This document shows, piece after piece, positions 1 through 64,000 of a stretch of 64,000 bases of DNA (positions are counted from its first letter, which is position 1; each line of letters starts with the position of its first letter). The notes below the pieces were generated by a model. The model worked only from the letters and a program-made list of their open reading frames with translations, was not told the origin of the DNA and made no database searches. This DNA is from Bimastos eiseni (taxonomy: Eukaryota; Annelida; Clitellata; Crassiclitellata; Lumbricidae). The position numbers and the translations under genes were made by a program. The DNA lies in NCBI GenBank assembly GCA_959347315.1, contig OY365818.1, positions 919,964 through 983,963 on the forward strand, given 5' to 3'.

Positions 1-1026
1 GACGTTACAGGCCAACCGCTCTTACCACACACTGGCACACCGGTTGTGTGATTTATGGTTACACCCAATGATATTGATAAATCTCTTGCCACCGACCGAA
101 TTGTTTGATGTGCTGACAAACTTCTTAATACCAAACAAAGCAAGAAGAAGCCGCTGATTACATACTTAGAGCAAAATCGACCAGTGCATGAGAAAATCAA
201 CAACAATTATTACTTGACGGAAGTATGTCAGTGGACACCATCACAGTTCCCAAGATGAAGCAAGGTGGGATGGTCTATAGAACAATGGGGGGGAGGCAAA
301 CTTTCAGTGATTCTAACATCAATTGCCCGTTTTCTCAACCGCTTAACAGCCAATCGTTTTGTTGCATGCGGAACAGATGTTCCTTTGGGTCCACCCTTTG
401 TCACTGACTGTGCATCCAACAGCGTATTATGTATTACTGTACTGCTATGGGTAACCATAAAGCTTATTGATTGATGTTAAAATAATGTCAGTTTTAACCA
501 ATAATGGCAAAACAAATAAGCAAAACAGTGAAGAGTATTCACTCATTCTTTCATTTCGATAATTTCTATACCACCTCCTCAAGGGAAACTACTTAAAGGT
601 GCTCCCAGCCCAGCCACGGCCAAAAAGAAATGACTTTAGCACCTTACAATAGGTAGGTAGATCATTGTAAGGGGGAAGACGAAAGGCAACCGGGAGCCCA
701 TTCTAGGTGGATGGACCAACCACTGAGAAAACTCGATGCAGCATTAGCGACGAGCGTACTCTGGACACCAGAAGCTCGCCTTTAGCATAAGAGCGCAGAG
801 ATTTACGCGAAAAGAGTTCAGACACCGGACGACACAGTTCAATCAAGTAGGATGGCTCACAATATATATATTTATATATAACGTATATTTTATATATACA
901 CTTATAAGCTTCAAGAGCCACCAGCGGTGGGCCCACGCATAAGTGTGCAACCAACCAATGGATTCCCGTTGACAGCTGACAGGTGACATGGATAAATTGA
1001 ATCTTGAATGTTCTATTGTTGTACAG
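1..1026. other. Gene-poor leader region
   Basis: No gene is recognised. Positions 2-172 hold an open stretch on the + strand (ends with TGA) that matches no family I know. Positions about 845-900 are (TA)-rich. Positions about 898-985 on the - strand hold one copy of a dispersed repeat that recurs near 32500 and 61555. Confidence 0.4.
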
Positions 1027-1340
1027 AAGTCTCCGCTGCGGATGTTGAGGTTAAAGTGCCAATCGGTTACGTTACAATGCCAACGCCCACATCCAAGTGG
1101 ATCATCATAATGCAACGCATTAACGGACTCCTCAGCTTCAACAGAACCTGGAATCAATATAGGAATGGATTTCGATCTTTAGGGGCACAGGATGAGTTTT
1201 GGCTTGGAAATGAAATAATCCATCGTTTGACCAACGGTAGCATCTATTCCTTTCGTATAGAGGTACTCACTAATTGAGACCGAGATATTTAACTCTGTAA
1301 ACTTCAGAGTACCTATTTATCGCAATATGTCGGTGAACAA
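1027..1340 (+). pseudogene. Fibrinogen-related (FReD) exon, decayed
   Basis: The translation carries the core of a fibrinogen C-terminal domain: a W-x-x-x-x-Q-R segment, then S-F-x-R-x-W-x-x-Y-x-x-G-F, then EFWLGNE-x-I-H-x-L-T. A likely acceptor (tattgttgtacag) ends at 1026. The frame is cut by TGA at 1275-1277, exactly where the family usually has a tryptophan after L-T-N/D. Homology then resumes in another frame (F-N-S-V-N-F-R-V), so at least one nonsense change and one frameshift are present. Only the N-terminal half of the domain is visible; the cysteine-rich calcium-binding half is absent. FReD proteins are secreted lectin-like or clotting-related molecules; this copy is unlikely to work. 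It could also be one exon of a gene reaching left of the window whose stop is real, but the out-of-frame continuation argues for decay. Confidence 0.7.
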
Positions 1341-2155
1341 GCGAGGAAATAATCTTAAAAATTGTGGGAACGCGGGGTGGATCGAAAATTGGTTTTGGGA
1401 AATAGGATTGCTTTCAAAATGTTGATTGCAACACACGTGCAGAAATTGCAATAAGTCCAATTATTTAGATTCGTTGGACGGATCAGAGATTCGTTGGAAT
1501 TATGGAAGGAGTTATTTGCTAAGATTATTATTATTTATTATTTTTAATCAGCATTTCTATTGCGCCAGTATATAATGCCAATCAGTCGACAGAGCGTCAA
1601 ATCCACAGCGCGATCCGGTCAATCGCAGCATGTACAGGAGGCGGAGTAGCTATTGCTGTCGAATGATTCCAAAACCTTTATGATGAACTGGAAATGATAA
1701 GGAATGTATGTGTTATTGTGTGTGTTAGGGCAGTGGAGGAAACGCTTGGATAAAAGTATGGCTTCTACTTCACCGCAAGAAATTTATTAACTGCTTTTCA
1801 TAGTTTGTCAGCAATAGAGTATAGTTGCAGCCCGTAGACACATGATAATATATACATTGTATGATCATCTCTATTGGATGGGCCTCGAACAGGGAGCAGC
1901 ATCACATGAAGCGGTAGACCTAACAAGATAAACATGCTAGCTGCTCAGCATGAAATTCATCTCACACCACACCGGTTCGATCTGGTTCTTTAAACATTCG
2001 GATCAATCTTGAATCGTCATACACCGGGCATATCGTGCCTCTTCTTTCATTACACGTCATTCGCTTCCTGTCTTTACTAGCAAAGTAATTCAAGTAGGGT
2101 CATCGACATAATATTAGATCTACAAATAGCTAGAAACCTCAATTGATAAATCAGT
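1341..2155. other. No gene seen
   Basis: AT-rich sequence without a convincing open frame, splice-bounded exon or repeat array. Confidence 0.4.
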
Positions 2156-2260
2156 AATGTCATGTAATGCACTGTAACGTAATGTAAATGTAATGTGATG
2201 TAATGAAGCACTTATATAGCGCCACTCAAATCAGAGGCGCTCAAGACTCAACACAAAGCT
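2156..2260 (-). repeat. LINE-type 3' tail with (ATTAC)n
   Basis: Read on the - strand this is GAGCGCCTCTGA, a short spacer, GAGTGGCGCTATATAAGTG, then CATTAC repeats. The same order occurs at 60627-60692 directly after a reverse-transcriptase C-terminus, so this is taken as a truncated 3' end of the same retrotransposon family. Confidence 0.6.
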
Positions 2261-2330
2261 AAACAGTAGTTCGGTCATGGGTTCACATCCATCCAGGGAT
2301 TGGATTTTAAAAATTATTTATCCAATGGCC

Positions 2331-2421
2331 CACATTGGCGTACCACATTGGCGTACCACATTGGCGTACCACATTGGCGCACCACATTGGCGCACCACAT
2401 TGGCGCACCACATTGGCGTAC
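2331..2421 (+). repeat. 13-bp tandem repeat, 7 copies
   Basis: The unit is CACATTGGCGTAC with a GTAC/GCAC variant. The 39-bp frame period gives an artificial open frame. Confidence 0.85.
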
Positions 2422-2568
2422 CATTCAGCTTATATGTATATGATATGCACTGACCAACACTGTAAACAGTATCAGTTAGTGAGCAAGATCAGACGTCTAT
2501 GCAGACGAGTGCCAACAGTTTCAACGCCTGGACCCATCCGGTTATGTGTTATAATAAAATACAAACAT

Positions 2569-2719
2569 TAGAGGCAGCGATCCCGGGGGTGGGTGGGTTG
2601 AGGGGACAATCCCCCCCACCTTTTGCAGAGAGGGGAAACGTTATACGTGTGTCCCACCCACATTTCCTACCCCTCTCATTGGATGTCCTCCCACCTGTCA
2701 AACAAGATCGCCGCCTTTG
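2569..2719 (+). mobile_element. hAT-type MITE, diverged copy
   Basis: The ends are TAGAGGCAGCGATC and, on the other strand, CAAAGGCGGCGATC. Flanks ACAAACAT and ACAGGTAT look like a decayed 8-bp target duplication (5 of 8 match). The interior aligns in reverse orientation with the element at 63319-63463 (shared stretch around AGAGAGGGGA and the terminal GATCGCCGCCT). Confidence 0.6.
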
Positions 2720-3785
2720 ACAGGTATGTCGACGGAAACTCCTGGTCCCTAGGCAGAGAAGCGTTTCTTCATCCATATCCATCTATGTCCGTCAAAGTCA
2801 ATGTCCGTCAATGTCCACCAGGCGACTGGTCAGGCGGTCAGTCGATCAGTATCACGTGCTTCACACTGACATATGGATGTGCACATGTCAAGTGCAAATG
2901 AAGCTACTTACTTACTTACTTAATTGGCGACGTTGTCGTCTGAATGCATGCATCGATTTGTCAGTGTGTAGCCGGGAGAGCATGGCTTGCGCCAACATTA
3001 TTTATATAGCGTTGCTTTAGTCAATCCAAAGGTTATTCATAATTATAGAAAGAAGCATCATTATTAAGATCAGCTCAAAGTCTGAAGTGAGATCGAGTTC
3101 AGTATGCGTTTCAAAGGAGATGGTAGTCATGCCTCACTATCGATCTCAGCTAGTGTACGGTTAGCGAATTCGATTTATAAGGTTGTGGTTACTGTGTGTT
3201 AGCTACAGGTAACTAGGCGTGTGGTGTGCCATTAACATTAGAATAGAAATAAAAAGCAATCCATTAAAACACAACTGCCTATGTTCCTCGTGATTACTCA
3301 CCAACCGTGTCCCATCATACATTTACTTTATTTTGATGCCTATTATTATGAGTCACGTAGGATGATTATTTCTTATTTTTCTCCCTGTGCACGGTGTGAG
3401 GAGTCAAGCAAATTACCCGGTTGAATTGTCCTCTTCTTCACAGTAACTAGTTGAATTGCAACGAAAGATAAATGGGCTTAGATCCCCCCGCGGGGCATAT
3501 AAATAACGTTTGAAAATGAATTATCTTACAGATTACAATCATAACTATATAATTTCAGCATAAATTTTAGTTTAAGAAATTAGCAGATAGCATCTTAACA
3601 TCTGTTCGTCTCTTCAATCAACAGCAGACATTTCGTGAGTCTTAAAATACGTATGAATCTGTTTTCTTTCCATTAGCGAAGAATAGGAACATCGAGTAAG
3701 GCCTGTAACTAAACTCTCATTTCGAATTTAAAACCATTTTGCAAATTTTGGAAGAAACACATACTTTTATTTATTTTTATATTAC
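2720..3785. other. No gene seen
   Basis: Unique-looking sequence. Positions 2770-2870 share phrases such as CCATATCCATCTATGTCCGTC with 11285-11370, so a second dispersed repeat is possible. No exon is supported. Confidence 0.35.
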
Positions 3786-4005
3786 CAAAATTTGATATCG
3801 CCCTTCTTCCAACATTTTTTGCTCAGAAGTGCATACACATGCCTCGACCGCGCAATAGCAGTTGTACTGCAGAGCAATAATAGTGCGCGAAGGACTTGCT
3901 CAAGGTCCCTACACAGTGACTCCCCGGACGAGGGTCGAACCCCCTCGCTCAGCACACACTGAACGTCACTGGCTGACCGCCCTAATCGATCGGCCACTGT
4001 GCCAC
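3786..4005 (-). mobile_element. tRNA-derived SINE (copy 1)
   Basis: On the - strand it starts GTGGCACAGTGGCCGATCG, which contains an A-box-like TGGC-x-x-AGTGG, and has a B-box-like GGTTCGACCC about 60 bases on. The body GGGACCTTGAGCAAGTCC and the end GGGCGATATCAAAT are shared with 8850-9073 and 24677-24856. It lies about 145 bases upstream of the intact serpin start. Confidence 0.8.
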
Positions 4006-4148
4006 ATATAGCGCCACTCAAAAGAAAATAACCAGAGGTGCGATCAACTGTAGTGAAACTACATCAGACTAAGACTAGTTATGCAGCGAGGGTGACAATA
4101 CAGTGAGTAAAAATTATTGTGCTTTTTGTTATTTTAAATCAGGTAAAG

Positions 4149-5399
4149 ATGGTCCGCTGTTTTGGAAACTTCGTAGCTGCATTTTGTCTGTTTGCGATCG
4201 CACCGTGTTTCTGTGACACGGAGTCTGATGTGAGTCTTGATGACCGTTACAACACAACTATCAAATCCATAGTTAACATCCTGTGGAAGAGTTTTGAGAA
4301 TGAAATCCGAAATAAGTCCAACGCTCTGCTCTTTGCAATTCCGTCTGCGATCGATATAAATTTCATCAACAAAGTGTTGGATAAAGAAATGAAGGCAAAC
4401 ATTATGAAGTCACTTCCTCTGTACGATCGCTTTCACGTTGATTTAGAAACAGTTGACTACAGGCTGAACAACCAGGAAATACGTTTCAAGACTATTTATC
4501 ACGGAGAGTTGGATGAAATGAATGAGAGAATGCTCGTCGGTCTCGCGTACAGTAAGCTGTCAAAATTCAACAAAGATCGTTACAAGCTCATTATAAGTAA
4601 TATGGAGGATCCAGTGAAGACATTTAACAACCTATATTATGGTACAATTATACCAACTGGGTTGGGTATCAATTGTGACGTAAGAAACTGCGCATATCCA
4701 AGGATACTTTGGCCCCGTGAAGGTCCACGTGAAGGTGCACCATTCGCGATCCTCACTCTAGCCTCTTGGAACATCGAATCAGTTGATGGATTCACGTGGA
4801 CTGAAGAGGTTGATTTTCATCTCTCAGATACGTCGGCAGTCCAGGTCAACGCCGCTCGTGGTTTGAGTGATTTCGACTACGCTGAATTCAGATATCCAAA
4901 GCTAAACGGTTGCACGGGCAGAGTCATTCGGATGCCCTACAAGTGGAACCTTAACCTGACTTTTGTGATTCCATCAGATAAAGAAATGTGCGGTTCATCG
5001 GAGGAATTGTGGAAGAATGTTCAAAATGTTAATCTTAATGCATTGAAGTATAAAAGTCGATCAATGTTTGGGAGCATTCCACTTTTCAAAGTGTCTGCAG
5101 ATATCGATTTGAGAAAGAAACTAGAGGGTACAGTTCTGGCACAAGCTTACAATCGACCATCGTCCACATTGTTCAATACTGTCGCCTTCCAAGCGGCAGA
5201 AGTAAACTTCAATCCACGGATTCCGAAGAGCACGCCAACCCCAACAACCATTCCTGATGATCAAACCTCAATATTTATGGCAGAGCGTCCATTTTTCTTC
5301 GCCTTGTATGATGAGATCAGTCAAATGTTTATTTTCACTGGTCTCATCAACAATCCGGGCTGCACCAGTAAATGCCATATGTATGAAATAGTAAATTAG
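4149..5399 (+). CDS. Secreted serpin-like protein, probably non-inhibitory
   Basis: A single open frame of 416 residues, close to the usual serpin length of about 380-420. The start is the ATG at 4149: it follows a splice acceptor (ttttaaatcag at 4132-4142), the same arrangement is seen in both paralogs, and the in-frame ATG at 4119 lies inside that polypyrimidine tract. Residues 1-22 form a signal peptide ending F-C. Serpin landmarks follow in order: ILTLASWN (the family's 'LvNAiyFkg.W' strand), the 'T..F' segment, RVIRMPYKWNLNLTFVIPSD (the 'LPY...l.iiLP' block), PLFKVSADIDLRKKL, then EVN, and the C-terminal ERPFFFALYDE...FTGLINNP signature. The hinge that inhibitory serpins need (EEGTEAAAAT after EVN) is replaced by a proline/threonine-rich stretch, so inhibition of proteases is unlikely. 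A 12-bp tandem duplication gives REGPREG where the paralog has REG. A poly(A) signal AATAAA is at 5561-5566. Confidence 0.85.
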   Translation: MVRCFGNFVAAFCLFAIAPCFCDTESDVSLDDRYNTTIKSIVNILWKSFENEIRNKSNALLFAIPSAIDINFINKVLDKEMKANIMKSLPLYDRFHVDLETVDYRLNNQEIRFKTIYHGELDEMNERMLVGLAYSKLSKFNKDRYKLIISNMEDPVKTFNNLYYGTIIPTGLGINCDVRNCAYPRILWPREGPREGAPFAILTLASWNIESVDGFTWTEEVDFHLSDTSAVQVNAARGLSDFDYAEFRYPKLNGCTGRVIRMPYKWNLNLTFVIPSDKEMCGSSEELWKNVQNVNLNALKYKSRSMFGSIPLFKVSADIDLRKKLEGTVLAQAYNRPSSTLFNTVAFQAAEVNFNPRIPKSTPTPTTIPDDQTSIFMAERPFFFALYDEISQMFIFTGLINNPGCTSKCHMYEIVN

Positions 5400-5929
5400 C
5401 TGGAGTTTTACTCTGTAAGGTTTATGACTTATTTCTGATTATGCAATATTTTTTGACAATTGTCAGCAAATTACACAATTGGTATATTAATTTGGTAGAT
5501 TACATTTGCCTAATGAACTGAATCACCTTAACATAAAATTTGGTCATCTGTTGGATTATTAATAAATTCTCGAAGAATTGTTTTGCCTCTGTATGCAGAG
5601 CCATATGATTTAATCAAGCTAAACATTGACATCGATGACAACAATCACAGGTATGCACGCATCACCTGTCAATAGATATCACGCATTTAGGCCTATATAG
5701 CGCGTTTAGGTGCGCTACGAGGACGTAGTTAATGCAGTGTTAGTGGGCGTGTTTACACTGATGTAGTGCTATTTTGTAGAAGTGCCCGCCATACAAATTT
5801 CTGAACTGTGTTGCGAAGATCTGATGGGCTGCTTCATACAAGCACTCTGAATAGAAAACCCGTAGGGCACTAGATAAATGCTTGATTACAACACAATACA
5901 TATTAAGGACCTCTCTTTAAAGCGACACC

Positions 5930-7955
5930 CTCATTTAAACCCTCCATTGACACTATCTTTTGATATATTCCATTGACACCCTCTTTCGACACCCTCCATT
6001 GGCATTTCCATTGGCACTCTCTTTTGACACAATGCATTGACACCCTCTGTTGACACATTCTATTGTCACCCTCTTCTGACACCCTCCATTGACACCATCC
6101 GTTGACACTCCCTTTTGACACATTCCATTGACACTTACTTTTGACACATTCCACTGAAACTTACTTTTGACAAATTCCATTGACACCCTCTTTTGTCACA
6201 CACCATTGGCTCCGGCATTTGACACTCTCCATTGATATTGTCTTTTGAAACATTCCATTGACACTCTCTTTAGACACACTCCAATGACACCCTTTTTTGA
6301 TACACCGCATTGACACCCTGACTGAGACCATCCATTGACACTCTCCGTTTACACCCTCTTTTGATACTTTCGATTGACACCCTCTTTTGATGCACTCCAT
6401 GGACATCCTCTTTTGATGCACCACATTGACACTGTCTATTGGCACCCTCCGCTGACATACTCTTTTAATACATTCAATTGACACAATATTTTGACACCCT
6501 CCATTGGTACCCTCTTTTCATACATTCCAATCACACGCTCTTTGAGTACATCCATTGACACTCTCTTATAATATATTCCATTGACACCTTCTGACATCCT
6601 CCATTGACACTATCCTCTGACACACTCCATTGACACCCTTTTTTGATACACTGCATTGACACCCTGACTGAGACCATCCATTGACACTCTCCGTTTACAC
6701 CCTCTTTTGATACTTTCGATTGACACCCTCTTTTGATGCACTCCATGGACATCCTCTTTTGATGCACCACATTGACACTGTTTATTGGCACCCTCCGCTG
6801 ACATACTCTTTTAATACATTCAATTGACACAATATTTTGACACCCTCCATTGGTACCCTCTTTTCATACATTCCATTAACACGCTTTTTGAGTACATCCA
6901 TTGACACTCTCTTATAATATATTCCATTGACACCTTCTTCTGACATCCTCCATTGACACTATCCTCTGACAAATTCCATTGACACCTTCTTTCGACAAAT
7001 TCCATTAACACCGTCTTTTGACACCCTTCAATGACACACTTTTTTGATACACTCCATTGACAACCTCGTTTGATAGACTCCATTGACACCCTGTTTCGAC
7101 ACACTAAATTGACACCGTCTTTTTATATATCCCATTGACGCCTTATTTTGACAACCTCCATTAACACACTTTTTCGATACACTACATTGACAACCGCTTT
7201 TCATACACTCCATTGACACCTTCTTTCGACACACTTCATTTACACCGTTTATTGACACATTCCATTGTCACCCTCTTTTAACGCATTCCTCTGATGCCCT
7301 ATTTTGACACCTCCATTGACACCTTTCTTTGATACATGCCATTGTCACCCTCTTTTAACGCATTCCTCTGATACCCTATTTTGACACCTCCATTGACACC
7401 TTACTTTGATACATGCCATTGACACCCTCTTTTGACACACTCCACTGACACCCTCTTTTGACACCCTCCATTGACACCGTGTATTGGCACCCTCCATTGA
7501 CACCCTCTTTTGACACCCTCCATTTATACCCTCCATTGACACTATCTTTTAATATACTCCATTGACACCTTTTTTCGACACCCTCCATTGACACCTTCCA
7601 TTGGCACTCTCTTTTGATACAATGCATTGACATCCTCTGTTGACACATTCTATTGACACCCTCTTCTGACACCCTCCATTTACACCGTCCGTTGACACTC
7701 TCCATTGACAGACTCCTTTGATGCACTCCATTGACACCAAGTTTTGACACCCTCCATTGCCACACTCCTTTAATACATTCCATTGACACCGTCTTTTGAC
7801 ATCCTCCATTGACACCCTTTTTTGATATACTCCATTGACACCCTCTCTGAGACCATCCATTGACACTCTCCATTGACACCCTCTTTTGATACTTTTGATT
7901 GACGCCCTCTTTTGATACATGCCATTGACACCCTCTTTTGACACACTCCATTGAA
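5930..7955. repeat. 26-bp minisatellite, about 78 units
   Basis: The unit is close to CCATTGACACCCTCTTTTGA plus CACATT. Because 3 x 26 = 78 bases, all frames on the - strand stay open for long runs (V-S-M-E-C-V-K-R-G-C-Q-W), which are not genes. A higher-order copy is present: 6289-6530 recurs at 6627-6870, offset 338 bases = 13 units. A second block near 5985-6130 is similar to 7570-7720, and a 78-bp duplication lies at 7261-7420. The array fills the interval between serpin copies 1 and 2. Confidence 0.9.
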
Positions 7956-8849
7956 AGATTCAATTCAAACGATCAGTTTATCTAACAGTCACACGAGGAA
8001 AGGTTATGATTGGCCCTCTTGATGGAAGATGTACTGGATAAATCAACGACCTCTGGTAAGTCTTCTTTGCAAGTACCTGCGTAGGTTTTTTGAACCATCA
8101 TACCGCAAAAATAAATGTGAGAAGGAATTAGCTTGTGATTGGATTTTAGTTTCACAAGGCAGTCGGTCACGTTGCTGTAAGAGTCATTGCCTTAGACTGT
8201 ATACAGTTTAAGCAATAGTTTACAGCGATTAAGAAGTTATTAGATCATACTATTATTGCATTTAAGGCTATCGTTTACCGCGCTCTAGAAGTCATTCCGT
8301 GAGACTGTGTTGCATTTTAATTTGTAGTGACGCCTTAGATGTTTGGAGATTGCGATTGCAGGAAAGGTATTGGTCAAGTTTGTTGCAGAAAATAAATATA
8401 GAGACAATGTTAAAGGCATACTTGCATCACATGCATTATGGTCTCAAACGATCTGCCTTAAATACCTTACTCTAGCGCCAGCATGACACAGTTCTGTCTG
8501 ATTATCATCTTTATAAAGTTCATGTAAGTCTTCGCCATTTCTGACCTCGTGATGAGCAATTTTTATCAACTGAAAATTACTAAATGCAATTGAGCGAGCA
8601 ATCGTATGTGTCTATATGTCATGAATGCGTGTTCTGTGGTGTGATTAAATGGACGAGGCAGATAGGCAACTGTTCCGGGGGCAGATAGGCAACTGTTCCG
8701 GGGGCAGATGGGCAACTGTTCCATGGGCAAATGGGCGATTGTTCCAAGGTCTGAGTGTTCGCTCCTTTCTCCAGTCCACTCGAGTCTCCAGCCGATTTCA
8801 TACAATTTCCGTGAGCTGTCGTTTCGTGACCAAATGATTTTGAACAAAT
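7956..8849. other. Intergenic, with a 24-bp x4 repeat at 8655-8745
   Basis: Positions 8655-8745 carry about four copies of a 24-base unit containing GCAGATAGGCAACTGTTCC. An ATG at 8030 reads 11 codons to a GTAAGT at 8057, but nothing else supports a gene. Around 8280-8370 there is a diverged copy of the GCGCTCGTGAATAAGC dispersed repeat. Confidence 0.4.
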
Positions 8850-9073
8850 TGAAATTTGATATCGCCCTTCTTCTAACATCTTCTGCTGAGAACTGCACAC
8901 GCCTCGACAGCGCAATTTCAGCTGTAATGCAGAGCAATTGTGCGCGAAGGACTTGCTCAAGGTCCTTACACAGTGACTGACGCCTCGGACGAGGGGCGAA
9001 CCCGCTCACTCCGAGCACACTGAGTGTTACGGGCCGGGCCGACCGCTCTAACCGATCAGCCACCGTGCCGCAC
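8850..9073 (-). mobile_element. tRNA-derived SINE (copy 2)
   Basis: Same family and orientation as 3786-4005: GTGCGGCACGGTGGCTGATC head, B-box-like GGGTTCGCCCC, GGACCTTGAGCAAGTCC body, GGGCGATATCAAATTT end. It lies about 215 bases upstream of serpin copy 2. Confidence 0.8.
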
Positions 9074-9288
9074 AATGATTGTCTTTCGGTTCATAACACC
9101 ACCAATCCACCACTTCGTGTGACTTCAAATTAGAACTGAGCACATTCTATAATGGAATATTTGATAGAAAATACATATGTTGCACACGAACTATGAATAC
9201 ATGCCACGAAAATCGATAACAGAATCCCGTAAAAGTTACAAAAAAGCTGTGCTTATTTTAAGTTTATGGTATGTTTTCATTTAGGAAA

Positions 9289-10461
9289 ATGGCAACTAAT
9301 TGGTGGCTTCCATTAGCAATTTTTAGTCTCTGCTGGACTTTAGTCAATTCCAACGATTCACGTTACAACAGTACCTTAATTTCATGCTGTGGAAGATATT
9401 TTGTGGTAAACAAATACCACGAATGAAATACGAGATAATATCAATACGCTGATGTTTACAATCCCTCTGTCGAGAGATTTGTTATTAATTGATGATATGT
9501 TGAACGAGGAACAGTAGAAGATGTTTAGGAAGTCACTACCGTTGTACGAAAGTTTAGATAACGACCTTGGAGCTGTTGAGAATGAGGTCATCAGAGCATC
9601 GATGCGTGAAATGAGATTCAAGACAATTTACCACGGAAAGATTGAATCACTTGTTAAAAGAATGTCATGCCGTTTCGCTCCACACAAATCTGATTTTCAA
9701 AATGAGCGTGTCTTCCTCGTTCAAACGGAATCACAACTGGTGGAACAAGTTGAGAACAGCTTTATTGGTTTCATCTGTGAAGTCAGGTACTGCGTTATTC
9801 GTGAGATTCTATCCAGTAAAGTGCCTTTCGTGGTTCTCACGTTGGCCACTTGGAATATCTCATCGTGTGAGGGAATGCATCGTGGTTTCATGTGGTATGA
9901 TGTTGTTAAGTTTGCCCTGTCTGAGACGTCATCCATAGACGTCAGAGTCATGCGATGTTACGGAACCTACGATTACACAGAATTCAAGTATCCGAGGCTA
10001 AACGGTTGCACTGGAAGGGTCGTTCGTTTGCGCTACAAGGCGAGCTTCAACATGACATTTGTGATTCCATCAGACAACAAGATGTGCAGTTCATCGGAGG
10101 ACCTGTGGAAGAATGTCCAGAGTGTCAATCTTAATGGACTGAATAATGAAAGGCGAACCTTCTTTCTGAGAATTTCGCTTTCAGGGTTTCCGCGAAAATC
10201 GACTTGAAGATGAAATTGACGGGTACAGTTTTGGCTCAGGCTTTCGATCAAGATACTTCAGGAGTGTATAATGCTCTGGCCTTGCAAGCTGCAGAAGTTA
10301 CTTTCAATCCGGAAATTTTTAACAAGAACTGGCCAACTCCCTCTTTTGGGGCAGATACTTTTCAGGCGGAACGTCCGTTTTACTTCGGTCTTTATAATTC
10401 TTCGACGCAATCGCCGATCTTTGCCTCTCTTATCAACAAAATAATGAATGCAATTGGATAG
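9289..10461 (+). pseudogene. Serpin-like paralog 2, inactivated
   Basis: Starts like copy 1: acceptor tttcatttag, GAAA, then ATG at 9289 and a signal peptide (MATNWWLPLAIFSLCWTLVNS). The frame is lost near 9380 (reads to TGA at 9424), homology resumes in another frame, is stopped by TAG at 9515-9517, runs open 9521-10207 through the RFKTIYHG, LTLATWN and RLNGCTGRVVRLRYK blocks, shifts again near 10190-10205, and ends with QAAEVTFNPE and AERPFYFGLYN. It is more diverged from copy 1 than copy 3 is. As in copy 1 the inhibitory hinge is missing. A poly(A) signal AATAAA is at 10640-10645. Confidence 0.85.
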
Positions 10462-11636
10462 AGATTGTTTTACAAACGTTACATTTGGCTCTTCTTGATT
10501 TTAGAAATTTCAGTATTTACAAGCAGATGCATTTAAATTTAGGTCAAGGTTTTCATCGTCATTTAAATATGGGAAAACTTTTAAGTAAATGTTATTTAGC
10601 CCTTTAGTTATTCTTTAACATCAAGAACACCTCTTTGGCAATAAATAATTAAGTCTTGATTTCGGAATAACGGCTCTACTAGCTAAGAGTGTGATGAGCA
10701 AGACACTTGATTTTCGTTGCAAGATTTGTTATCCAAAGTTGCAACAGGAAACTGATTTTTGCAATACGATGAAAGGACATATCCAGAAAATGGGTTTAGT
10801 TGCAGAGCGCATTCAGATATTCAAATAAGTTTTATGCAAAGGTGCCAAAAACATCACTCTCGATGCGTCTGATAACCTGAAATGGTTTACTTATATTATG
10901 ACAATTGTTGTCTAATATTGCGCAGTCATTAACAACACGTGTATTGATGGTATCATTATGAGTATATGTTACATTCAATTTAGGTCATAATTTCAATATA
11001 TTCTTGCTTTAAACATCGAAGGGACAAACTTGTGAAATCTTGTGCATATGAAGTGCTGGAGTTGGTGATCTAAGTTATATTAAAAGTTATTTTCTAGTGA
11101 GCGAGTTAACTTATTGCTTGATTCATATAATTATCTGCAACAGTTGCTGACTTGCAAATGGCGACCATACACGTTATGATAACATTTTCAAAATATATGC
11201 AAGTAAGTCTACTTATCATGCGAAACGTCTTTAGGATATGCTAATCGCTTACTTAAACAGGTGCCTCTGCTAATCCCCTTCTGTTCCTTCGCCCATATCC
11301 ATCTAAGTCCGTCAACGAATCTCTGTCCATCTGGCAACTGCATGGAAAGTCGATCAGTCTGTTCCGGTAACACGCGTAGAACCTGAATTGCTGGACGCTG
11401 ACGTCACGGAACCTATTCAATAACCATCGTAATAAACATTGCAGCGGTATAATTGTGGTATTCAGAGAGTCCTACGTACGCGTCGTATGTGTGCTATGAA
11501 TTCGTATAAAGTAAAGTTTGTTACTTGAATTGTATACATAATTCAGAGTGTCCTACTGATCGACGGGGATCAACAGAAATTAAAAGAGTAATAAAAAGAT
11601 ACTTAGTGCAGCATCGTCGTCGTCATAATCATCACA
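10462..11636. other. Intergenic, no gene seen
   Basis: AT-rich 3' flank of serpin copy 2. The only recognisable feature is the possible dispersed repeat at about 11285-11400 that resembles 2770-2870. Confidence 0.4.
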
Positions 11637-11894
11637 CTCATCAGCAGGGTCGGACTGGCTTGAAAAAGCGGCCCGGGAAATTTGGTCATGGCGGCCCACT
11701 TCATTATTCGTTTCATATGGATTTTTGTAATTATTAAATTTGTTTACGGATTTTTAAAATTTAATTTAAAATTTATATATATTTTTTGGTATTTATTTTT
11801 ATTTTATATATAAAAACGAAATATTAAACTTACCAGCTAAAATATTGATAAAAATAAATATTTCAAAAACACGTCTGTAAGTTGTAAGTGCCTT

Positions 11895-12893
11895 TTAATT
11901 TCTGCAAATAGAGGGGTAAATGCCGGGATTTGCTTTTCGAACCACTTCCTCGATATGTGCTTCCAACAACGGATCAAATTTGCTAACAAGCAAAAGAATC
12001 TCCAAAAAATTCCCATGATCCATACTGTCATCGAACAATGTGTACCCAGACTCTTCTGCACCCCTGTAGCTAAACCCACGCTTACCAATAACTTTTAAAG
12101 TTTCTACGATTCTTTCTAAAATTAAACGATTCTTTTTAATCTCTTCAGCATTTCGAGGCGTATAAATGCTTACAATATCTTTGGAATTGATCTTTAAAAC
12201 ATATGACTCTGTGCAGGCTGCATGTAGTGCACTGCTTTCATATTCTGATATTCTTTTATAGATATGCTTGGAATGTGTAATGTTATATCCACTAATGAAT
12301 GTTGATTGATCTGAGGCTTTGTTAAATGCCAGACAAAATGAACAAAACAATTTTTGTGTGTTGTTGTCGTAGGTCAGCCATTGACGAGGCTTATTTTTTC
12401 TGAAATAAACGTTCTGGTAATTGAGTTTAACGTTGAGATCAAAATTTGTTTGTTTCGGATGAAATTTAAAAAAAGTTCTCAAACAATCTGCTGGTGGTTT
12501 CAAAAAATAATTATAATTGTTTTGAGTTTCTTCACTTGGCTCACACTGACTAATGTTCAAATTATATTGAACGTCAGAGTTGGGGTAAGCAGTCTGGCTT
12601 GCATTGACACCATTGGCATCAAAAGATTCATAACTATCTGCCGCTTTAATTTTAGAATCATGTGCCTCATTGGGTGGTAATAATAATACCGCATCAGCGG
12701 CATCGCAAATTGAATGAGGATCCGTAATTATATCTGCTGTTGCCATATCAGCCGTATTGATATTAACAGTTGAGTTGGTAGTGGAAGATGTTGCAAACAT
12801 GTTCGTTAACTTTTGATACTTATGGGCATAGTTCTTTAAACTTGTTTTATTTCTTATTCGTTCCTTCTCAGCACCTCCTTTTCGTTTATTCAT
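11895..12893 (-). CDS. Truncated hAT transposase (ZMYM/TTF-DUF4371 type)
   Basis: 332 residues. The N-terminus is basic and serine/threonine-rich. Around residues 160-230 is a TTF-type zinc-finger region (RQWLTYDNNTQKLFCSFC followed by a distal H/C pair). Residues about 255-325 resemble DUF4371 (RLILERIVETLKVIGKRG, then FRG/YRGAEESGYTLFDDSMDHGNFLEIL). The family normally continues for several hundred residues with an RNase H-like catalytic domain and a hAT C-terminal dimerisation region; both are missing, so no transposition activity is expected. The ORF stops after NPGIYPSICRN, near the element end, consistent with internal deletion. Confidence 0.85.
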   Translation of the reverse strand: MNKRKGGAEKERIRNKTSLKNYAHKYQKLTNMFATSSTTNSTVNINTADMATADIITDPHSICDAADAVLLLPPNEAHDSKIKAADSYESFDANGVNASQTAYPNSDVQYNLNISQCEPSEETQNNYNYFLKPPADCLRTFFKFHPKQTNFDLNVKLNYQNVYFRKNKPRQWLTYDNNTQKLFCSFCLAFNKASDQSTFISGYNITHSKHIYKRISEYESSALHAACTESYVLKINSKDIVSIYTPRNAEEIKKNRLILERIVETLKVIGKRGFSYRGAEESGYTLFDDSMDHGNFLEILLLVSKFDPLLEAHIEEVVRKANPGIYPSICRN

Positions 12894-13212
12894 TTTTCTT
12901 TGGGGTAGAGTACGTATACCAGAAATAAAATAAAATTAAATTAAAATTAAAACCAAATTTGTTTAAACACGTCAAAATCATTCTATTATTACTTAGAAGT
13001 AGACTAAATGTTGATACGCTGCCGCCAACTCCTCAAAAGTCAAAACGGAAACAGAATTTAAAAGAGTGAATAACCGACCAAAAGTAAAATATACAATGAG
13101 CTTGTTTTCAATTGCCATCTGGGCACGTTCGGAGCGCTCTTCCCTTTAACAATTGGATAAAAACTTCCGCCCTCCGACGACAATTGAAAACAATCCCATT
13201 ACAATTGAACAA

Positions 13213-13274
13213 CTGAACTATAAATAGACGGAAGGCCGATAGGCTCACCAAGTTCCAGGCTATTTATAGTTCAG
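13213..13274. promoter_or_regulatory. Hairpin with TATA boxes inside the hAT element
   Basis: A perfect 15-base inverted repeat: CTGAACTATAAATAG at 13213-13227 and its complement at 13260-13274. Each arm holds TATAAATA, so a TATA box faces each direction. The - strand box lies about 370 bases before the transposase ATG and may be its promoter; this is inference. Confidence 0.5.
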
Positions 13275-13854
13275 TAGATTGAACGTGTGACTGCGTTTTT
13301 TGAGTACTAATGTACCGCTCAATGAGGGCGGCGCGAAATCAAGTTTATTAAACGATTTCTGTGCGGCTGCCGTCAGATACGCTAGCCTATAATCAACGGT
13401 AAATTAAAATGTAATTAAAAATATAATGACTTTTTTCTGGCAGTCCGCGGCCGCCGGCCCACCGAGAATCTCCCGGTATCCCGGCGGCCCAGCCCAAGCC
13501 TGCTCATCAGCACAAAAAATGTACACATGCGTGCATGTGAATATTGTGTATGCATGCTGTATACTCTCGTAGTAGACAATTGAATTGGTTATTATTCCAT
13601 CGCTTGACCAATAAAAACCACAGAACTGTCAAGAGGCTAGATGTGGAATATCGTCTTGATGGAATGCTACTGACACATGTTTCAAGATGGGAACAGTAAT
13701 GACGATCATGATGAAGCCGCTGATGATGGTGGATGTTGATGACGATTGTACGAGTAAAATGACACCATATTATGAATGCGCGTCACAAGACTAATGATGC
13801 TGCGATTATATAATAATTATGGTAGGCCTACTTTTGATGTGTTAATTCAGGAAA

Positions 13855-15072
13855 ATGGTCAATTGCTACATGTATGGGTTCTGCGTAGCTGCATTTTGAC
13901 TGTTTGCGACTGCACCGTGTTTCTTAGAAACAGAACTTGGGCTGTATCCTGATGACCGTTACAACACAACTATCCAATCTATAGTTAACATCATGTGGAA
14001 AAGTTTTGAGACTGAAATCCGAAACAAGTCCAACTCTATACTCTTTACAATTCCGTCTGCGATCGATATAAATTTCATCAACGAAGCGTTGGATAAAGGA
14101 ATGAAGGCGAGACACTTCATCTGTACGATCGCTTTCACATCTATCTAAGAAAAGCTGATGACAACAGGAAGAGCCCCGAAATACGTTTCAAGACAATTTT
14201 CCAAGGGAGACTTGAATGAAATGATTGAGAGAATGCTAGTTGGTCACGCCTACAGTAAGCTGTCAAAATTCAACGATCGTTACAAGCTCATTATAAGCAA
14301 TAAAGGAAATGGAGTTAGGAAATTTGACAACCTGTATTATACAATTATACCAATTATGTCAATTGCGGTGTAAGGTACTGCGCATATCCAAGGATACTTT
14401 GGCCCCGTGAAGGTGCACCATTCGCGATCCTCACTCTAGCCTCTTGGAATATCGAATCAGTTGATGGATTCACGTGGACTGAAGAGGTTGATTTTCATCT
14501 CTCAGATACGTCGGCAGTCCAGGTCAACGCCGCTCGTGGTTTGAGTGATTTCGACTACGCTGAATTCAGATATCCAAAGCTAAACGGTTGCACCGGCAGA
14601 GTCATTCGAATGCCCTACACGTGGAAGCTTAACCTGACTTTTGTGATTCCATCGGATAAAGAAATGTGCGGTTCATCGGAGGAATTGTGGAAGGATGTTC
14701 AAAATGTTAATCTTAATGCATTGAAGTATAAAAGTCGATCAATGTTTGGGAGCATTCCACTTTTCAAAGCGTCTGCAGATATCGATTTGAGAAAGAAACT
14801 ACATGGAACTGTCCTGGCACAGGCTTTCGATCAACCATCGTCAGATTGTTCAATACAATGGTCTTCTAAGCAGCAGAAGTTAACTTCAATCCACGGATTC
14901 TGAAGAACGCACACACTCCAACTCTTCCTAATGATCAAACCTCACCTCTTTTCGTGGAGCGTTCATTTTTCCTCGTTCTTTTTCATGAGATCAGTCGAAC
15001 GCCTATTTTTACTGGTCTTATCAACAATCCTGGCTGCACCAACGAATGCCATCCAATTCAACTATTTAACTA
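13855..15072 (+). pseudogene. Serpin-like paralog 3, inactivated
   Basis: Acceptor gttaattcag, GAAA, ATG at 13855. A TGT-to-TGA change at 13897-13899 stops translation inside the signal peptide. Homology to copy 1 continues (DDRYNTTI, KSFETEIRNKSN, SAIDINFIN), with frameshifts near 14105-14150 and 14365 and another near the end (about 14850-14900), plus several stops. From about 14385 to 14800 it is almost identical to copy 1 at the base level. Even the 3' flank is shared (ATTAATAAATTCTC and GTTGCCTCTG in both). Signs are of a recent duplicate or gene conversion followed by decay. Confidence 0.9.
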
Positions 15073-16393
15073 GTTGGATTTCACGCTGTGAAGTTCAACA
15101 CAGCCTGTTTATGTTTGTAGCAACATTGGCAATTGACAGTAAATTATGTAATTGGCATAATATTTTTAATTTGGTCGAGGACATTCGATATTGGATTATT
15201 TAACCTAAAGATCACACAATGCTTGTTTAATTGAATCACTCTTCTGTATAATTGGATTATTAATAAATTCTCAATAAATTGCGTTGCCTCTGAATTTCAG
15301 TGCCCTAGGATGTTTTCATGCTAAGCGCTGATAACAGCATACAGATATGCAAGCGTCAATCTATCAGAAAATATCACGCACAGCGCGTTTTAGGTGACCC
15401 TGAAAGACGTACATGTAGTAATAGTAGTTGTAGTGGAAGCAGTAGGGGAAGTGGGAGTAGTAGGGAAAGTAATAGTAGTAGCAGGGCAAGTGGGGGGGGG
15501 AAGTAGTAGTAGTAGTAGAAGTAGTAGGTAGAGTAGAAGGGGAAGTAGTAGTAGTAGGTGGAGTAGGGTTAGTAGTGGAAGTGGTAGTAGTAGCAGTATA
15601 GTGTGACAAGTGACACAATAAATTGCCTGCCATGGATTTTGATAAAATGCGTTGTGAAAGTTTGGTAGGATGAGTCATACAACTATTACTAAGGACCTTA
15701 ACTTCTCTGAAAGCGACGAAACTTGCTTATCTGAAGTTTAACAATGGATCTGTGTGAGATTCTTCGCGTACCCGCAGAGGAAACACGAGAACTATTACAA
15801 CTATTCTTCAAAAGGTCTTTCCTCCTTCTTACCGAAGTTTCGTTCTATTAAAGTTAGTTTGACAAAATTTTACTTATTATGTCTGGTAGACATTTGAACC
15901 GACTGACTGCAAAGTTTTGCATACAAATAAAGACATAGAAAATTACAAATGCGATAAATGAAATCTGAATCGTATCATATAAAATAAAATTTAAAAAAAT
16001 AACAAATATAGCGCTTCCGTCAAATCCTTTCACCTTGTTTGATGATAGTATTACTCAAAGAAATTTAAATTTATAGCGACAGACGCTTAACTACTCGCTT
16101 ATTTGAGCAACAGAAAATCAAAAACATGTTGGTTCTCAGCCGTGTGCTCACCTGCTATTTGCTTGTGATCAAAATGTTAATGAATCGTTACTGCAGTCGG
16201 ATTATTTCAGTTTTCTAAATTCTGAGGAATGAGGCAGTGCTGATTCGGGCATTTAATTCCATCCTACATCTTCATGGAGAAGCTTCAATATTTCAGAAGT
16301 AGGACATTATTTCGCATCTGAGCCGCCCAATATAATAGTGTTAGGCCTATTGTAGTGGTTAGGGCCGCGTTTACGGCGCCTTATAAATCGGCG
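15073..16393. repeat. Intergenic with (AGT)n-type repeat at 15405-15600
   Basis: The first 230 bases are serpin copy 3 3' flank with AATAAA at 15262 and 15273. Positions 15405-15600 are an imperfect GTA/AGT trinucleotide repeat. The rest shows no gene; a 35-codon ORF at about 15744 is too short to support. Confidence 0.6.
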
Positions 16394-16462
16394 TTATCAT
16401 TATTATTATTATTATTTTTATAATAATTATTATTATTATCATTATTATTATTATTATTATTA

Positions 16463-16517
<55 letters not shown>

Positions 16518-16520
16518 CAT
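16394..16520. repeat. (ATT)n microsatellite
   Basis: ATT repeats with a few ATC interruptions, directly 3' of the reverse-transcriptase fragment on the - strand. Confidence 0.9.
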
Positions 16521-16616
16521 TATATCCGTCAACGCACTTGCTAGTACAACAATCCTTCTGCGCTTTTCCAAAAATGCTGACTGCCTGTTCTTTAAATTGT
16601 CGAATCCGGTGGGATG

Positions 16617-17245
16617 TTAGAACGTGTCTTTAAACGCTACGGCCTTGAATCTTTGAGTGCAAATGGAGAGACGTTGAAACAGGTGCACGGTCACCATGGG
16701 GTCTCCTGATATGGCGGTCATGCGGCGACCTAACTCTGTCAAGAACTCGAGTCCAGCACGATTGATGGGGCCCAGCGATTCCAATGCCAAGGGAACGAAG
16801 TCATGTGTGGTGGGAATAGTTGAATATTTGGAATACTTTCGGTCCGTGGTATGTTCAGATGCACCGCCAGGCACTGCCGAAGACAGGGGGATGTAGAAGG
16901 CGGCGCACGTGTGGATAGTTGTTGCATCCCAAGCGATGTACTTGCCTCTCGCCCACGGGATGAGTCTCGCTCCATCCGGTCTCTTTCCGTCGCTCCGGAT
17001 CAAACCTTGTGGCTCCTTCGAGGATGGAACGTCTGCCTTTAAAAGGGCTCTCCAGACAATATCATTCAAGACGAAGTGTCTGACCGTTCTTCCTGTCGAA
17101 TGTCTGCAAACAAATTAAGACCGTGATGTCCTCCCGGGTCAGCGGTTTCTCCACACTGACATTGATGCGGCGCACAGATGTTGAGTCCCAGACGAAAGCC
17201 CACCGCCACCCGCACGGCCTCATTGCTTAGACCCAACCCGTGTAT
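16617..17245 (-). pseudogene. Retroelement RT-protein C-terminal fragment
   Basis: Positions 17069-16617 encode 150 residues with the phrases RSDGKRPDGA, LIPWARGKYIAWDATT, KYSKY, FVPLALESLGP and FQRLSICTQR. Upstream on the - strand (17245-17075), in another frame, is LSNEAVRVAVGFRLGLNIC-x-PHQCQCG. Both parts match the C-terminal region of reverse-transcriptase-bearing proteins that are common in invertebrate genomes (zinc-binding HxC/CG motif followed by a nuclease-like domain); this assignment is from memory of the family. A frameshift near 17075 and the missing polymerase part make it a dead fragment. Confidence 0.6.
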
Positions 17246-17262
17246 TTTATTATTTGACGTGA

Positions 17263-17263
<1 letters not shown>

Positions 17264-17322
<59 letters not shown>

Positions 17323-17343
17323 TATTATTATTATTATTATTAA
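17264..17343. repeat. (ATT)n microsatellite
   Basis: ATT repeats on the opposite side of the reverse-transcriptase fragment from 16394-16520. Confidence 0.9.
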
Positions 17344-18198
17344 TATAGCATGTAAGCTAGCATTGCATAATTTTCCACTCGTTTATATCGCATGTCTTTG
17401 GTATGTGATTATATTTTTGTGTCGCGCGACTGTTATTGATTTGAAACTAATATTGCATGCCTACCGTTCTTAATTGAAAAGAGTTTGTCATCGTCACCCA
17501 AAACGGGTAAGGCCTCTGTTGCAGGTACGCCGCCGTGACACCTGTTTGCAATTCTCCCTCTGTTGATCCTTTTCCGTGATTGATCTCCATAATCTCACAA
17601 TGGGTCCATTAGCGCATACTTCACCATAAGCGCCCACATCTCAATGTCGGCGTCGATTCAAATGGGTCAGAGGGACACATATCACGCGCAGATTTCATGA
17701 TGATGAAGCAATTCAATATGTAAAAATTCTGGTAAAAGTGTATTTTATTATACCATGGTGCCTCGATGTAAACAAGATTTTGTACGCGCGTAAAAACACG
17801 ATTGCTTAAAAGAAATATACATAAATGGACTCTGGATTGATGAAAAGAAATATACTTAAATTGAAGGTAGATCGACGAAGAGAAATATGCGTGAATGGAA
17901 GCTGGATCGGTGGAAATATCATGCATAATTGTAAGTTCAATTGATGACAAAATGGCGTCGCGGTTAAATCTAGTGGAATTTCTTATCAACATTTTGTTTA
18001 ATTAAATACTCTAAAACACATTTTAAAATTCCTTTTAGCAATTCGGCTTCCATTTAAAGCATAATTATTATCATCAATCCAGCTCCTACTTACGAAACAC
18101 ATGATATAATGAAGGAAATAATTAAATACGCTAAACTACACCGCATGCACACGGTGACACGGGGTAATAAAATACTCTTTTACATCATATCCCGGTAG
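17344..18198. other. No gene seen
   Basis: Contains a weak tandem phrase (AAGAAATATAC-ATAAATGGA) at 17808-17900 and otherwise plain AT-rich sequence. Confidence 0.35.
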
Positions 18199-18310
18199 CA
18201 GGGGTGTAACAAGCGGGGGTCAGAGGGCACCCCCAGTTTTAGTCCTCAGTGCCCCCCATGTGCTCCTCAAATCGGTTCTATTTTTTTATGCTTCTCCAAT
18301 AGCTTTTTAC
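18199..18310 (-). mobile_element. Truncated MITE, same family as 34140-34411
   Basis: CAGGGGTGTAACAAGCG followed by CAGTTTTAG, CAGTGCCCCCCATGT and AAATCGGTTCT matches the complement of the right half of the element at 34140-34411. Confidence 0.65.
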
Positions 18311-19160
18311 ATTTGATGATTAACGTATTGTGGGTCAATAAATTTCAAACAGTTCAAAGTTTGTTTTTACGATTTGTGTTTACTTATTGCAGGTATAAAA
18401 ACTGGCATTTACAAAGGAGAATGTTTGGTTATTCATTCATTTATAATGTATCACTTTGTTCCTACCCAAAATACAGAAAAGTTCTGACATTAGAATATTT
18501 GTCATTCGTTTACTTCAATAATTTGTATAGCATCAATTCAAGAAGACATTCAGACATATTATGCATGAATGTGTGTGTACGTGAGCATGTGTATAATTAT
18601 GTATGTATAGATGTGTGTATGTATGATTGCGTTTGATGTTATTACTATTATCATCGCAACTGTTTTTATGATAATAAAGCTCCATAGTTAAGCTCACATA
18701 CAAAATGATCAGCATGCAAGCATATAATTATATGCTCTGGGGGTACTTAAGGCATTGAGGGTTCAAACTTCAACCGACTCAAAACGAACGCATTGCTATC
18801 ATCGAAGACTAAATACGACCATGACCAACGGAATCCCAGAAAACTTTCCATGCTACGCGTCTGATAACGACGACGATGACGATAATATAGTTATTTATAC
18901 ATAGGCCTTAATATATGCATACATACATAGGCTGCATGTAGTTTACATACACAGACATACATGAATGCATCGACGCACATACGCATGCATACAAGCATAC
19001 AGGTATATTCACACATACATGCATGTAAGCGTTACTCGGGCAGATTTGTCCCCCATCGTGTTGAACGTATCGGCGCCAATGCACAACAATCTCATTACGC
19101 GCTATTATCTGAATCCCATGCGACCTAAATTATGTCCACATTGACTCCAAACGATTTTCC
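18311..19160. other. No gene seen; upstream region of the nonapeptide gene
   Basis: Contains imperfect CATACATA-type repeats at 18910-19025. No exon is supported. Confidence 0.35.
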
Positions 19161-19168
19161 TATTTAAA
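19161..19168 (+). promoter_or_regulatory. TATA-like box of the nonapeptide precursor
   Basis: TATTTAAA, placed about 170 bases before the ATG. If transcription starts about 30 bases downstream, the 5' UTR (about 19192-19334) contains two to three copies of a 17-base repeat (TGGTTGTCGTTGTCCAC). Confidence 0.45.
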
Positions 19169-19334
19169 GGACCCCTCTGACACTGAACAGACAGGACCGA
19201 CAAGTCTTGGTAGTCGTTGTCCATTGGTTGTCGTTGTCCACTGGTTGTCGTTGTCTACAGGTTGTCGTCCTGATTGTTGGGTTTCGTTGCGTTTGGTTGT
19301 CGTTGTCTCATCCCTTGTTGCAAAAAAGTTGGCC

Positions 19335-22300
19335 ATGTTTGTTGAGTCTTGGAGCCGTGTTTCCGTTTCCGGCATCGTCTTTATCAGTGTCGTCACGATC
19401 GTATCCGGTTGTTTCATGGCTGACTGTCCAAGAGGAGGAAAGCGATCGGGATTGGAAGGGCTTGCCAACCTTCCTGCCAGACAGGTAAGCGCATTGACGA
19501 GGTCGTCACTTAGGCTACACAATTCGGTCGGTGCTGGATTAACGAATATACATGTAAGATATTAATGCCTTGGCAATTATTGTAGTTCACTGTACATGTA
19601 TCTAAGCATTGTAGACCGCTCTTTTAGAGTAAACCGCTAAGAAGCGCTGCCAGTGCGCAAGGCCCTGCGAGAAGAAGTAGTTTGTGAGAAAAGCGAAAGA
19701 GGAAGACAGAGTGAGAGACTGCCAAATGGAAATTTAGAGCTTGCAGGAAGAGATAGTGCATTCCGCAGAGAGAATGACAAATTGACCATAATGTTTTTAT
19801 TAATTCCATCAGTAAAACAATTTATCGCAATAGGTCTAAGTAGTACGATTAGCCTTTATACAGCGATATTAACACAAGTCTAAAGGGAACAATATGGAGA
19901 GAGAAAAACGAAAGAAGACCAAATTTTCCAGATCATGGAACTGAATTCCGTCTCCTATTCGGAAACCTAACAATGTTCACGTTCAGGAAATGTTATCATG
20001 TAACGTTGAAATAGTCGGAGCCATTGACTTGTTCAAAATTCGAAACCAGCCTTCAATTGTCATTCAGCGCTTCAACGCTGTCGCCTTCCGCATTACTTTT
20101 TTTATGCCTAAACCGGAAGAGACGTAACCGTTCCAGATTACCCATTTTATCTGTCTCAGGAGAGTTTGTTATCACCTGATGGATCAAAGCCACATCGAGT
20201 ATAATAACTAAAATAATGACGACGATTTATAGGGCGCCGTAACGCAGCCATACAGCTGCAAGAAGATCTAGATAAATCTGTCGGATAAGTCAAAGCAAAA
20301 TAGATTTGTTCCAAGCCGGTTTCAAGACCAAATGCGCTCGTGAATAAGCTGGTGCCCTATGCTCGGCTTTCTAGTGTTGCTTTAGGAGTTCGGAGATTAC
20401 GTTACCTTTAGAGTTCATAGGTACCCTTTGGGTGACCTTTAAACGTTACCTGTAGAGTTAACCTTTGGGTGACCTTTATACATCACCTGTAGAAGTGATC
20501 TTTGAGTGATCTTTATACGTTACCTGTGAATGTAGTCCTAATGTTGCTGTATCGTTTCGGTTCAGTGCCTATCCTGTGGACCGAAGAACCAGGGCCACTG
20601 CGTCGCTGAGAACATCTGTTGTGGTCGAGACATCGGTTGCTATCTGGGAACGGAGGAGACGACGAATTGCCAACGAGAGAACTCCATTGCCATGCCTTGT
20701 CGACCGACGGGCAAGCCGTGTGGGTTGGCGAGCCGCGGAGTATGTGCCGCAAGGGGAGTCTGCTGCGTTGAAGGTGAACGTGGCGCTATATAAATCCTCT
20801 GAAGAGGTGCTATATATATGCTCAGAAGGAGCGCTATATAAATGCTCAGAATGGCTCCATATAATTTGCTCAATAGGGGCGCTATATAAATGATTGGAAG
20901 GGATCTATATAAATGAATGAATGAATGAATGAATGAATGAATGAATGAATGAATGAATGAATGAATGAATGAATGAATGAATGAATGAATGAATGAATGA
21001 ATGAATGAATGAATGAATGAATGAATGAATGAATGAATGAATGAATGAATGAATGAATGAATGAATGAATGAATGAATGAATGAATGAATGAATGAATGA
21101 ATGAATGATTACCTGGCGCTTAATGCTAAAGCGAAGTAAGGGCCCATCCATATATTATGTTCGCAAAAAAAATCGGATTTTCGGACCCCCTTACCTTGTT
21201 GCACTGCGTACATTTCGTGGACCCCTCCCACAAGGCGTACTTAGCCTACATTTGAGCTCTAACCCCCTTTTCCATTGCAGAAGTTATATAGCTAAAGACA
21301 TCTAGAAGACATTGATTTTACCACAGGTTATTTATTTATTTTGTTAAGCATCATATTTAACAACTTAAATTTGTTAACTGTAATGAAGAAATAAAATACT
21401 AACAATACTTGCATTTTGAGTTTTAATGCTACATAAAATTGTTTAAGCAGAGATATAGTTTGTGATTGGGTTTAATATTCCGTATTGTGTACGTCAAAAT
21501 TAGAAAATTATACTTGCATACGTGCATTTTTCGGGACCCCTCCCCCACCATACGCACCCGTACGCAAATACGCCGAAAATCGAAACCCCTCCTTCTCGCT
21601 GCGTACGTAATATGTGAACGGCCCCTAACTAACCAATTTTGACTAGGCTATAGTTATACTTACTTAACTTACTGCGGTGTGTCAGTTTGTAAAATAAACG
21701 AAGATACACAAATACTTTAGCACCACAGTTTGTGAAATGGTCTTCTAAAGGACACGTACGTTATTGTGGTCTTGTTGTAAGAGTAGGTTCTCAAGACACT
21801 TCGTTGACTGACCCAAGCTTCGGTGATTTCAACATTTATTTTCATTTTTTCTACGTAAGGCTTCCGTGAAGCGGTATCGTGCTTTATCGGACTGCTTGGA
21901 ATGACCTCCCATTGGATCATCAGACCTTGCCTAGGAACTTTCCATCCCAATTCCCTTCTACTCTGAAATCTGTCTTCATTGGCCGAGGTTGGACTGGGAG
22001 ATCCTTCGAGGAGATTTCTGAAGAGACTGCTTGGAATGGCCTACCATTGGATCTTCTGCTATAATTGCCAAGGAACTCTCGATCCTCTTTCTATTCTTCC
22101 TACTCTGAAATCTGCAATCTTTGGCTGAGACTGGACTGGGAGATCCTTAGAGGAGATTTGTGAAGAGGCGCTATATCAAGTTTAATTCATTAATAGGCCC
22201 ATGCAAACTGCGGTGCGGGTGTATCTTTCACATTATTATAATAATAATACTGCGTCATCGTTCACTTAGATGAGCTTATTCTGTTATTTTTTCAACTAAA

Positions 22301-22396
22301 TACCTAATTTCAATTGTAAATTGTTGCCTTCCTATTGATTCAACTGTATCTATTGTTTCAGCTGCTTGCTTACTGGACGAAGACTGCAGCGAATGA
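19335..22396 (+). CDS. Vasopressin/oxytocin-type neurophysin precursor, complete
   Basis: Three exons, about 130 residues: 19335-19484, 20566-20773, 22362-22396. Exon 1 encodes a 25-residue signal peptide (MFVESWSRVSVSGIVFISVV, then TIVSG), the nonapeptide CFMADCPRG, the amidation/cleavage site GKR and a linker ending in ARQ, then donor GTAAGC. Exon 2 begins after tttcggttcag with CLSCGPKNQGHC and carries the neurophysin core to GVCCVE, then donor GTGAAC. Exon 3 follows ttgtttcag, adds AACLLDEDCSE and stops. All 14 neurophysin cysteines are present, and the Glu in NCQREN matches the residue that binds the hormone amino terminus in vertebrate neurophysins. Intron positions and phases (RQ|CL, GVCC-x-x|) match vertebrate vasopressin genes. 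There is no copeptin. The peptide would be a disulphide-cyclised, amidated neurohormone acting through a vasopressin-receptor-type GPCR. Residues 3-5 (Met-Ala-Asp) are unusual: position 5 is Asn in almost all relatives. The start at 19335 is chosen because it gives a standard signal peptide; the longer in-frame extension is low-complexity repeat. Confidence 0.93.
20334..20400 (+). repeat. Dispersed repeat GCGCTCGTGAATAAGC
   Basis: Shares GCGCTCGTGAATAAGCTG, CTCGGCTTTC and GTTCGGAGATTACG with 51155-51220, and partly with 42819-42856 and 8285-8365. Probably part of a SINE or other retroelement in intron 1 of the nonapeptide gene. Confidence 0.5.
20401..20535 (+). repeat. 37-bp tandem repeat before exon 2
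   Basis: Three imperfect copies of GTTACCTGTAGAGTTAACC plus TTTGGGTGACCTTTATAC. It ends about 30 bases before the exon 2 acceptor of the nonapeptide gene. Confidence 0.65.
20780..20910 (+). repeat. Tandemly reiterated retrotransposon tail
   Basis: Five to six imperfect copies of GCGCTATATAAATGCTCAGA, directly after the exon 2 donor and running into the (ATGA)n array. Confidence 0.7.
20911..21109 (+). repeat. (ATGA)n microsatellite, about 49 units
   Basis: Nearly perfect ATGA repeat of about 200 bases in intron 2 of the nonapeptide gene. Confidence 0.95.
21139..21625. mobile_element. MITE with TA target duplication
   Basis: Left end AGGGCCCATCCATATATTAT and, on the other strand, right end GGGGCCGTTCACATATTACG are imperfect inverted repeats continuing through CGATTTTCGG on both sides. 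The element is bounded by TA at 21137-21138 and 21626-21627. It has no coding capacity and lies in intron 2 of the nonapeptide gene. Confidence 0.7.
21870..22185 (+). mobile_element. LINE 3' end fragment, tandemly duplicated
   Basis: Encodes TAWNDLP...FPSTLKSVFIG, the usual C-terminal 'aWN.LP...F...LK..lf' motif of CR1/L2-type reverse transcriptases. A second copy of the unit starts 136 bases later (22026) with TAWNGLPLD. The segment ends in GAAGAGGCGCTATAT, the tail seen in other copies. Confidence 0.6.
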
Positions 22397-22657
22397 CGTT
22401 CAAACGACGCTTCCGTTCAAGCCGCCAAATTGAACGCACTGAACGACATATTTGAACCAAAGTAGATACTGAACTGGCGCTACAACATTCGACATATGCT
22501 TCATCTCAATATTATATGATAAACTTTACAAATCTCTTCATCTCCCACTAGTTTAGTTTTGTTTCTATTCTGTTATTAAAACCTTCTGAAAAAATTATCT
22601 TGAGCTGTGAACTATCATCATGCGGCGGTTTGTCATCGGGCGTGTTCCCTGCACAAC

Positions 22658-22663
22658 AATAAA
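22658..22663 (+). terminator. Poly(A) signal of the nonapeptide precursor
   Basis: AATAAA about 260 bases after the stop codon at 22394-22396. Confidence 0.55.
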
Positions 22664-24116
22664 ATGATTATCATAATAATGGTATTCGTTTTGAATTGGA
22701 AAAGCATCTTCTAATTTGCTTATGACTCTTAAGTTATTTGAGTTCAGACTTCAAGGCATACTTTTGACCCTGATTGAAAGTCATTCTATCAATCGCAATG
22801 TACTAGCGCTCTGAAATAATCTTCACAAAGTAGTAGTAGGCTATACGGTTCTGCTCACTGGAAAATGGATTGGTTGAGAGGATGAAAGGAAAATGAATGG
22901 AAGTAGGTTTATTGATGAATGAAATTACGGATGGATGGGCAAATATAAAATAGTTTGGATGAGTGGCTGTAAAATCGATGGTTGGATGATAGGATGAGGG
23001 GAAAGATAGACGGAATGAACGAAACAAACAAACGAAATCAGTCAAAATTACCTAAATTTTCAAATAACTTTATTCAACCTGACAAGGGACACAAGATTGT
23101 TTTACCTGTGATCAAAAGTCATGATTTGTTCCTAGAGTATTATCAACAACGTCAAAACAAATCTCTCTTCATCATGTTCATTTGTATAGAATAGATTTAA
23201 AACAAAGAATCTCTTAAATTAAACTAGTCACCTGAAAATTAATCGGCGAAAAGGCAAGAAACACTAAACCTTTGACTTTACCTTGCTGCCCAAGGATTTT
23301 TCACGATTTAATTATCGCTTGTACCAGATTTTTTATAATTTAGTGGCCCAAAGATTTTTTCATGATCTCATTTTCGCTGGTACCACCAGTTGTCCGAGTT
23401 TCCCAGTTTTGTTAAAACATACTAGACATGAGAAGTTTAGAAAACAACCCTCACCCTAACTAGGTTGGTAGAAGACAGCTGCATTCCTCATTCTCTACAT
23501 TCTCTGCAGTGCAATTTTCGACAATAAAATGTCGTGAGTACATTATGCAAAAATAGGCAACACACAGGAAATACAGATAGAAATAATAATCTGATAAAAT
23601 TACGCTCTTAATTAAAAGCATATGATCACCAAAGATCAATGCTTCATAGAACAGCAAGGTTGGAATTCCAGCCAGGATTAACTTCCCAGGAAATCATATC
23701 AAGTTAGAATTCTAAGTCAGGCTGGTATATTGAGAAATTTCAATCATGATAGAATTCCAAACCAGGCTTGATTTTCCTAGCGCGGGTCAAATTTCACGGA
23801 ATTCTAATCAGAATACAACTTCCCGCCAGCTGGGATTTCGAAGGAATTCCAAACAGGTCGGAATCAGGATTTCCTAATAAGGGTCGAATTCCCAGGAATT
23901 CTAATTTGGTCACTATTTCCAGCCAGGTTGGATTTCCACAGAATCCAATTAGTCTGAACAGCTTGGTAAGGCTGGAATTCCTTCCAAGTTCAATTATGCT
24001 AGAGAACAAGTTTCACGGTGGCAGGCAACTTTTAGTAGACACAACTTCAAGAGCACTCGGTAGATGACGAAGAAAATGACAATATAGTAATCTGGCAGAA
24101 TAGTTCCTCTTTTGTG
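22664..24116. repeat. Intergenic; degenerate AATTCC repeat at 23650-24010
   Basis: Convergent space between the nonapeptide gene and CHP1. Positions 23650-24010 contain a decayed tandem repeat built on GGAATTCCAACCAGG and close variants (period about 40). Positions 22860-23000 hold scattered GGATGAATGG phrases. No gene is seen. Confidence 0.55.
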
Positions 24117-27100
24117 TCAGTTGAGGAAGCGTATGCTCATCTTCTGCTCCACGTCGACCTTCTCCATGACCTTGACGAACTCGTCAAAAGAAATGCTTCC
24201 GTCGTGGTCCAGGTCGGCCTCAAGAATCGTCCGGTCGGCTATGCTTCCGAGCTGTGGAGAAAAGTTCAGAGGGCAAGTTAGACAAGATGAGGCAAGCCGG
24301 GAAAGGCAACCTTGCCTGACTACGCAAGTTATGCATGGTAAGGAAAGTTGGGAAAGGCAGCATAGGCAAGGCAAGATAATTATGCAAAGTAGGCAACCTT
24401 AGGAAGGTATGCTATGTATGAGTTGCTGTGTTTGATTACACTAATGATAGACACGGCAAGATGGGTAGATGGGCAAGTTAGACGATGTAAAATAAATTAG
24501 GCAAGAAAGGCAAGCCAGGCATCACTATCATATCTCTGAACTCGAAAACCAAGCACAGCACACGATGTCTGGGCACCAGCTAATTACAGAGCTTTGACGA
24601 GGTAAGGCAAATAAGATATGATAGGTTAGACCCGGGAGAGGAAGGCAAATAAAGTTAGGCATAGTTACATTACATTGTGTGGCACTATGGCCAATCGGTT
24701 AGAGCAGTCAGCCCGTAACGTCCGAGGCGTCACTGTGTAGGGACCTTGAGCAAGTACTTCATGCATAATTGCTCTGCATTAAACTGCAGTTGCGCCGTCA
24801 AGGTGTGTGCACTTCTGAGCAAAAAATGTTGGAAGAACAGCGATATCAAATAAAATTAGGCAGGTTACTCAAGATAATATAGTTTAGGAAATGGTATTGA
24901 ATGAGTTCCCCAATATAAAATGTTATCTGCAATCATCTGTCAGAATACTCGAAGCCCAGCAGAGTAGACACCAAAGGGAGAGCCAGCTGAAGCAGTGGTA
25001 AGCAGAAACTGATCACTGACTGACCAACCTGTTCCTCAGAGATGTTTGCTCCGACCATCATGTGCAGGACCTGCAGAAGTTCGTCACGAGAAATCTTGTT
25101 GTCCTTGTTCAGGTCGTACATCTTGAAAGCAACTATGCAGGAAAGACAACAACAACATCAATGACAAAAGAGGTCAAAAAAGAAAGCTACCCCATTGCAC
25201 AATGGAACCAAGCACTGCAGTCTTTGAGCAGTAGGTGTACACAAGGAGTAACAAAATTGGCTCAAAGCTTGAAAGCTTCTGATGAGAAATCGAAGTATAT
25301 AACATAGCAAGAGGTAAAATAGAACCAGAGATGCACATGAGTCTAGATTAGATTAAATTAACATGAGTCAACATTCGATAAACATGGCTCTAAATAAGAT
25401 CAACAGAAGTCTAGATTAATGCAAATCAATATTAGATAAGATTAACATAATTCTAGATCAGATAAACATGTGCACAGATAACATAAGCATGAGTCTATAC
25501 ATTGGATTAGATTAACATGAGCTAAGATTAGAGCAGATCAAAGCAAGTCTGGATTATGTAGATTATACTAACATGAGCTAAGATTAGAGCAGATTAACTT
25601 GAGTATGAATTATTTAGATTAGATTAACATGAGACTGGATTAGATAAACGTAACATTTGAGTAGTTATACATCTGAGTTTCTCATCGCGACTGTTCAGTT
25701 CGCTCGTCTCCTTTGTTTTGATTGGACGAAAGCGTGCCAGGGTCCGCATGAACTGCCGGAAATTCACTCCATCACCCTCAGTCCTAAAACAAAAAACCCA
25801 CAGACCATGCCATAACATAACCTCATAATAACAAATTCTATATATAGCATAACCTCATCATAAAACGACATAGTTATAACATGACGACATAATGGCCTAA
25901 TTATAACATGACGACGTAATGACCTAGTTATATCATGACCACGCACTGACCTAGTTATAACCTAATGTAACAATGACAACATACTGACCTAGTTATAACA
26001 TGACGACGTAATGACCTAGTTATAACATGACCTTGCTATGATATAACCTCTTTATCAGATGACTTCTTCATGACCTTGTCGTAACACAGTCTCATCACAA
26101 CAAGATCGCATCATAACATTACCTAGTTATAATATGACCTCATTATAGTAGCCCACAGCGGGTGCATACTGGCAAATATTAGAACACACCCAACATATAG
26201 ACTAGAAAAACATAAAGTACCAGTGCACAAATACTGGAAAATAGGCGATAACAGTGCACATAGTCTCCAGTTCACATACTAGCAAATACGCAGTACCCAT
26301 TATGGAAAGTAATCAATACCCATTATACACACTGGCAAATAGACAGCATCCAGTATACATTGGCAATAAAAGAGTTTTTACTACATATTTACCATACTCC
26401 TGATTACCATTGGTAAATAGACTGCAGTAAATGTGCCACAGCAAGTCCTATAAACAGGTTGTTGACTATTAATGAGATATGATAGAATCACTTAAACTTT
26501 CCAAATATCTACTTTCTCTAAATCTACAGACGACGATCCACTCAGGATATGTTTTCACTATGTCGAAGTAGAACTGAAGTGGTTCTGGCTGCATTCAAAG
26601 AGACTGTTGACAGATATTACCAAATAATCCAGATAGCCCACAATCAAAACATTAAAGAAACCCGACTAAGCAAATATCCGACAATCGTTCATTTATGACC
26701 CTGCATACCAAATTAGTCCATAAGCATTTAGAAACTCGAAGAAAAACTCAACAATACAACACAAGGGACGTTTTTCATTCAATGCAGAATGTAGTCAAGC
26801 CTTCAAAGTCAATAAACCCGTTATATAATGGGTAATTTATCATCTCAAAGTGATTCTCAAAAGACATCTTATTTGCCTCATTAAAATACTGCAAACTCAC
26901 GAATACAAAGTTAGGTTTGTCCAATTGCAACAAAACATTGTAGTTATGGGCAAGCAATGAACTCAGTACACTAAACATCTTTAAACTCTCTTAAAACACA
27001 CTTGGATAGGTCCCCGAGATATGCGGTTTGTGCAGAACTTAGAAGGAACAATAAAAGAAGTGTTTGTAATAGTAATTTTAATCAAGCATTTGTAAAGAGC

Positions 27101-30100
27101 AACCTAAAGGATATACTCATCAGTAGGGACAAACTGAGACACTCGAGCGAAGTCGAGCCACAGCTCTCGAGAAAGACGACTCCAGCGGATGCGGCCAAGA
27201 CAGGCAACGTCTTGACGCACATGTATACATCCTAAAGGAATTTCGGCAACAAACAGTTTGTGCAAAAGGCAGCGATGGACAGTGAGATCAACAACACCAT
27301 ACTCATCTCCTAAATCTAATTAACCAATGCCGCTGCCAAGTGAATGGGAGTACTAGACAATCTTATGATTACTTTGAAACAACTAGCTTGTCTTGAGACA
27401 GAAAGTGGTTTATACCATAATGCTATTAGCAGTCTATGGAAGATTACCATTGAAAGATAGCATAACATTCAATGTGGAAGGTGAAATTATACAAACTATG
27501 TAGACCTGCACTGTGTGGACTTTGAAACATCAAATTTGTTGGAAGCCCTCTAAAGCAACAAAAGAACTATGTACCTCACCTCAATCATAAGTCGTGCAAC
27601 TGATTTTAGAATCTACGCTCCCACCCAACTCATAAGCCTCTACTATATATTCTGACTGTTTGGACTGATAGAATACAATAATCAGGTAGTAAATTCCCGA
27701 AGTTGTAGACCAACTACCAAGAAAACCAGAGAGAGCCCACAAGTGCTACTCTGAATAGCACAGCAAGAGTCCGAATATTCACTGAACAAGGGCAGCATTT
27801 TATGGCAACAGAGGCGAGCTAGAGGCACATAATAGTCCTCCAAATCAACCTAAAAATTCACAAGTGTATTACACATGGGGAGTTTTAAAACCAAACAGAC
27901 AAGGTAAACACCAGAGCTGCTAATTTATGCAAGATGCTGAAATCCACTTCAAGTTCTCAGTGTATACCTTCAACGGTTTTGCAAGCATATGAAGTCTCTA
28001 ACATTTGCAATTAATTTCACTGGTTTTGGTCTAGTGCTCCACTTGTGAGTTATTTCTTAAAATGGTGCATTAACAAATTCCAGATTGCAATTTGCAAAAC
28101 ATAAAAAAACTACCACATTATCATCATAAAAAATAATATAAAATCTGATAAAATAATCTTTGTCCACTGATTCTAACTGACTGCTGTATGATTACATATC
28201 AGAGTATGAGCAGATGATTCCAAGTTCTTACAGGAGTTTAGATTCAGATGTACAACAGCCAAGCAAGGCGTCATTGCATAATACAATCAATTTAAACATT
28301 GCTGCCTAGTGTATGAATGGACTAATCAGCCTTATGATCACTTTGAAACAAGCAGCTTTGTTTATATCGGCAAAACCCAACAAGGATATGATTATGCATG
28401 CCCAAAAGTTTGTACCAACAGACTTAATATACAGCATATTATAAGAATCTCACAATTTAATCTTTTTCTTTGAGATGGCTGATGATCTTAGAAGAAGTCA
28501 TTTACAATTTGACCAAATACGTCAATTAGCAAACCAACTTACTTACCTACTTTCTAGAGTAAGTTAGAACGAATATAAGAGAAAGAATTTAAACAATTAC
28601 CAAAGCTATAAATTATGACAGCACAAAATATAAAAAACAGTTGTAGAAATTAATCAAATATAACATGCAAATTTATAAATAAGCAAAAGAAGGATAACAT
28701 TCAAAGCAAATCAAATTGTAAAAGAAAATCTAACACAATAAGCATTTAAACTATAAACTTGCATAAAGACTAAATAAATTCATAAATTAGTTAATAAAAT
28801 AAAAATTCAGGCCAATCCACCAACAGCACAAATATTCTTATTGTATACAAATAAAATAATTTTAAAATAACATAGGAACTAGCAAACAATGACATTAAAA
28901 AATGTCATGAAATAGTAAAGCTTCTCAAATATCTCAAATACTGAAAAGGAATAAGAAATTTAAGCAGCCAACAAAAACAAGAACTCTTTATAAAACAAAA
29001 AAAAATTGAAAAAATTGGTGAAAATGATTACCGTGCTCTGTTCCGCGATAAAAAAAGAGAACCATTTTAAGTAACCAAACATGAATATCAGCCAAAAATC
29101 TATGAATTAGACAGATAATAGGAACTCTTTGTAAGAATGTAATTATAGCATAGTGGTAAACATGCTGGACTGTCAATAGAGAGGTCATGGTTGAAATCCC
29201 CACCAGAGGTAGAAATAATTAAGTGATTTCTGCCAGTGTTATTTTCGTTCAAGAAATCATTTTTGTTTTAGTTTTTATTCAGTTTGATGTGATTCATTTC
29301 AGTTTAGTTCTAGTTCCATTTCTGAAAATCATTTCAGTTTTAGTTCGGTTTTTATTCATCCAATCATTTTAGCTATGGTTTTAGTTCACAATTGTCTAAT
29401 CTTTCGATCTTGTTTTAGAAAACCACAATAAATCAGACCCTTGTCATTCATTGTCCATGAGTTATTAGAAATGATGCTTATCGAGCATACTTCTAACCCA
29501 TTCAAATTCTGTAAAAATAAAAAAACACTAGATATTAATCGAGTCCCTGAGGTATCTCTATACCATTGGCACCAAAACAATAATAATAATCAAATAAACA
29601 TAATTAATTAAAATAATAAGAAGAATAACAGTTGTCTCTTGAACAAATCAGGTTACAGGTTCAAGGGAAGAGCTGGGATTTGTGTAATTCTGCTACTTCT
29701 AAGAGAGGAACAAGTAGCCCATTAAGTGTCCCAGACCATCACAACAAAAGGGGTGTTGATCTTGTCTTGCCCAATCACTTCAAAGAGTTCTAGATTGTGT
29801 CAAGAATGACACAATCATGATGACATCACATTCAAAAAATCTGGGACAGAACACAAAATAAACTGCTATCAGGGTCATACCGAGGGGGTGCCAGTAGGTC
29901 CGCAGCCCAGAGCGCAAATATCGAAAGGGCGCAAATTTCAGAATGGAATCACTTATTATTCCATAGAATGCACTATTTTCAAAACGTGGGGCGCCAGATT
30001 GATGCTAGACACAGGGCGCAATTATAGCTCGGTACAGCCCTGACTGCTATAATACAGGAAATTAGACTATTTTAGGATAAGCACTAAAAATCGAACAAGA

Positions 30101-31638
30101 ATTATACTGTTTGTGAAACCCATAAATCAATTCTATCTCCGAAACTGACTACACTAGAGGGGAAGACAACTTCACTCAAACACACTCGACTTGCGTACAA
30201 AGCACAACTTTAACCATAAACAAACCACCAATGCACAAAGCTCCAGTACTCACTCCTCAGTGCAGAAGGCATGAATGATGCAGTCACAGAGAGGATTGAT
30301 AGCTAGCTCTGGAACACGTAGGAAATCTTCACGGCTAAACAGAAACAACGAAAACACATCTATACCATATCCGAAAGTTCCTACATCCACTTCGTTGCTC
30401 TTCCCACATAAAACATGCGAAATAATGGGTCATTAAATTAAAATACACGCCTAAATCGGGTTCAGAATCATACACCAGCTAATAATCAGCAATTAGAATT
30501 GGATAATTCATATACAAATTATATTTGCATCGTAGATTAGTCAAATTCAATCAAAGCACAGGGAGTTACTGTAGTCTCCTTAGCAAGGCTTTGTTTGTTT
30601 GAATATAAGCCATCATGGAGCTGCAACCACACATTTGATTTATGAAATCTTCATTGTCAACAAGTACTAATGGAAATTATAATGTCAATCCATCATGCAG
30701 CATTATGACATGACACCAATGCTTATAGATTTTAAGTTTGCAGGTGGATAAATTGGTAAATGGGTGAAAGAATAGATGGAATGCAAGAGTGAATGGTGAA
30801 TTGTAATTACAGCAAATTACTTCTAGAATGCTTTGTAGGAGAGCCAGCTATCAGCGCAGATTAATGAATTGAAGAATTAATTTCTTTTATTACATAACAG
30901 TGTAACAAATGTACAAAATTCAATACATAAACTTGTTAAACATGTTCACAACCATATTTAAAGATGCAATTCATGATGAGGAGACAGTATACCCAAGATA
31001 TCCATTGGAATTCTTGTCGAGGCTTGTGAATCTGCTGTAGAGTCGAACGATCTGGTTTGGTGTGACTAAACAGAAAAAAAATCACTGACCTTAGTAAATG
31101 TTAACCTTGACAGCAAACACGAGAAATGTCCTGCTCAGAAGAATAAACGGTGGGCACAACAGGCTCAATCCCATGCCTCTCCAGAAAATGCCTCAAAAGA
31201 GCAATGTATAAAAATCCTCGTTTTAACACACAAGTAAAGCTCCGATGTCGAGCATTGTAGCGCTAACCTACGAGCGGAATGAAGGGAAATATACATAAAT
31301 GGAAGTTGGGTTGATGAGAGAATGCCGTTATACGCCAATAATAAAATACACGATTTGTTTTTTGCACAATTTCACAAGTCAAAAATACGCCAAAATACGA
31401 ATTTTACCGAGTGCTTTTCCCTTGACACGTAAACTACTTTAATTTCGCTACTGGATTGTGTCTTATCTACTCAGGAATAAACAAGCGCAATATAAGATCA
31501 TCTCTTACGAGCGTTTGGGAATAAAGAATGGTGCCATGGATCAGAATAATTTGTATTGATAATCCACTCACAGCCCGTTTCCTTTTGAATAACTTCGATA
31601 TCCGCTGGTTGTAAATTAATTGACGCTTTCGATCCCAT
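24117..31638 (-). CDS. CHP1: Calcineurin B homologous protein 1, complete
   Basis: Six exons on the - strand: 31572-31638, 30993-31065, 30254-30334, 25671-25783, 25029-25132, 24117-24251; 573 bases, 190 residues (human CHP1 has 195). All junctions are GT-AG and all phases agree. The N-terminus MGSKAS fits the N-myristoylation signal of CHP proteins. Exon 2 holds a degenerate first EF-hand ([12 protein letters not shown]), the middle holds [16 protein letters not shown], and the two calcium-binding EF-hands are [12 protein letters not shown] and [12 protein letters not shown]. The C-terminus [13 protein letters not shown] is nearly identical to the vertebrate end. CHP1 is an obligate partner of plasma-membrane Na+/H+ exchangers and also acts in vesicle traffic and calcineurin inhibition. 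Compared with vertebrates the loop after HAF is slightly longer (CTEETEG) and the linker before the third EF-hand is shorter. The 4.5-kb intron 3 carries a MITE and a tRNA-like sequence; intron 5 carries a SINE. Confidence 0.95.
24677..24856 (+). mobile_element. tRNA-derived SINE (copy 3, internal deletion)
   Basis: Head GTGTGGCACTATGGCCAATCGG, body GGGACCTTGAGCAAGT, end GCGATATCAAAT. About 50 bases including the B-box region are missing compared with the copies at 3786 and 8850. It lies in the last intron of CHP1. Confidence 0.8.
25330..26130. repeat. Degenerate tandem repeats in CHP1 introns
   Basis: 25330-25650 repeats AACATGAGTCTAGATTAGAT-like units; 25840-26130 repeats GACCTAGTTATAACATGACG (period about 26). 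They flank the 25671-25783 exon on both sides. Confidence 0.6.
26131..29145. other. CHP1 intron 3, no further gene
   Basis: Very AT-rich intron sequence. 27310-27390 and 28300-28375 share a diverged repeat (TTATGAT-A/C-ACTTTGAAACAA). No exon or RNA gene is supported. Confidence 0.5.
29146..29205 (+). repeat. tRNA-like sequence (SINE head or tRNA pseudogene)
   Basis: TAGCATAGTGGTAAACATGC resembles an A box, and GGTTGAAATCC at 29189-29199 a B box with the usual CGA changed to TGA. The arms do not fold into a clean cloverleaf, so a functional tRNA is unlikely. Confidence 0.4.
29870..30042. mobile_element. hAT-type MITE with perfect 8-bp duplication
   Basis: Ends CAGGGTCATACCGAG and, on the other strand, CAGGGCTGTACCGAG. 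Perfect target duplications ACTGCTAT lie at 29862-29869 and 30043-30050. Length 173 bases, no ORF; within CHP1 intron 3. Confidence 0.88.
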
Positions 31639-32232
31639 TTTCTTTTTAAAAATGCTTCAAATTTTAACTCAACAACATTAGAGTCCAACAGGAAGTACTA
31701 CGCACGACTGGCGCAATCAATTTCTATTGCGGAGATACTCGATTACTGGTCAAGCGTTTTTATTCATAAGCTCACACGGCGAGAGCTCAGTGTAAATCCC
31801 ACGCTATAGGACGAGACGCGAAGCCTGCGGTCTCAGATTCGCCTGTAGTAGCTAGCAGCTATTATAGTAACCATCTCACAGTGGGCCAGAATGTCAAAAA
31901 TACATTCAGCCAGACAGACTAAGCAGTTTCTTGTTTTAGGCAAACTAAACTTTGGGCCAGTCTTAAAATCATCTGGCTCTCTCTGGTGAGTGGTCTCATA
32001 ATTATCAACAAAATACATGTATATCGAACTGTGGCAAATCATTCTGTTACGACGCAACTCTCGATCGTGAAGCTGATGAAATGCGATTTGCTTTGATTGA
32101 ACGCCTGTGCATTGAGCCAGTTTCCGCGACTTCGCTTATGTGGGCGCAGTTGAAATGTCGAGTTTGCAATTACTATGGACTTGACTTGACTGAAGTCTAA
32201 GTAACTTATGAAGACTCTTGATTTGCGTTCAA
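31639..32232. other. CHP1 upstream region
   Basis: The presumed 5' UTR and promoter of CHP1 (- strand). No TATA box is obvious close to the start. No other gene is seen. Confidence 0.4.
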
Positions 32233-32440
32233 TGATGAATGGATGGAGTGACGAATAAACAGGCGATGGATGAATGGATAAACGGACGCGTGGATGGATG
32301 GACTGCAGGATGGCTAAATGTACTAACGCATAGATGCATGGATAATATATGGATGGATGGATGAATGGATGGATGGATGGATGGATGGATGGATGAATGG
32401 ATGGATGGATGGATAGATGGATGGATGGATGGACGAACGA
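32233..32440. repeat. (GGAT/GAAT)n microsatellite
   Basis: Imperfect GGATGGATGAAT repeat, best preserved at 32345-32432. Confidence 0.85.
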
Positions 32441-32499
32441 AGCTATCACAAGCAGTTGTCGCTCTACTCATTGTCCCAACTTTTCCCAGAGTCTCTGAA

Positions 32500-32612
32500 A
32501 ATCCAGGCCATCTGTCAGCTGTGCGAGGGAATCCGTTGGTTGGTTCCGCGTTTGTGCGTGGGCCCAACACTGGTGACTCTTTTCAGCTTACGGTTCATAG
32601 TTTTGCTAATAG
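32500..32612 (+). repeat. Dispersed repeat TTGGTTGG...GTGGGCCCA
   Basis: CTGTCAGCTGTGCGAGGGAA, then TCCGTTGGTTGGTT, GTGCGTGGGCCCAACACTGG and CTTTTCAGCTTA. The - strand of 898-985 has the same series of blocks, and 61555-61612 (+) has GTGTGCGTGGGACCAACGCT. Probably an unnamed retroelement or SINE body. Confidence 0.55.
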
Positions 32613-32695
32613 AATAATAGATGTGATTTAACTTATACACAGTGACATTTAATATCATTAAGGCCAATGCAGACAGCGCCTGCGAATAGAAATTT

Positions 32696-32785
32696 TTAAG
32701 GGGCGCTATATAAATATTTGATTACATTGCATTACATTACATTACGTTACGTTGCATTGCATTACATTACGTTACATTGCATTGC
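32696..32785 (+). repeat. LINE-type tail with (ATTAC)n
   Basis: GGGGCGCTATATAAATATTTG followed by about ten ATTAC/ATTGC units. Confidence 0.65.
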
Positions 32786-34139
32786 ATTATGAAAAATGAA
32801 TTGTTGGGAGGATGCGGATCATGTAGAGCTGTTGGCGCTGTCCATTGAAAATGTTTCCTATGCATTCGCTAGGTGGAACCTCAGTTTCAATAATTGCCGT
32901 TATAATCTTCGGCATTCAGTTACATGAGCTCTGTCTATTCAAAAGCAACCATGTTCGAATTTACTTCTTTGACTGCAGCTATGTTACGCTACAGTTGAAA
33001 ATGTTTTATTGCGACAAAAACAACAGTGACGAGTGATGACGATCTGCTCTAACATAATCTGCATACCCGATACTTTTAGTGCATGTAGATATTAGACATA
33101 GTCAAACTTTGCTATCGTCGCATGATGTAGGCCTACAGTATTAATAGTGGACCTCTGAGAGTCTGCTCTATCACTCCTCCTATCTGACTTCTCTTTTCGT
33201 CTTACTCCGTCGCCCAACTCCAAATTGCCCTACCTTACCGTAACCTAGTTGAAACGGCCGTATTAACAAACATTAGGTACCTAGGCCTACATCGAAATCT
33301 AAACATTAGACTTTTCGCGATATTCAAAACTCCGACATCGGTTGAAAATTACATGAAATTACATGAAATTACATGAAATTACATGAACCCCTTTGAAATC
33401 CAATCCTTGCCGTTGCGTAGAGAATGCGGATTAAAATTGAAACTGAATGCCCTTCTACCTTGGTCTAATTTCACAGTCTACAGCATTTCTACTTCAGAAT
33501 TAGTAGAAGCTACCTAGTGTTGTCTCGGGTCAAAATGTCGATGATACGCTCTAAGCAGAATGTAATGAAAGATAACGTTCATATAGCGCCACTTTAACAT
33601 TTCTACTCAGCGTCTCTTTCTGCGTAGATAAGTTGAAACCCCATAGATATGCCATAGGGTCTCACCACGTGCGCCATGGGAGCCCCTTTAGGCACGGGCA
33701 GCTGTCCAATTTGCCCGTAGGGTAAGCGGGGTCTGACAAGACGGGAAAACAAACTTGATCGATCGGCAGAGTTAAAATTCCCGCAGTTGGAATCAATTCC
33801 CGAGCCGGATCAATAAACAATCATCGACCTAAACGGGTCCCCGTCAACAGCGCCCAGCACCGGGTCAAGCGGCATCCACCGGACGGTTAGCTGCTGCGTC
33901 GAATATTTATCGACTGCCGGAAATATCGAAGGATATTCGACTTGATAAACGGTTAGTGTCGAGGCTTTTGTGCAATGCGATGAGCGTTCTGTAGCAGACG
34001 GCAGCCTCCGCGGTACCAGAGTTCGGATGTCTAAGCTGTGCGGCGGTTCGTTTGGACAATAAAAAAACACGTTTTGGCACGGCAAGGGCCTGACAATTAC
34101 TTAATGAAAGCGTGCGTGTTCGGACGTACATGTATATAG
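32786..34139. other. No gene seen
   Basis: 33335-33390 has four copies of ACATGAAATT-type 12-mer. 33780-34080 is relatively GC-rich and could be regulatory, but no exon can be supported. A - oriented GCGCTATAT-type tail is at about 33575-33592. Confidence 0.35.
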
Positions 34140-34411
34140 CAGAGGTGTAACAAGGTTTTGAAAAGTGGGGGGAAGCCATAATTTAAAAAATATTGCGCGA
34201 AGCCCTCCCACTTTTTGAATTTTGCCCCCTCCCCCGAAATTTGAAAAATGGGGAGTGCACAAATTATCTTAACAAAAGTAATCTTAAAAATCCATTTGAT
34301 AAACATAAAAAGAACCGATTTGGGGGGGGGGGAACATGGGGGGCACTGAGCACTAAAACTGGGAAAACTGGGGGGTCGGTGCCTCCCTGCCCTTCGCTTG
34401 TTACACCCCTG
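34140..34411. mobile_element. hAT-like MITE, 272 bp
   Basis: Inverted ends CAGAGGTGTAACAAGG and CAGGGGTGTAACAAGC. Flanks GTATATAG (34132-34139) and GTATAGAG (34412-34419) match in 7 of 8 positions, as for a slightly decayed 8-bp duplication. Interior has runs of G and C and no ORF. Confidence 0.75.
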
Positions 34412-34995
34412 GTATAGAGACAGAGAGGAGAATAGCCAGAGAGACGGGCAGATACACTACAGCTAACCGGAAAGAAAACCGAGGCAGAGACAGACAAACG
34501 TACTGAAGGACAGACAGACCTACATTTAGACTAAAAGATATTCGGATATTTATCCTACAGGATAAATAGACAGATGGTCGGACAAAAAGTTTGACGGACA
34601 GAATGAAAGATTGACAACCCTAGAATCGGTCAAATTCATGTAGATAGATGGATGAATAAGCAGTGAGACAGACGAACAAAAAAAAGACAGATAAGACAGA
34701 GTACTAGAGGATACACCTAAACAAATCATGGGACAGCTATTAGTCAGATTTCAATTGTCAAATTTTAACTAGATTGGGTTGAAATAATGTACAAGTAGGA
34801 ACTTCCCAACAAGGCTATTAGGCCTATTATCTAGACACCGATAGTATAGGACTATAGGCCTTCATGAGAAATTGTTTTGTCTGTCGATGTTTGCACTCGA
34901 GTCTTAGTTGCGTCGAGAAATCCTGAGTGTTTGACACACATTGAAAATATTATTTGGATGCATGCGATAACGAAGATTCATGAACGACAATTGGT
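34412..34995. other. No gene seen
   Basis: Imperfect GACAGA-type repeats near 34420-34700; nothing else. Confidence 0.35.
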
Positions 34996-35385
34996 ATGCT
35001 AGTAATGCTACTAATGCTAGTAATGCTACTAATGCTAGTAATGCTACTAATGCTAGTAATGCTACTAATGCTAGTAATGCTACTAATGCTAGTAATGCTA
35101 CTAATGCTAGTAATGCTACTAATGCTAGTAATGCTACTAATGCTAGTAATGCTACTAATGCTAGTAATGCTACTAATGCTAGTAATGCTACTAATGCTAG
35201 TAATGCTACTAATGCTAGTAATGCTACTAATGCTAGTAATGCTACTAATGCTAGTAATGCTACTAATGCTAGTAATGCTACTAATGCTAGTAATGCTACT
35301 AATGCTAGTAATGCTACTAATGCTAGTAATGCTACTAATGCTAGTAATGCTACTAATGCTAGTAATGCTACTAATGCTAGTCGCT
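34996..35385. repeat. 18-bp tandem repeat, about 21 copies
   Basis: Highly uniform ATGCTAGTAATGCTACTA units. Open frames run through it on both strands (N-A-S-N-A-T and S-I-T-S-I-S), which shows they are a by-product of the period of 18. Confidence 0.95.
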
Positions 35386-35980
35386 GTTAGCACTCTCCTC
35401 TCATCGTTGAGAGGCATAATTTTTAAAAATTAACAAGTGGCCTGAAATATGAATGGGGGAAACTCTCCCAATTACCTTACAATTCAATCGTGCATGGGAT
35501 CAAGTTCGGCATGACACCCTCAGTTCATCTGCATTCCTACATCCGTCCTATTATGTGGGGGAATAACTCCAGGTGATACAAGAGTTTATGTCTCGTCCAG
35601 ATCAATTCCTATCTCTGGGAATACATTAGAATTCATCTAACATAACGGAATGTTTATTAACAGATTAATCCCACTTAACGAAATTGAAGAACACACGGTT
35701 TTAGCATTTGATGTTAAGCACATCAATAACATATTAATCATGATATTAATATTTAAAGCATCAATATTTAAGTATGTATAACATCACCTAAACATAGGAA
35801 CAAAATTAAGTGTTATTTTTCTAGATCAGAAACGTACACCAGAAAACCCCTTTCCATGTAACATGGTTCAACATATTTCTTTCCCTTTATACCACACACT
35901 GTAAATCGTAGTCTCCAAACTTCTAAGGCGCCACTCAAAATTCAAGAGCAGGACACCAGCTTGTCCACGAGCGCTGCACA
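35386..35980. other. No gene seen
   Basis: A short retrotransposon tail (GGCGCCACTCAAAATTCAAG, - orientation) lies at about 35928-35947. Confidence 0.35.
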
Positions 35981-36135
35981 TATATATATATATATACATT
36001 ATATATATCGTTATATATTTATATATATTTATATATATTTATATATATATTTATATATTTTCGTTCGTGTATATATATATGCATATATATATACATTATA
36101 TATATATATGCATATATATATATACACGAACGAAA
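35981..36135. repeat. (TA)-rich block ending in a 77-bp palindrome
   Basis: Positions 36059-36135 form a near-perfect palindrome: TTTCGTTCGTG plus TA-rich arm with GCATATATATAT, and its complement ending CACGAACGAAA. The spacer is only a few bases. Confidence 0.85.
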
Positions 36136-37599
36136 CGCAATTTCACATAGAAACGCAAGCTTGAATTATACGTATCACGAATAATCATGATGTTATCTAC
36201 CTAGTGAACTTAAACTCTTGCAGGAAACTATCATACCGAAAAAGTGGATCGACGAAGTAGGGCCTACACCCCTTACCCATTGTGTGTGTAAACGCGGTTA
36301 TTTCATGTTCAACAGATTCGGCACAATATTAACATATTTTAAACAAACACATCATTTTTGGATCTAAATATAGGCCTACGTTTATAAATTTATTAAGTTG
36401 ATAGACCAAATGTAGTTTAAATGCTTACTCTAAAATAAAGCGACATTGGTCGATATCAGCCGAAGTTGTGACCGGCCTCCGAAGCTGACGTCACTCTCCA
36501 CAAAATGGCCGATCTTCAACAGGCTCAGTATAATATTCTGCTGTTTGTTTTATGACAATTAGCTTAACGCAATGAATAAATAATATCGTTATTAACAATG
36601 AATCATAATGTGTAATTCAAGAATAATGTAGATCTACACCTAGAGTTGTTATGGGCCATTTAATGTCCTGAAATAAGCTGTTCGATGAGCGAATTATTGA
36701 CGAAGTTCGCAAAGTGTGTCGAATAAAGCCAAATAATGCCGTCTTATACCTTCATATCCACAGACAATATATCCTTCCAAAGAGGAAGTCTTCAAGGCGG
36801 CTTTACTAGCCCACTGTAATGCTTTTCGTTTTTCGTGTGTGACCAATTTAAGGGCATCAATTAGGCCTAGATTTAATATAGGGCCCTAATTATTGTTTTG
36901 ATTCATTCACAAGTTAATTGAGTATCAGTTAATTAAATTCAGGATCCCACAAACTAAAGTAATTTAGTTTTAAATTTGAGTCACTTGTTTACTTCAAAGG
37001 AAGTTACAGGTCTCGAGTTCGATTAATTTTGGAGTTAAACCCGTCTCCGATATAATTACACCAAATGCCTGACCTACTCGAAGAGGATCGATCACTAAAT
37101 CATGACCTACGATCATATGAATTTAAAATTGAGAAAAGTATTTGACTATAAAACTCGGTTGATTCAAAATGTCTTATTTACATCTCAGATATCTGCATTG
37201 CTCTGTGTGACCCCAAACATAGGCCCCTCTGAGTATTTTTATATCGCTTATAGATACGTAAAAAAATAAGTTTTGACCTGAATTTGTGATTCCAATTAGG
37301 GTGCGGCTCAGTAATAAGCAACGCTGTATAGATTTGAAATGAGATTTTTTGACGAAAGCCTCTTTGATTTGTAAAAGTGTAGTAGTGTGGAAAAATTTGG
37401 AATTGGATTAAGAAGATGGCAAGCGTCGTGGATTAGATTTGAGATTAGGTTGAACTATCGAGAAATTCAACCAGCGATTTGGGATTACCACCTGAACTAA
37501 TCACAAACTCATCATCTGTCCCATAAGTTCAATCCAGACTAATCAGACATCAATCCACCACCGAATCTCCTTACACGACGTGGCTCGATGACACAGTCC
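36136..37599. other. No gene; possible promoter near 36480-36560
   Basis: TGACGTCA (CRE-type) at about 36488-36495 is followed within 20 bases by AAAATGGCCGAT, a YY1-like site that also offers an ATG (16 codons, then stop). Suggestive only. Confidence 0.25.
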
Positions 37600-37790
37600 T
37601 TGAATAATCGCTTAGTGGCAAAGCGTCAACCATTCTGTACCAAAGGGCACCAGCGTCACCCGTTGAGTGGCACAGGACACCGTCGTCAACCAGAGAGGGC
37701 ACCGGCGCCAACCGTTCGCAGACATATGGAACCAGCGTCAACAGTTCACTGACAGGGCAACAGCGTCAGCTGTTCAATGGCAGTGGGCAT
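37600..37790 (+). repeat. Degenerate about 33-bp tandem repeat
   Basis: Recurring GGCACCAGCGTCAACCGTTC with variants, about six units. Confidence 0.65.
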
Positions 37791-38370
37791 CATAGTCGTT
37801 AGAACACGAAGTAGAAGAGTTGTGACTTTTCACAGGATACAGAGTGTGAATCTCGATAGAACCAGCGAATTCGTTTACCATCGATTACCTTTGACGGTTC
37901 CTGACGGTAGGTGGCATGTCTTGTACGTGCTCTTAGATGCCCTCGTTTGCCGAGTCAACTCTTGGATCAAACCATCGATTGACCTGTGGTTATAACTGGG
38001 TGGGGTGCTATACCTTGACTACCCCTCGGTTGATCTGACCTTTATTCTGACCCTTGGGTTCACCCCAGATCTCCGCGACCTCCTGGCAGGTCCATGGACT
38101 ATATTTAGGCTAATCCGACCCTGAGCATAACCCATTTGTTCAACGAGCCCTGCACTCACAATTGAACTGACCCCTGCACTACCTTTTATATAGATCCCAA
38201 AAGAATTGCCTTCCATGATTAGACCACAGCCTGACCAATCGGTATACCCCTTCCACTGATTAACCCATGGACTCACCCGTCCGTTAACCACTAGACTGTC
38301 CCGTGACAATCCCTTTAAACCGACCCCACCCGGCCGATCTTTCGACCCCTTGACATGTCTCCGATGTTCG
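37791..38370 (-). other. Neurexin 3' flank / 3' UTR
   Basis: Downstream of the neurexin stop on the - strand. AATAAA is at 38041-38046 (- strand). Sequence at 37980-38330 repeats short TGACC-rich phrases. The open stretch on the + strand at 37777-37995 is not considered a gene. Confidence 0.5.
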
Positions 38371-40116
38371 TCAGACGTACCACTCCTTAACGCCCTTCCT
38401 CGCCGGCTTCGAGTGAGGAACAGCTGTGGGCGTCGAGGCCGACCCGGTGATTGTCGTCGTGTTCCCTGCCGCTCCAGGACAACTAGGCAGACCGACGGCT
38501 ATCGACGTCGACGACTTCGTCTTTCCCGGTTCTCCCGTCTCCCCGGAAAGGACCGAAGCCGGGGAGACGACGAGCGGGGGCCCGGTGTTGCACGCCTCGT
38601 ACGTGTAGCTCTTGGCCCGGTCAGACTTGCCCAGTGGCGGCGGCGCCTTCGTCCCCTGGCCCTTGTACTTGCAGATGGCGACGATCAGTATGAGCAGAAG
38701 AATTACGATCCCTATCGCGATACCGACGATCAGAATAATGTTCATGTTGATGGCCAGCTGGTAGTGATTTCGAAACGATTCCCCGTACGTCTTCTGGCTG
38801 GAGGGCCCGACTGCGCCTGGCCCCGAGGTCGAGCCACCCTCGTAGACGCCCTCGTCGTCAGTCGTCTCCCCGGGCGGAATGTGACCAGTGTAGTTTACCG
38901 CGTCCGGGCTGTCGACGCCGACGAGCCAGTCGCGGCCGTCGGCGGCGGACGCGGCCGGGGACCCCGGCTCCGATATGACCTCCGTTGATCGACGGTTGGA
39001 GAAGGCCGTCTCGTCCTGGGGGCTGTTACTCCCGGCGGAGGAGACGGCAGCGCGGCCGACGCCATCGCCCGATGCGCCGTCGGTGCAGTCCTCGTCGTCG
39101 TCGTCCGTGTTGCACGGCTTCTCTGGTGATGGCTCGAAGGACCGAGTGGGAGACGTCTGAGTGTTGAGAGGGGCCTCCGCCTGTCGCCTGACATAATGGA
39201 AAACATATCCCACGTTAGATACGCCGCTGGAATGGTATGATGTCCAGTTCATTCCTCTGTGCTGTCCTCTCTTCCCCTCCCATCTGTCCTCCACTTCCAG
39301 GCTAAGGTCTTCTCTTCCTCTTCCCATGCCATGTGATCTTCTCCAAAGTCACTCAGTCTCCTGTCATCTATCCAGCAACATAGCCCCACGATATTTAAAT
39401 CAGAAGTGAAGTCACTTCTCGCCTCACCTCTTCTGACCTTTTTCATCTGCTCTGCTCTTCTCTCGGCTCTCCTCTCCTCTCCTCTCCTCTCCTCTCCTCT
39501 CCTCTCCTCTCCTCTCCTCTCCTCTCCTCTCCTCTCCTCTCCTCTCCTCTCCTCTCCTCTCCTCTCCTCTCCTCTCCTCTCCTCTCCTCTCCTCTCCTCT
39601 CCTCTCCTCTCCTCTCCTCTCCTCTCCTCTCCTCTCCTCTCCTCTCCTCTCCTCTCCTCTCCTCTCCTCTCCTCTCCTCTCCTCTCCTCTCCTCTCCTCT
39701 CTTCTTTCTTCTCCTCTTCCCTACCCAACACTCCTTCCTCTACTATTCTCGATTCACCTCTTCTTTCCTCTGTTCCTCATCGCATTGCTCTTCTCTCCTT
39801 TCATCTGACTGCTCTCCTATGATCTCCTCCGCTCTGTTGTCCTCTGCCCTGCTCTGCCATTCTCACTTCCTCTCCCACTCTCCTTCCCTGCTCCTCTTCC
39901 CTCCACTCCTCTTCTTCCCTCCCCTCCTCAACCCAGTTACCATATCGGTCACTGATACCTGGTCGATAGAGAGGGCTTGGCGGTGGACAGCTTCGACGTC
40001 GGATAGATCAAGGCATCGTTGTTCCTAGCTTGGATCTCAGTGCATCCGATCTCATCGGCATCCGGACAATCGGTTCCTGTCTTAGGAACAATCAGATCGT
40101 CGTTCAGCATCTGAGC
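38371..40116 (-). CDS. Neurexin, last two exons (partial gene)
   Basis: Exon 39959-40116 (acceptor ttccgttctag, donor GTATCA) encodes DDLIVPKTGTDCPDADEIGC, which parallels vertebrate DDILVASAECPSDDE just after the LNS6 domain. The last exon 38371-39187 encodes 271 residues: an acidic/serine/proline-rich stalk, a transmembrane helix (MNIILIVGIAIGIVILLLIL plus IVAICKYK), and a cytoplasmic tail ending KEWYV, a PDZ-binding terminus as in invertebrate neurexins. The phases agree (AG|G). Neurexins are presynaptic adhesion receptors binding neuroligins and, through the tail, CASK- and Mint-type PDZ proteins. The stalk has a run of acidic residues (DDDDED) and is longer than in vertebrates. The laminin-G/EGF exons were not found between 40.1 and 64 kb, so they are either missed or lie beyond the right edge. 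The choice between neurexin and CASPR-like proteins favours neurexin because of the juxtamembrane match and KEWYV. Confidence 0.85.
39467..39702. repeat. (CTCCT)n pentanucleotide, about 46 units
   Basis: Almost perfect repeat within the intron between the two neurexin exons; transcribed as (AGGAG)n in the gene's sense. The pyrimidine/purine asymmetry could form triplex DNA. Confidence 0.95.
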
Positions 40117-40564
40117 CTAGAACGGAACGCAAAGACAATCGACCAATTAATCAATTAAGTGATCGATCAATCGGTCTATCAATCATATGGCTAAATAAAC
40201 AATCAATCCATCAATGAAATAATGAATCAGGCATCAGTTACTGATTCACTCATCCTCTCACTCACTCACACATTCACTAACTCATCCACGCACTCACTCA
40301 CTCACTCACTCACTCAATCACTTACCAACTATCTAACTGACTCACTCAAACAATCACTCACCCACCAAATCAATAACTCAATCAATCAAGAATGGCGCCA
40401 TTCTGTGCATTATTCATTCAATCAATCAATCATTCATTCATTCAGTCATTCATTCATTCCAGAGAGCGTGAAGGAGGAACGAAAGGGATAATTCGGTGGC
40501 TGAGGCTGGGTGGGAGTAGTACATTGGCGTTCCCCCGTGAGTCACACCATCCATGATGAGTGGG
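40117..40564. repeat. Intron/intergenic with CACT and ATCA repeats
   Basis: 40140-40470 consists of loose ATCAATCA and CACTCACT repeats. No exon seen. Confidence 0.6.
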
Positions 40565-40674
40565 TCATCTGGCAGAGGCATTCCTCTTGGCTGCCAACTG
40601 CTCCAAGACTCTCTTCACTTGACGAATCATATTCCTGAGGCGACGTCTGACCACAGAGCCCTCTGACGGTTCGT
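40565..40674 (-). CDS. Candidate terminal exon, basic helix (uncertain)
   Basis: After acceptor acgttctgtag the - strand reads DEPSEGSVVRRRLRNMIRQV, then KRVLEQLAAKRNASAR and TGA; the segment is strongly basic and amphipathic, with possible coiled-coil character. A second reading from the acceptor cacacaatcag (phase 0) gives a 50-residue acidic/cysteine-containing tail ending SSWMV. It lies 450 bases upstream of the neurexin juxtamembrane exon on the same strand. It may be an alternative terminal exon or chance; no family is recognised. Confidence 0.25.
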
Positions 40675-40799
40675 CTACAGAACGTGTCACACTGATTGTG
40701 TGTGTCGTAAGCTATATAAATCGATCGAACGATCGTAATGTAATTTGCGTCTCGATCTCTGATCGTCTGTCTGTCTTGTCTGTCTGTATATATTGCATC

Positions 40800-41023
40800 T
40801 ATATATGTATGTATGTATACATGTATGTACATTTGTATGATTGTATGTATATATGTATGTATATATGTATGTATGTATGTATGTATCTATGTATGTATGT
40901 ATGTATGTATGTATGTATGTATGTATGTATGTATGTATGTATATATGTTTGTAGGTATGTATGTATGTATGTATATATGTATGTACATTTGTATGATTGT
41001 ATGTATATATGTATATATGTATG

Positions 41024-41057
<34 letters not shown>

Positions 41058-41419
41058 TGTATGTATATATGTTTGTAGGTATGTATGTATGTATGTATAT
41101 ATGTTTGTATGTATGTATGTATATATGTTTGTAGGTATGTATGTATGTATGTATATATGTTTGTATGTATGTATGTATATATGTTTGTAGGTATGTATGT
41201 ATGTATGTATGTATGTATGTATGTATGTATGTATGCATGTATGTATGTATGTATGTATATATGTTTGTAGGTATGTATGTATGTATGTATGTATGTATGT
41301 ATGTATGTATGTATGTATGTATGTATGTATGTATGTATGTATGTATATATGTTTGTAGGTATGTATGTATGTATGTATATATGTATGTACATTTGTATGA
41401 TTGTATGTATATATGTATG

Positions 41420-41453
<34 letters not shown>

Positions 41454-41715
41454 TGTATGCATATATGTTTGTAGGTATGTATGTATGTATGTATATATGT
41501 TTGTAGGTATGTATGTATATATGTGTATGTATGTATGTATGTATGTATGTAAGTATGTATGTATGTATGTATGTATGTATGTATGTATGTATGTATGTAT
41601 GTATGTACGTATGTATGTATGTATGTATGTATGTATGTATGTATGTATGTATGTACGTATGTAAGTATGTATGTATATATGTGTATGTATGTATGTATGT
41701 ATGTTTGTATGCATG

Positions 41716-41746
<31 letters not shown>

Positions 41747-41830
41747 GTATGTAAGTTTGTATGTATGCATGTATGTATTTATGTATGTATGTATGTATGT
41801 GAGTGTATGTGTGCATGCATGTATATATAT
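40800..41830. repeat. (GTAT)n tetranucleotide array, about 1 kb
   Basis: GTAT repeats with regularly spaced variants ATATATGTTTGTAGGTATGT that show internal amplification of larger blocks. Long open frames on both strands (Y-I-H-T; V-C-M-Y) are artefacts. Confidence 0.95.
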
Positions 41831-41837
41831 GTCTGTC

Positions 41838-42052
41838 TGCCTGTCTCTGTCTCACTTGACCAGACAGACATACACGCATAAATATGCAGCCTGAGAGATT
41901 GACAGACAGATAGACAGACATGCAGACAGACAGACGAACGGACAAACAAAGAGAAAGTCTGACAGACAGACAGACATACAGACAGACAGACAGACAGACT
42001 GACAGGCAGACAGACTGACAGGCAGGCAGGTAGGCAGGCAGACAGACAGAGG
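41838..42052. repeat. (GACA)n tetranucleotide array
   Basis: CAGACAGACAGA with GGCA variants; adjoining the GTAT array. Confidence 0.9.
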
Positions 42053-44517
42053 CCCATGTAATGACTCTCTGGTTGCAGACAATTACCATGGCATAATGTG
42101 TTGCCTTATAAAGCAAAATGGCGCCGTCGTCTCATCATTATCTTCACACGGCGTTGCCGTCTGCCATTACAGTCGCCTCTCGTTGCATATCCACCGATGC
42201 AGCCATCATCCCACCAGAGCCACAAACATCAGAGCTATATAATTGCTCCATATGCCATCGACAAGGTGTCCTGTCTAAATAGTGGTCGTCAGAACTCAGA
42301 ACAGAGAGAGGCTATACCCTAGCTGAGATATTTCAGTACTGTTATTATTAATCACTCAAGCTCTTGTTATCGTTGATTTAATCAAACTGAGTTCGTTTCT
42401 CATTTTCGAGCGAATTCTGATCATTGCAGCTGGTAATTGGTTGAAATCGTTTATAGATTTTGCCAGATTTTGAAAAGCTAGCAGGTTTTTTAATAAAAAA
42501 TAATTTCGTTTTGTGACTTAGTTCAGATAGGCCAAATGGAATACGTGACAATCTTCATCAATAACCTAGTGTTAAATATTGAAATTTCTCACATGATAAC
42601 AGTGTGAAATCTGTCTCTGTCTCTCTATCTATCTGTCTCTCTGTCTATCTGTCAATCTGTCTTTCTGTCTTGCTGTCTTCCTGCCTCTGTCTCTGTCTGT
42701 CTGTCTCTCTATTTCTCTCTCTCTCATTGCATGTCTGTCTCTGTATCTCTCTTTCTCCCTGGCAACCGGCTTGGGGATCTCCATTTGATGCAACTTTACA
42801 ACCCTTCTGACTCGACCTAGCGCTCGTGAATACCTTAAGCTGGTGTACTGCGCTTATCTGTTGTTTTCCGCCGTCACTCGATCATTCTGGCATTTCTGCA
42901 TTTTTGTCGGTTTATTTTTTTCGATATGAACAAAAAACACAATTTTTAAATCACGCTCAATTTAATTAAGAAATTGATTATTTCCTTTCACAACTTGCGG
43001 GTGTAGTACCTGCCTTAAAGAAACATGCATTACAATCTGTTCTGAGTAATAACTTATTGGACATACAATTCATTCTACACAACCTTTATGTGTTTCAAAT
43101 CAATTCATTGTTGAAATGTCCCACAAATTCATTCACAACAATTCATTCGCAACATGAAAATTTATATACCACCAAGCAAGCTGCCTCGGAGCTTTCGACA
43201 AAAGATCCTCAGTCTTCATTTGACTATTTTGGAATTTGGTGCTATATAAATCTACAACTCCTTGATCCCATTTTACCAGTCAGTTAATGTAAAGACAATT
43301 CGTTGACCGTCAAACTTGTTCGATGACGTCGCCGTTCACAACCGACTGCCTCTAACTTTCTAGGTAATGTCATCGCTGCAATACAATTGTGACGAGGACT
43401 CCAGAGAATTCCTGACGTCAGACAGACAGAAATGGATTAAGGATCAAGAGCATAACGTCATCTTGAGAGGACAACAAGAGCCGCTGACGTCAAATTATTT
43501 GTAAACAGTTTTAGCCGTTCATATGCTAAAAAAAGTTATACTTGATAAATATGTATATATAATGTACATATATTTGATATACATACATTCTGAAATTATA
43601 TATACAAACATATATACAACTAAACATATATATATATGCACATATAAACATACTTATATGCAGTGACGAAGGATTTATAGAAATCAATAAGCGACGGCTC
43701 TACAGTGAAATATATCTTCCTCTTTCTGCAGCTAGCGCTCCATTGCGCTTAGCCATGTCTCCAATCCGCTGTGACGACCAGCCAGGCAGCCAAGCAACCA
43801 GCCAACCTGGGTAATATGATGAAGCCGCGTGAAGGGACTATATTGTCCGTGGTGTTCGCTGGCATTGGATCCCTTGGCGGTGGGAGGTGCAGGCGATGGT
43901 CGGGTCGTGTTCATCCGAGTCAAGGTATATTTTACGAAGGGAGTTTCAATCCCAAACGAAAATGCCATGGCCTTTCCAATATCAACACCGACATGCGATC
44001 ATTTGACAACAGCAATCTTCCAGATATTACATGATATATATATACATTGTCTAGATATATCATAGACCGTTATATATATAATATATATATAATTATATAT
44101 ATATACTATAATAATATATATATATTATAGGCCATCATGGTCTATATTATGCAACACGTAAACATCAGTCTATACAATTATTATGTTACATTAATATAGT
44201 CTCTACATATGACATACATACAGTCTATTATAATTACATGTATTTTATCTATATCTATGGACATGTGTTGTAGTCACGGTATTTTATAGCGCCTCTCAAA
44301 GTACAACCTAATCAGACATAGGTTCTAATATTACTGACCCATAATTATGCGCATACATTTAGCCTATCATACTTCTGTATGCCTCCTATAATTATAAACA
44401 GCAATATCAACAGATATAATGATCCATAAACGCAATAAAATCATATCACATAGACATGTCATATGGCCATTTGCAAATATTTAAGGTATTATTGTATTTG
44501 AGCACATAAATGCCTGC

Positions 44518-44518
<1 letters not shown>
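42053..44518. other. No gene; repeats at 42604-42765 and TA blocks
   Basis: 42604-42765 is an imperfect TCTGTCTC repeat. 42819-42856 is a short copy of the GCGCTCGTGAATAAGC repeat. 43230-43250 and 44280-44300 are retrotransposon tails. 43540-43680 and 44030-44120 are (TA)-rich. An open - strand stretch at 43732-43968 has a weak donor but no recognisable product. Confidence 0.4.

Positions 44519-44555
<37 letters not shown>
44519..44555. repeat. (TA)n microsatellite
   Basis: Uninterrupted TA/AT repeat of about 36 bases. Confidence 0.9.
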
Positions 44556-44559
<4 letters not shown>

Positions 44560-47249
44560 ATCAAAAACATATAGAGTTATAATATATCTATGGTCGCCAT
44601 TCTACAGTTGAGCTATATAATCGTCAGGTGTGTGCGTCGGATATCGTGATGTCGCCACATTTGCCAGAGTGCGTGAAGCTATAGGTCCGCATATGAGCTA
44701 GTGGCGCTATAAAATTCATCGTCCTGCAGCCATCATTATGTCCCTTTGGAGACCTGGACACGTGCCGCATTCAGGAATCACACTGTGAATAATTTACTGG
44801 GCTGACCGTCGCTAACATCCTCATGACGTGTCCGTTTACAAATTGAGAGTTCTCTTCAAACAAAGCATGAACGCGATTGTATTATTATTGTTTTCCCCGA
44901 GGTATTTTATCATTAATATGGTCCATCGGGAATGCAGGAATAGGTGAGCTTTGTTCTGGAATGGCTATTGTCATCCCAGATGGTTTTAAATTATTACTGT
45001 ATTGAAAATAACAACTGTGATAAGGTCGACAAACTCTGATAAGCAGTGTAATCATGCTGACTGTTTACAGTGTTAGCCTATGCACAGACGTCATTAGAAT
45101 GATTCAGCTGTGCAGTTCGTATTGCAAAATAAAAAAAATGACAGTTTTCCTCAGTTTATTGTAACTGTTATTGTTATTAATATAATTATAGTAATTTTAA
45201 TTAATATAATTACAATAACTGTTAGTATTATAATTTTTGTTAATATTGCTTTTGTTATCGATGTCGTCATCATCATTATTATTATTAATACCGTAGTAGT
45301 AGTAGTAGTAGTAGCAGCAGCAGCAGCAGCAACAACAACAACAACAGTCGTAGTTGTAGGCCTAGTTGTATTAGTACAATTACAATCACCGTTTTAATTA
45401 AGATCCGTATAAATGAAGATTATAGACGTCTGAACAGTAGTCAGGTCCCAGGTGGCTTTAAATTCAAAATGTCTCAAAATACTATAATGCTATACAGCCC
45501 TCCAGCTTCACCTGGAAGCGGCATTGTCTCAAATCAGGGCATCACAGACGGTTGGCAGAGCTATTGTCTCTGCTGTAGTACCAACCGACTCCCACGGAGC
45601 GCATCCATCTATGAGAAGGTGATTGCCTGTCGCCCGAAACCCCGGATGTACCGTGAAATCGCTCGTGTGACGAGATCGCGACATCTAGCGTCGATTGTGG
45701 CGCGCTTGCTTAAGAGGTTCCTGAAACTATTATTGTGTGCAGCGATGTTCTTGCAGGGCACAATATAAAGATATGCCTATATACACACATACATACGTAC
45801 TTGCATGCGTATTGGTATAATATACATACCGTTGCTGTTCAATTCATAGTGAGAATATTTTATTTAATCGTAATCTATAACTAATTTAAATCTGTCTCCA
45901 ACTTAATCACGAGGTGTGGGGAAGTAACATGAATTGCAGTAATAGCTGTAAGACTCAAAGTCATGGGTTAGATGCACCGGATAGGGTATATTACCACCTG
46001 ACGTTGATTAAGCGTTCGATTTCAATCGTCCAATTAGACACCACTGAATTGATGGAACTTCTCAATAGTTTCTGGTCCGTTCGAGAGATTTTTAAACGAA
46101 AATAAATACGACTAAAAAACAATAATTAAAACAACGACAAAATGACGACAACACAAAGGCTGTTAATTGTTTTAAAAACATTCTGGTCCGAATAAACAGT
46201 GCGAATCAGCAGACCGTCTAACCGAATTATCAATGTTGATCTAATTACTGGCAACTCACTTTCTGATTACTAAGCACTCCGTCTGCTCAAGTCACTGAAT
46301 GCAAAACGTTCATTAAACATAGTATTAGCAATGTAAGGGAAACGAATCGATGGATGGATTGATAAATGAGTGATTGATGAATTTGATGACTGAATTAATG
46401 ATGAATTGGTGGATGAAAGATTGATGAATTGATGGATTGACGGCCGAATTGACTGATGGATAGATAGGAGAAGATTGATAAGCAGATGGATGGATGGATG
46501 GATAAATAACTGAACGAATGAATGAACGATTAGATTAATAGAAGGATGAATGTAGTGATGAATGGATAGATATACGAATTACCAATGAATTGATGCATGA
46601 ATGGAGATGACACTTAACATCAATCTGAAACCAGCCAATAAATACTCAACCACGATCACCTTAACCCTAACCAAGTGTGTATCCAAACTATAACTAAGTC
46701 CCATTATAATCTCACCTCAAAACCAAACCATCAACCCTTTCATAAACCTCTGAACAAAACCACCAATGATAACCCCAACCAAACATACGCCCCAAGCTCA
46801 ACCCAAACCCTCATTCACCACTCCAGCCCAAACAACTCCGCAGTCCTCCTCACGGGTCGCATCGCACACGGTCGTCCAATCTGCCCAGCCCCGCTCCACG
46901 GAGAAATCGCCCCAGTGCTGCCGTCCGTCCTGTTAGCTGAACCGTCAACGGAGAGATTAGAACCACACAGAGAGGCACAGGAGCGGACAGACAGTGGGAC
47001 AGGGAGACGATCTCCGAAGGGACGCAGTCAGACGTGTACGTCAGGGGGACGGCACCAGAGACAGACTGTCCGGGGTCCGTGATCCCATTACCAGCCTTTT
47101 AGCGAAATCCGAATTCAATAACATTGATATATATTGGGCGGGAATTCTGTCCACGGGCAACGGACGAACGGCACGCAGGACGGACGATGAATTGGCGACC
47201 GGGAGACGATTGTTGGAATCGATCAGCAAATTACGGCATAGGGTAAATA
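44556..47249. other. No gene recognised; trinucleotide repeat at 45280-45352
   Basis: 45280-45352 runs (GTA)n, (GCA)n, (ACA)n in succession. 45469-45768 is an open + frame of 99 codons with no family match or splice support. 46340-46610 carries loose GGATGAAT repeats. 46850-47230 is GC-richer but uninformative. Confidence 0.35.
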
Positions 47250-47463
47250 GAGAGGAAGAAGGAGATGGTGAGAACGAGAGAGTGAGGGGGCGAAGAGAGA
47301 AAGAGAGATGGAGAGAGCGAAAGAGAGAGACTGACAGACAGACAGACAGACAGAGATACCGACAGAGACAGACAGAGATAGGGCGAGACAGAGAGAGGAG
47401 GCGGAGAGAGAGAAAGAGAGAGAGAGATCTATATAAAGGGAGAAAGAGAGAGAGAGCGAGAGA

Positions 47464-47510
<47 letters not shown>

Positions 47511-47560
47511 AAAGAGAGAGAACGACAGATACACAAAACGAAACAGACAGACTGTAAACT
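47250..47560. repeat. (GAGA)n / GACAGA purine tract
   Basis: Long purine-rich simple repeat, best at 47440-47520. Confidence 0.9.
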
Positions 47561-48327
47561 GCGACAATGTGTAAAATAAAGAGAGAGACAAACATATCGA
47601 TAAGCACACAGATGGCTGCGTGCATCATGAAATTGTACATAGGTGCACATTCATAGGTGTGCGCTCACTATCCTACTTACTTGTGTTTGTCCGTAAGGAT
47701 TAATTTCGTTGTGCTTATAAATTTCCCGTGAATGTCACAATGCCCGAGGCCACTTGGAAGCTCATATTACCAGGCGCCGCATCATATCCGGAATACTGTT
47801 TACACCATCGTCAGCATACATCTTCCAGAATCCTCTCAGAAATGCCCCATAAAAATAATGCTCTCAACGCCCAGAACTACTCTCCGCTTCCGACGAGAGG
47901 GAAATCGAACCACTCTACCCTATCATGCACTCCGAGTCAGAACAGTACAGTCTTCCCCTTCTTGTCGTAAAACTCGCCATCTACAATTTCACAAACTGTG
48001 GTCATTTTCGTCGAAAGCAAAGGAGTCAGAACTGTGTCGAATGTTGTTGGAGATAAAACGTCGAGGGCTGGAGACGGTCATCGGTGTTGTACTCAGTTGG
48101 ACGTCACTGAGGGATGTTAAGATCGAAGGTAACACTTGGTGATACGAGCGGACTAGATTTCCTCAGCAAACAAACGCGACCACCACCCGATAAATCTGGT
48201 ACTTTGATATGCACTGGTAAAACCATGAGATGTGAGGCACAGCGAAATGAGAGAGTACTCTGATACGTAATCATTCATGCGTCTCCATCTACTAATACAT
48301 ATATTCATATATTTTCTTTGTACGTCC
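47561..48327. other. No gene recognised
   Basis: 47728-48142 is open in two + frames for about 80-135 codons, without a start in context, splice sites or known motif. Confidence 0.3.
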
Positions 48328-48768
48328 TATCATCCATCCATCCATCCATCCATTCATCCATCAATCCACCCTAACCCACCCACCCATCCATCCACTTTAA
48401 CCCACCCATCCATCCATGCATCCATCCATCAACCCATCCATCAATCCATTCATCCATCAATCCATCCATCAATCCATTCATCCATCAATCCATCCATCAA
48501 TCCATTCATCCATCAATCCATCCATCAATCCATTCATCCATCAATCCATCCATCAATCCATCCATCCATCAATCCATCCATCAATCCATCCATCAATCCA
48601 TCCATCCATCAATCCATCCATCAATCCATCCATCCATCAATCCACCCTAACCCACCCACCCATCCATCCACTCTAACCCACCCATCCATGCATCCATCCA
48701 CCCACCCACCCACCCACCCACCCATCCATCCATCCATCCAATCCATCCACCCACCCACCCACCCACTA
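48328..48768. repeat. (CATC)n with CATCAATC higher-order units
   Basis: CCATCCATCAAT units amplified into larger blocks, bracketed by copies of CCACCCTAACCCACCCACC at 48367 and 48643. Confidence 0.9.
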
Positions 48769-49187
48769 AATGCTAACGTTCTAACGTTATAAAACCTGAA
48801 ATACTGAAGCATGATGATCGACGAAAATCGAGATTAGTATCATCAGAAATATCGGTTAGTAGTCAGACAACGACTCCGACAAAACGCACCTGATGATGCG
48901 CTATATAAAGTAAGGTAAAATCAGAAGATCGATGATATATTACATTCCACATCAACATCACTCATATGAAGAAGAAAGCGCCACAAAAGTCATCGTTAAC
49001 ACTGCCACAATTTTCATCAGCTTGAAGTGCAATTCCGAGGACTGCAGAGTATTACATTGGCTGACATTGAAAGCCGGTTAATGTTACGGCTTATACTAGA
49101 AGCCGTCGAATACAACTTCCAAGGAAACGGATCTCCCGAGCGGAAGAGGCTCTTCCTGTCTCCGTCATTGCTAAGGCTTACTCCATC

Positions 49188-49188
<1 letters not shown>
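48769..49188. other. No gene recognised
   Basis: A retrotransposon tail (TGCGCTATATAAAG) is at about 48896. Nothing else is supported. Confidence 0.35.

Positions 49189-49278
<90 letters not shown>
49189..49278. repeat. (CA)n followed by (TA)n
   Basis: About 27 CA units joined directly to about 17 TA units. Confidence 0.95.
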
Positions 49279-49285
<7 letters not shown>

Positions 49286-49589
49286 CAGTCCGAGCTACTT
49301 TTTCTGCGCAATTTCTTGATGCCGTTGAATACCATTAATACCATACGTATGCCTTAATCTACGTCATCATGAATGGGTGAGCCTTTGTTGGCAGGGAGAA
49401 ATAAATTTTCTACTTAAAGGTAAGATTGATATCGATAAAGGACGCTAATAATTATTGTATTTACACAGAATATCAACAATAATATGAATGCATTGCATAA
49501 TTTTATTTGAGACAATATAGTGTGGTAACAGGGATATCGCTACAATGTGCGTATGTGCGTGTCAATACAGAGTGACTGTCGTATGTATG

Positions 49590-49620
49590 TGTGCTTGTGT
49601 GTGTGTGCTTGTGTGTGTGC

Positions 49621-49687
<67 letters not shown>
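49590..49687. repeat. (GT)n microsatellite
   Basis: GT repeat with a few CT interruptions at its left end. Confidence 0.95.
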
Positions 49688-49689
<2 letters not shown>

Positions 49690-50401
49690 GTTAGGTTGCG
49701 TTGAATCGATAACTTTCCGTCGTTGATAGATGGCGTCCTGTGTCGAATGGTGAGCGATGAACGACGAATTACAGGTCACGATCCGATCGATACCTTCATG
49801 TAGCTCTCTCTGCCCGTCTCCGTCAGCCTCTGTCTGCCTATGTGTGTCCCCGCATCCCTCTGTGTATGTCTCTATCTGCCTCTATCTATACCTCCGTCAG
49901 CCTCCATATGCCTCTGCTCGCCTATTTCTGCCTCAGTCTTTCTCTCTGACAGCCTCTGTATGCTTCGTGCTTTATCTACCAAGTTCCATCCGTAAACCTC
50001 TCTGTCTTCATCTAAGCCTCTCCGCCTCTGTATCTGTCTCTCTCTGTCTCTGTCTCTCTGTCTCTCTGTCTCTATCTCTGTCTCTCTCTCCACTTTGTTG
50101 GTATGAATATTTGTCTCTCTGTCGCTCTGCCTATGTCTCTGTGTGCATTTCCACCTCTCCATCATTACCAATATCAATTTGTCTCTGTTCCTGCTTCTTT
50201 TTCTATTACTTTAGCTCTGTTTCTCTAACTCTCTATCCTTATCACGTTGTCATTTTTCAGAACCACTCTCCTTCTCATCTTATTCCTTACTTACTTCTGT
50301 CTTTCTGTCCCTATAGATGTCCTTCTCACTTTGTCCCTGCTTCTGTCCCTCGGTATCCACCACTTTCTCCATCTAACTGCCTGTTTGCCACTGTCTGCAT
50401 A
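49688..50401. repeat. Degenerate TCTG-rich tract
   Basis: Loose CTCTGTCTCT and GCCTCTGT phrases across 49800-50330. The long + frame here is low-complexity. Confidence 0.5.
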
Positions 50402-50583
50402 GCACTGTCTGTATAGCACTGTCTGTATAGCACTGTCTGTATAGCACTGTCTGTATAGCACTGTCTGTATAGCACTGTCTGTATAGCACTGTCTGTATAG
50501 CACTGTCTGTATAGCACTGTCTGTATAGCACTGTCTGTATAGCACTGTCTGTATAGCACTGTCTGTATAGCACTGTCTGTATA
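50402..50583 (+). repeat. 14-bp tandem repeat, 13 exact copies
   Basis: GCACTGTCTGTATA repeated 13 times without a change, preceded by one variant unit. The three - strand frames stay open because 3 x 14 = 42. Confidence 0.95.
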
Positions 50584-50717
50584 GCGCGCTCACACATTGA
50601 CTTCCCGACTCACTTACTAATTAATTAATTGGGCTGGGAATTGAAAACGCAGCCAGTGGTCGAATATATGCGGCTAAAAAATGTCTCCCGTTAATAATAG
50701 ATGGACCACAGAGGACT

Positions 50718-50795
50718 CTCCGTATCAAGCTCAGTGGTTCGCCCGTCGTACGCAGACTTCTTGGTTCGAAACCAGGTCGTTGCAAGGCGCCTCTA
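50718..50795 (+). repeat. tRNA-like SINE head
   Basis: AAGCTCAGTGGTTCG resembles an A box and GGTTCGAAACC at 50763-50773 a perfect-type B box, 23 bases apart, so the anticodon arm is too short for a normal tRNA. Probably a SINE promoter. Confidence 0.45.
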
Positions 50796-52504
50796 GCTCC
50801 CTCTAGAGATTGTGACGTGAACGGACAGTACCTAGAGCATTCCCTAGATGGCGCAATTGAACCTGAAATTAGATATTAATATTCTGCGCACATGATCCGC
50901 TCAGAGTACATTCCGAGCGTCTGTCTGCGCCAACGTCGTGTGTTCCTTAATCGCACCGAGTGCGCTGTAGGTGTGCTGCTCAGTACATATTCTGAGCGGA
51001 CAAGACACACACACACACACGTGTCCACACACACGCACTCCCTTAACAACTACTGACGCCCCCTAAACTCTGTCTTCTCGGATCTTCAGGAAACTGATTT
51101 CTGATCTTCCTCGGACTAGGCCTACCCTTTTGACAATTCATATGATTTGACGCAGCGCTCGTGAATAAGCTGAAACCCGCTCTTGGCTTTCAAGTGGGGC
51201 TTTAAAAGTTTGGAGATAACGATTGCGATTACCACAGAAATAGCAAATGAATACTATTCAACCGACACATCAGCCGTATACATAGTAATCGTAATCTCAA
51301 TATAACAGTAGAGCACAATAGATTCGTATTGTAGGATTTAACTTTAGTCATTGCGAACTGATTGTCACTCACTTACCCGGTAGTTGGCGTTATAGTTAAT
51401 GAGTCATGTAAAGCCAGTGAACAATGCACACGGCATTAAACGATGGACGGAACACCATTTGCCATTCGTAATTATCAGAGAGAAATATCCTGATAATAAA
51501 ACGTTGTCTAGAGATATAAAGTGTTTCGATTTTAAAAGACCATCTGTGGGATAGTCTTCTCCATTGCTAACCCCGGACTCCAGAAGCCTCCTCTGGATAA
51601 GGATGGCTATAAAAAACCAGTTACTTAGTTCCCAAATCTCATCACTCTTCAAATCACTTGGGTCGCTTCACGTTCTCTCTGATAATTACTGATGGTCTAT
51701 GGCTTGTCACCAATCGTCTGTTGTCGTGTGCATAGCGCGCCGACATTATATAACTCATTGATTAAAATTACAATTACCAGGTCCTCACTGATCTCGAGGC
51801 GTTCCGGAGCGAGCGTATGAGCTAGACCATTGCCATATTCCAACAAATGGAGCAGGATCGATTCTTTCACAACGCCATTTCTATCTGAAATGGTTCCGAG
51901 CCATTTTAGATTCCAGTGTACGGACCTTGCTATAGAGCCACTGCATCGGCGTCCAGATAGGGGGCCGGAGGCAAATACCTCCAATTTCAGGTAGGGGTGA
52001 TATTTTGTTTAATCTTTGGGGATACTGACACTTGAGACTGAGAGCATGCTCCATCACTCAGAGGGGATTGACGCCTCGGAGCGACAGTATGACGACGATA
52101 GGACCTCGGGATCCAACCCAACTCATCTCCAGCGAATTTGCGGGGTAAGATTCTTCACCAACCATCGCTGCCCGTCTGAATATGTTCACGAACATTAATG
52201 GTCCTCGAAGTCTAATCGGAAATCCCTTTGGGCTCTCAACGAGATCAAATCCAGAATCTGTCAGTCAACCCAATTTTCCCACCAGCGATCATTGACCGAT
52301 GCGGAGCCTTTTATTGCACTCTCGCTTTGGAAATTCTCGGCACGGTATCCGAATGGCTTGTAACGGAATCGAGTCACCACTCGGGTGGCTAACGCATTGA
52401 GACCCTAGAGACCCTGAGCAAATAATTCACTCAGAATTGCCCGACGCCGTAGTTGTTCTGTCGCATCGTCGTATGTGGACCTCTGAGCTTTGGGATGATG
52501 GGTC
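50796..52504. other. Dispersed repeats, no gene recognised
   Basis: 50898-51000 contains an inverted repeat (CCGCTCAGA...TACAT). 51155-51220 is a copy of the GCGCTCGTGAATAAGC repeat. 52335-52460 has phrases like the SINE body (GACCCTGAGCAA). Open frames at 51404-51652 (-), 51697-51984 (-) and 52016-52198 (+, ending near a GTAAGA) match nothing I know. Confidence 0.35.
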
Positions 52505-53105
52505 ATATATCACAATACAATTGCAATGCATCAAATGCATTTGTGAATTGTATCAGATATATATCTGTACTCAAATTTTACCAAATATTGTATGTTTTAA
52601 AATACAATTATATTACATGTTTTCAAATACAATTGCAATGCATCAAATTCATTTGTATTGTATCAAAAATAGTCTTGTTGTACTATGTTAAAGCATATTT
52701 CCAGGACATGACATACAGCTGAATTGTATTAACTATGGGGGTTGTCCTGTATTGCAATTATGACAAATGTTTGCATTGATTGAAAAATAGTTGTATTCTT
52801 ATCATGCAAAGCTGTACTGTACTTTATCAAATTCGTGAGTGTTGTTTGATATGAAATAGAATTGTATTGTATTAGTGTCAAATGCAGTTGTTTGGCAGCA
52901 AATAGATCTGAACTGCATCAAATACAGTTATGTTTGTATTGTATAAAATTAAGCTGTAGGCCTGTTGAATGATGTATATCACAATTGCAATGCTTAAGTA
53001 TTAAATATAATTGCATTGAATCAGATATAACTGTATTGTATTGTATCAAGTATAGTTATATTGTACGATATTAGACACAGTTCCATTAAACTACATTTCT
53101 GTTGC
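52505..53105. repeat. AT-rich degenerate minisatellite
   Basis: Repeated AATTGTATTGTATCAAATA with variants over about 600 bases. Confidence 0.65.
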
Positions 53106-53183
53106 ATCGAGTACAATTGTACTGTTAGTGAGGTGTGATCGTGACATTGAAATGCTCAATGCGGATCCGTTCGCTCTCCTTAC

Positions 53184-53300
53184 CGACATATTGACCGGTT
53201 GTTTCATATCCGTGTACTCGAGTTTCGTCGGCAGCGGCAGAACGACGACAGCCAACAAGGCAACCAGCAACGACAACCGACTCGTTACAGCAGACGCCAT
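53184..53300 (-). CDS. Candidate first exon with signal peptide
   Basis: ATG at 53300 (-) opens MASAVTSRLSLLVALLAVVV followed by LPLPTKLEYTDMKQPVNMS; the first 24 or so residues look like a secretory signal. The segment ends exactly on a codon at a good donor, TCG|GTAAGG. The sequence upstream (53300-53900) is GC- and CpG-richer than its surroundings, as a promoter might be. If not spliced, the frame runs on to 69 codons. No following exon was identified. It lies 13 kb upstream of the neurexin exons on the same strand, but no neurexin-specific sequence is visible. Confidence 0.4.
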
Positions 53301-55023
53301 CTTGTGACAGCAGCCGTGACAGCAGCCGTGACAGCAGAGGCAGCGTCAACTCTACACGTTCTCGAACTCAGGAGCAATCAACGCCAGGAACCGTGGAACC
53401 ACCACGTCTACGACTGACGTCAGCTTCCCCGCGAGTGGCGCCCCGCTGCGACCGTTGATCTCCGAGCACTAGAGATCGATCGCAACACCAGAGGGCGATG
53501 AGGAGTCAGAATTTAGTGGGTCGGTCGGTCAGCAAGCCGTCAAACGTCCGGAAAAGAACGACCGACGTGAGCGGCGCCATTGTTCATCGAACTGTCTCCG
53601 TCCGCAGACTACGATGATACGACGAGCGCATTATGCCGCTAGGTGCCCGATGCCCGGATGTAGAGCCATCATGCGATTGGTGGAAAACTCCCCCATCCAA
53701 CGCGAGAGGCTGAGGCGACTGCTGCTGCCGCTGTCTGATCAATAGCCGAGCAACGACGCCGTTGTCTGAATACTAATGACCAGACGGTATGTCGTTTGTG
53801 CTGCGACCATTCGACATTGGTCAATACGTGCATTGCCAGCGCCACATGGCGAATACAACGATCACCACACGACATGTGTGACCAGCGCACCTAGCGAATG
53901 TTGCGCTTACTAGCACGCCATGCAAGACCTTCATTTTGCGATTAAACGAAGTCCATCTGTGAACGACTTATGAAATGAATCGGCGCTCAATAATCTGCCG
54001 ATTGGTACTAATTAAAACTTACTAGCCCTGCAAGGCCTACGGTTTTACAAAAATCCTTTGCCACAGGATGTCAATTGCTTATCACTAAAGTTAAAAAAGA
54101 AAAAAATAATTTTTCCTTTACAACCTAAAACATGTCACAATAACTATTTTCGTCACAACTCAAACAGCGTAAAAATTATTGTAATTGCAGTCTAAACTAT
54201 GTCATAATTATTTTCCCCCGGTGACCCAAGGAACGTATGAATGTATACATCAATCGAAACTCTGGCGAAGCATGTCTTAGGAATCACACAAAGGAGCTGA
54301 TGTCACACGACAATTATCTTTACACACACCCAAAAGAGATGTAAAACAACTATTCCCTACATAACTTAAGCAGGCATCATGTCACAATTATTATACTCAT
54401 GGTAACCTAAAGAATAAAACAATGCTATTGTCCTCGTGGCAACTTAAAACGTCACGTACTTGTTATCTCCTTGGCAGCGTATGTCATGATAATTACAAAT
54501 TTTATTATGGTAAGCTGTAGTAGCCTATACGTCATATAGGAGACGATGCTATTGTTACAGTCACGAATCAAAGCAACGTCCAGAATTTGATGTCATGAAC
54601 AGGATCATAAACCGCACTTTTCATAGGTCTCCTCAAGTTTACTTAGGGCAATATCAAAAGAAAGTTTACAATTGGAATAACCTGCTATTCGCCCTATGCA
54701 ATCTTAACCATAGACCTTAGACCTTGGCCGAAATCAATCATTACAAAACGCAAACGTTGCCGACGTTGGGGTAACCGTTTTTATTCTAGTGACAACAGTT
54801 ACTAACACTGGTATTTTAGCCGTAATGTTCGTTGCATACGTAATGCAGCGCACATGTGGAGTATTCCCGTTGGTCAACGAAGCAGGTCATATGGTTAGAG
54901 TTAGCGTTACCCTTAGTCACTTACCCATCCGGCTACCTGTGCAAGATAGCAGTCGCTCACCTTTAGTTACCTTGAGCCGATTGTGTGGCGCGATTTATGA
55001 TTGGTTTAAAGTTTTAAACGCTC
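53301..55023. other. CpG-richer block then repeat-like AT-rich DNA
   Basis: 53300-53900 is CpG-rich without TATA. 54050-54500 repeats phrases such as GTCACAATTATTTTC with a period of about 60-70. No gene is recognised; the frame at 54789 onward runs into a simple repeat. Confidence 0.35.
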
Positions 55024-55130
55024 CGGCTCTCTCTGTCTCTCTCTGTCTCTCTCTGTCTCTCTCTGTCTCTCTCTGTCTCTCTCTGTCTCTCTCTGTCTCT
55101 CTCTGTCTCTCTCTGTCTCTCTCTGTCGCT
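55024..55130. repeat. (TCTCTCTCTG)n 10-bp repeat
   Basis: About ten uniform copies, followed by a decayed TCTG tract to 55310. Confidence 0.9.
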
Positions 55131-55680
55131 CTTTTTCTCACTCTTTCTGTTTCTTCAAGATCTCTTTGTCTGTATTTACCTCTGTCTCTGTATCACTTTG
55201 TCTGTCTGTATGTCTGTCTGTCACTCTTTTCTTCCTCTCTCTGTTTCCTCGTGGTCTCTTTGTCTGTCTTTTCCTCTGTCTCTGTATCTCTTTGTCTGTC
55301 TGTCTTAATCTCTAGAAATCGAACGTGCTGAGACGTGACACGCGTCCATAAATGTGCATAAGTTGGATAGCCTACGTCTCCTATAAGTTTTCGCTGTTTA
55401 TTCCTTCACGGAAAAAATTTCTCAAACTTTCGCCACAGATTAGATTCCATTTATATAATCCGTTTAGCAGTCTGTTGATGTCGTCATGTGGTTTTCTCTC
55501 AAAGATACGAGCTCAAGTCTGTATCATTCAGCTCATTTGAAAGGCAATGACGTCATCTGGCTATATTTAGAAGATAGACAGAGGTGAACCCATAGCTCAA
55601 CGGGCCTTCCTCAACTCACAGTTGGCGTACTCAGCTGGTTCTCCTTCTGCTACTCCCACCCACGACTTCATTGATAGCTG

Positions 55681-55804
55681 TACCCTATGTATTGCACCCT
55701 ATGTATTGTACCCTATGTATTGCACCCTATGTATTGTACCCTATGTATTGTACCCATGTATTGTACCCTATGTATTGTACCCTTTGTATTGTACCCTATG
55801 TATT
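55681..55804 (+). repeat. 14-bp tandem repeat, 9 copies
   Basis: TACCCTATGTATTG alternating with CACCCTATGTATTG in the first half. Confidence 0.9.
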
Positions 55805-55888
55805 TTCATCATCCGTTCAAACTACACTTGTAGGCCTTAGTTTTATCGTGGTTTGTCAATATGAAATGAAACGAAAATTATTACCAGC

Positions 55889-55889
55889 G

Positions 55890-55950
<61 letters not shown>

Positions 55951-55985
55951 CATCATCATCATCATCATCATCATTATCATTATTA
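55889..55985. repeat. (ATT)n then (ATC)n
   Basis: Trinucleotide repeat with a sharp switch from ATT to ATC. Confidence 0.95.
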
Positions 55986-56292
55986 GTTGAAGATGTCAGG
56001 TTCTGCGACGATCGCCTGGGTTTGGTGACAGAGATATCTGTGACACTTGTCAACTTGTCCTGTTTTTTGACAGCGATGATCATTGATCTGACTCTGACGG
56101 TCCCGAAGTGAACCCCTCGTACGGAATGGCTTCGGAAGTCCGTGAAGGAAAACATTTCCCAATATGGAAACATTTTATAAGTTATCCACTAGAGGCCCTT
56201 GAGACGTACAATGTAGATCTTATGCCTCTACTATACGACAGTCTTCTGTTTCAAAGCATCGCGTGAGACTTCGTCAATGGTGTTCTTTTCAG

Positions 56293-56394
56293 ATAATCGC
56301 TCAATTTATTGAGGAAAGGTTGTCCGCAATTTTAACGCACAGTTCTTCAAACATTGGAGTCGAGAAGTCTTTCGATAAGCGAGGCACAGACGCT
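56293..56394 (+). CDS. Candidate internal exon, unknown gene
   Basis: Acceptor ggtgttcttttcag and donor GTAAGTA bound 102 bases that are open only in phase 0: IIAQFIEERLSAILTHSSSN, then IGVEKSFDKRGTDA. Both splice signals are strong and exon size is typical. A possible following exon in the same phase is at 57102-57176. I do not recognise the product. Confidence 0.4.
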
Positions 56395-56739
56395 GTAAGT
56401 ATATTCATTCGATATTGCGTCCAGCAGATCGTCCGACAGAACTATCATTGACAAGAAAAGAAAATTTCAATAAACATGCTCGCATGACCGCTACATGCCA
56501 GCCATAGTTGCCATCTTCTTTATATAATTTTGCTTTAGTAAGTTATTATAAAATTATACAAGCATGCATATAACATATATGCAAATATATAGTATATACA
56601 TACGTACATTGTTCATTACCTCCCTATATTAATACGGTGATTAAATATAATTATAATATTTAGCTCATCTTCGTTTTTTGGTTCTCAAACAGCAATCTGT
56701 TACGTACAACGTATACATTTTTTAAATATATTTCTTTGC

Positions 56740-56960
56740 TATATATATATATATGAATATATATATATATGAATATATATATATGAATATATATATATAT
56801 ATATGAATATATATATATATATATGAATATATATATATATATGAATATATATATATATATGAATATATATATATGAATATATATATATGAATATATATAT
56901 GAATATATATATATGAATGTATATATATGAATACATATATATGAATATATATATATAACA
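56740..56960. repeat. (AT)n interrupted by GA at 16-22-bp steps
   Basis: GAATATATATATATAT units; interruptions give long aromatic-looking open frames that are not genes. Confidence 0.9.
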
Positions 56961-57101
56961 GCGCTGAATGTATAATGCTTGCATGTATCAAAACCTACGT
57001 TGAACAACGCATGCATAATACTTACTTAACCTCTAATGTTGCTGATTGGTTTCTCTCACGATCCTGTTGGCTTATGATGAAGTGATCATCTGCATTTCCA
57101 G

Positions 57102-57176
57102 ACACTTACGTCGTCACCACATTCAAAAGCCCCTGTCCTACCTCTCCCCACTCCACCCCTTGGGGTAGAATGCTAG
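57102..57176 (+). CDS. Candidate terminal exon, unknown gene
   Basis: Acceptor gatcatctgcatttccag, then 24 codons in phase 0 (TLTSSPHSKAPVLPLPTPPL, GVEC) and TAG. Could join 56293-56394 in frame. Weak evidence because the stretch is short. Confidence 0.25.
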   Translation, partial: TLTSSPHSKAPVLPLPTPPLGVEC

Positions 57177-58477
57177 ACTATCTATAGACTATCGATAGGC
57201 TGTAGATCGTTCACCTAAACGCCCGCCTAAAGCACGCACGCTCTCCCTCATGCACTCATGCACTCAACCGTCAAATTCTAAAAGATCCGTCTGTGCTCGC
57301 TGTCTCGCTCCGAACGATATCCGAAACAAAATAATGGCGCTATAGAAATGGACCTACGAGGTGCACTGCACTATACACAACACTATCGATGCACACAAGA
57401 CACAATGCAAAGGTAGGCCTACACTATGCTATACAAACTACGGTATATCATCTGTTCTACGATAAACTATGCTAAACCATATGCTACACAAAACTAGACG
57501 CTAACTCTACATTACAAAAGATTGATAATGTAGGCATATTCAATAGCGAACTTATTATGCTCTTTGCTACATTAGTGATCGAGCGTATAATATCAGCATT
57601 TAAAGTGGGTCCAAATAAAAGACAAATGACGTAATGGAAAGTCCCTAAGCCGCCAAGCAGGTGCCGCCCACTGAGGCCTATGCAGCCCCACTCAAGGCAG
57701 GTAAGTCTACTACCTTGGTCCAAGCGTCATTAGAATTGACCTACTCAAAACAACTCACTTAAAACGGGTAAATTACGTACACGTTCAAATTAATATATGC
57801 TTATATCTACACACCTGGGTGTATATATACGATATATATATACGTATATATATATATATACGATACACATATATATAATCGTGATATATACATAGGCCTA
57901 CGGGATGATTTGCGGGAACAATAGTGGACTCTTGTGGTTTCTCCCAAGGATGACGCTGGCGGGCGTTAGAGCGGTTAAGTCCTGAGGCTCTTCGACAAAA
58001 GGTTGGTCAATCGTCATATTAGTTTTGTGTCTGTGTTTGTTTGATTGTGTGCGTGTGTGTGTTTATCTGTACGTTTCTGTGTCCTTGTGTGCACGAATGT
58101 ATGCATGTGCATACAGGCACACATATGCTGGACACACAGACACACATATGCTGGACACACAAACTGGCACAATATGCCAACATAAAAATACTTCATTGAA
58201 CAATCTGGTCGATCAATCTGACCAACGGAAGCGATTTCGCGAGATTGAGAAATGGCGCTACAAAATTGAAAATGTAAATTATACATACAACTATACATTA
58301 CATACGTTTATAATACCAATCTCTTAATATACGTTTTGACACGATTGCATACAATGATTGTCAGCCTACATTTGATGCGCTACAGGCGCAAAATAAGTCA
58401 ATCAATCAATGAAACTTGATATAGCGCCTCATAAGAATTGTCTAACTGATGGTAAGAGTGATACTACTACTGATGAA
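57177..58477. other. No gene recognised
   Basis: Two 21-bp repeats with ACACATATGCTGGACACAC at 58118-58160. Retrotransposon tails near 57334, 58254 and 58415 (-). (TA)-rich block at 57825-57880. Confidence 0.4.
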
Positions 58478-58612
58478 AATGATAGTTACAGAAATACTAA
58501 TAGTTGTTTTATATAGTACTACTGATAGTATTTTTGTAACTATCATTTTAGTTACAGAAATCCTAAAAGTAGTACTATAGTAGTACTATTAATATTTCTG
58601 TAATTTTCATTT
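58478..58612. repeat. Nested imperfect palindromes
   Basis: AAAATGATAGTTACAGAAATACT pairs with AGTATTTTTGTAACTATCATTTT 30 bases on, and the right arm is followed by a second inverted repeat (TTACAGAAAT...ATTTCTGTAA) centred on AGTACTATAGTAGTACT. Confidence 0.75.
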
Positions 58613-59551
58613 TGCTATTGGTTGTTGGAAGTGGTAGTACTGTTGACCATAACAATTGTAATTACGACCAAGAGGTGTAGTGATCGTTATTTATTACGCT
58701 CTCGGTGCCCTGTCCAAAAGCCAGTAATTTACAATGATCCAGTCTATTTCAATCCGTCACTTATCTTCTCTTCTTCAGAACTAAACAAATACTTTCTGCT
58801 TCAATTCGCTTGACAACTGCATAATTATTAATCTCTGACACTCAGGAAGCCGATTGTGATTTACTGTGATAGATTACGATTTTTATTGGATTTTACCAGA
58901 CAACGATTCATTATTGTCAGCGTCGGCTTCTTTACTGACGCTGTTTATATCAGCCGCAAAAAGCCGTTATTCGCACCTACGGTATATTCGTGCATACGTG
59001 CATACATACACAGATATACATAGATACAAACATGTATTCATGCTTAAATACACACACATGAAATACATAACAGATAAATGCATAAAATTCGACTTGCGAT
59101 TCAACTTAACTCGCCCATCAGCAGAATAATATGATCGTTGTATAATCTTAGAATGAAACACCTTTTACGATCACATAACAGATGCTACCACGCCTGAATT
59201 ACCTAACCAAGTCTTACCCTTCCATGCCATCTACTGCCTTATATCTATGCTCATTAGCTCACCTGCGAATAGTATTCATTGAAGCCTGTGTTTTGTTTAA
59301 GCTACCAATCCTGCCTAAGTTACCTGATAAGCGATGCCTGTCTTCGTCTTACGAATAAGTCCGTCATTTCCAAACCATTTAAACGTCAAATAATGCCATG
59401 TTGATCCTGCATATCCCATTTCGCTAAACTGATTGCCAACACGCTTGAGTTGACTCAATTTAACGCGTATCTCCATGACTCGATAATGAGTCAATTGACA
59501 CGTCTATATAGGACACTTCCTTTTTGTCTAGGCGACCAGAGGTACAATTAC
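58613..59551. other. No gene recognised
   Basis: Plain AT-rich sequence with short open frames only. Confidence 0.35.
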
Positions 59552-59627
59552 ATAGGAAGGTGAGCACGGGGTATCCCTCCTCGTCCTCCCACTGCTTCGT
59601 TGCTAGGTGCCTCCTCAAGAGATCGTC
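59552..59627 (-). CDS. Candidate exon, unknown gene
   Basis: Between acceptor gacccccacag and a donor GTAATT the - strand reads DDLLRRHLATKQWEDEEGYP, then VLTFL. Composition is protein-like, and the frame stays open beyond the donor for about 30 codons. One other frame is also open, so this is tentative. Confidence 0.3.
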
Positions 59628-60292
59628 CTGTGGGGGTCATTCACAAAAAAGTCAGCTATTCAAAAACAGTGGGGAGTTTTTAGTATGATTTTTTTAACGA
59701 TTTCTTATTAGAGGATTGACATAATGACGTTTTTGGAATTTAATGTAGATCATTTACTTAAGGAAATGTCTGAACATACACAATGCAGACTAAATCAATA
59801 GGGACGTCCAATTTTTTCGGAGCATTCGGAATAGAGGCGAATGTATGGCCTACACTGGATAAAAGTCAAACACGGTTTAGTTTATAAAGCGAGGATCATG
59901 GGGTCAAAATACTTCCAATATATTGGGGGTTGACAGCTGAACAGTCAGTATCCGATGATAATAAGCATATCATCCGATAAGTATATTATCAAATGACGCT
60001 TTATGAACTTGCAGTGGCCATCACCAATAACCTTTATATAACGCTAGTAGCATTTAACGACAACCGTCTGATTTTGTTGTCGTGGGCGTTTTTCTTGTAC
60101 AAATAAAAGCCCAATAACTTGCTTACCTACTTACTGCTGTCGGATAACAACTTGTTTCAGCAGTTAACCTCAGTTTATTGATTCAGTCGGTGTTCTTGCG
60201 TGACCTGGAATTATCACAATTTGAGTCCGAACACGCCATAATCATCGAGTGCCTTGTCAAAGGGGAGTAAGAAGCATAAGGAATTGGGACCT
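59628..60292. other. No gene recognised
   Basis: No exon, RNA or repeat array seen. Confidence 0.35.
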
Positions 60293-60446
60293 GGAATGGA
60301 CATGGAATGGACATGGAATGGACATGGAATGGACATGGAATGGACATGGAATGGACATGGAATGGACATGGAATGGACATGGAATGGACATGGAATGGAC
60401 ATGGAATGGACATGGAATGGACATGGAATGGACATGGAATGGACAT
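60293..60446 (+). repeat. 11-bp tandem repeat, 14 exact copies
   Basis: GGAATGGACAT repeated 14 times without error. Open frames on both strands follow from the 33-bp frame period. Confidence 0.95.
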
Positions 60447-60500
60447 TCCGGAATAGTCCTATTGGCACATATATCACATATCCGTGTTAATTAATAATGC

Positions 60501-60845
60501 TTCGTCTACGTGGGACCCACCAGCTGGAACAGCCTCCCTGTGTCTCCGGGAGGAGCTACTCTTTACCCTCTACTGCCTTCCGGAGACGCCTGAAGACTTT
60601 CCTGTTCTCCGCTTAGCCATGTTTTGAGTCATGAGCGCCTCTGACACCGAGTAGCGCCATTTAAGTGCCTCATTACTTTACATTGCATTACATTACAAGA
60701 TAACAACTGTTTAATTGACCCCAACAACACGTGAAACTGGTATGTAGGTCAAGTAAGAGACGAGGCCAATAAGGAAGAAGACCCTGAGCGCCTCTGACAT
60801 CGACTGACGCTATATAAATGTCTTATTACAAGTTACAAGATTACG
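60501..60845 (+). mobile_element. Non-LTR retrotransposon 3' end with two tails
   Basis: 60508-60620 encodes GPTSWNSLP and, after a frameshift, TAFRRRLKTFLFSA and stop: the C-terminal motif of CR1/L2-like reverse transcriptases. It is followed by the 3' tail GAGCGCCTCTGACACCGAGT, GCGCCATTTAAGTGCC and (ATTAC)n to 60692. A second tail (GAGCGCCTCTGACATCGACT, ACGCTATATAAATG, TTAC) lies at 60786-60845, and flanking sequence (AACTGTTTAATTGACCCCAAC / AACTGTTCGTTGAGACCAAC) is also repeated, so a block of about 160 bases is duplicated. Confidence 0.65.
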
Positions 60846-62152
60846 AGTCAGAGTACAAATGAATGATGACAAGTTATAACTGTTCGTTGAGACCAACGCC
60901 ACCTAGGCGGGAAGCGGGAATCGGTCTGATCTCTGATTCTTCGTGACGGGGTGCTATCATTTACTTGAATCCCTTCCCTGTGGTTGCACGCAAACATTTT
61001 AACCAACAAAGAGTGCATTTTCTCTTGTTTGTCAGCGGTAGACCATCTGCCCGCAACATCATTGCCTCCTTGCACGACAAATGCGTCTTTGGGTCAGGCT
61101 ATACTTCGCATTAAATGCCTACGGTCACTAAACCATTTTGTTTAGAGTAGACAACATAGGTTTACGGTCAACCACGAGACCCGCTGACTACGATAAATAT
61201 CTATGCTGGTCAATTAGAGAGCCATAATAATTGTTTCGATGTAAACACTTGGCTACGGGATGGTCACATGAAAGAGCCTTAATAATATAATATGGTCAAT
61301 GTTTTTGCCATGACAATAACTAGCGACTAAGCTTTGTTATTACACGCCATATAGCGTCATGAAACGCAAACATACGTAACAATAAGACACACAAAACTTC
61401 AGTTTAGACTTAACGAAATTATAACAAGCAATATTTGACAAACGCTTGACATTAGGAGATCGAAACCCATCGGCCTACATTCAAAAGATTTGCAATATCG
61501 TGTACGGTACTTTTAGACACCATGCATCTCTAGACCTATAATTTTAAACTTCCGTTTGGCTTTACGTGTGTGCGTGGGACCAACGCTATAGGTCTTTCTG
61601 CTTTACTATGCAATGTTTTACTTAATGATTTATTAGCCGAGTTCTTATTTACATTAAGTGTCATCAACAGCTAGCGTGGAAGACGTCCCTGACTTGTTTC
61701 ATCGAATGTCTATACAAATGGCCAATTAAATATAAAATAAGGATTTTTCTCAGACGTGTTTGCATTGCACCCTGGCGCGATATAATTTAAATCTGGCCAA
61801 CAATAGACGATAATAATAGTGTATTGCTCACCCGGTCACGACCAGATAGATATGTAACAAACAAATAATTCAATGGTCATCATCCACTTGTTACACTAAT
61901 AGTTATCGAGACAATTGGAAAACATCGGCGGCGACCGCAGAATTGACACGATCAATTAGTCAAAACTCTTGCCGACAATCCATTTGAATTTGTCAGTGTT
62001 TTTCATCGCCTACACAACACAACAATATTCCTCAATTGAGCAATAATTGTTGCGCTAAAGCATTGATATAGTTTCGCGTAGGATAGGTGTTTCTCGCCCA
62101 CATAATTAATTCAACAGAAAAACGTCTTAACATATACCATCTGCTTCCCTAG
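60846..62152. other. No gene recognised
   Basis: 61555-61612 is the third copy of the GTGGGCCCA dispersed repeat. Otherwise AT-rich and featureless. Confidence 0.35.
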
Positions 62153-62374
62153 AAAGTCGGATTGTCCACGCGTCAAGCAAACATTGAGCGCACAGCGCAG
62201 AAGGGTCCCGTAGCTGCTGTAGTCGGTTACTCAAGCAGCCGTAGACGAGCCCAGCTGGCGGTCGATCTAAGCCCGCAATCAATGAGGAAGAAGCGACTAA
62301 CGGGACAATCAATTACGAAATCGTCTGTCTCGATCGACGTTCCTAATCGACGACTCAACTCTTTGATACCGTGA
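62153..62374 (+). CDS. Candidate terminal exon, basic protein
   Basis: A good acceptor (ccatctgcttccctag) is followed by 73 open codons, K-V-G-L-S-T-R-Q onward, rich in Arg/Lys/Ser, ending RRLNSLIP and TGA. No partner exon and no family match. Confidence 0.25.
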   Translation, partial: KVGLSTRQANIERTAQKGPVAAVVGYSSSRRRAQLAVDLSPQSMRKKRLTGQSITKSSVSIDVPNRRLNSLIP

Positions 62375-62812
62375 CGACGTCCTCTGCTTTTGGCCCAACT
62401 CACCTTCTTAGCCCGCAATCATCAAAATTCCGCCGGCAATTCTATTGGTTGCAACGGATGACCGATACGGGACCGAACCCAGAAGATGTTCTGCGGAACT
62501 CGTAATGATCGACGGCCGACCGAGACAATGACCTGTGATGATACGGTGGTTAATCTGCAACCGGTGTTGGTCATGTCACAATGTGTGACCAACATGACGA
62601 CCATGAGCTATCCCCAACATCGAAAGTATCCGATCGAGCTTTAGTACGATTCGGTTGAGGCGTTTCTACCGTTTGTCTTTAGAGTTTCTTGGTGACTATA
62701 GGTGATCGCCTGGATTTCCAATGATATCCTATTGACGCAAGTGGATTTCTGAAATCCCTTTGGCATCGCCAAACGGCTTACCAGAAAGGGGTGCGTCTCT
62801 ACTATAAGTAAG

Positions 62813-62820
62813 ACAGGCAC
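62813..62820 (+). promoter_or_regulatory. TATA-like box of the cysteine-rich peptide gene
   Basis: TATAAGTA about 180 bases before the ATG. The presumed 5' UTR holds a duplicated block (AGATTGAGAATTCTA at 62862 and 62941; TCGTCT starts each unit). Confidence 0.4.
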
Positions 62821-62994
62821 GGTAAGCTTTGATGTATTCGTCTAGATTCAACTTAGAACTTAGATTGAGAATTCTAGCTGAAGTTCGTCGACTCGCATTT
62901 CAAATTTATACTAATCGTCTGGCGGTTCAACCTTGAACCTAGATTGAGAATTCTACATCTAAAATTTTATACTACTCGTCTGTCGGTCTAAAAC

Positions 62995-63678
62995 ATGGCG
63001 AAGATTTTTGTAATGCAATGTCTTCTGGTTCTTGCCTTGGCTATACAAAGTAAGTAGGCCTACGAGAGAATTTAATCAAGAAGACTAACTTACAATGAAC
63101 TTACTTATGTCTTAGAACACAAATGAGACAATGAGACTTTCTCGACTCTGAATCTAGAGCAATGTTATATGTAAACACAAGCAAAGATACTCACACACAC
63201 ACAGCGACAGAAATATACACTGCATCTGTGATATTAACCGCAAATGGTTCGTCTGAAATAATATCCTCAGAGGCAGAGCATATCCTCATAAATACGTAGA
63301 GATAGTATATGTTGAATGCAGAGGCGGCGATCTCGTTTAAGAGGTGGGGGACACGCGATGAGAGGTGTGTGAAATGTGGGACTCAAATATTTTAACCGGT
63401 CCCCTCTCTGTAAAACGTGAGGAGACTTGTTCCCTTCGACCCCCCCCCGGATCGCCGTCCCTTGTTGAATGTGAGTGAATTTTAACTAGTTGTGAATGGG
63501 AATAAGTGCGTCTGTTAACCCTGAATTGTAACACATCGTAGAATAAGGAGTGAAAGAGGGACGTGAAACTCGAATGTTTCTGCTGCAGGTGTTGCTTCAA
63601 ATCAGTGTCAAGATAACGACGAACCCTGTGGAGACATTTGCTTCTCACCGCATCGTAATGAGGGTTGCTGCAATAACG
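62995..63678 (+). CDS. Small secreted cysteine-rich peptide, first two exons
   Basis: Exon 1 (62995-63049) encodes MAKIFVMQCLLVLALAIQ, a clean signal peptide, and ends in phase 1 at GTAAGT. Exon 2 (63589-63678, after tttctgctgcag) encodes SVASNQCQDNDEPCGDICFS, then PHRNEGCCNN, and ends in phase 1 at GTAAGA. The spacing C-x6-C-x3-C-x8-CC resembles disulphide-rich peptides such as inhibitor-cystine-knot or whey-acidic-type modules, but the last cysteines must lie on later exons outside or unseen in the window, so no family is assigned. Phase 1-1 exons are typical of extracellular modules. Possible roles (antimicrobial, venom-like, protease inhibitor, growth-factor-like) cannot be separated. Intron 1 carries a recent MITE. 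Confidence 0.7.
63319..63463 (-). mobile_element. hAT-type MITE with perfect 8-bp duplication
   Basis: Starts CAGAGGCGGCGATC and ends, on the other strand, AAGGGACGGCGATCC. Perfect duplication GTTGAATG at 63311-63318 and 63464-63471. Same family as 2569-2719, opposite orientation. Inserted in intron 1 of the cysteine-rich peptide gene. Confidence 0.85.
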
Positions 63679-64000
63679 GTAAGACCTATCTCGGTATACA
63701 AGTACCTTGTCGCTATAGCTGCTCATTATTTAGGATCATTCCGATACTAGAGACATTGATGACAGACATCGTCAATTCTAGGCCTGCTCGTTCCAAACCA
63801 AAGGCATGAGATCAGACATTTTGCATTAGTACACGCAACTAACATATTTTATGAATGCTTCCATAATGAAAGACTAACTTGTAAAAAAATAATGAACAAA
63901 TTGATCATTTTATATCAAAATGAGGAGTTATTGCCTCAATCGAGAATAGAAATTCATTGAGGAAGCAACGCTTTTCGCTCCTTTACCATATCACCTTGTC
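63679..64000. other. Probable intron of the cysteine-rich peptide gene
   Basis: No third exon could be identified before the end of the window. Confidence 0.4.

Follow-up and report, generated by a model that had tools for sequence, protein, structure and literature searches.

The window, a stretch of 64,000 nucleotides of an annelid genome, contains a gene that, judged from its sequence, very probably works as the source of a secreted neuropeptide prohormone of the vasopressin/oxytocin type. Its predicted peptide is CFMADCPRG-amide. Going beyond the original prediction, which concerned this precursor, the gene is one of four paralogs that occur together with a set of receptors in the same genome. 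One new precursor on its own would be an ordinary sort of find; what should surprise a specialist is that a single annelid has four ligands together with about seven receptors.

Structure and family of the window gene

The precursor is encoded on the plus strand by three coding exons at 19335-19484, 20566-20773 and 22362-22396, with lengths of 150, 208 and 35 bases. The introns lie in phase 0 and phase 1, and the spliced product has 130 residues. When all splice sites 8 to 10 positions around each boundary were tried, a single GT/AG combination was valid and kept the frame. Upstream of the precursor the frame is broken by stops.

Exon 1 (19335..19484, plus strand, 50 codons, donor CAG/GTAAGC) opens with a signal-peptide-like leader of 25 residues (19335..19409), in which a hydrophobic core was recognized by eye in the translation. 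Directly after it the translation gives the nonapeptide CFMADCPRG (19410..19436), then GKR (19437..19445), whose role as amidation and dibasic cleavage site is known for the family, and 13 further residues. Intron 1 (19485..20565, phase 0) closes with the acceptor TTTCGGTTCAG. Exon 2 (20566..20773, donor GAAG/GTGAAC) carries the neurophysin core, matched by Hormone_5, with 12 of its 14 cysteines, and a Glu codon at 20677..20679 that aligns with Glu47 of bovine neurophysin II. Intron 2, set by its splice sites (20774..22361, phase 1), ends in the acceptor TTGTTTCAG, after which exon 3 (22362..22396) supplies the final two bases of a split Ala codon, the residues ACLLDEDCSE and the stop TGA. On the same strand, TATTTAA at 19161..19167, about 170 bases 5' of the start codon, is a possible TATA element, and AATAAA at 22658..22663 a possible polyadenylation signal; both are short-word matches, which are no proof of function. 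A perfect (AATG)49 tract occupies 20912-21108 in intron 2, and a 17-base minisatellite of 3.6 copies lies at 19208-19268, within what is presumably the 5' untranslated region. Nothing in the window reached gathering scores in an Rfam scan.

The original prediction of a complete vasopressin/oxytocin-type precursor with this nonapeptide was borne out in its coordinates, GT/AG sites, phases and translation, as was its statement that none of the three exons exceeds 70 codons. The GKR after CFMADCPRG, the 14-cysteine neurophysin and the ACLLDEDCSE end are present in translation and alignment, and the claimed boundary positions, RQ/CL and GVCC, hold.

Family membership was examined with several methods. 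Hormone_5 (PF00184) was the only Pfam family found in the window protein, with the whole profile covered (E 4.9e-23; 82.2 bits against a cut-off of 27.2). A neurophysin profile search had been named beforehand as a possible refuter, and it proved significant. Among solved sequences, all eight matches were neurophysins, neurophysin II giving E 2.6e-20. Alignment to bovine neurophysin II shows 14 cysteines in the neurophysin part, or 16 including the two of the peptide. The peptide itself has the Cys1, Cys6, Pro7 and Gly9 of the family pattern, and GKR follows directly. The motif C-x4-C-P-x-G-G-[KR]-[KR] occurs once in the six frames of the window, compared with 0 in 150 base-shuffled windows; the looser motif without the proline occurs once, compared with 5 in 150 shuffles.

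Exon 2 ends with VCCVE plus one base, which by counting in the alignment places the boundary with exon 3 between residues 76 and 77 of bovine neurophysin II, a position that we take to be the exact site of the vertebrate intron. Glu47 of the bovine protein is presumably the contact of the hormone's free N-terminus. For amphioxus, the introns of the gene are described as the same as in vertebrate genes in both position and phase (PMC2656470). As far as its sequence tells, the window gene truly belongs to the vasopressin/oxytocin family and is new to it. CFMADCPRG was absent from the main texts of the open papers searched, in line with the original remark that no described member was known to have this nonapeptide; supplements may list it.

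Paralogs, receptors and genomic surroundings

The genome comprises 660 Mb in 118 contigs, and the window corresponds to 919964-983963 of contig C13. Scanning the entire genome with the PF00184 profile, with 7 candidates scored, gave 4 matches, all above the curated cut-off, while 0 of 14 control genomes matched. Paralog A is the window gene (CFMADCPRG, 130 residues). Paralog B, on the minus strand of C1 (exons 19998664-19998497, 19995306-19995099 and 19994410-19994376), encodes CIVHNCPVG in 136 residues. Paralog C, on the plus strand of C1 (33110322-33110474, 33110757-33110991 and 33111593-33111630), encodes CYITPCIVG in 141 residues, and paralog D, on the plus strand of C4 (18472410-18472580, 18473368-18473587 and 18474191-18474222), encodes CFVRNCPTG in 140 residues. 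The four genes thus lie on three chromosome-size contigs, with B and C about 13 Mb apart on C1. The models of B, C and D were assembled partly manually and partly with a script. Their start codons were assigned from the look of the sequence, as was exon 3 in C and D; for exon 3 of B a motif scan offered two candidates, and the nearer one was adopted.

All four completed paralogs exceed the Pfam cut-off and share three exons, RQ before intron 1 (RQC), phases 0 and 1, GKR and a 14-cysteine neurophysin. In each of them the Glu aligned with bovine Glu47 falls in the invariant column E38 of exon 2. The C-x4-C-x2-G-GKR pattern is found in B, C and D too, and Pro7 is present in the peptides of B and D, paralog C having Ile at this position. 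With CYITPCIVG-GKR (L003/L011, C1:33110322-33111630), paralog C is an unusual member, with Pro at 5 and Ile at 7; cysteines 9 and 10 of its neurophysin are also separated by an insertion. The peptides of A, B and C depart from the annelid pattern, and those of B and C were absent from the open-paper main texts searched, with listing in supplements possible.

Full-length identity among the four paralogs is 34-50%, and neurophysin identity is 40-52% (A and D 40%). To bovine neurophysin II, A and B are 48%, C 41% and D 42% identical. In all six paralog pairs the difference at silent sites is near saturation (pS 0.71-0.83), and that at amino-acid-changing sites is lower (pN 0.33-0.46). Such values indicate that the copies are old and constrained, as opposed to recently duplicated, and, as sequence estimates, they conform to the pattern expected under purifying selection. 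A neurophysin tree of the four paralogs and bovine neurophysin II placed C with D (support 0.91) and B with the bovine sequence (0.67); it is too thin for dating the duplications and weak beyond the C-D pair. Duplication by haplotigs or assembly was ruled out, as the paralogs are 34-50% identical and the seven receptors described below at most 62%. For signs of block duplication, the ORFs in 19 stretches flanking B, C and D were listed (D's flank least completely), and five flank ORFs were compared with Pfam; no shared neighbour family appeared among those covered, which is weak evidence.

The genome probably also contains about seven vasopressin/oxytocin-type receptor genes. The query was a hand-written family consensus of the TM2-TM4 part. 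It gave at least 146 matches at E ≤0.001 in the 150 of 546 candidates scored. The top six matches have 54-63% identity with E ≤7e-34, the seventh 54% over 79 residues with E 8.2e-24, and at the eighth identity falls to 46%. Loci were read for the best 12 matches, and 7 of the 12 were compared with solved structures. These seven ORFs are mutually distinct (at most 62% identical), and one of them, L039, lies on the small contig C49. In every one of the seven comparisons, ranks 1-12 went to one and the same set of twelve V1a, V2 and oxytocin receptor sequences. The next hit, at rank 13, was a GnRH or cholecystokinin receptor, with an E value about 10 to 30 orders of magnitude weaker than that of rank 12.

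Five of the seven reach the end of TM6, and each of the five has a GT donor just after the AP-x-[DE] motif (in L035 by eye), a position at which vertebrate vasopressin/oxytocin receptors presumably have an intron as well. In L034 and L037 the ORF runs out at the second extracellular loop or shortly beyond it, as it would if an intron lay there. The TM1-TM2 part of L040, the seventh ORF, sits in a frame of its own further upstream, which would fit an additional intron. The second loop of L034, L037 and L040 is without the CW pair found in the other four. Among the solved chains listed for the seven ORFs there was no CCAP or neuropeptide S receptor; a sister-family receptor may be among the seven, above all L034, L037 or L040. 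The next tier (L041-L044, 38-46% identity) consists of four related ORFs that by eye resemble the GnRH/corazonin receptor group.

Several neighbouring genes were observed. Upstream of the window gene stands a row of serpin-like ORFs on the plus strand (4107-5396, 9518-10204 and 14328-14900), all three matched by Pfam Serpin, with the one at 9518 below the curated cut-off, and a Fibrinogen_C-like exon lies at 1008-1274 (plus strand, E 1.5e-15). Downstream, on the opposite strand, are exons resembling calcineurin B homologous protein 1 (CHP1) at 24120-24398 and 24936-25157. Paralog C is followed, tail to tail and about 0.7 kb downstream, by a seven-helix receptor ORF of 429 residues (L011:2293-3579, minus strand; C1:33112292-33113578), closest to neuropeptide Y receptor type 2 with E 5.8e-57.

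Contig C118, of 15,339 bases, is the mitochondrial genome. Its COX1 reads through in the invertebrate code (table 5), with AAA as Lys and AGA/AGG as Ser, and ATA fits Met; the positions used for these readings are presumably conserved places. The order is cox1, cox2, tRNA(GTC), atp8, tRNAs (GTA, TCC), cox3, nad6, cob, atp6, a repeat region, nad5, nad4L, nad4, a presumed rRNA stretch, nad1, nad3, tRNA(TCT) and nad2, with the named protein genes on one strand; we take this order to be typical of annelids. The gene names and the anticodons GTC, GTA and TCC were read from letters and translations, and the TCT tRNA was found by ARAGORN with the bacterial code in the piece scanned. An echinoderm or hemichordate origin, suggested at first by D5 and R8 of the window peptide and by repeats, was discarded on account of these mitochondrial codon readings and this gene order. 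Among 35 COX1 matches in all, six near full-length copies lie on large contigs (C4, C5, C6, C15 and C16), where their standard-code stops are all TGA; these copies are likely young mitochondrial insertions.

Proposed function and alternative readings

Gene structure, family membership, paralogs and receptor genes were observed directly, and from them the steps after translation can be inferred. The leader would direct the precursor into the ER, where the two cysteines of the peptide would close a six-residue ring. The neurophysin would fold with seven disulphides, hold the N-terminus of the peptide via the conserved glutamate and carry it into dense-core granules. Cleavage at GKR, together with amidation, would then release cyclic CFMADCPRG-amide, which may activate at least one of the approximately seven vasopressin/oxytocin-type receptors of the genome and, as annetocin does in earthworms, might control muscle, nephridia and reproductive behaviour.

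The intact precursor, the constraint on the paralogs and the receptor set all count for a working gene. That the window copy is an unexpressed relic, a dead duplicate of intact look, is very unlikely. An exon 3 of only 35 bases and the long simple repeat in intron 2 might be taken as signs of decay, but the frame, the splice sites and the 14 cysteines are intact in this copy and in all four, and amino-acid changes are fewer than silent ones, which approach saturation. Assignment to another neurophysin-bearing family, of the NG peptide/neuropeptide S type, has a negligible probability. NG-peptide precursors are also described as containing a neurophysin (PMC8557429), but they would be known by an NG-motif peptide without a Cys1-Cys6 ring. 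In the window precursor the peptide has the C-x4-C form, C-x4-C-P-R-G with GKR directly behind it; B, C and D show C-x4-C-x2-G-GKR.

A further and improbable reading is that the extra paralogs, including the one in the window, were recruited as exocrine or venom-like secretions directed at receptors in other animals, in the manner of cone-snail conopressins. There are precedents in the putative toxins of ribbon worms that are reported as homologous to vasotocin-neurophysin (PMC9132205) and in the conopressins of cone-snail venom (PMC7143535), and divergence of the peptides of A, B and C from the annelid pattern would suit such a use. However, all four precursors have kept an entire neurophysin as well as GKR and the glutamate at the aligned position, whereas conopressins M1 and M2 are described without the usual GKR (PMC7143535). 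Moreover, the genome's own receptor set is expanded as well, which speaks against targets in other animals.

With a working neuropeptide gene as the preferred reading, the next matter is how ligands and receptors are paired. It is predicted as most likely that the window peptide prefers a receptor other than that of the annetocin-type peptide CFVRNCPTG, since it is without the Arg4 and Asn5 of the latter. A broader proposal is that a multi-channel system, with four ligands and about seven receptors, arose in an annelid lineage independently of the vertebrate one. Under this proposal the diverged ligands (the Arg8-type CFMADCPRG; CIVHNCPVG; and CYITPCIVG, with Pro5 and without Pro7) would pair with their own receptors, and the functions of a single annetocin system would have been split. 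The chances for and against this proposal appear evenly balanced. Vasopressin and oxytocin signalling ranks among the most thoroughly studied of peptide systems. A worm that has four precursors and about seven receptors would be a second natural experiment, beside that of vertebrates, in the multiplication and pairing of a ligand-receptor family, and with this set co-expansion of ligands and receptors outside vertebrates becomes testable. As the four peptides differ inside the ring, they provide natural tests of the positions that set receptor choice.

Comparison with known systems

The comparison with other annelids is drawn from one survey (PMC8557429) and one review (PMC7181382). Annetocin of Eisenia fetida is CFVRNCPTG-amide, and is described in the earthworm as acting on gut and nephridia contraction and on egg-laying behaviour (PMC7181382). 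The peptide of paralog D is identical to it and is followed by GKR; the two share the family and the phylum inferred for the present genome. The window peptide differs from annetocin at positions 3, 4, 5 and 8 (M, A, D and R in place of V, R, N and T). The Val3-Arg4-Asn5 ring of the annelid CFVRN-CPxG form is present in paralog D and absent in the window peptide, which has Met3-Ala4-Asp5. With four differences, three of which fall inside the ring, the window peptide would be expected to have its own preference among the receptors. For the Aplysia peptide on its two receptors, amidation and the disulphide are reported as critical, and ring residues as tending toward larger effects (PMC10067623).

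According to the 2021 survey, one precursor appears to be the general rule in annelids and molluscs (PMC8557429), and invertebrates are described as having a vasopressin-family or an oxytocin-family peptide, seldom both (PMC2656470). The four copies seen here may be particular to this species or widespread in a clade to which transcriptome surveys have given too little coverage. Two vasotocin-related paralogs are reported in lingulid and craniid brachiopods, phoronids and one palaeonemertean, generally with no matching receptor duplications in the account given there (PMC8557429). These lophotrochozoans resemble the present genome in having more than one precursor, with two in their case and four here. 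Octopus and Sepia likewise provide a protostome example of more than one family peptide, again two as against four and with another peptide pattern (PMC7181382). Outside the protostomes, CFISDCARG of the hemichordate Saccoglossus kowalevskii resembles the window peptide in F2, D5 and R8, and differs in I3, S4 and A7 as against M3, A4 and P7 (PMC7181382).

Vertebrate vasopressin/oxytocin precursors have in common with the window precursor the three exons, the intron phases, GKR and the 14-cysteine neurophysin (48% identity to bovine neurophysin II). Vasopressin itself, CYFQNCPRG, shares Arg8 with the window peptide, but has Y2 in place of F2 and F-Q-N in place of M-A-D at positions 3-5. Unlike the vasopressin precursor, that of the window has no copeptin part after the neurophysin, and the oxytocin precursor is also without it.
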